DNA of 23,139 nucleotides from a virus. This document shows, piece by piece, positions 1 to 23,139 of this stretch. The stretch spans positions 1 through 23,139 of IMG/VR virus record IMGVR_UViG_3300032309_000777. The stretch is one strand, 5' to 3'. Made by a program: the position numbers and the translations under genes. Each line of letters begins with the position of its first letter. Position 1 is the first letter of the stretch. Below the pieces are notes generated by a model. The model worked only from the letters and a program-made list of their open reading frames with translations. It had not been told where the DNA came from and ran no database searches.

Positions 1-17
1 ATCTCGATCTGACTCAT
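1..17 (-). CDS. Start of an unidentified gene running off the left edge
   Basis: An ATG at 17 overlaps the TGA of the preceding zinc-ribbon gene in the ATGA arrangement used throughout this operon. Only five codons (Met-Ser-Gln-Ile-Glu) are inside the window, so no function can be given. The call rests only on the overlap pattern. Confidence 0.4.
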
Positions 18-205
18 TTCACGCACGCCTTGTGCCGCCACTCAAAGCGACGGCCCTTCTCGTGAATGACAAGTACTCGCGTGCCAGGGAACACCTGCCG
101 CTTGGGATCGGTGTAGTCGATCACCTTGCCGCAGTCGGTGCAGTTGGTCACCGTCCATACTGGCGGCTTAGCCGCTCCTGCGCGCTTGGTCTTTACGCCT
201 GCCAT
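14..205 (-). CDS. Small zinc-ribbon-like protein, 63 aa
   Basis: Not recognised as a named family. The protein has CTDC at residues 22-25 and a C-terminal His58-x2-Cys61, a plausible single zinc site (C-x2-C ... H-x2-C), in a basic protein rich in Lys and Arg. I chose the ATG at 205 because GGAGG lies 8 bases upstream. A longer reading from 226 would add seven residues without a better signal. The start overlaps the end of the upstream membrane-protein gene by 13 bases. Nucleic-acid or protein binding is inferred from the zinc-ribbon shape only. Confidence 0.65.
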   Translation of the reverse strand: MAGVKTKRAGAAKPPVWTVTNCTDCGKVIDYTDPKRQVFPGTRVLVIHEKGRRFEWRHKACVK

Positions 206-378
206 TGCAACGCCCTCCACATCCAAACGACTGTTGCTGCCGTGGTGAGCAGGAAGATGAACGACGGTACAACGCCGATGCCGCGCTTGATGCTTAGTGG
301 CAGGGATGCAAAGACCACGAGAAAGAGCGCAGTGTTGATGACGATGAGGGTCACGCCCACATAGGCGAAGCCGCTCAT
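193..378 (-). CDS. Small membrane protein with two predicted helices, 61 aa
   Basis: Two hydrophobic stretches, roughly residues 5-28 and 38-57, are separated by a short basic loop (SIKRG), which suggests a hairpin of two transmembrane helices. The start is the ATG at 378, which overlaps the upstream TGA as ATGA. A GTG at 387 would add three residues and is less likely. It sits at the distal end of the early operon next to a nucleotide kinase, not in the lysis cassette, so a holin role is not implied. Function unknown. Confidence 0.65.
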   Translation of the reverse strand: MSGFAYVGVTLIVINTALFLVVFASLPLSIKRGIGVVPSFIFLLTTAATVVWMWRALQWQA

Positions 379-590
379 AGGTCGCACAGCCCTGAGAGCA
401 GCGCCATCCGGTCGGTTGCCAACTCTACGGCTCCCTCAATGCTGTCAGCCTGGAATGTCAACTCTGACCCAGCCGAGTCGATGAGTACCACCGTCCAGAG
501 TGGCGGTTCACCGACTCGCACTAGTCCGTCGTAGTGGTAGCCGAGCTGCGCTGCGCGTGTCTCTAGCGCGTTGAGGTCGGTGTTGCTCAC
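375..590 (-). CDS. Hypothetical acidic protein, 71 aa
   Basis: No family recognised. It is a small, soluble-looking acidic protein with an N-terminal amphipathic helix (residues 4-16) followed by an alternating beta-type pattern around WTVVLIDSAG. It starts at a GTG (590) overlapping the kinase stop codon as GTGA and ends in ATGA overlap with the next gene, so it is very probably translated by coupling within the operon. Confidence 0.6.
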   Translation of the reverse strand: MSNTDLNALETRAAQLGYHYDGLVRVGEPPLWTVVLIDSAGSELTFQADSIEGAVELATDRMALLSGLCDL

Positions 591-1180
591 GATTCCTCCT
601 CATAGGATGACTGCCACAGACCGTTATTCACCATATGCTTACGAAGGATTGCGTACGAATCCTCCGCTGTCAAGTCTGTTGTGTCGATCTGCAAGTCGTA
701 CTCGGTCTGAAGGTAGCCGAACTCGGTCACATCGCTGACCCCTTGCAGCACCCCACGCCGCTGTGTCCGAGCCTCCGCCGTAGCGTGGACCCTGACGATC
801 ACGATGCCTGGGATGTGGTGCCTGAGGTAGTGCGCCTCTAGTGGCAGCCGTACATCGTCCACAGCAACTAGTCTGCTCGCGCTCTTGATCTTCAGGTACT
901 CGCTGTGCCACGCCTTGATCCAGAACGACGCGTCGATCTCGCGCAGCTGCGCGCCGATCTCCTGCAAGATCTCACGGCCGGAGACTTCAACATCCAGCCC
1001 TAGGCGGCGCTGGCTGTACTGCTTGCCCTTGTCAAAGTCCTCGCCATAGCCCAGTGCAGCCACGGTGCGGATCGTCTCCGCAATCGGTAGCACCGTGTAC
1101 GGATGGGTGCGACGCTGCTCCAGCATTGCCGCCAGCGTTGACTTGCCTGAGCCTTGCGGCCCTACGAATGCGATGTTCAC
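587..1180 (-). CDS. Deoxynucleoside monophosphate kinase-like P-loop protein
   Basis: The 197-residue protein begins with a beta strand and a textbook Walker A loop, GPQGSGKST at residues 7-15. A strand ending in VAVDDVRLPLEA around residue 105 and an Arg-containing lid-like stretch (TAEARTQRRG) follow. This layout matches phage dNMP kinases and related adenylate-kinase-like P-loop proteins, which phosphorylate dNMPs to dNDPs with ATP to feed phage DNA synthesis. The P-loop is seen directly; the substrate is inferred. The GTG start at 1180 overlaps the preceding TGA. Another small-molecule kinase or AAA-type ATPase is the alternative. Confidence 0.75.
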   Translation of the reverse strand: MNIAFVGPQGSGKSTLAAMLEQRRTHPYTVLPIAETIRTVAALGYGEDFDKGKQYSQRRLGLDVEVSGREILQEIGAQLREIDASFWIKAWHSEYLKIKSASRLVAVDDVRLPLEAHYLRHHIPGIVIVRVHATAEARTQRRGVLQGVSDVTEFGYLQTEYDLQIDTTDLTAEDSYAILRKHMVNNGLWQSSYEEES

Positions 1181-1569
1181 TTGAACCTACTTTCTTCATT
1201 TGCTGGCAGATAGCCAACTGACTTCCAAACTTTCTCGGTGTTCTCAAACTGAGTGGTTGCTGGCATTAGCCGCCTCTCCCAGACTGGCTCTGGCCTCTCG
1301 TTGAGATTCCAGCCATAGATACCTTCAGGCGTAGAGTTGATGTAGACCGCTGACCGGCTGTTCGCTGCTGCTGCTGCAAGCAGCCGCCTGTACTTGTCCT
1401 CCTCAATGAGTAGCAGGTCAAAGTGGTCAACTCGACATTTCAACTCGCCGTAAAACTTGACTTCGCGCTTGGTAAACTTGACATCCCAGGTGCTGAAGTC
1501 ATCAGCTGCTTTCTCGCAGTCAGGTATGTATTTGCCTTTCAGGTAGTGAAGTAACTCGGCTTCGGTCAT
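1177..1569 (-). CDS. Putative PD-(D/E)XK-type nuclease, 130 aa
   Basis: No close family is recognised with certainty. Residues 29-44 contain an Asp (29) followed by GELKCR with Glu42 and Lys44. A helix rich in Leu and Ala (KYRRLLAAAAAN) and a strand (AVYIN) come next. Asp-x(n)-Glu-x-Lys on strand-helix-strand is the core of the PD-(D/E)XK fold, so a small nuclease or resolvase is a reasonable inference. I selected the ATG at 1569 because it overlaps the endonuclease VII stop as ATGA and has GGAGGG seven bases upstream. A reading from 1686 would overlap that gene extensively. It ends in GTGA overlap with the kinase gene. Confidence 0.6.
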   Translation of the reverse strand: MTEAELLHYLKGKYIPDCEKAADDFSTWDVKFTKREVKFYGELKCRVDHFDLLLIEEDKYRRLLAAAAANSRSAVYINSTPEGIYGWNLNERPEPVWERRLMPATTQFENTEKVWKSVGYLPANEESRFK

Positions 1570-1973
1570 CGGTTGACCCTCCTGAGATAGTCGATCCACA
1601 TATGAACGCGCTGTGGATAGCGCTCCAAGAATCCGATGGCTCGGTTGCACGGTGAGCAGAGCAGCGCCCTGACACACTTGCCACACGAGACTGGCGTTCC
1701 CTTTGTCCTGCCGGTACTGAGTGTCTCGTACTGGCAGCAGCGCGGATCGTGATCCACCGTCACCGCCCTGGTCTCACCAAACCGGAGTGGCTCCTTGCAC
1801 GCCCCACATCGATCAGCCTGAGCCAGCCGTAAGGCCGTGTACTGCTCCATCGTCATCCGATGGTTGTAGAGCGTGTACTTCAACACCCTCACAGCTCGTT
1901 GGTCCTCAGTCTCTTTCTCCCTCCAGGCTCTCGTTGCCAGAGCGCGCTTGCTCGGCTGCTCTTGCTTACGCAT
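1566..1973 (-). CDS. Recombination endonuclease VII
   Basis: The 135-residue protein carries the endonuclease VII signature. It has a zinc pair C56-x2-C59, the DHD box (Asp74-His75-Asp76) on the beta-beta-alpha-metal element, and a second zinc pair C106-x2-C109 followed by Asn110, the expected catalytic Asn position. An extra C97-x2-C100 pair sits just before the second zinc pair. The T4 family member (gp49) cleaves Holliday junctions and other branched DNA so that packaging is not blocked. The N-terminal 45 residues are basic and Glu-rich. It overlaps the upstream gene by 8 bases and the downstream gene by ATGA. Family assignment is strong. Confidence 0.88.
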   Translation of the reverse strand: MRKQEQPSKRALATRAWREKETEDQRAVRVLKYTLYNHRMTMEQYTALRLAQADRCGACKEPLRFGETRAVTVDHDPRCCQYETLSTGRTKGTPVSCGKCVRALLCSPCNRAIGFLERYPQRVHMWIDYLRRVNR

Positions 1974-2406
1974 TCTTCTTCAGTCCTAGAATCTCGTTCA
2001 GTGGCGTGAGCCTTCCAGAGCCAGAGCGTTTAGGGGATATAGGGGTTCTATTCTTTTCTCCTTCTCTTTCTCTTTCTCTGTCCGTTGACCTACCCCTGTT
2101 TTGATCTCGCCACTTTTGTCCACGAGAGGTCGAGGTGGGGTCGACTTGATAGCGAGAGTAGTTCGACACGGCGATGACTCCGTCTCCAGATTCTGTCAGG
2201 AGACCACTTTTCAACAGGCCGTCCACACCCCTAAAGAGGCGCGCGCCGATGACGGTCTTCAGGTGCTGTCGGTTCTTGAAGATGCCACCGGATCGCAGCA
2301 GCTTCACCTCACCGATGATCGTGATGAACGCGCGGAACTGCGTGTCAGTCAGCGCCGAGATCTCTGCGTCTCGGTGTGCATTTGCTACCCACTTGAACCA
2401 AACCAT
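1966..2406 (-). CDS. Winged-helix replication-initiation-type protein
   Basis: Residues 1-90 look like a compact helical DNA-binding domain. The sequence around WFKWVANAHRDAEISALTD, a helical stretch and a following helix-turn-helix with a beta wing (GLLTESGDGVIAVSNY) resemble N-terminal domains of phage replisome organisers (DnaD/protein O type). The rest is a charged, probably disordered tail (KWRDQNRGRSTDREREREGE) encoded by a purine-rich microrepeat. The start ATG at 2406 has GGAGG four bases upstream. It lies between the annealing protein and endonuclease VII. It could alternatively be a transcription regulator; helicase loading is not shown by the sequence. Confidence 0.6.
   Translation of the reverse strand: MVWFKWVANAHRDAEISALTDTQFRAFITIIGEVKLLRSGGIFKNRQHLKTVIGARLFRGVDGLLKSGLLTESGDGVIAVSNYSRYQVDPTSTSRGQKWRDQNRGRSTDREREREGEKNRTPISPKRSGSGRLTPLNEILGLKKNA
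2063..2079 (-). repeat. Purine-rich hexamer microrepeat inside a coding region
   Basis: On the coding strand AGAGAA-type hexamers repeat nearly three times and continue into AGGAGAAAAG. They encode the Arg-Glu-Arg-Glu run of the winged-helix protein. Repeats in multiples of three or six bases keep the frame. Confidence 0.6.
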
Positions 2407-2428
2407 TCGTCCTCCGCTCTGTGTTAGT

Positions 2429-2465
2429 GGCTGGGAGAGGTGGAGGTCACCAGTCTCTCCCAGCC
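2429..2465 (-). other. Long inverted repeat between annealing protein and replication-type gene
   Basis: GGCTGGGAGAG and its exact reverse complement CTCTCCCAGCC (11 base pairs) flank a 15-base loop. The structure sits 17 bases after the stop of the Rad52-like gene and ends 22 bases before the ATG of the next gene. There is no run of T after it on the minus strand, so a classical intrinsic terminator is doubtful. It could attenuate transcription, stop 3' exonucleases, or be an origin or operator element next to the replication-type gene. Confidence 0.6.
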
Positions 2466-2482
2466 GTAGATGATGCCGTTGA

Positions 2483-3208
2483 CTAGAACGGCAGTTCCTC
2501 TAGCGCGGTCTCCAGCGCAGGGTTGCCGTCGTGCAGACCCTTTGCCTTGGCGGCGAGCATTGCCTCACCCTCATCGCGCACCTGGGCGTTGGTCCAGGCG
2601 ATGCTCGGCTTGCGCTGGCAGAAGGTGCCGTTCGACTTGCCAGAGCAGGCGTAGAAGGCGTTGTACGGCTTTCCAGCCTTGCTGACACCGGCAGGCTTGA
2701 ACGACCAGGCGGTGCGGTGGTCAGGGCATTCGCCCTCCGCAAACAGCATTGCCGCTGCTACGGCCACATCGCTCGTGGAAACCGACGGCTGAGATACCCT
2801 CACAGAATCAACGGAGAGGGGTCTAGGAGCCACGGAGAGGCTCGTGCCTGTGCCTGACGCATAAAGGGACCGCCCCACACCAATCTGGGCAGCGCAGCGG
2901 CGCAGAGCGTCACTGGCTGCTGACTTGAGTGGCTCGTCATCCTGCGCGCTGTTGGGATAGCCAAAGTCCTGTCGGACGGTGGTGACCCCATCAATCACGG
3001 CGATCAGGGTGCCGTGTACGACAAAGCGTGCTGCGTCGGCGACCTTGACCTCAAACTGCCAGCCAGCCAAGCCCAAGACATCGTCTAGGCGCTGAGCTAC
3101 GGCTCGTGCATCTGCGTAGGTGAAGGTCATTCCTCCGCGCCCTGGGCGCTGCTTCAGATCCGTGCCGGTGAACGGTGCGGCCAGTGCCGCTGCGATTTGC
3201 TTACTCAT
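2483..3208 (-). CDS. Rad52-family single-strand annealing protein
   Basis: Residues 20-116 carry the Rad52/Rad22-like pattern: RPGRGGMTFTYADARAVAQR, a beta-rich stretch (WQFEVKV ... VHGTLIAVIDG), GYPNSAQDDEPLKSAASDALRRCA and the following G-x-G-R-x-LY. Such proteins anneal complementary single strands during phage recombination. The C-terminal half has a candidate zinc knuckle, Cys161, His164, Cys188 and Cys197. The protein ends EELPF, an acidic tail with terminal Pro-Phe like the C-terminal tip of bacterial SSB. At 241 residues it is complete. It follows the exonuclease gene by one, the usual exonuclease plus annealing-protein pairing. It overlaps the upstream gene by 8 bases. Confidence 0.82.
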   Translation of the reverse strand: MSKQIAAALAAPFTGTDLKQRPGRGGMTFTYADARAVAQRLDDVLGLAGWQFEVKVADAARFVVHGTLIAVIDGVTTVRQDFGYPNSAQDDEPLKSAASDALRRCAAQIGVGRSLYASGTGTSLSVAPRPLSVDSVRVSQPSVSTSDVAVAAAMLFAEGECPDHRTAWSFKPAGVSKAGKPYNAFYACSGKSNGTFCQRKPSIAWTNAQVRDEGEAMLAAKAKGLHDGNPALETALEELPF

Positions 3209-3767
3209 TCTCTGGTCCTCCTAATACTGTGACTGGCAACAACTTTGCGGCTGCCAGATTCATTGAGTCTGCCTTTGCTTCGTGACCACTGTCAAAGATC
3301 GTCCCCTTCTTGACCTCCTCTGCTTCTGCCATATACGACTTGGCATCCTTCACCCCTAAGAAATACGCCTTAGGGAATCGCGTAAAGCTTGGTGGACCAT
3401 TGCGGTCTTCGCCTGGTCCGAGTTGCAGATGCACAAAGGCGTAGTAGTCGACATCTTGGTGATCCTTGATGTAGTTGAAGACGCTGACCGGATCGCTCGG
3501 CCACGGAGCCTTGCTCCACACCTTGCTCTTCACCTCAACCTTCAAGCCGCACACCTCAAAGTCACGCTGTGTGATGTTGACAAACTTGAACGGCAGGCGC
3601 TCCATTCGTAGCACTGCGGCGAAGACGGCTTGACCCATCACGCCTGTCCAGTCGGTGTTGCCTTTCGCCTTCTCGGTACGGAAGCGCAGGTGATCGCTGC
3701 TCTTCGCCTCCTTGAACATCTGCTCCGCTTCGAGCAGGAGTGCGGTATCAACAGGTACTTCAATCAC
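3201..3767 (-). CDS. PD-(D/E)XK endonuclease-like protein, 188 aa
   Basis: Not recognised as a named protein. Residues 38-53 (TDWTGVMGQAVFAAVL) resemble the first helix of restriction-endonuclease-fold proteins, in which a Gln stands where a Glu is common. A strand follows with Asp69 and KVEVKSK (Glu78, Lys80), spaced as in a PD-(D/E)XK active site, then VDYYAFVHL as the next core strand. A nuclease acting with the neighbouring exonuclease and annealing protein is plausible. The GTG start at 3767 overlaps the exonuclease TGA as GTGA. Catalytic activity is inferred. Confidence 0.6.
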   Translation of the reverse strand: MIEVPVDTALLLEAEQMFKEAKSSDHLRFRTEKAKGNTDWTGVMGQAVFAAVLRMERLPFKFVNITQRDFEVCGLKVEVKSKVWSKAPWPSDPVSVFNYIKDHQDVDYYAFVHLQLGPGEDRNGPPSFTRFPKAYFLGVKDAKSYMAEAEEVKKGTIFDSGHEAKADSMNLAAAKLLPVTVLGGPENE

Positions 3768-4726
3768 GCCTGATCCTCCTTGCCAAAGACTCGGAACACG
3801 CGCGCCCCTGGCTTCTCTGAAGTGAAGCGCTTGATGGCTTCACCGTAGGTGTCTGGAGCAACCGTTCGCAGGACATCTGCGATGCTCTCCCAGTCCACCT
3901 TGACGCTGCTCTTATTGGTCTTCCAAGTGGCAAGCCACCCCTGACCCTTGACTCCTTCGCCATCGGCGATGGCTTCCTTGATGGCGATTGCCATCTCCTT
4001 TAGCGCGGCATCGGCAGCCTCTGCCTCAACCTTCGCTTCGATGTAGAGCCGCGCAATGTGATCCAGCTGCGGATCAGCCACGGCGTAGGTGTTGTTGCTC
4101 TGCGGCTTGACTTCAGCGAGCGTGTCGCTGTCGTTGCCGGTCAGAGGTGGCGGAGTCTTGGACTGCACCAACTCGCGGAACAGGACGGCCTTGTCGAACA
4201 GTTGCGTCTGGTAGACAGGGTCAGCCTCCACGCGCTCAATGCGGAAGACCAAGCCAGATAGCAGCACCGCGACATCGCAGTACGACGCGCCTGTGATCAA
4301 CATCTGCCATTGCACCTGGTCGACATACTCAGGCGGCACTGGGTACAACTGCCAGCGGCTGCTCGTTGAGGTCTTGATCTCTACGAGACCGTCGGTGTCG
4401 CCCACGATGGTGCGGTCGAGCGAAGCCATCGCCCAGGGATGCTCCTTCAGGCGAACGATGCCGTTGCTCTTTCGCAGCTTCTTGCCAGTCTCGGCGGTGT
4501 AGTAGTCGGCGACTGCCTGCTCTAGCAGTTGACCGCGCTGGGCGGCCGCTCCGACTTCTTGCTCACCGACCTGACCAGTCAACTCTGCCCAGAGTCGATA
4601 CGCGGTCTTGTACGGCGACGAGCCGTTGATGGCGGTAATACCGGTGGCGGTGATGCCGCCCTTCCGCATCTCGAACCACTCTGGACTCCGCTGCGGTGCG
4701 GATACAAACTCAAAGCGCTTGCTCAT
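3764..4726 (-). CDS. YqaJ/lambda-exonuclease-family recombinase nuclease
   Basis: The family motifs are in order: RSPEWFEMRKGGITAT at 13-28, a Glu in GQLLEQ at 69, SLDRT with Asp104, VEIKTS with Glu116 and Lys118, and the helix DQVQWQM at 136-142. These define the YqaJ-like viral recombinase fold. The enzymes digest one strand of duplex ends 5' to 3', exposing single strands for the annealing protein. The 320-residue length is typical; residues from about 215 on add a coiled, Ala/Glu-rich region and a C-terminal domain. The ATG at 4726 overlaps the preceding zinc-ribbon stop as ATGA, and the end overlaps the next gene as GTGA. Confidence 0.88.
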   Translation of the reverse strand: MSKRFEFVSAPQRSPEWFEMRKGGITATGITAINGSSPYKTAYRLWAELTGQVGEQEVGAAAQRGQLLEQAVADYYTAETGKKLRKSNGIVRLKEHPWAMASLDRTIVGDTDGLVEIKTSTSSRWQLYPVPPEYVDQVQWQMLITGASYCDVAVLLSGLVFRIERVEADPVYQTQLFDKAVLFRELVQSKTPPPLTGNDSDTLAEVKPQSNNTYAVADPQLDHIARLYIEAKVEAEAADAALKEMAIAIKEAIADGEGVKGQGWLATWKTNKSSVKVDWESIADVLRTVAPDTYGEAIKRFTSEKPGARVFRVFGKEDQA

Positions 4727-4854
4727 TGTGTCCTCCCAAATACCGGCTGGCTCTTAGCGATCTGAATCAACAGCGCCCAGCAGACGCCGCAGATCTGGTC
4801 GCGCTTCTGTGTCGACTTGGTCTTGACTGGACCCTTGCAGTAGGCGCACCTCAT
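4723..4854 (-). CDS. Zinc-ribbon microprotein, 43 aa
   Basis: This short frame reads from an ATG at 4854 that overlaps the previous TGA (ATGA) and ends in another ATGA overlap with the exonuclease gene. The protein has two knuckles, CAYC at residues 3-6 and CGVC at 27-30, joined by a Lys-rich stretch, a complete four-cysteine zinc ribbon. A small nucleic-acid-binding or recruitment factor is the likely role. Tight coupling on both sides makes the gene convincing despite its size. Confidence 0.75.
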   Translation of the reverse strand: MRCAYCKGPVKTKSTQKRDQICGVCWALLIQIAKSQPVFGRTQ

Positions 4855-5021
4855 CGTGAGACCAACCGAAAGACCAACACGGCCAGTACCCAGAACGCCA
4901 TAATGGCGACGGTGAAGCTGAAGCGCTCACGGTTGTGCGCCTCTCGCTCTAGGCGCTGGAAGTCGCTCACGAACGACTTGTGCTTGACCATCTTTGGCGT
5001 AGACCTACGGTTGATTTTCAC
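4851..5021 (-). CDS. Single-pass membrane microprotein, 56 aa
   Basis: A basic N-terminal half (Arg, Lys and a helix FQRLEREAHNRERF) is followed by one hydrophobic helix at about residues 34-53 (FTVAIMAFWVLAVLVFRLV). I chose the GTG at 5021 because GGAGG lies about six bases before it and it overlaps the upstream stop as GTGA. A more distal ATG would overlap the upstream micro-ORF. The basic cytosolic part and single anchor suggest a type II membrane protein; function unknown. Confidence 0.65.
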   Translation of the reverse strand: MKINRRSTPKMVKHKSFVSDFQRLEREAHNRERFSFTVAIMAFWVLAVLVFRLVSR

Positions 5022-5104
5022 AGTGACCCTCCTATCACTAACACGATGTAGATGCACGCGATGAAGATCGCGTAGCCGATACCGTCAAGGATTGCCGCTC
5101 TCAC
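5018..5104 (-). CDS. Very small hydrophobic membrane peptide, 28 aa
   Basis: A GTG at 5104 overlaps the TGA of the first operon gene (GTGA), and its own TGA overlaps the GTG of the next gene in the same way. Most of the peptide is one hydrophobic helix (residues 9-26, including YAIFIACIYIVLVIGG). The precise overlap at both ends, identical to that of neighbouring genes, is the evidence that it is translated. It may be a membrane regulator or merely a coupling ORF. Confidence 0.6.
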   Translation of the reverse strand: MRAAILDGIGYAIFIACIYIVLVIGGSL

Positions 5105-5427
5105 TTGCCGCTCGCTTCTAGTACGGCTTCAACGAACATCTCGTCAGCCATAAACTCGAACTCGGTGCCGTTAAATGCGGTTGCCGCGCAGTCCTCAAAG
5201 AGTGTCTCCGCTGCAATCGCATCGGAGTGGAATCGCGCAGCGGCGCCGTCACCAATCCCCTGGCACTCAACATAGCCAACCTTCTTGCTGTTGAGATACA
5301 GGTCTGCCTCATAGGCAACGCCGCGGCGGTGGGATAGGGATCGGTATTTCTTGACTGACCAGCCAACTGACTTGGCGATAGCCGCAGCTTCTGCTGTGAC
5401 CTTGGTTGCTGCTTCGAGTGTAAGCAT
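5101..5427 (-). CDS. First gene of the early operon, unknown protein, 108 aa
   Basis: No family recognised. The protein has an Ala-rich N-terminal helix (residues 4-20), a beta hairpin region (VAYEADLYLNSKKVGYVECQ) and an acidic helical C-terminus. The layout suggests a small alpha/beta domain. The start ATG at 5427 has AAGGAGG five bases upstream, one of the strongest ribosome binding sites in the window. It is the first gene after the promoter at 5481-5510, so it should be made early and in quantity. Early host-takeover proteins are often unknown and occupy this position. Confidence 0.75.
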   Translation of the reverse strand: MLTLEAATKVTAEAAAIAKSVGWSVKKYRSLSHRRGVAYEADLYLNSKKVGYVECQGIGDGAAARFHSDAIAAETLFEDCAATAFNGTEFEFMADEMFVEAVLEASGK

Positions 5428-5445
5428 TTTGACCTCCTTGTCAGT

Positions 5446-5461
5446 CCAGCCGAATGGCTGG
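5446..5461 (-). promoter_or_regulatory. Hairpin in the leader of the early operon
   Basis: CCAGCC and GGCTGG (6 base pairs) flank a 4-base loop. It lies between the predicted transcription start and the ribosome binding site at 5433-5439 of the first gene. It may be an operator half-site pair or an mRNA-protecting leader hairpin. Confidence 0.45.
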
Positions 5462-5480
5462 TGTCCTACCTGACTTGGGC

Positions 5481-5510
5481 ATCATAAGGTCAACGGAATA
5501 AACCTGTCAA
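5481..5510 (-). promoter_or_regulatory. Near-consensus sigma-70-type promoter of the early operon
   Basis: On the minus strand a perfect TTGACA (5510-5505) is followed after 18 bases by TATGAT (5486-5481), five of six matches to the -10 consensus. Transcription would start near 5474 and run leftward into the 108-residue gene and the recombination/replication genes. It lies in the only sizeable gap of the window, downstream of a strong hairpin. Confidence 0.8.
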
Positions 5511-5523
5511 CCCCTGTTGGGGT
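5510..5523 (-). promoter_or_regulatory. Inverted repeat abutting the -35 box
   Basis: ACCCC-TGTT-GGGGT, a 5-base-pair dyad, touches the first base of the -35 hexamer. Its position suits an operator for an activator or repressor, but no regulator gene is seen in the window. Confidence 0.35.
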
Positions 5524-5550
5524 GAATATGTTTTATGCAGGGTGGATAGT

Positions 5551-5580
5551 CCCCTGGGTGGAGGAGGAGCCACCCAGGGG
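5551..5580 (-). terminator. Strong hairpin closing the lysis cassette
   Basis: CCCCTGGGTGG pairs perfectly with CCACCCAGGGG (11 base pairs) across an 8-base loop. It begins 7 bases after the stop of the small zinc-ribbon gene and precedes the early promoter. No T-run follows on the minus strand, so termination would be factor-assisted or the hairpin may mark a 3' processing end. On the minus strand the loop reads CTCCTCCT, complementary to a Shine-Dalgarno sequence. Confidence 0.6.
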
Positions 5581-5587
5581 AAGCCGC

Positions 5588-5743
5588 CTAGGACGGCTGT
5601 GTCAAGTCCTCTAGGCTGAGAGCCACTAGTAGTCGGAGGCAGACTCCACAGAGCAGCTCGCCTGCTGACTCGACCTCCCAGACCCTAGCGACCATCTCGC
5701 AGACGGAGCAGTTGCCGAATGGCTTGGCGACCTTGACCGGCAC
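5588..5743 (-). CDS. Zinc-ribbon microprotein downstream of the endolysin, 51 aa
   Basis: From a GTG at 5743, three bases after the endolysin stop and in the same frame, the reading frame gives a protein with CSVC (residues 12-15) and CGVC (32-35). This is a regular four-cysteine zinc ribbon followed by a Leu-rich C-terminus. No strong ribosome binding site is seen, so translation would depend on reinitiation after the endolysin or rare read-through of its TAA. The paired CxxC motifs, shared with the 43-residue protein of the early operon, argue that it is real. Confidence 0.55.
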   Translation of the reverse strand: MPVKVAKPFGNCSVCEMVARVWEVESAGELLCGVCLRLLVALSLEDLTQPS

Positions 5744-5746
5744 GAT

Positions 5747-6172
5747 TTACTTGTGAGGGCCGTTGCCGTTAGCGATCTCTGCCTTCGCCTTGCCGATACC
5801 GAACTTCGGATCGTCAGGGTTGAGGGCGCGCACGATGACCTGAAGGCAGGCGGCGATGGCACCGGCGAAGATCATATCTGCCTGGTCAGCGTCTAGGCGC
5901 GTGATCTGGGAGCCGCTCGCCAAGGCGATGGCGAGTCCAGTGCCGAGACCTGTGCGGAGCGCTTCGATGATCATCTCGTCAATGCCGGTATTGGCAATGA
6001 TCCAGCCGAGCGATGCCGCAGCCTTAGCGCGGAAGCCCTTCTTGCCGTTGCTTGCCTTCGCGGCTTCTACGAGCGCGCTGAAGGCTTCCTTGCCCTTGTC
6101 ATCCCAGTCAACGCGCTGGAGCGCGGCCTCAGCGTCGGCGATAACGGCGGCTGTCTTAGTGCTCTTTGCCAT
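5747..6172 (-). CDS. Nested holin-like protein from an internal start in the endolysin gene, 141 aa
   Basis: An in-frame ATG at 6172 follows AAGGAGGT at a spacing of four to five bases, a near-perfect Shine-Dalgarno match. The product would start MAKSTKTAAV, with a soluble helical N-terminus. Two hydrophobic segments follow, and a C-terminus (NPDDPKFGIGKAKAEIANG) recalls r1t-type holins. Internal starts that release C-terminal subunits are known in several endolysin genes, usually for cell-wall-binding domains. Here the released part would be membrane-active. Holin function is inferred from shape and location. Confidence 0.6.
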   Translation of the reverse strand: MAKSTKTAAVIADAEAALQRVDWDDKGKEAFSALVEAAKASNGKKGFRAKAAASLGWIIANTGIDEMIIEALRTGLGTGLAIALASGSQITRLDADQADMIFAGAIAACLQVIVRALNPDDPKFGIGKAKAEIANGNGPHK

Positions 6173-6925
6173 TGGAACCTCCTTAGGGTTGCTCTGTGGT
6201 GCCTGTACGACGATTGTAGGAGCAGGCGTAGGTGCGACTACTGGCGCTACCACAGGCGCTGCGACTGGCGCAGGCGTGGCGACCTTACCTGGGTGCGTGA
6301 CGATCAGCAGGCACTTGTAGTCCACCGCGACCTTCTTTGCCTTGACCTTGCTGTTGGCGATCTGGCGCAGCTGCTCTTCTGTGACCGGCACGCCGTACTT
6401 CTCAGCGGCTTGCTTATCGTCACGAGTCGGACACGCCCACTGCCAGCCGTGGTCTTCGCACCATCCTGCGGAGGTCATATGGCCATAGCCAGCCTTCAGG
6501 TGTGCTGGGTCTTTCTTGGTCCACCACTTCTTCCAGACATCGTGCCACTTGGAGATCCGCACATCTGGGTAGCCAACTGGCTGCTGCACCCAGACCATAA
6601 GAGCAGCGCCACCCTTGGCTGCTGCCATTGCGTCCTCCCACGACTTGGCATAGCGCGCCTTGCCGCCGAGTACAGCGATGGTCTGCGCGGCTTCTTTGAG
6701 CGAGCCGCCTGCGTCGTTCTTGCCCTGCACATCCTTGCGCCCTGTCGCCTTCTCGAATGCAGCGACTCCCTGAGCGGCGCTGTAGTCCACGGTGTAGCCA
6801 GAAGCCCACGAGACTGCGGCCGCCGCGGATGACCAGGTGCAGTCATCAAGGATCTGATTGGCTGCGCCCTTGACCTGCGCTTCAGCGTCGGCGTAGAGCT
6901 GCGACTTGACGCGGTACAGCGGCAT
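5747..6925 (-). CDS. Endolysin: C39-like cysteine peptidase with holin-like C-terminal domain
   Basis: Residues 1-215 look like a C39-type cysteine peptidase. DDCTWSSAAAAVSWASG gives the nucleophile Cys29 at a helix start, and a Trp-rich region with GYGHMTSAGWCEDHG supplies His149. Asp168/169 in the following TRDD are candidates for the third residue. In phages of Actinobacteria such domains occur in LysA endolysins and cut peptidoglycan peptide cross-links. A Pro/Ala/Val linker (about 216-251) follows. Residues 252-392 form a separate domain with two hydrophobic segments, around EALRTGLGTGLAIALASG and MIFAGAIAACLQVIVRAL, resembling small phage holins. The linker ends exactly at an internal start with a strong ribosome binding site. 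The ATG at 6925 shares one base with the preceding TAA. Confidence 0.7.
   Translation of the reverse strand: MPLYRVKSQLYADAEAQVKGAANQILDDCTWSSAAAAVSWASGYTVDYSAAQGVAAFEKATGRKDVQGKNDAGGSLKEAAQTIAVLGGKARYAKSWEDAMAAAKGGAALMVWVQQPVGYPDVRISKWHDVWKKWWTKKDPAHLKAGYGHMTSAGWCEDHGWQWACPTRDDKQAAEKYGVPVTEEQLRQIANSKVKAKKVAVDYKCLLIVTHPGKVATPAPVAAPVVAPVVAPTPAPTIVVQAPQSNPKEVPMAKSTKTAAVIADAEAALQRVDWDDKGKEAFSALVEAAKASNGKKGFRAKAAASLGWIIANTGIDEMIIEALRTGLGTGLAIALASGSQITRLDADQADMIFAGAIAACLQVIVRALNPDDPKFGIGKAKAEIANGNGPHK
6173..6186 (-). promoter_or_regulatory. Internal ribosome binding site within the endolysin gene
   Basis: TAAGGAGGT on the coding strand, just before the in-frame ATG at 6172, is among the best ribosome binding sites in the window although it lies inside an open frame. 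It encodes Pro-Lys-Glu-Val at the end of the linker. Confidence 0.65.
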
Positions 6926-7176
6926 TAGGCGTTCTCTTTCTTGATCAGCACGGCGATTGCTCGACCGGCTGCGTCAAAGTCCAGAGCGGCGCTGACAGGG
7001 AATCCCTCTGTGCAGCCCTCTGAGTAGTCGTTGCCATCTTCGCCCTGCTTCCAGAGCGTGCCACCGAATGCGCTGGTATCGGCGCTCAGCACGAGTGCCA
7101 CCCACTCACCTGGCGCGGTATTGATCCGCGTCCAACCCTGCTCGTGGATCTGCTCGATGTGATCTGCTGCGCTCAT
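6925..7176 (-). CDS. Hypothetical protein of the lysis cassette, 83 aa
   Basis: No family recognised. A helical N-terminus (SAADHIEQIHEQGW) is followed by a beta-type region with several Gly and Asp and two Trp. I chose the ATG at 7176, which shares one base with the preceding TAA (TAATG) and has GGAGGA four bases upstream. An ATG at 7191 would add five residues and bury the ribosome binding site in the coding region. It sits immediately before the endolysin, so an accessory lysis role is possible but unsupported. Confidence 0.6.
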   Translation of the reverse strand: MSAADHIEQIHEQGWTRINTAPGEWVALVLSADTSAFGGTLWKQGEDGNDYSEGCTEGFPVSAALDFDAAGRAIAVLIKKENA

Positions 7177-7349
7177 TATTCCTCCATCCACCTAAGTGGT
7201 CCAGTGACGAGCCAGATGATTGTCAGCCCACCGAATAGCGTCGCCATCGTGGACTGCGTGTCGCCCTCTGGCAGAACAACGACAGCAAAGAGCAAGCCTA
7301 GGATCGTCCAGGCTCCGCCTACTAGGTCAACGATAATCCGCTTGATCAC
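7176..7349 (-). CDS. Two-helix membrane protein, candidate holin or holin partner, 57 aa
   Basis: A GTG start at 7349 overlaps the TGA of the PA14 protein. Hydrophobic segments span about residues 5-26 (IIVDLVGGAWTILGLLFAVV) and 35-51 (MATLFGGLTIIWLVTGP), joined by an acidic loop. The hairpin topology and small size fit holins of the two-helix class, and it lies between two other lysis candidates. There is no diagnostic motif, so a holin, antiholin or unrelated membrane protein remain possible. Confidence 0.65.
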   Translation of the reverse strand: MIKRIIVDLVGGAWTILGLLFAVVVLPEGDTQSTMATLFGGLTIIWLVTGPLRWMEE

Positions 7350-8494
7350 TTGCTTGCCTTTCTGGCTGCACTTGCAGCTGCTGCGCTGGCTGCGGTCGAT
7401 GCTGCGGCGACGGCCGCACTGGCTACCTGACCGATGATGATGGCGATGGCGACCGGTGCAGCCTTCTGCTTCTCGACTGGAGAGAGATCCTTGCCGAGAT
7501 TGGCGATGGCCTCCACAGCCTGCGTGACGGTCTCCGCAACTGCGGCTGCCGCCTCTCCTACTGCTTCGCTCACTGCCGCAATAGTCTCACCGACTACTGC
7601 TGCTGCTTCTTCCGCAATGTTATCTGGTGACGGTGACGGCGACGGTGTTGGCTCCACGGTTGGCTCTACCGATGGTTCAGTAGTAGGTACAGGAGTGGGA
7701 GTAGGAGTAGGGGACTCTGTCGGACTAGGAACTGGCGAAGGCTTGGGCGTGGGCGACGGCTGGGGTGTGGGAGTCGGTGTCGGTTCTGGGGTTGGTTCAA
7801 CACTTGGCAACTCACTTTCTATAGGGCTTGGGGTAGGCTCCGGCGATGGAGTTTCTGATGGACTTGGTTCTGGCGTTGGCTCAACAGATGGCTCTGGGCT
7901 TTGCTCTGGTGACGGCTCTGCGCTTGGCTCTGGCGTTGGTAGGGCGCTGGTAGTCAGCCACTCGGTTGGCACGGTGCCATAGCCGAGAGTTGGTGCGCCG
8001 TACCAGAGACGCGCGCACGCGCCACCGCCCCACTCGAACATCCAGATGTCGAGTGCGTAGGACTGACCTGCAACGAGCTGCGAGTAGCCCTCATTCGGTC
8101 CTGACCAGTGACCGCCGCAGCCGTGGAAGTTCCAGTCATCAATCGTCAGCACGCCGTCTAGCGTCATCCGCCAGCCATCGTCGCTCCAGTTGAGGAACTC
8201 CCACTGGCCGCTCTCTGGCACGGTCAGCCAGCCTGTGAAGTTCACAAGGAAGAAGTCGCCTGGGCAGCCCTCTGCCGGTGCAGCGCCACCCCAGTCGTAG
8301 TCGATGTTTGGCACGACGGCGGAGTAGCAGACTGGCAGGTCTGGCGTGGTCTCCCACGGAATGAGTCCAAGCGGTGAGCCGTCGTAGACGGTCATCGTCA
8401 CGCCCTGCTGCGGCGTGTCCTCAGCGCGCACGATGGGCAGGAAGATGAGCGTGCTGAACACGATCCCCAGCAGTGGGAACGCGGCGCGCTTCAC
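7346..8494 (-). CDS. Secreted PA14-domain protein with Pro-rich linker and Ala-rich membrane-like tail
   Basis: The 382-residue protein opens with a signal peptide (residues 1-24: two basic residues, hydrophobic core, VRA before the predicted cut). Residues 33-170 form a PA14-like beta-sandwich; landmarks are FTGWLTVPESGQWEF, SDDGWRMTLDG, YALDIWMFEWGGG and ARLWYG. Four cysteines (56, 77, 126, 160) could make disulfides outside the cytoplasm. PA14 domains often bind carbohydrates. Residues 186-290 are a Pro/Ser/Thr/Glu linker of the wall-spanning type. Residues 295-382 are Ala-rich, with a hydrophobic stretch at about 346-377 that may anchor the protein. The GTG start overlaps the holin-like gene stop. 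It could be a surface decoration of the infected cell, a superinfection-exclusion factor, or a spanin-like envelope protein. Confidence 0.72.
   Translation of the reverse strand: MKRAAFPLLGIVFSTLIFLPIVRAEDTPQQGVTMTVYDGSPLGLIPWETTPDLPVCYSAVVPNIDYDWGGAAPAEGCPGDFFLVNFTGWLTVPESGQWEFLNWSDDGWRMTLDGVLTIDDWNFHGCGGHWSGPNEGYSQLVAGQSYALDIWMFEWGGGACARLWYGAPTLGYGTVPTEWLTTSALPTPEPSAEPSPEQSPEPSVEPTPEPSPSETPSPEPTPSPIESELPSVEPTPEPTPTPTPQPSPTPKPSPVPSPTESPTPTPTPVPTTEPSVEPTVEPTPSPSPSPDNIAEEAAAVVGETIAAVSEAVGEAAAAVAETVTQAVEAIANLGKDLSPVEKQKAAPVAIAIIIGQVASAAVAAASTAASAAAASAARKASK
7625..7939 (-). repeat. Degenerate Pro-Glu-Pro/Pro-Thr-Pro repeat region
   Basis: About 105 codons of the PA14 protein are short degenerate repeats of the types PTPEPS, PSPEPT and PTPTPT. 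The DNA is correspondingly repetitive and likely to recombine or slip. The opposite strand is open here only because of this codon bias. Confidence 0.75.
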
Positions 8495-8658
8495 TTACCG
8501 AGCAGCGATGCAAGTAGTGGCACAAGTACGCTGAACAACAGCGCACCGATAGCCACTAGTCCTCCTTTGAGTTTGTCCACATCCGAGCGCACCTGATCCA
8601 ACTTGGCGGAGTGAGAGTCCAGCCGCTCGATCAGTTGGTCAATCTGGCGTGGGGTCAT
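8491..8658 (-). CDS. XhlA/holin-like protein, 55 aa
   Basis: The ATG at 8658 overlaps the fibre stop as ATGA and the gene ends in GTGA overlap with the PA14 gene. Residues 1-32 form an amphipathic, coiled-coil-type helix (QIDQLIERLDSHSAKLDQV), followed by one membrane helix at about 33-53 and a terminal Lys. This is the layout of haemolysin XhlA-like and related phage holin-associated proteins. Placement directly after the tail fibre and before the endolysin supports a lysis role. No family-specific motif proves it. Confidence 0.68.
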   Translation of the reverse strand: MTPRQIDQLIERLDSHSAKLDQVRSDVDKLKGGLVAIGALLFSVLVPLLASLLGK

Positions 8659-10208
8659 CGTGCCTCCAGCGCGGCAAGTCGCTCTTCAAGATCGTTGATG
8701 CGATGCAGCAGTGCAGCAATGATCACGCGCTCATCGTATCCGTCCGGCAGTCCTTCGCCGTCATAGGTCACGGCGCATCCAAGCCCAGCGTCAACAATCT
8801 CTTCAGCAATGAGTCCGAGCGTTTGCTGCCCAGTTCCGCGCAGGATGCCATCGGCATCTTTCTCAAGCGGCTCAAAGTGAACTGCGCGCAGGTTCTTGGC
8901 TGCTGCTAGTACTGCATCATCTGCCTCAACGATGTTCGTTTTGACTCTGCGCGTTGATGAGTCGCGGCGCAAAGCGTAGATATTGCCGCTAGTATTCACC
9001 CAGCGTGCGCTGTTTGTTGTTGCGGTGGTGGTGTTTGGGATTGTGGCCAGTTCGCCATTGCCAGCAATTGGAACGGTGATGTCAGCGCCAGTCAGAGATA
9101 CATCGGCACCATTGACTCCAACAAGTGCAAAGCCGCTGCTTGATGGATAAAAAGTTGTTGCATCCACTGATCCGCTCACTTCAATAGAACTGCTAAACGT
9201 GGTCGCTGATCCGTTGTCATCAAGGAATCGCGTCGTTTGATTTCCGATAAATAGACGGTCAGCAATCAGGCTTGAGCGTGTGCTTGTATCGTTTCTGGTG
9301 AACTGAATTGAGGATGCATTTGGCGCGCTGATCGTGTGGCTAGTTGATAGGTTGATGTCTCCGCCGCTGACGGTTAGATCTCCGCTAAGCGTGACGTTGC
9401 CAGAGCCAGCGTTCGGACTGATCTGCAGCGTGCCATTTACCTGACGCACCAGCGTCGGCGCGTAGGTGCCTGGCGTCGTGTATTCGGCAAAGAGGTTAGT
9501 CTGATCGCCACGGATGAGTCGAACTTCTGGGATATCAATGGTTGAAGCAACAACTGCTCCAGCCGCAGCCGTTGCGACAGTGATGGTCACAAGGCAGAAG
9601 GCTGCGTCAGATGGTGCTGCATTAGCGGTCGTGTAAGTACCAGTCAGCCAGTTGCTTCCGGTGCCAAGGGTTGCGAAGGTCAAAACGCCAGAGTCAATCG
9701 CCGTGCCTGTCGTGGTGGTCTGATCGGCCTTGTAATACTGCGCCTGCATACGAATGGTTGAGTTCGCGGTGTTTGTCGCTCCGAAGGTATTGACCTCCGG
9801 CGCGTAGGCGAAGGCTCGGTTTCGCGTAGAGGCTACTGGGATGAAGCGCGTCAGTTTGGCGCTGAGGCTGTTGGCAGATGCGGCCGCAATGCTCCAGCGC
9901 AGGGTGTTAGATGAGCCTGACGATGCGTCATCAACAATCTTGCAGGTGATTGCGCCGCTACTGTTCGTATCCGTGAAGGTCCAGTACGGCAGTGGATTCT
10001 CGTCGGTGATGACCGCGTCGCCGTCATCCGGCGGAATGGCGAAGTCGCCGTTCGCCACGCCAGCCTGGATCTCTCGGAGTGCAGCAGGACCAAAGAGCAG
10101 CGAAGTCTCGCCGTCGCTTGATGTGCTGACGAGAGGTGCGCCCTTGTCTGCGTTGACTCCACCCTCAAACGCGCCAAAGCCTTCTAGGTTTGTTCCGTAC
10201 TTACCCAC
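8655..10208 (-). CDS. Tail fibre/spike with C-terminal S74 intramolecular chaperone
   Basis: The 517-residue protein ends (about 416-517) in a Peptidase_S74-type chaperone. RRDSSTRRVKTNI contains the expected Ser417/418 and Lys423; LGLIAEEI and the final coiled coil (LLHRINDLEERLAALEA) are typical. In this family the domain trimerises the fibre and then cleaves itself off just upstream of the Ser. Residues about 52-235 are a beta-rich, carbohydrate-binding-module-like region, and 245-410 are Ser/Thr/Gly-rich repeats expected in a beta-structured shaft. This is probably the receptor-binding protein. It starts at a GTG two bases after the tail-protein stop. Confidence 0.8.
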   Translation of the reverse strand: MGKYGTNLEGFGAFEGGVNADKGAPLVSTSSDGETSLLFGPAALREIQAGVANGDFAIPPDDGDAVITDENPLPYWTFTDTNSSGAITCKIVDDASSGSSNTLRWSIAAASANSLSAKLTRFIPVASTRNRAFAYAPEVNTFGATNTANSTIRMQAQYYKADQTTTTGTAIDSGVLTFATLGTGSNWLTGTYTTANAAPSDAAFCLVTITVATAAAGAVVASTIDIPEVRLIRGDQTNLFAEYTTPGTYAPTLVRQVNGTLQISPNAGSGNVTLSGDLTVSGGDINLSTSHTISAPNASSIQFTRNDTSTRSSLIADRLFIGNQTTRFLDDNGSATTFSSSIEVSGSVDATTFYPSSSGFALVGVNGADVSLTGADITVPIAGNGELATIPNTTTATTNSARWVNTSGNIYALRRDSSTRRVKTNIVEADDAVLAAAKNLRAVHFEPLEKDADGILRGTGQQTLGLIAEEIVDAGLGCAVTYDGEGLPDGYDERVIIAALLHRINDLEERLAALEAR

Positions 10209-10210
10209 GA

Positions 10211-11914
10211 TTACTCACCACCAATCAAGCCACGAAGGCCGCTGAGATACTGCCGACGGAAGTCCGCTTCGATCTCGTACTCAACTTGATATGAACCGCC
10301 ACCTTGCGCGAATCGCATCGTGACGGTAGGAATGTAGAGCACGATGTTTGCCAAGTCTAGCGAAGGTGCATTGATCTTCACATACTGCCCTGGAAGCCAC
10401 GCCTTGACGAGCGTATACGGCGTCGCCGCGGCGGCTGCGTAGCCCTGTGTATAGCCGTACTCCCAGTCTGGAGCAGAGGTCTGGCTTAGGTTGCCACCTG
10501 CAATAGTGAACGAGACGGTGCGTCGCGGCTGTGATCGAGTGGTCATCGTGCCGCGAGCGAGCAGGCTGATCGTCTTACCACGGTCAGACTTGTTGTTGAC
10601 CTTTGGTGCGCTGAAGACTTCGTGAGGAATAGGACCGTTGCGCGTTGCCTGCCCTGCACCTGTACGGCTTGTTCCGCTTCCCTGTGCCGATGCCGTACCC
10701 ACGGCCGCACCTGAGGTAATCGTGCCGCTCGTGCCGGTGGTGTAGGTAAAGGAGTTAGTGGTCACGCCTGTGATCGTGAAGGTGCCGTTGAGCGCGGTGT
10801 ATCCAGTTGGACCGCTGGTCAGTGCCACCGTGACGCTACGCCCAGAGGCGAAGCCGTGGGCAGGCGAAGTCGTGATCGTTGCTGTCGTGCCTGATCGAGC
10901 AGCGAGCGAGACGGTCGCCTTGAAGTAGGTGCCGTTGTAAGTGCGGAAGTATGGGTCGTTAGTCGGTGCGTTGCTGAATACGGTGTTGCTGTCGTAGCGC
11001 GCATACGCCGAGTCAGCCATTACAAAGATCCCCTTGACGATATTGGCGTGGTCAAGGTTGACGCTCAGGTCACGAGCGAAGAGACGCGTCGGTGTCGTTG
11101 TGCTACCAGTCTGGATGCTGGCAGGGTCGGTCACGATCTCAGCAGGAGCCGTGGCGTATGTCGACGAGACGGTCTTTGGACCGTAGTTTAGGCGGCCGTC
11201 GTTATCAATCCAGATGCGGTACTGCACCTCAGCGATACCTCCAGCCGCTTCCGCTACCTGATCGAGAGCGCTCTGGAGCGTGGTCGCCCTAAAGATCTGC
11301 TTGCCAATGTTCTGAGCTGTACCGGTATAGATGGCTCGCGTGGTGCCGCTGATCACGGCGGTGTTGAGCAGCTGCAAGGTGGAGGCGTCAGTCTGCTGCG
11401 CTGCAACTCGTGCTAGCAGCCCATCAATGATGGCGCGGTCGGTCGTTGCGGTGCTGTCCTCTGGCTCACCCTTGCCTAGCGTGAACGAGTCTACGAATGA
11501 GGTAGCCCTGATCCCTGTCTTACCGTTGCGGATGATGGTCTTACTTAGCCAGCCAGTCGCTCCAGTGACCTGCACCATTGCGCGTGTGCCGATGCCGTTC
11601 TCTAGCAGCTGACCTCGGACGTTGCTGATGTAGCCAAGGAAGAGTGGCGTGGTTGCGCTGTACCGGCTATCAAAGAACTGGACACGCGCATTGTCGTAGA
11701 CATTGCCTGAGCGCCACCACGGCGATGTGCCGCTTGGCGTCTTTGGCTCGATGACGGTGAAGCTCATATCTCCAGGGGAACCGTCTGCTGAGAGTTTCAG
11801 GCTGAGTGAGCCGAGTTCGACATACGGCGTGGTCGTGGCCGTAGGCGCAGGAAGGTCGAGCAGGTTAGCGCCGCTGTCTACTCCAGCAATGATAAGGCTG
11901 AATGGGTTTGCCAT
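10211..11914 (-). CDS. Minor tail protein, hub/baseplate type, with an inserted module
   Basis: Directly after the tape measure, this 567-residue protein occupies the position of distal tail or hub proteins of siphoviruses. It begins with a beta-rich domain (residues 1-120, including FLGYISNVRG, a hub-like element). A helical segment with ATTLQSALDQVAEAAGG and WIDNDGRLNYG then resembles hub proteins that read bound peptide or sugar. Residues 337-409 look like an inserted beta module. The C-terminal part (480-567) returns to strands such as YQVEYEIEADFRRQYLSG. The ATG follows the tape-measure stop without a gap. Exact role (distal tail, tail-associated lysin or hub) is unresolved. Confidence 0.65.
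   Translation of the reverse strand: MANPFSLIIAGVDSGANLLDLPAPTATTTPYVELGSLSLKLSADGSPGDMSFTVIEPKTPSGTSPWWRSGNVYDNARVQFFDSRYSATTPLFLGYISNVRGQLLENGIGTRAMVQVTGATGWLSKTIIRNGKTGIRATSFVDSFTLGKGEPEDSTATTDRAIIDGLLARVAAQQTDASTLQLLNTAVISGTTRAIYTGTAQNIGKQIFRATTLQSALDQVAEAAGGIAEVQYRIWIDNDGRLNYGPKTVSSTYATAPAEIVTDPASIQTGSTTTPTRLFARDLSVNLDHANIVKGIFVMADSAYARYDSNTVFSNAPTNDPYFRTYNGTYFKATVSLAARSGTTATITTSPAHGFASGRSVTVALTSGPTGYTALNGTFTITGVTTNSFTYTTGTSGTITSGAAVGTASAQGSGTSRTGAGQATRNGPIPHEVFSAPKVNNKSDRGKTISLLARGTMTTRSQPRRTVSFTIAGGNLSQTSAPDWEYGYTQGYAAAAATPYTLVKAWLPGQYVKINAPSLDLANIVLYIPTVTMRFAQGGGSYQVEYEIEADFRRQYLSGLRGLIGGE
10688..10906 (-). other. Inserted Ser/Thr/Gly-rich beta module in the tail protein
   Basis: Residues 337-409 match a motif common in phage virion proteins: TATITTSPAHGFASG, then a VTV strand, Y-x-ALNGTFTITGV and a SFTYTTG strand. 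They interrupt the flanking tail-domain sequence. I read it as an add-on immunoglobulin-like or small beta-barrel domain displayed on the tail; this is inference from the pattern. Confidence 0.55.
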
Positions 11915-13126
11915 TTACTGCCGTGTTGGCTCGGTGCCGATGCGACGAATTGAGTTCGCAACAACGGTATCAACCTTGTCAGTGCCGATGTTGACGGTAG
12001 TGACAACTGTTGTGCCTGTATCACCATAAGGATTAGGAACACGCAGATCAGGAGCGTACTTGACGTCCATCGGATTAATAATCGCACCCTCACCTGGAAT
12101 CGGCTGACCAGTCAACCTCTTAAAGAGAATGATTCCTTCATTCATAAGTTTTAGAGCAAGTGTGAACTCGTCTACTTTTTTATTGATCTCACTAAAACCA
12201 CTAAGCATATTTTCTGTACTACCAAGGTTCTCAAAAAACCCAGAGAAGTCAACGCCGAGTAATTCTATTGTCCTCCCTAATTCGTCAAAGGCAGGTTTGA
12301 TATGAGTATCAATCTCTATTGCTACAGCCTTTCCAAAGTTCTCAAAGTACCCAATTGCTCCAGGTAAAACAGTTGTACTAAATACATCAAGAGCAGTACT
12401 TACGGCAGGCAGGAGTAGGTATCCAAACTTTTCAAGTTGTTCATTAACGCTTACTTGTGCCGATAGGAATTTTCCTCCAGTGGTATTAGCAACTCCGTCA
12501 GCGATTCCACCATATTTAGCAGAAGCAGCTGAAAGGATATCCTGAATCGTTGCTGCCTCTTTAGTAAGTTTGGTTGTCTTAACCCTAATTTTGTTTCCAA
12601 GCTCATCGGTCTTATATTTATAAATTGTCTTCTTTACTGTTTTAGTTGTCTCAATACCAAGTGCCTTCAGACCCTTAGTTTGTCCCTGCGCGGCCTTACC
12701 AAGAATTTCCATTACCGAAGATAGATCACTGCCAGTAGCCGCAGCGATCTGTGCGGCAACGGCGTTAGCCTTCAGGATGGTTGCCTGGTCTTTAAAGAAC
12801 CTCGAACCTACTTCAATACCAGCGCGCACCTGGTCATCGGTAATGCCGTATGCCGCCATAGCAAGTGTCTGCTCATTAATCTTGGCGGCCAGATCATCGG
12901 TTAGGAATCCACGTACCTTGAGCGCGGCATTCAGTTTGGCATTCGACATCTCGTCTTCTGCTGCTGCCTTGACGGCATCGACGGCCAACCTGGCGAATCC
13001 TGCTGCTGCTACTCCAACTGCAGCAAAGCCAACCTGCAAAGCCTTCAGGCTCTTGTTGACCTTGTTGATATTGCCGGAGGCGGCATCTCGTGCGCTGATC
13101 GTTGCGTTTACTGCGACATTAGCCAT
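11915..13126 (-). CDS. Tape measure protein (short)
   Basis: The 403-residue protein is helical and Ala-rich at its start (SARDAASGNINKVNKSLKAL, then a hydrophobic AAVGVAAAGFARLAVDAVKA). It has long helices (QTLAMAAYGITDDQVRAG; AVAAQIAAATGSDLSSVMEI), a hydrophobic middle (FGYLLLPAVSTALDVFSTTV) and a beta-type C-terminus. This pattern and its place between the tail chaperones and the hub identify the tape measure, which sets tail length and helps DNA entry. By the usual 0.15 nm per residue it predicts a tail of about 60 nm, short for a siphovirus. The central part is much more AT-rich than its flanks. Confidence 0.78.
   Translation of the reverse strand: MANVAVNATISARDAASGNINKVNKSLKALQVGFAAVGVAAAGFARLAVDAVKAAAEDEMSNAKLNAALKVRGFLTDDLAAKINEQTLAMAAYGITDDQVRAGIEVGSRFFKDQATILKANAVAAQIAAATGSDLSSVMEILGKAAQGQTKGLKALGIETTKTVKKTIYKYKTDELGNKIRVKTTKLTKEAATIQDILSAASAKYGGIADGVANTTGGKFLSAQVSVNEQLEKFGYLLLPAVSTALDVFSTTVLPGAIGYFENFGKAVAIEIDTHIKPAFDELGRTIELLGVDFSGFFENLGSTENMLSGFSEINKKVDEFTLALKLMNEGIILFKRLTGQPIPGEGAIINPMDVKYAPDLRVPNPYGDTGTTVVTTVNIGTDKVDTVVANSIRRIGTEPTRQ
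12120..12720. other. AT-rich patch inside the tape measure gene
   Basis: Hand counts give 20 G+C of 60 bases at 12181-12240 and 18 of 60 at 12601-12660, against 37 of 60 at 12961-13020 in the same gene. The patch covers roughly residues 135-335 and uses TTA, ATA and AAA codons that are scarce around it. The frame stays open, so it looks like an acquired or exchanged gene segment. Confidence 0.7.
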
Positions 13127-13129
13127 TAT

Positions 13130-13885
13130 CTACCTCGCGTTCTTGATGCCCATAATGGTGCGTTTCATCAGTGCGCCGTCAACGCTTCCTGTGGTGACAT
13201 TGGTTCCCTTAGGTCGAGTGCCCTTGGCATTAGAGCCAAAGACTGACTCAAGATAATCGGCATTCTTCCAGTAGCGACCCCAGGGCTCTCTCTGCCAACG
13301 AGCCGCGGTCTTGTTCTTGTAGGAGGCCTCAAGCCCTAGCACCTGATTGCGCTTTGCTGTGTCATTCAGCAGCAGCACAATCGTTGCGGCCATTGCATCT
13401 TGAGCTACCGTGATCTTAGCTGCAACAGTCTCCATTACAAAGTTGTTGCCACGAACACCAGGATGCAGGAAGCCTGGGGTTGGTCCGAAGATTGAGTGAC
13501 CTGCACCGAGTCGATCGAGCGCTGCATTGACTGAGGCTCCGGCTCGCTGACCACCAGTCAGTTTAGGGATGCGATGTTCTCGAGTTCCCTTTACGACTAG
13601 CCAGCCGTAATAGGCACCCTTGCGGCCGCCTACTGGTCCGACGATTGCTCCTGGTCGAGTAATGCGAGACTTACGCCCACGCACACTCTTGGCAAGTTGC
13701 TTGGAGTCAACCGGTGCGGCAGACTTCACATAGGGTGCAAGGGCGCGAGCGGCGTTGACCGTAGCAAACTGCTCTAGCTTGCGGATGCCCTTCCAGCCAA
13801 GCGTCTCTAGGAAGACCTTCTGAAGCGCCTCAGTCTGGCGACGGACGTCTCCTTGGATCTGAACCTCTAGACCATTGACTGCCAC
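13130..13885 (-). CDS. HK97 gp10-like tail-completion protein, 251 aa
   Basis: The central region (about residues 45-155) follows the HK97-gp10 pattern of neck/tail-completion proteins. AARALAPYVKSAAPVDSKQL is followed by basic strands (SVRGRKSRITRPGAIVGPVG), then YYGWLVVKGTREHRI and a late PGFLHPG, in which the Tyr/Gly/Glu-His and Pro-Gly-hxHPG landmarks are common. Such proteins join tail to head. At 251 residues it is longer than most, with an extra C-terminal segment (about 165-251). It sits between the tail chaperones and tape measure rather than upstream of the tail terminator. The GTG start abuts the previous stop. Confidence 0.65.
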   Translation of the reverse strand: MAVNGLEVQIQGDVRRQTEALQKVFLETLGWKGIRKLEQFATVNAARALAPYVKSAAPVDSKQLAKSVRGRKSRITRPGAIVGPVGGRKGAYYGWLVVKGTREHRIPKLTGGQRAGASVNAALDRLGAGHSIFGPTPGFLHPGVRGNNFVMETVAAKITVAQDAMAATIVLLLNDTAKRNQVLGLEASYKNKTAARWQREPWGRYWKNADYLESVFGSNAKGTRPKGTNVTTGSVDGALMKRTIMGIKNAR

Positions 13886-14095
13886 TTACTTACCTTTCGG
13901 CTGCATCTCTGAGTGGAGTTCCCACGCGGCAAGCACTTCTTCTACCGGTCGGCTCGCTACATCGTCTGGCCACATCCCATATTTCTCAGCCAAGATCGAG
14001 AAGATGATTTCTGGCGGCGGCACGATTGATTGACCGTGTGCCATCCGCCGAGCAGCGAGCCTTACTTGGGGTCCAGTTGATTCCCCTTCGCCCAC
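13886..14095 (-). CDS. T part of the tail assembly chaperone (GT fusion by frameshift)
   Basis: This frame overlaps the end of the G-like gene in the -1 frame, as in lambda G/GT. Residues 22-69 (QSIVPPPEIIFSILAEKYGMWPDDV ... LAAWELHSEM) form the short helical domain typical of the T segment. The frame is open from a GTG at 14095, but it is probably expressed mainly as a GT fusion of about 147 residues made at the slippery run near 14086. It ends directly before the gp10-like gene. The fusion is inferred from layout; independent initiation at GTG is the alternative. Confidence 0.65.
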   Translation of the reverse strand: MGEGESTGPQVRLAARRMAHGQSIVPPPEIIFSILAEKYGMWPDDVASRPVEEVLAAWELHSEMQPKGK

Positions 14096-14328
14096 TGTTC
14101 CATTAGCGCGGTTAGCGCTTCTACCGGTGCGTCAAGGATGTCATCAATCTCTTCGCCGTTAATGCCCTTGAAATCGTGCGATACGACCAGAGCGGCGAAT
14201 GCTGGGAAGACCCTGGCGGTTTCGGAAGACTGAAGGTCAAGCAGAATCCTTGCGGATACGCCTGCCCTGATCTCTGCCTTCCACCCTGCGAAATCTCCAT
14301 CAAGAACGATGATGCGGTTCTCTGCCAT
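14062..14328 (-). CDS. Tail assembly chaperone, G-like, 88 aa
   Basis: A small acidic protein between the major tail protein and the T frame, in the position of lambda gpG. It is predominantly helical after residue 20 (ARILLDLQSSETARVFPAFA; IDDILDAPVEALTALMEQWA) after a beta start (IIVLDGDFAGWKAEIRAG). Such chaperones coat the tape measure and guide tail-tube polymerisation; they are absent from the virion. The ATG at 14328 has GGAGGA a few bases upstream. The last 34 bases overlap the T frame. Confidence 0.72.
   Translation of the reverse strand: MAENRIIVLDGDFAGWKAEIRAGVSARILLDLQSSETARVFPAFAALVVSHDFKGINGEEIDDILDAPVEALTALMEQWAKGNQLDPK
14080..14086 (-). promoter_or_regulatory. Candidate -1 programmed frameshift site
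   Basis: The zero-frame codons AAG GGG AAT give GGGGAAT. A tRNA on GGG can re-pair one base upstream within the four-G run, entering the T frame at GAA. The G-like stop codon follows six codons later. The heptamer is not a perfect X-XXY-YYZ, as the second tRNA would mispair. Confidence 0.45.
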
Positions 14329-14362
14329 TTGCTCCTCCTACTAGCGCCCTAGGCGCTCTACT

Positions 14363-15364
14363 TTATGGCGCTGTTGCCAGTGGCGAATCGATCACGATCT
14401 CAAGCGACTTGCCTGAGGTCGTGTCATACGCCAGTCGACAGGTCACTTCATTCACCACAACTCCTTCGTTATCCGCCGAGAGCGGCACAATGTTCTCGAT
14501 CTCCCACGAGCCGAGAATCCACACACCGTAGTTATCGGTGGTGGTGCCGTACAAGCGCAGGTACTTCTGGGCGGCGATGTCGGTGATTGGGAAGGTCGTG
14601 CCAGCTGCTGAGTTGCTCGCCACCGTGAAGGTCAGCGTTGCATCAAGCACGCCAGTCAGTGCTGCGGTAGCGGCCGTCAGGCTTCCGTCGAGCGCCGTGA
14701 CCATTCCAACGCCAGTCATAATCGACAGGTTGAAGTTGTAGATCGTGGAATAGTCGGTCGCCCCTGTGCCGGTCTTGTCAGGGAAGTTGGTGTCAGTGCT
14801 CAGCTTCATCAAGCGCCCAGCCAGGAATGGGTTAGTAGGGATCGCCGTAGGGAATGCAAGCGCTGAAGTCGCAGCCGTCGTAGCAGCGAAGGTTGCACCA
14901 GCCTGGAGCAGCCCTGTTGCGTCTGCAGACATCGTGATCTCGGTAGGAGCAGCATCTCGCACGAGATACTTCTGCACGCCGTCGGTGACCAAGAAGGAGT
15001 AGAAGACGAGCGTGTCGACATCGCCTTGCGTTGGCGACCAAGTCCAGGTGTATGGTCCTGCGCCTGTGGTGCTTGCACCAATGGCATCAAAGATCAGCGG
15101 AAGGGTACGCATTGAAGCAGGACCCTCAGCGATACTCAGGATTGGAGCCTTGCCGGTAATGGTTGGCTGGCTCGCCTGAATGGCGGTGCGCTTGCCAACG
15201 GAGATGGTCTCGCCAAGATCAACGGTCACGCCAAGGTCGAGCGATCCAATTGTCTCGCTGAAGAGGATCTCACCAGTTGCGGTGCCGATTGCAGCTGCGG
15301 TTCCGAATGCGGCCTGCGACGCAGTAGCGATTCGCGTCAGAGCCCTTGCGCCGAAGGTTGGCAT
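14363..15364 (-). CDS. Major tail tube protein
   Basis: A 333-residue beta-rich, Thr/Ala/Gly-rich protein precedes the chaperone pair, the standard place of the tail tube subunit. Residues such as SLDLGVTVDLGETISVGKR, TWTWSPTQGDVDTLVFYSFL and the C-terminal EVTCRLAYDTTSGKSLEIVI match the alternating strands of major tail proteins that stack as hexameric rings. It is longer than simple tube proteins, so it may carry an extra surface domain around residues 140-260. The ATG at 15364 has AAGGAGA upstream. Assignment rests on composition, length and order rather than on a diagnostic motif. Confidence 0.75.
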   Translation of the reverse strand: MPTFGARALTRIATASQAAFGTAAAIGTATGEILFSETIGSLDLGVTVDLGETISVGKRTAIQASQPTITGKAPILSIAEGPASMRTLPLIFDAIGASTTGAGPYTWTWSPTQGDVDTLVFYSFLVTDGVQKYLVRDAAPTEITMSADATGLLQAGATFAATTAATSALAFPTAIPTNPFLAGRLMKLSTDTNFPDKTGTGATDYSTIYNFNLSIMTGVGMVTALDGSLTAATAALTGVLDATLTFTVASNSAAGTTFPITDIAAQKYLRLYGTTTDNYGVWILGSWEIENIVPLSADNEGVVVNEVTCRLAYDTTSGKSLEIVIDSPLATAP

Positions 15365-15382
15365 TTCTCAGTTCTCCTTGCT

Positions 15383-15814
15383 CTACGCGGTGAATGCCAC
15401 GGTATCAAAGACCGTGACTTCCGCAGTTGCCTGAACCGTCAGGTAGTCCTGATCGGCATAAGTATCTGTGCCGAGTGTAGTGCCAGTCACAGCGACCTGC
15501 GCAGCGTTTCCACTAATCGTCACAGCCCCATCGAACACGGTGCGTAGCCACGCACGCCAGGTGTAGAGGTCACGGTACTTCTCATCCATCCGTGGGATCG
15601 GTAGCAGGTAGATGACGATGTTGACCGTGAGCACCGTGGTGCGGTTGCCGTTGCCGATGCTGATCTGGTCGCCACCTGGGAAGAGGACCGCGCACGGCGT
15701 GATTGGGAGCGACTCTGGCGGAGTGGCGTAGCACTTACGGAGCGTGTAGCCAGTCGGATCTGTCGCAGCCTCTACTCGCGTGGCGATTGCGTCAAGGATC
15801 GTGAGGTCGGTCAT
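15383..15814 (-). CDS. Tail terminator-like protein, 143 aa
   Basis: An N-terminal helix (TILDAIATRVEAATD), a strand with LPITPCAVLFPGGDQ, then paired strands (TTVLTVNIVIYLLPI) and a second helix (YRDLYTWRAWLRTVFDGA) match lambda gpU/tail-completion proteins. The position between head connector and major tail protein agrees. Such proteins cap the tail tube and form the joining surface to the head. It starts at an ATG overlapping the connector stop as ATGA. A minor head-tail joining protein is the alternative. Confidence 0.68.
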   Translation of the reverse strand: MTDLTILDAIATRVEAATDPTGYTLRKCYATPPESLPITPCAVLFPGGDQISIGNGNRTTVLTVNIVIYLLPIPRMDEKYRDLYTWRAWLRTVFDGAVTISGNAAQVAVTGTTLGTDTYADQDYLTVQATAEVTVFDTVAFTA

Positions 15815-16410
15815 ACCGCCAAGCCACCGCGATTGCGGTACGGCTCAAGGATCAGCGCGGCCTCTGGGTGCAGGGCGCGGCTCATTCGCAGGATGCCGCC
15901 AAGGTCAGCAGATCCGATCACGCCGAACGGAGCGGTGCGGCTGTTCCACACAGCGCCTGCCTGGATGATCGCCGCCTGCGTGACGGCGGCTGGGAGAGCA
16001 GGGAAGCCGAACACGCCAAGCACCTTTACGCCAAGGAAGATGCCCTTAGGGAAGTTCTTGGTGAAGGCGTTGCTGCGGCTAATGGCGGTGTACGGCAAGC
16101 CATCCAGCGCGTAGTTCTTTGGCGTGAGCTGGAAGTCTGTGCCAGCAGTCCAAGTCGTTGAGTAGGTGCCGTTCTCAAGATCGTCGGTGGTCAGCGTCGT
16201 GACGCTCACGAGATCATCGGTCAGCACATAGTCGTAGGCTTCAGCGGTGTAGTAGCGCGTCTCGGTCGCGGTGCCGAATCCTGTCTTTCGGTCGCAATAG
16301 AGATCGATCAGCGTGTCGGTTGCGTCCAGCACATTCTGAAGCGCAGCGTCATCGGTCGAGTCGGTAATTCCGACAGCAGCCTTGAACTGCGCGAGTGTTG
16401 CGTAAGACAT
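15811..16410 (-). CDS. Head-tail connector protein, HK97 gp6-like
   Basis: The N-terminal 45 residues (YATLAQFKAAVGITDSTDDA ... ATDTLIDLYCDRKTGF) are the characteristic opening helices of gp6/gp15-type head-tail adaptors, which form a ring under the portal. A beta region and a helical end (AVTQAAIIQAGAVWNSRTAP) follow, again typical of the family. At 199 residues it is slightly longer than HK97 gp6. The ATG follows the TAA of the preceding gene without a gap. Confidence 0.78.
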   Translation of the reverse strand: MSYATLAQFKAAVGITDSTDDAALQNVLDATDTLIDLYCDRKTGFGTATETRYYTAEAYDYVLTDDLVSVTTLTTDDLENGTYSTTWTAGTDFQLTPKNYALDGLPYTAISRSNAFTKNFPKGIFLGVKVLGVFGFPALPAAVTQAAIIQAGAVWNSRTAPFGVIGSADLGGILRMSRALHPEAALILEPYRNRGGLAV

Positions 16411-16680
16411 TTATGCCCCTCCTAAATGGATGCTTGACAAGTCTACAGAGCCAGTTTTTACCACGGCGTACATCTTGATTGCCTCTGGTAGCCAGAGCGT
16501 TACCGTGCTGTTCTGGTGAATCTCAAAGCCATTGACATCGTCCACGGTTGCGCCGCCAACATAGACCTTAGTTGCAGATTCGCAATGGAGGGTAATCCAC
16601 GAAGCGCCGGTCATCCCTGTCGCAATGAGGACAGGAGTCGTTGAGACTGCCGTGGTCTTGGAGATCATCTGTGCGGCCAT
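16411..16680 (-). CDS. Possible capsid decoration or head protein, 89 aa
   Basis: A Thr/Val-rich all-beta protein (TPVLIATGMTGASWITLHCE, ATKVYVGGATVD, STVTLWLPEAIKMYAVV) with the look of a small sandwich, found among head genes behind the capsid gene. Head decoration or a receptor-like fibre-base role is plausible, but no family is recognised. The ATG shares one base with the preceding TAA (TAATG). Confidence 0.6.
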   Translation of the reverse strand: MAAQMISKTTAVSTTPVLIATGMTGASWITLHCESATKVYVGGATVDDVNGFEIHQNSTVTLWLPEAIKMYAVVKTGSVDLSSIHLGGA

Positions 16681-16913
16681 TATTCAGCATCCACGATCTC
16701 TGCCACGCTAACAGCCTGCGTAGGCAGGGTGGCTGTCTTGGTGCTGTTCTTGACTGCGGCGCGCTCTACGAGCCGCGTTGGTGCCTCTGCGTCGACATCT
16801 GCAACAGCCTCAGCCAAGCCAAAGCCAATGAGGCTCTCCGCCTCTGCCTTTGGCAGATCAACGAAAGCCCCTGACGGATATTCACCGCGTCGCTTGCAAA
16901 GTCGAACGAGCAT
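16680..16913 (-). CDS. Small head-region protein, 77 aa
   Basis: The first half is basic with a short motif set (RLCKRRGEYPSGAFVDLP, then a helix AEAESLIGFGLAEAV). The second half is Ala/Val/Glu-rich. Proteins of this kind are often present after the capsid gene in tailed phages without known function. The ATG at 16913 has AAGGAG a few bases upstream. It is the first gene after the hairpin at 16937-16960. Confidence 0.6.
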   Translation of the reverse strand: MLVRLCKRRGEYPSGAFVDLPKAEAESLIGFGLAEAVADVDAEAPTRLVERAAVKNSTKTATLPTQAVSVAEIVDAE

Positions 16914-16936
16914 TAGTTCTCCTTACTTGCGGTTCA

Positions 16937-16960
16937 GGGGAGCCGCCGAAGCGGCTCCCC
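16937..16960 (-). terminator. Very stable UUCG hairpin after the capsid gene
   Basis: A 10-base-pair stem (GGGGAGCCGC with GCGGCTCCCC) closes on a TTCG tetraloop through a C-G pair on the minus strand, an exceptionally stable RNA fold. It is followed by CTGAACCGCAAG, with no T-run, so it may be a partial terminator or a 3' stabiliser/processing mark for abundant capsid mRNA. Confidence 0.65.
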
Positions 16961-16969
16961 ATCCCCACT

Positions 16970-16986
16970 AACTAGCCGAGCTAGTT
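16970..16986 (-). other. Second, smaller inverted repeat at the capsid stop
   Basis: AACTAG and CTAGTT (6 base pairs) around a 5-base loop begin three bases after the capsid TAA, directly upstream of the UUCG hairpin. Confidence 0.45.
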
Positions 16987-16988
16987 GA

Positions 16989-18131
16989 TTAGGCGTTCTT
17001 CAGGAACTTGACAGCCGAAGACTGTGCAAGCCCTGTTGCGCCACGGACCTGAACCTTGTACGAAACAAGGCCAAGGTTCCACGCATACTCGCGTGAAGCC
17101 TCAACGGTCACGCCGCCCACGAGAGCGGTCTTGATCTGTCCAAGGTCACCGAACAGCACAGCCTTAGCACCGGTCGCAGGGACCGCGATGCCAGGAGCCG
17201 TGTAGACAGGCTTGCCAAGGAGACGATCAACGCCACCCTGTCCGCCTGGCTGGAACAAAGGCAGCGACGATGAAGTCGTGCCAAGGATCTGTCCAAGAGC
17301 CGTGTCGCTCATCAGGAAGCCTGACTTCGCGGCGTTTCGGTACTGCTGCTTGACCGAGTACTGAAGGGCAACAAGCTCGGCGTATGTGTATACGACGGTG
17401 CCTGCGGCCGTTCCACCGGTACCAGCAGCGGTTACAACAGCGGTGCTCGCGGCTGCGCCGTGGGCAATCGCCATCTCCTGACCAGCGGCCTCGCTGATCA
17501 TCGACGCAATGTCAAACGCTGCGTCCTGAATCAGCTCGTCCGAGATCTGGACAAGTACTGCGTACTTCACTGGGGTAAGGCTCAGAGCCGACCCTGTGAA
17601 GTCATCTTCCGTGATCGTGCCAGCTTCGGCGACTGAACCAGCCGTCGTGCCGAGCGCGGTCACAGTTGGGAACTTGATGTTGTTGCCGGTGGCAACCTGG
17701 ATCACATCCACAACTGCTGGGTTGATGTATGGGTTGATCTGGCCAGCAACCACATTGACGCGGTTAAAGACAGACACTGGGTTTCCGAGACCGGTTGAGG
17801 TCGTGATGTCACGATACTCGAAAGTATCAACACCAGCAGCCATACCGATTGCACGAAGGCGGTCGTTATCCGTGGCGGCCTTAGGAGCCGTTGGATTCAC
17901 AACAGCGGCGAACTCAGCGCGAGCCTCGTCAGCCGACTTACGAGCCTCGTCAGAAGCCTTCTCGGCGCGGAGGGCTTCGGCAATAACGCCAGCCTCAGCA
18001 ACGAGCTTCTCGAAGCGTGCCTTGTCTTCACCCTCAAGGGCGATTCCCTTGTCGGCTGCCTCTACGGCAATGCCGCGAGCCTCAACCAAAAGATGCGCTC
18101 GCTTGTCAGCAAGCTTTGCGATGTCAGACAT
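16989..18131 (-). CDS. Major capsid protein, HK97 fold
   Basis: From the ATG at 18131 the protein has 380 residues. Residues 1-75 are a charged helical region (delta/scaffold-like domain removed by the protease in this family). The HK97-type core then follows: NRVNVVAGQINPYINPAVVD, TGNNIKFPTVTALG, EDDFTGSALSLTPVKYAVLV, DELIQDAAFDIASMISEAAG, SDTALGQILG and LLGKPVYTAPGI. I preferred 18131 because AAAGGA lies eight bases upstream; the ATG at 18140 and the start at 18155 have no such site. It is preceded by a 111-base gap with a hairpin and followed by two hairpins, consistent with separate control of the most abundant product. The protease is encoded just upstream. Confidence 0.88.
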   Translation of the reverse strand: MSDIAKLADKRAHLLVEARGIAVEAADKGIALEGEDKARFEKLVAEAGVIAEALRAEKASDEARKSADEARAEFAAVVNPTAPKAATDNDRLRAIGMAAGVDTFEYRDITTSTGLGNPVSVFNRVNVVAGQINPYINPAVVDVIQVATGNNIKFPTVTALGTTAGSVAEAGTITEDDFTGSALSLTPVKYAVLVQISDELIQDAAFDIASMISEAAGQEMAIAHGAAASTAVVTAAGTGGTAAGTVVYTYAELVALQYSVKQQYRNAAKSGFLMSDTALGQILGTTSSSLPLFQPGGQGGVDRLLGKPVYTAPGIAVPATGAKAVLFGDLGQIKTALVGGVTVEASREYAWNLGLVSYKVQVRGATGLAQSSAVKFLKNA

Positions 18132-18149
18132 TGTCTGCATCCTTTCTCC

Positions 18150-18178
18150 GCGCATAGGCGGACTATCTGTTTATGCGC
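18150..18178 (-). other. Hairpin in the leader just upstream of the capsid gene
   Basis: GCGCATA and TATGCGC (7 base pairs) flank a 15-base loop, ending four bases before the ribosome binding region of the capsid gene. It lies in the 111-base gap at 18132-18242. No convincing promoter is visible there. Confidence 0.5.
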
Positions 18179-18242
18179 TCCTTGGTGGGATACCTGATCT
18201 GCGGACTCGCCTACTCAGGGCGGTGGGGCAGTGGCTCGTGAC

Positions 18243-18965
18243 CTAGAGTGCGTCACCTTCTGCCGCCGAGACCGCGAGCAGCGCTGCGGCGATTGACGGA
18301 TCAATCCCCACAGGCTTTGGCGCGAGCTTGGAACGGACAGCATCAATCACAACCACTTCCTCGGCGGACAGTTCGCGTCCAGCCTTGATTGTTTCCAGTG
18401 TGGCAAGCAGCGCCTCTGCCTCTACGCCGATCTTTGGCGCAGTGACCTGGCGGATTGCCGTGAGACCAAGGGTCGCAGGGTAGGCAGGAGTCTGACCACC
18501 GGCGGCAAGGATGCTCACCTCAAAGAGGTTGGCTTCCTTGATCGTGCGGTTGTTGCCATCCCACGCATCCTGAACCTTCTGGAAGCCGAACGACATCCCA
18601 GCAGCGGCGCTCTCGTGCGTCAGCATCGAGATGACCTTGGCTGCGTCTGGATCGGCTGGGTCAAGTTTGGCTTCTACGCGAAGGCCAGTCTCATCCTCAG
18701 TCAACTGAAGGCGACCGCTTGCCGTGGTGGCAAGAGCGCGCGTCTCGTCGTGACCGAACAGGAAGGCGATGATCTTCTGCCCTGCGGATGCGCGAGCCAG
18801 CGAACGCTTGAATGCGTTCGGCGCGATCTTCTCCTCGAATGGCAGACCAGCAGATGCGCTGTTCCAGATAGATGCGTAGCCGGTAAAGGTTCGCTGACCA
18901 TCCGCATCGGCATCGGCAAGTCGGAACTCACCCATCGGTACGGATCGAGTTTCTTTCTCTTTCAT
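18243..18965 (-). CDS. Prohead protease from an internal start, 240 aa
   Basis: The in-frame ATG at 18965 (Met264 of the fusion) is preceded by AGGGAG with nine bases of spacing. The product of 240 residues is the usual size of stand-alone HK97 proteases and contains both His and Ser active residues (72 and 125 in this numbering). A shorter protease could thus be made besides the long HAD fusion, or the long form could be processed. Both forms are predicted, not shown. Confidence 0.55.
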   Translation of the reverse strand: MKEKETRSVPMGEFRLADADADGQRTFTGYASIWNSASAGLPFEEKIAPNAFKRSLARASAGQKIIAFLFGHDETRALATTASGRLQLTEDETGLRVEAKLDPADPDAAKVISMLTHESAAAGMSFGFQKVQDAWDGNNRTIKEANLFEVSILAAGGQTPAYPATLGLTAIRQVTAPKIGVEAEALLATLETIKAGRELSAEEVVVIDAVRSKLAPKPVGIDPSIAAALLAVSAAEGDAL

Positions 18966-19754
18966 ATCAACAATCTCCCTATCTTCAGCGGCGATCAAAG
19001 CATCTGCCCACGAGAGTACGCGATCAGTTGCTTCGCGGTCAGTTGTTTCCACACCCCAAAGGAAGCCAGCAACAGCGCCTGGACCTGGGAAGTCCTCGTT
19101 GTCCTGATCCTGATTCTGCGGTACGCCTTCCCAGTCGCCGCGATGACGGCGAATCCACGCGGCCATACGGATGACCTTGTCGGTGTCTGCGCGCCCTGCG
19201 GCGAGTTCACGAGCCTCTGCGATGGTCTGTGGCTGCAAGCCTTCGCCAGCGTAGCCATCCTCAACGAATGACAAACCTCTAGCAGCGGCGTTGCGAATGT
19301 ATTCAGGCACCTCGTACACAGCGCGCTCATCGTTCGAGTGATCTTCTTCTGCGCCGTGTAGCGCCTCGGCGGCGAGCAACTCCTGTGCGGTATATGCCTT
19401 GATGCCCATACCTTCAGCGTTGCTGCGAGCCTCTGCTGAATCGTCAACGACATAGCCGATCTCTGCGAGTCCGTACTCCTCAACAATCTTGGCGTACTTG
19501 TACGCCTTGAATGCCTCAATGACATTCGGTCCAGGGGTCTCGCTGAAGTCGTTCAGATAGATCTCTTCATATGGCACGCCATTATCGCGCAGCCACTTCT
19601 CGGTCTCTGCAAGGCGGCTGATTGGACGGCCGCTGACGATGAAGATCCGCACGCCCTCATCTTGTACATCGGTCTTGATGTAGTCGATCAGGTCTTGGCG
19701 TGGCGTGTCGCCACCGGTCGTGAGCGTATTGTCAATGTCGTAGATCTCGATCAC
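18243..19754 (-). CDS. HAD phosphatase-prohead protease fusion
   Basis: The 503-residue frame has three parts. Residues 1-122 show HAD motifs: YDIDNTLT (Asp6, Asp8), FIVSGRP (Ser41), and YVVDDS (Asp104, Asp105), like the phosphatase domain of polynucleotide kinase-phosphatases. Residues 147-250 (EVPEYIRNAAARGL, AWIRRHRGDW, FLWG) are a module I recall from other phage head proteins; its role is unknown. Residues 275-440 are an HK97-type prohead protease: FTGYASIWN, FGHDETRA with His335, AAAGMSFGF with Ser388, and NLFEVSIL. The protease cleaves capsid and scaffold domains in the prohead. The GTG start overlaps the portal stop (GTGA). A strong internal start lies at 18965. Confidence 0.8.
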   Translation of the reverse strand: MIEIYDIDNTLTTGGDTPRQDLIDYIKTDVQDEGVRIFIVSGRPISRLAETEKWLRDNGVPYEEIYLNDFSETPGPNVIEAFKAYKYAKIVEEYGLAEIGYVVDDSAEARSNAEGMGIKAYTAQELLAAEALHGAEEDHSNDERAVYEVPEYIRNAAARGLSFVEDGYAGEGLQPQTIAEARELAAGRADTDKVIRMAAWIRRHRGDWEGVPQNQDQDNEDFPGPGAVAGFLWGVETTDREATDRVLSWADALIAAEDREIVDMKEKETRSVPMGEFRLADADADGQRTFTGYASIWNSASAGLPFEEKIAPNAFKRSLARASAGQKIIAFLFGHDETRALATTASGRLQLTEDETGLRVEAKLDPADPDAAKVISMLTHESAAAGMSFGFQKVQDAWDGNNRTIKEANLFEVSILAAGGQTPAYPATLGLTAIRQVTAPKIGVEAEALLATLETIKAGRELSAEEVVVIDAVRSKLAPKPVGIDPSIAAALLAVSAAEGDAL

Positions 19755-20932
19755 GCGCCAGGCTCCTTGCCTACGGTGCCGATATTGAGCGGCTTCCAGA
19801 ACTCGTCGCCGCCAACTGGGAGCGGTGGCCGGTCTTCTAGGCTTCTGATCTCGTCTAGATTTAGGAAGCCGTTTGTAAGGGCAACTGCGTATGCGTCGTA
19901 GCGCTCTTTGGTCGTAGGGCGAAGCAGGCCGTCAATGTTGAACTTGACAAAGGTGGTATTCCCAACGATCAGGCGCTGAAGCCCTGCCTCAATGCGCGCG
20001 ATAAGTGGACCAAGCCCTAGGCGCAGCCACTCGATGCTGATCACTTCAACGCTGCTGTAAGAGGTGTTGCCACCTGGGTACTGGAGCAGGTGGAGTGGCA
20101 CGCCGTAGATGCGAGCGATGGACTCAACGCCCCAGTGCATCGTCTCAACGAGCTGCATATCGCTGATCTTGGCGCTCATCTGCTGGAAGTCTGCGCCGCC
20201 GGTCAGGACTGCAATCTTGTGCATCTTCTCTACGCCTTCGTGGCGACGGCTGAACGATGCGCGGAGGGAGTCCGCAACATCCTGTGTCAACTCACCTGGC
20301 ACCTTGATGACGGCACTTGGCGCTGCGCCATTCTCGTAGAACTTCGCAGCGTAGAGCTGCGTGGCAGATGCGAGTCCAAGTGTCGTGCGGTGATGCTCGA
20401 CAGGTGACATCCCACGCATCGTTCCAGCGGTGGCGAAGAGTGGGATATGCACCATCTGATCAGGTCCAACGCTGAACGCGGTGTCGCCAGTGGACACGAT
20501 GTAGATCGGTGCGCCCATCTCGTCCATCCGAATCTCAACCTTCTGTGGGTCAAGCACGCGCGTCTCAACGACATCACCAAGGCGGTCAGTCAGGAAGAGG
20601 ATGAAGGCGTTGCCGTCAAGCAAGAGGCTTGACACAACGGCGTGGCGCATCTGGAACCCTGTGTAGTTTGGGTTGGCAGGGATCGGTCGCTCTAGCCAGA
20701 GTGGGCGCGTGACTGGTCGGCGCACGCCGCCGTCACGGATGAAGGCACCGACTGGGAGGCTTGCAACAGTGTCTGCGTACAACTTCACGGCCGCGTACAA
20801 CGCGCCAATCGATGTTGCGTTCTGCTGATTGAGTTGGACTCCGGCTGACGATTCGGCTGGCTTATCGCTGAGCCACTGTCCGCCAGAAACATTGCGTTGC
20901 TCGGTGCCAAGAAGGCGACGGAGGATGCTCAC
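19751..20932 (-). CDS. Portal protein, HK97 type
   Basis: The 393-residue protein shows the portal family layout: LNQQNATSIGALYAAVKLYA and ADTVASLPV near the start, GNAFILFLTDRLGDVVE, a DPQKVEI strand, VHIPLFATAGTMRGMSP, a wing with FYENGAAPSAVIKVPGELT, and the stem/clip segment GVESIARIYGVPLHLLQYPG and TKERYDAYAVALTNGFLN. Portals form the dodecameric DNA gate at one capsid vertex. The GTG start overlaps the 45-residue gene (GTGA) and the end overlaps the protease fusion. Confidence 0.9.
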   Translation of the reverse strand: MSILRRLLGTEQRNVSGGQWLSDKPAESSAGVQLNQQNATSIGALYAAVKLYADTVASLPVGAFIRDGGVRRPVTRPLWLERPIPANPNYTGFQMRHAVVSSLLLDGNAFILFLTDRLGDVVETRVLDPQKVEIRMDEMGAPIYIVSTGDTAFSVGPDQMVHIPLFATAGTMRGMSPVEHHRTTLGLASATQLYAAKFYENGAAPSAVIKVPGELTQDVADSLRASFSRRHEGVEKMHKIAVLTGGADFQQMSAKISDMQLVETMHWGVESIARIYGVPLHLLQYPGGNTSYSSVEVISIEWLRLGLGPLIARIEAGLQRLIVGNTTFVKFNIDGLLRPTTKERYDAYAVALTNGFLNLDEIRSLEDRPPLPVGGDEFWKPLNIGTVGKEPGA

Positions 20933-21066
20933 TTACGATCTCCTAGCGTATAGCCGAGCGCAGCTAAGGCTACGCCTGTGGCGATCAATGCGACTGGGAT
21001 TGAGAATAGCGCGAGACCTGCAATCACAAGTACCGCACCCACAACCTCAAGGATATTCTGAATCAT
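20929..21066 (-). CDS. Small membrane protein between terminase and portal, 45 aa
   Basis: The ATG at 21066 overlaps the large-terminase stop (ATGA) and the TGA overlaps the portal GTG. Residues 6-40 are almost entirely hydrophobic (VVGAVLVIAGLALFSIPVAL and a second segment IATGVALAALGYTLG), enough for two short helices or one long one. An unusual place for a membrane protein; possible roles are superinfection exclusion or an early lysis regulator. None is supported beyond hydrophobicity. Confidence 0.65.
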   Translation of the reverse strand: MIQNILEVVGAVLVIAGLALFSIPVALIATGVALAALGYTLGDRK

Positions 21067-22655
21067 AGGTTCACCCACTCCACTTTCGCTGTCTGCTTTG
21101 GTTCAACCTTCAGGAACTTTACACCCTGGAACGCCACAACGGCGGAGACCGCCGCGTCAATCCTGTCAGGCGATGCCTTGTACGCCTTGGTTAAGACCTG
21201 CCCATAGCGCGTCAGGCGCGTGTGGACATTGGAGATATGCCGAGCCAAGAGCGGTGAGCCGTCGTGGCGCAGCCCTTCGCCAGTAGCCACGGCGGTGAAG
21301 AAGCGGTCCACGGCTGGACCCATTCGCTCAATCGTGGCGGTAGGGAAGACCGCTACGCGCTTGCCGTACCGGCGCGTCCACTCTTCAATCTCTGAGGCCC
21401 AGCCTGGAGGGTCGCAGAAGATGGTGGCGTTGTAGGTGGTCATCACCTGCTCAACGACTGCGTCAACCTCTGTGCGCGGCACGGTCCAGTCTGGGTCTCG
21501 GTTGGTTTCGGACTTCTCCCACGCCTTGATCAGAAAGATGTAGCCGTCCATCGTGCAGCCGGTCAGCACCGTAGCGTCTCGTGCATACGAGCCGTCAAAG
21601 CCCACGCTGATCTGCTCGCCTGGTACCAGTACGCGGTCTGGCTCTTTGAGTCGCGCCCACGATTCAGCACCGATCCAACGGTCAGGCGGCTGCACGAAGC
21701 GGTTCAGGTGGTAGCGCTGCCACTCGTGCATCGGCACTTCGTTGGCTCGTGCCAACAGTCTGTCAAGGTCCACGAAGGCAGGAGCGCTTGGGTTCGCCTG
21801 CTCCAGTGCCGCCCTGCGGCCCTCATCGGTCTCTAGGTCGTGGCTGTCCGCAGCAGCCCACCACTCGACTAGGAAGCCAGGGTCGGAGATTTCGCCAGAG
21901 GCGATGCGCTTGGCGTAGGTCAGCATCCTGCCGAGCAGGGTGTTCTCGTCTGAGCCTGCCGTTGAGATGTTCAGTTCGAGCGCCTCTGCGCGCTTGGCGA
22001 GTGAGTTGGAGAGCACGAGATGCACGCGCTCCTTGTTGCCTGTCCACTCGTGCAGCTCGTCTGCAATGAAGCAGGTAGGTCGCCCACCGTCATTCGTACC
22101 GGCTGCGGCCGCGACTCGATACATCCGGCCTGGGCGATCCTTGATCAGGATCTCGGTGTCGTAGACCTCAAAGTGCGCGGCGAGTGGACCCTGCGTGAGC
22201 ATAATCCGAGCCGTGCCGAAGAGAAGATCCGCCTGCTCGAACGACGCAGCAGCGATGGGGATGTTGGGCGATCGCGGAGCCTTGGGTCCAGCCAGTTCAG
22301 CCAAGGCGATAGCGGCGAGCAGCTCGGTCTTGCCGTTGCCCTTGGGTGTACCGAGCAGGGCGCGCTTGACCGTGCGCTTGTTGGTCGTGGGGTCGTACTC
22401 GTAGATGCGCCAGATGTAGGCGCGCTGCCACGGCTCCAGTCGGAACGGCTCGCCGAACTTGTCGCCTTCACCGTGAACGAGATTGGTCTCAATCCACCGG
22501 CAGACCAAGCCGCCCCAAGAGGGTGGCGGTGGACTACTGATCGGCGACGAGTAGAGCGGCCTCTTCTGCGGTGTCTTCAGCGGTGTCGGCTTCGATGTAG
22601 CGTGGGTCTGCTTCGCTGTTGGCTTCCGCAATGGTGGCGTTGGTGATCCTTGCAT
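21063..22655 (-). CDS. Terminase large subunit
   Basis: The 530-residue packaging motor has an ATPase domain with Walker A GTPKGNGKT (102-110) and Walker B CFIADE with Asp199-Glu200, followed by the ISTAGSD coupling region. A C-terminal RNase H-like nuclease has Asp354 (SVGFDGSYARD), Asp415 (IFCDPPGW) and Asp500 (ASPDRIDAAV). The protein cuts and pumps DNA into the prohead. The ATG at 22655 has GGAGG six bases upstream, although it lies 122 bases inside the small-terminase gene. The first 45 residues are Pro/Thr/Lys-rich and probably disordered. No better internal start is seen. Confidence 0.9.
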   Translation of the reverse strand: MQGSPTPPLRKPTAKQTHATSKPTPLKTPQKRPLYSSPISSPPPPSWGGLVCRWIETNLVHGEGDKFGEPFRLEPWQRAYIWRIYEYDPTTNKRTVKRALLGTPKGNGKTELLAAIALAELAGPKAPRSPNIPIAAASFEQADLLFGTARIMLTQGPLAAHFEVYDTEILIKDRPGRMYRVAAAAGTNDGGRPTCFIADELHEWTGNKERVHLVLSNSLAKRAEALELNISTAGSDENTLLGRMLTYAKRIASGEISDPGFLVEWWAAADSHDLETDEGRRAALEQANPSAPAFVDLDRLLARANEVPMHEWQRYHLNRFVQPPDRWIGAESWARLKEPDRVLVPGEQISVGFDGSYARDATVLTGCTMDGYIFLIKAWEKSETNRDPDWTVPRTEVDAVVEQVMTTYNATIFCDPPGWASEIEEWTRRYGKRVAVFPTATIERMGPAVDRFFTAVATGEGLRHDGSPLLARHISNVHTRLTRYGQVLTKAYKASPDRIDAAVSAVVAFQGVKFLKVEPKQTAKVEWVNL

Positions 22656-23085
22656 TCAGTTCCTCCAGGCTGCGAGCGGCTTCCCCATAGACGATGCCCA
22701 GTTGCAGCCCTGCTTTAGGGTGCAGACCGAACCGATCCTCCAGTTGCCGGATCTCGGCATCAACTGCTGTGCGCTGACGATACATCGGATTGAGGATCTT
22801 CTGCCCTTGCGACCCCACGGTCATTGGCTCTTCGCGGAGATAGGTGTCCATTCGCTCGCGCTCCTCGTACATCGAGAAGAGCCGTTCAAGTGCAGGGTAC
22901 TGAGCAGGCTGAACTACCTGAGCAAAGGGCGAAGCCCAGAACACTTCCCAAGACTTGATCCAGCGCTCGGTCAGATGAGCCGGTGGCGTAGGGATTGAGC
23001 GTGGATCAACCTCAATCTGGGGCAGCACGCCAAGGTCTTTGGTGGTCGTTCGCTGCCGTTTGTCTGCTGGCTTTTTAGCGCTCAC
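22534..23085 (-). CDS. Terminase small subunit, P27-like
   Basis: This 183-residue protein precedes the large subunit. It has a basic N-terminus, a helical region (AHLTERWIKSWEVFWASPFA, PALERLFSMYEERERMDTYL) and a long helix (RTAVDAEIRQLEDRFGLHPK), the usual P27-family pattern in which Pro-containing DRFGLxPxx follows a coiled helix. Such subunits recognise packaging-initiation DNA. The GTG at 23085 overlaps the preceding TGA and has GGAG eight bases upstream. The C-terminus is acidic and Glu/Asp/Ala-rich and is encoded within the large-subunit overlap. Confidence 0.8.
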   Translation of the reverse strand: MSAKKPADKRQRTTTKDLGVLPQIEVDPRSIPTPPAHLTERWIKSWEVFWASPFAQVVQPAQYPALERLFSMYEERERMDTYLREEPMTVGSQGQKILNPMYRQRTAVDAEIRQLEDRFGLHPKAGLQLGIVYGEAARSLEELNARITNATIAEANSEADPRYIEADTAEDTAEEAALLVADQ

Positions 23086-23139
23086 GAAAAAAACTCCTGA
23101 CCGCTGGGCAGCCCCACACCGCCGAATGGATTGACGAAC
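23082..23139 (-). CDS. End of an unidentified gene at the right edge
   Basis: The last 18 codons of a frame that is open to the window edge end in a TGA overlapping the small-terminase GTG (GTGA). The visible C-terminus includes NPFGGVGLPSGQEFFS. Many related phages place an HNH endonuclease here, but these few residues do not show it. Confidence 0.5.
   Translation of the reverse strand, partial: FVNPFGGVGLPSGQEFFS

Follow-up and report, generated by a model that had tools for sequence, protein, structure and literature searches.

The window, the 23,139-nucleotide stretch of viral DNA analysed here, carries on its minus strand an open reading frame at 2483..3208 (stop codon included) that encodes a 241-residue Rad52-type single-strand annealing protein, as judged from the reading frame, profile matches and a structural model. 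The original prediction had placed an annealing gene at these coordinates, and the frame is present there; the plus-strand reading of 2483-3208 is interrupted by stops, and the minus strand is the coding one. The 241-residue product ends in ALEELPF, as had been claimed, with the stop codon immediately after. The gene belongs to a recombination module encoded entirely on the minus strand. This module comprises a YqaJ/RecE-like exonuclease (3764..4726; PF09588, E 3.6e-31; phrog_434, E 5.2e-66), presumed to be the recombination partner, an ORF with neither a Pfam nor a PHROG match (3201..3767), the annealer, and an endonuclease VII, or junction resolvase, gene (1566..1973; PF02945, E 3.8e-15). 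A YqaJ exonuclease lies near the annealing gene in all 18 family records, its identity dropping to about 55% across the family; the intervening ORF, found in 6 of the 18, does not belong to the module consistently. Downstream of the module, a deoxynucleoside monophosphate kinase-like gene occupies 587-1180 on the minus strand (phrog_139, E 8.1e-21), and the related records G018 and G011 have a gene like it close to the module. The terminase and exonuclease matches lean to actinobacterial phages at about 30% identity, while the capsid gives a weak match of mixed affinity.

The N-terminal part of the annealer, residues 1-122 (2843..3208, minus strand), corresponds to a Rad52 fold domain. PF04098 (Rad52_Rad22) matches residues 3-118 with an E-value of 1.4e-12 and 48.3 bits against a cut-off of 20.3, and the protein matches phrog_1097 (Erf-like annealing proteins) with an E-value of 1.1e-17. 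PF04098 is also matched by all 33 aligned family members. An AlphaFold model of the window annealer was built from 33 homologues, and comparison of its residues 1-122 with known structures by VIA gave Z-scores of 12.1 for human RAD52 (5jrb), 11.2 for phage 80alpha Sak (8pq8) and 11.0 for yeast Mgm101. The Rad52-like identity proposed originally is therefore confirmed by both profile matches and by the fold of the model. On the basis of sequence and model, the protein is assigned to the Rad52/22 (Sak-type) class of single-strand annealing proteins, with ring formation and ssDNA annealing as predicted activities. The pLDDT falls below 50 at residues 114-149 and 209-241, which fits disordered stretches. 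The latter stretch includes a flexible linker (residues 210-235; 2504..2581, minus strand) and the SSB-like C-terminal tip LEELPF (residues 236-241; 2486..2503, minus strand). PF04098 is the sole Pfam match at an E-value of 0.1, and the SSB OB-fold family PF00436 is not matched. We file the window annealer by its sequence as not an SSB by family, yet probably partly SSB-like in its working.

To place these features in a family context, IMG/VR scans were conducted, which yielded several hundred relatives of the annealer. The loci retained gave 131 distinct proteins of full length, which have identities of 48-100% to the window protein and fall into 14 clusters at 80% identity; these family annealers come from freshwater phages. 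Residues 153-209 (2582..2752, minus strand) form a candidate zinc-ribbon module related to the GRF finger. The original prediction had named a Cys/His cluster as a likely zinc site, and the four residues stand exactly at the positions given. The putative ligands 1, 2 and 4, namely Cys161 (2726..2728), His164 (2717..2719) and Cys197 (2618..2620), are present in 131 of 131 proteins, and the third, Cys188 (2645..2647; all four on the minus strand), is replaced by His190 in another clade. Specifically, Cys188 occurs in 70 sequences, 69 of them with Gly190 and one with Leu190, and Ala188 occurs in 61, all with His190; no mixed case was found, so that every member has one of the two ligands and never neither or both. 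Along with this switch, the first pair changes from CxxH to CxH, and the exchange is what a shifted metal ligand would look like. Because it splits two clades, it may reflect a single event. The three invariant positions and the exact exchange of the third ligand support the likely zinc site.

The relationship of this module to GRF fingers is indirect. In an hhalign comparison, residues 153-209 matched modules at the C-terminus of otherwise unrelated phage proteins, each about 130-160 residues long, with a probability of 99.3% and an E-value of 4e-20, and at least one of those short proteins matches PF25690 (mycobacteriophage gp49) above the cut-off. These gp49-like modules in turn match PF06839 (GRF) in 12 of 15 cases, with a best E-value of 2.8e-5 and a best score of 24.6, below the cut-off of 25.9, and their profile matches the NEIL3 GRF chains 7omk and 7jl5 with an E-value of 1.3e-4. 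The link runs through these modules, as PF06839 gave no direct match among 33 members of the annealer family at an E-value of 1. The zinc model itself yielded a weak VIA Z-score of 2.2 to NEIL3 GRF (7jl5), the sole entry listed. Foldseek with this model returned nothing at an E-value of 0.001, the profile of the combined zinc alignment matched nothing in the PDB, and tblastn of the C-terminal part of the annealer found no match among GenBank phages. The window family shares with the GRF fingers of APE2, NEIL3 and TOP3A and with the phage gp49 family PF25690 the spacing C-x(1-2)-H ... GKPYxAF(Y/W) ... C; it differs from them in scoring below the Pfam cut-off and in the clade that moves the third ligand from Cys to a His two residues on. 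Identification of the Cys/His cluster as a GRF-type zinc ribbon is thus supported, not proven. Since the Zf-GRF of APE2 binds ssDNA (PMC8593216), a second ssDNA grip provided by the zinc ribbon is a reasonable inference for the annealer.

The C-terminal tip is the most constrained part of the protein. The original prediction had proposed comparing the C-termini of homologues, and this comparison showed that all 131 distinct family members end in [DESA][LM]PF, with no tip-less homologue. The tip remains the same behind linkers of several unrelated types, such as VRDEGEAMLAAKAKGLHDGNPALETALEELPF, TAPSGEPERTETSIEDLPF and SPAPAAPKLVPEDSLEDLPF, which vary in both sequence and length. Mean column conservation among the 131 proteins is 0.37 in the linker, 0.88 in the last six columns and 0.99 in LPF. 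Across 139 distinct coding sequences, the Rad52 domain has an uncorrected pN/pS of 0.29 and the linker one of 0.60, and the ratio falls to 0.20 in the tip and 0.023 in LPF; in the tip region, pS is 0.35-0.53, as against a pN of 0.008 for LPF. Purifying selection within the annealer is strongest at the tip. In an earlier set, 23 versions of the last 15 bases were counted; each of the three stop codons occurred, and Leu was encoded by CTG or TTG and Pro by CCG or CCC. Since codons and stop codons differ while Leu-Pro-Phe is constant, the amino acids are conserved rather than the DNA. A chance match is ruled out by the conservation in 131 of 131 proteins together with the varying codons. An influence of gene overlap on the tip is likewise ruled out, as the next downstream minus-strand ORF (1966-2406) stops short of the gene, leaving 76 bases between. 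Across the family, the mean content of the last ten residues is 3.2 acidic and 0.04 basic ones. The window tip has two Glu immediately ahead of LPF and falls short of DDDIPF in acidity; in some homologues a single acidic residue stands at that place.

The specificity of the ending was evaluated against other phage proteins. Among the 3004 distinct ORFs of at least 100 residues in an earlier collection of the loci, 72 end in PF, and 64 of these belong to the annealer family. Two of the eight remaining frames adjoin phage annealing genes and carry the SSB-like ends DDDLPF and DDELPPF. A DNA-level pattern of the motif conserved in Rad52/Erf/Sak annealers served to retrieve a control set of canonical phage annealing genes. 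None of the 110 distinct ordinary Rad52/Erf/Sak proteins with complete C-termini in this set ends in PF or even in F, and the Cys/His pattern of the window family is absent from all of them; the named annealers RM378, Vibrio D65, vir555, RHph_N2, bIL286, MG40 and others have neither the tip nor the zinc module. The tip as a general trait of phage annealers is accordingly ruled out. Of 117 canonical genes, 42 have an ORF on their own strand within 3 kb whose product carries an SSB-type tip, mostly DDDIPF or DDDLPF, as against one such ORF on the opposite strand; this agrees with a published account of Firmicutes phages, in which rad52/22 genes adjoin ssb (PMC8093625). The corresponding count around the family annealers is 0 of 131 on the same strand and 0 of 131 on the opposite strand. 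The location of the tip is therefore complementary in these data, on a neighbour or on the annealer and never on both. Separately, a protein ending in EFLANPSELPF was observed near an ordinary Rad52/Erf-type gene in two loci (L333 and L339); its tip is SSB-like and the preceding C-terminal stretch is un-SSB-like.

Searches of whole records extended this comparison to SSB genes. PF00436 gave no match in any of 22 family records, the window record included, under conditions in which the controls were positive, although divergent SSBs could escape this profile. Two of the records without a match are counted as complete because of exact end repeats: G002 (L329, L330), a close relative of 27.9 kb with a repeat of 127 bp and a 99% identical exonuclease, and G009 (L321, L322), of 31.9 kb with a repeat of 281 bp. 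The end overlaps of G011 and G018 are imperfect. The window, at 23 kb, probably covers the greater part of a genome like these two, which measure about 28 and 32 kb. In the gene lists of five family records, the PF ending is unique to the annealing protein; the annealing gene of G011 was missed by the simple gene caller used for that list and was placed by other means. PF00436 was also unmatched in two of three canonical Rad52-type phages checked, so the absence of an SSB match is not peculiar to the window family. Profiles for Enc34/DUF2815-type (PF10991) and DUF669 (PF05037) ssDNA-binding proteins gave no matches in the family, but the controls gave none either.

Two mosaic annealing genes (L178:5419-6138 and L210:1250-1993) combine the Rad52 domain of one clade with the zinc-plus-tail part of the other. 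Their Rad52 domain shows an identity of 0.82 to L211, whereas their zinc-plus-tail parts have identities of 0.71 and 0.70 to the window protein, as opposed to 0.51 and 0.46 to L211. The Rad52 domain and the zinc-plus-tail part have thus been swapped independently, and the tip has been kept always.

The domain arrangement of the window annealer combines features that are distributed differently in known systems. T7 gp2.5 is a phage SSB with an OB-fold that is capable of annealing, and its acidic tail ending in Phe recruits partners. The window annealer resembles gp2.5 in uniting annealing with a Phe-ending acidic tail in one protein, but is Rad52-type with L-P-F instead of an OB-fold protein. 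It shares the annealing-domain family with P22 Erf and other PHROG 1097 annealers; the Erf/Sak-type proteins read have neither the zinc module nor the tip. With bacterial and phage SSBs (PF00436) it has in common a disordered linker ending in an acidic residue followed by (L/I)-P-F, while it lacks an SSB-family match and its DNA-binding part would consist of the Rad52 fold and the zinc ribbon. Another close parallel is phage 80alpha, whose Sak shares the Rad52 fold (VIA Z 11.2) and a role in phage recombination. In 80alpha Sak, the C-terminal domain is a bundle of helices and acts together with the tail of an SSB that the phage encodes separately; efficient annealing needs both this domain and the final seven residues of SSB80alpha (PMC11846896). 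In the window annealer, by contrast, a putative zinc ribbon and an SSB-like tip of the annealer's own make up the C-terminal part, and the PF00436 search detected no SSB gene. In phage HK620, the six-residue NDYPPF tail of the SSB is required to stimulate Sak4 (PMC5928155). Structurally, the Pro-Phe of the SSB tip fits a pocket of RecO (PMC7145534).

Since the annealer bears its own SSB-type tail, whereas 80alpha and HK620 use the tail of a separate SSB, docking of the proteins that read SSB tips is the likeliest role. We propose, with a probability of about 0.58, that a Rad52/Sak-type annealer has taken over parts of the job of SSB, its tip docking proteins that normally recognize SSB. In this mechanism, the neighbouring YqaJ exonuclease would produce 3' tails, and the N-terminal Rad52 domain would form rings that hold and anneal these single strands, as expected from its family. 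The GRF-like zinc ribbon would probably add a second ssDNA grip, as GRF fingers do in APE2. The disordered linker would display the acidic-Leu-Pro-Phe tip, which would most likely recruit SSB-recognizing proteins, for example RecO or PriA, to the annealing intermediates. A ring on DNA would present many tips, much like SSB-coated DNA. The original proposal, in which the tip might recruit or compete for host proteins such as RecO, RecQ and PriA, is plausible in this light and partly supported. A more speculative extension, which we hold tentatively and regard as somewhat improbable, is that a phage lineage dispenses with an SSB of its own because its annealer already displays SSB tips; annealase rings on DNA would be taken for SSB-coated DNA and would attract the host's proteins of replication restart and recombination, which would link annealing directly to host fork restart.

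The conservation of the tip could in principle also arise in other ways. The tip may instead dock a phage partner, most likely the YqaJ/RecE-like exonuclease, and load the annealer onto freshly resected ends as in the lambda Red pair, the likeness to SSB being convergent. The presence of an exonuclease near the annealing gene in 18 of 18 records is what such a pairing would produce; however, LPF stays unchanged while the exonuclease diverges to about 55% identity, and acidic-L-P-F is the very form found on SSB-type neighbours, so that we consider this docking unlikely. The acidic character and predicted disorder of the tail would also suit a brake on DNA binding, in which the tail folds back on its own DNA groove or zinc ribbon with no separate partner. 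Such an action is reported weakly for E. coli SSB, and contact of the SSB tail with its own DNA site is cited in PMC5928155. A brake would, however, need acidity more than an invariant L-P-F, and the linker is free in sequence and length; we judge it less probable still than docking of the exonuclease. Finally, the tip might be a functionless remnant kept through common descent or recombination, given that the members share ancestry and that clades have traded their N- and C-terminal parts. This is very improbable, as synonymous sites vary (pS 0.35-0.53) and stop codons differ against a pN of 0.008 at LPF.

How annealers gain access to SSB-coated DNA, and why the function of many is limited by host, are live questions in phage biology and recombineering. 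In the window family, the annealer itself bears the docking tip of SSB and a zinc ribbon that probably grips ssDNA, and the SSB-type neighbour common near related annealers is missing. If the tip does dock SSB partners, a two-protein system would have been condensed into one protein. A search of open-access literature yielded no description of an annealing protein that bears an SSB tip of its own, which is weak evidence of novelty.

The zinc module also occurs outside annealers. Phage proteins of about 130-160 residues (L113:5096-5488, L116, L126, L139, L146, L165 and others) carry this GRF-like module at their C-terminus but have neither a Rad52 domain nor the tip, and may be ssDNA-binding. 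Short proteins on Candidatus Falkowbacteria and archaeal MAG contigs (L082:2283-2619 and L083:229-688) carry an N-terminal, four-Cys version of the GKPYNAFYAC zinc ribbon.

Follow-up and report, generated by a model that had tools for sequence, protein, structure and literature searches.

The window, that is the whole stretch of DNA analysed, comprises the 23,139 bases of the virus record IMGVR_UViG_3300032309_000777 and has a G+C content of 58%. Packaging, capsid and tail genes precede, on the minus strand, an open reading frame (ORF) in which a catalytic and a C-terminal module share one common stop codon. A sequence-only reading of this DNA had described the ORF, with no strand given, as a peptidase joined to a domain with two hydrophobic segments, and this architecture is confirmed on the minus strand. 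The features of the locus are the following:

7176..7349, minus strand: ORF of 57 aa upstream of the fused gene, encoding two hydrophobic segments; candidate for a second holin-like protein (hydropathy, survey of relatives)
6925..7191, minus strand: small ORF between the 57-aa ORF and the fused gene, with no hydrophobic stretch by eye; its true start is likely ATG 7176, behind GGAGG
5747..6925, minus strand: fused gene for a C39-like peptidase, a Pro/Ala linker and a predicted two-helix membrane domain, 392 aa (ORF with ATG start and TAA stop)
6290..6925, minus strand: peptidase module, residues 1-212 (papain/C39-like fold model, invariant Cys and His)
6173..6289, minus strand: Pro/Ala-rich linker, residues 213-251 (sequence; pLDDT below 50 for residues 218-259)
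6177..6184, minus strand: internal Shine-Dalgarno AAGGAGGT, 4 bases 5' of the internal ATG
5747..6172, minus strand: candidate nested holin-like gene with in-frame ATG 6172-6170 and a predicted 141-aa product (start signal, relatives)
5918..5980, minus strand: first hydrophobic helix, residues 316-336 (model, hydropathy)
5822..5890, minus strand: second hydrophobic helix, residues 346-368 (model, hydropathy)

Start sites were scored by the energy, in kcal/mol, of their pairing with the anti-Shine-Dalgarno. The first start of the fused gene overlaps the stop codon of the preceding gene as TAATG and has a weak Shine-Dalgarno (-2.9 kcal/mol).

Several further features surround the locus. At 7346-8494 (minus strand) lies a gene for a 382-aa protein that has a signal-like N-terminus and a PA14 domain (E 1.7e-12), continues with a long stretch rich in Pro, Ser, Thr and Glu, and ends in a hydrophobic, Ala-rich C-terminus; in the related loci L072, L102 and L104, Pro-rich proteins whose ends resemble it are encoded upstream of the peptidase. 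An ORF at 5588-5743 (minus strand) begins 3 bases past the stop of the fused gene and encodes a zinc-ribbon-like protein of 51 aa with two CxxC pairs, and a similar CxxC ORF lies behind the lysis genes of L080. The perfect 11-base inverted repeat CCCCTGGGTGG / CCACCCAGGGG at 5551-5580, behind the lysis genes, is terminator-like and without a T run. Elsewhere in the window, two small overlapping ORFs with no Pfam match (13886-14095 and 14062-14328, minus strand) lie upstream of the tape-measure gene, in a layout presumably like that of tail assembly chaperones made by frameshifting.

Modules, relatives and module exchange

Residues 1-212 are modelled as a papain-like domain, with confidence mostly above 70. 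The best solved match of the model is the pseudomurein endoisopeptidase PeiR (8z4n; Z 12.8, rmsd 3.0 over 148), and the C39-like peptidase 3erv aligns with Z 10.6 and rmsd 4.5 over 164. Both share their fold with the predicted model, but their identity to it is 13-14% and neither gives a sequence-profile match. The two residues that the sequence-only reading had singled out, Cys29 (6841-6839) and His149 (6481-6479), are invariant in 26/26 aligned proteins; judging by their position and by the fold, they are putatively catalytic. No C39 profile match was obtained at E up to 1 for the window protein or up to 10 for the 26 members. For the fused protein and its 141-aa part, Pfam gave no family at E up to 1 and PHROGs gave families of unknown function alone (E 0.88 and 0.12), and a profile search of solved structures returned 0 matches at E up to 1. 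The BFVD collection holds uncultured-phage proteins 45-52% identical to the peptidase, with no function named. Mycobacteriophage N5 lysin domains are matched to a B. anthracis C39-like peptidase in the available part of PMC3314691.

Four queries against uncultured viral contigs gave 173, 42, 307 and 41 relatives. From these, 80, 42, 80 and 40 loci were retrieved (the best 80 of 173 and the best 80 of 307 for the two largest sets), and the counts are those of retrieved loci, not natural frequencies. The set comprises 222 sequences including the window. Both modules are present in 217 of them, the remaining 5 (L095, L105, L182, L184 and L214) being dropped, and 80 of the 217 repeat regions already counted, which leaves 137 distinct loci. 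The split and fused versions whose comparison had been proposed both exist: among the matches listed, 76 of the distinct two-module loci are fused and 61 are split. The 76 include one added genome-contig relative, a 6 kb contig binned as Rhodobacteraceae; this bin is not trusted as a host assignment. In the split loci the membrane protein is a separate gene directly behind the peptidase. In 59/61 of them (matches listed) it has a start no more than about 30 bases from the peptidase stop, and the exceptions are L072 and L080, where the peptidase stop overlaps a GTG start as GTGA. The stand-alone starts have a median pairing of -7.3 (57 scored). Searches of 50,697 phage records, from which near copies of the window were perhaps left out, gave no match for the fused protein, the separate peptidase or the separate membrane protein. 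Just downstream of the split two-helix gene, L143 (~1661-1847) and L159 (~4427-4613) carry Lys/Ala/Pro-rich ORFs of 61 aa with a strong Shine-Dalgarno (-11.4).

The hydrophobic segments of the C-terminal domain are moderate in the window, the first helix being just moderately hydrophobic: the Kyte-Doolittle maxima are 1.43 (from residue 318) and 1.78 (from residue 351), and the Pro/Ala linker reaches 1.54. The domain is modelled as helical with low confidence (pLDDT 65). Holin profiles matched single members of 25 at noise level (best E 0.11 in PHROGs and 0.74 in Pfam, also 1.5), and alignment of the model to the PDB gave nothing above Z 5.8, the chance range for helical proteins. The nearest structural matches of the isolated domain are three small stand-alone BFVD proteins named Holin (E 1.0e-4 to 2.6e-3, identity 33-43%), the names being presumably automatic. 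The proposed comparison of residues 252-392 with holin families thus gave these three structures, and profile matches at noise level.

Since the hydropathy is moderate, the stretches might be buried helices of a soluble wall-binding domain, and the gene would then make an ordinary wall-binding fragment; the internal starts described for endolysins in the available part of PMC9430671 do yield a wall-binding or a second catalytic domain. However, no wall-binding family was matched in the family scans, the nearest structural matches are the proteins named Holin, and two hydropathy peaks of at least 1.2 occur in 61/61 split and 70/76 fused members (131/137; matches listed). A soluble wall-binding domain is therefore quite improbable. 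The gene order of the split loci bears on the same question. In 7/8 of those listed, a long ORF (950-1034 aa) lies upstream, its end 58-220 bases from the peptidase gene, and the two-helix gene comes next; the listing shows no other small hydrophobic ORF between the long ORF and the two-helix gene. The latter adjoins the lysin and therefore stands in the position expected for a holin. On the best reading of model and sequence, the C-terminal domain is probably holin-like, with pore formation predicted.

The C-terminal module is exchanged between lysins. On a quick tree of 134 peptidase modules (no bootstrap; three short rows left out), the fused or split state changes at least 5 times, with 3 changes forced by starred branches. 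Fused C-terminal modules of the two kinds are intermingled on this tree, the kind found in the window showing 15 changes, 6 of them forced. Among the fused pairs with peptidases at least 90% identical, 95/192 have C-terminal modules less than 60% identical; L012 and L064, for example, share 99.5% of the peptidase and 28% of the C-terminal module. Conversely, 30 pairs have peptidases below 70% and C-terminal parts above 85% identity. DNA similarity drops at the end of the peptidase in 5/5 plotted pairs, and it recovers behind the gene in L012/L064, where the break is at the linker, and in L011/L058 and L013/L058, but not in L005/L033 or window/L033. The C-terminal module is thus swapped between near-identical peptidases, and module and start together behave like a gene. 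The 76 fused loci, which by definition are in frame, show 22 different lengths of the stretch from peptidase to helix. Around the window, in a starred group of 68 loci, the split state is limited to L072 and L080, which suggests that the fusion itself is kept there.

The internal start

The internal start signal consists of AAGGAGGT (6184-6177), the spacer TCCA and an in-frame ATG (6172-6170), at the point where the Pro/Ala linker ends. The sequence-only reading had placed a Shine-Dalgarno four to five bases before this ATG and had called it stronger than most gene starts. The spacing is 4, and the site proves the strongest of all those scored in the window: with -12.7 kcal/mol it ranks 1 among 240 internal in-frame start codons and exceeds the starts of all 30 ORFs taken as genes, the runners-up reaching -12.3 and -12.1. 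The signal is real, yet from this single sequence it lies within chance; it is in the relatives that chance is exceeded. Synonymous-codon shuffles of the fused ORF equalled or bettered the score at M252 in 6391/20000 cases (32%) and gave an equal or better score at some internal site in 976/3000, because Lys-Glu-Val readily encodes such a site. In the predicted RNA pairing the Met codon is mostly paired (0.10 unpaired), with 2/12 compared gene starts equally low, and the Shine-Dalgarno is less paired (0.59 unpaired).

The non-significant shuffle test would agree with an internal start that is an unused relic of a gene fusion by loss of a stop codon, the full-length fusion being the sole product. 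Split relatives with their own start are common, so a relic of this kind is to be expected after fusion. The distribution of the signal among the relatives speaks to this point. The 30 nearest distinct fused loci all carry the internal start codon (ATG 26, GTG 4), in each case with a pairing of -7 or stronger, and the next best place of the alignment reaches 6/30. The residue after the start varies (A, P, N, T, Q), and in three of these loci ERSS replaces KEVP before the start, yet GAGAGGAG is kept 5' of the ATG. Pairing in this group ranges from -8.6 to -12.9, and some 51 residues lie between the start and the first helix. In the Shine-Dalgarno site the Glu codon is GAG in 27/27 loci; among other well-filled Glu columns, 1/9 is also invariantly GAG under a looser rule and 0/6 under the strict rule. 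Lys columns are often invariantly AAG. This codon-level Glu test gives modest, suggestive support for conservation of the site.

The other 46 fused loci are without the signal of the nearest group and have an ATG (35) or GTG (11) just 5' of the first helix, approximately where the stand-alone genes begin. A start codon without a Shine-Dalgarno does not single out this helix-proximal place, which has one in 46/46 loci, against 45 and 43 in other ten-column windows and a median of 10. With a Shine-Dalgarno at -7, the place is found in 22/46 loci and the next best place in 6/46. At -5 the figures are 38 and 31, and 8/46 loci miss this level; weak helix-proximal starts are those of, for example, L051, L059, L067, L074, L096, L177 and L221. 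The -5 threshold has rival peaks inside the peptidase (31/46; 19/30), and the -7 threshold is therefore relied on.

The start of the nearest group thus sits elsewhere than that of the other fused loci, and also away from the starts of the separate genes except L072 and L080 (the helix-nearest start being taken); the signal is nevertheless present, which makes a mere relic hard to argue. In addition, the pairing in the nearest group is stronger than the stand-alone median. Decay would be expected of a relic, but the start codon and its Shine-Dalgarno are kept in 30/30 loci, even where the residues differ. An unused relic is consequently considered unlikely, and conservation across relatives supports use of the start at 6172, as the sequence-only reading had suggested. 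Neither of the two results that this reading had named as refuting it came up.

Intragenic Shine-Dalgarno-like stretches have been proposed to slow ribosomes. As AAGGAGG stands exactly at the domain boundary, it could be a pausing signal that aids the separate folding or insertion of the domains, the Met codon being incidental. However, pausing does not need a start codon, and yet an ATG or GTG is present in 30/30 loci; moreover, a start codon and a Shine-Dalgarno (-7) stand at a different, helix-proximal place in 22 of the 46 remaining fused loci. The pausing explanation has very little probability.

A parallel arrangement is found in another gene of the window:

18243-19754, minus strand: gene for a HAD-like domain and a prohead serine protease, 503 residues (Peptidase_S78, E 4.1e-29)

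The HAD-like matches of this gene lie below the curated cut-offs. An internal ATG at 18965 stands right before the protease and is preceded by GGGAGAT and then ATGAAAGAG. The best 80 of 123 relatives were used, with 81 sequences examined and 73 distinct ones, the window included. In these the internal start is kept in 73/73 (ATG 68, GTG 5); its place scores 73/73 at -6, against 30 for the next best place, and 69 against 21 at -8. The pieces of this gene lie in more than one ORF in 0/81 sequences. This phage thus has another fused gene, for which a nested product is probable, and fusions that carry a start for their second part may perhaps be a habit of this phage group.

Two predicted products and known systems

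The preferred reading, with a probability of about 0.72, is that one gene gives rise to a membrane-tethered peptidase and to a free holin-like protein, as a lysin-holin fusion that has kept the start of the membrane protein. Ribosomes coming from the upstream gene through the TAATG overlap would make the 392-residue protein, a C39-like wall peptidase on a flexible Pro/Ala tether to a two-helix membrane hairpin. Other ribosomes would initiate at AAGGAGGT-N4-ATG, yielding just the 141-residue hairpin. By eye, basic charges flank the pair of helices on both outer sides, and the loop between them is acidic. This pattern fits a hairpin inserted with both ends inside (N-in, C-in), and the enzyme would therefore be kept at the cytoplasmic side of the membrane. 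Through their common hairpin the two products would then co-assemble and, when the lesion opens, the tethered peptidase would reach the wall or be cut free. The small two-helix protein encoded upstream would act as a second holin-like partner.

The role of this upstream protein also bears on that of the fused domain. In the 450 bases that precede the peptidase, 65/69 fused and 10/56 split loci have a small hydrophobic ORF, and 46/56 split loci have none (12/137 loci with too little upstream DNA left out). As this survey also picks up the Ala-rich tail of the Pro-rich protein encoded upstream, 65/69 may be too high. The fused phages either use two holin-like proteins, or have an anchor in the fused domain and the holin in the upstream protein. 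In the latter case the internal start would still be used, the C-terminal domain would be an anchor or SAR-like release domain, the 57-aa upstream protein the true holin, and the short product an antiholin-like or spacer subunit. The unequal occurrence of the upstream ORF in fused and split loci favours this arrangement, and so does the essential C-terminal transmembrane helix of the Acidovorax phage AP1 endolysin (available part of PMC8879335). On the other hand, the domain is a separate protein in 61 distinct loci among the matches listed and so cannot anchor the enzyme there, 46/56 split loci lack another small hydrophobic ORF in the neighbourhood, and two hydrophobic segments rather than one are present in 131/137 members. 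A mere anchoring role is thus regarded as rather doubtful.

A wider proposal that builds on the preferred reading is offered tentatively, at less than even odds. The holin would be a mobile cassette with its own start, swapped among near-identical lysins either as a gene or as a fusion. The fused form would produce a mixed pore in which some subunits bear a tethered enzyme, and the opening of the hole and the delivery of the enzyme would be one event.

If both products are made, a single gene would supply a lysis timing protein and the lytic enzyme, two ribosome sites would fix their ratio, and the membrane complex would incorporate part of the enzyme. The fused form could not diffuse freely and would therefore bear on how a folded lysin crosses the membrane. 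The natural relatives, some split and some fused, in which near-identical lysins carry different modules, offer a ready comparison series.

In Staphylococcus phage 187, a holin-like gene is reportedly nested in the endolysin gene out of frame and is thus not part of the endolysin. It uses another reading frame, whereas the nested gene described here is in frame. In-frame internal starts are predicted in about half of the Gram-positive phage endolysins surveyed in PMC9430671 (available part), and Ms6 LysA yields two polypeptides, Lysin384 and Lysin241, from a single gene (available part of PMC3111421). According to these portions, Ms6 LysA and the surveyed endolysins have, as here, one ORF, an in-frame internal start with its own Shine-Dalgarno and a common stop. 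In them the short product carries, however, a wall-binding or a second catalytic domain, and here it is predicted to be a two-helix, probably membrane, protein; the words 'transmembrane' and 'membrane' occur 0 times in PMC9430671.

Fusions of enzyme and membrane part have also been described. A natural holin-endolysin fusion occurs in six Clostridium sporogenes genomes (available part of PMC9527704) and joins a holin-family membrane domain and an endolysin in one polypeptide, as the present gene is predicted to do. In that portion of the source the holin is N-terminal, whereas here the peptidase comes first and the membrane domain last, with a free membrane product predicted. LysAP of Acidovorax phage AP1 has a C-terminal membrane segment, as is predicted here, and needs it for localisation and lysis; but the available part of PMC8879335 describes a single helix (194-216), with the holin encoded by its own gene next to it, and 'internal', 'in frame' and 'fused' occur 0 times in the paper. 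A single helix confined to the enzyme, as in LysAP, is not what is seen here, where two segments are found and the domain is a separate gene in 61/137 loci (matches listed).

Actinophage lysis cassettes contain several holin-like proteins (available parts of PMC9671378 and PMC13056207). These are small one- or two-helix proteins beside lysins, one of them N-in, C-in, and in these portions they are separate genes, unlike here. Cluster F1 mycobacteriophages use two holin-like proteins (available part of PMC13056207). In the available part of PMC9671378, a possible holin-capsid fusion is mentioned, and 'fusion' refers to a capsid protein and to lysis in general; the words 'fused' and 'in-frame' are absent from that paper. 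A search of gene 10 of phage L5 for an embedded second holin gene found none, as stated in the available part of PMC3314691. An endolysin gene that releases a holin-like protein from an internal in-frame start was not found reported in the open-licence PMC literature. The sequence-only reading had called both the release of a holin-like domain and the fusion of enzyme and pore unusual; for the fusion this holds with a reservation, the reversed holin-endolysin fusion and the endolysin with a C-terminal membrane helix being published. What appears new is the combination of an enzyme-membrane fusion with an internal start for the membrane part, each of which is known alone.
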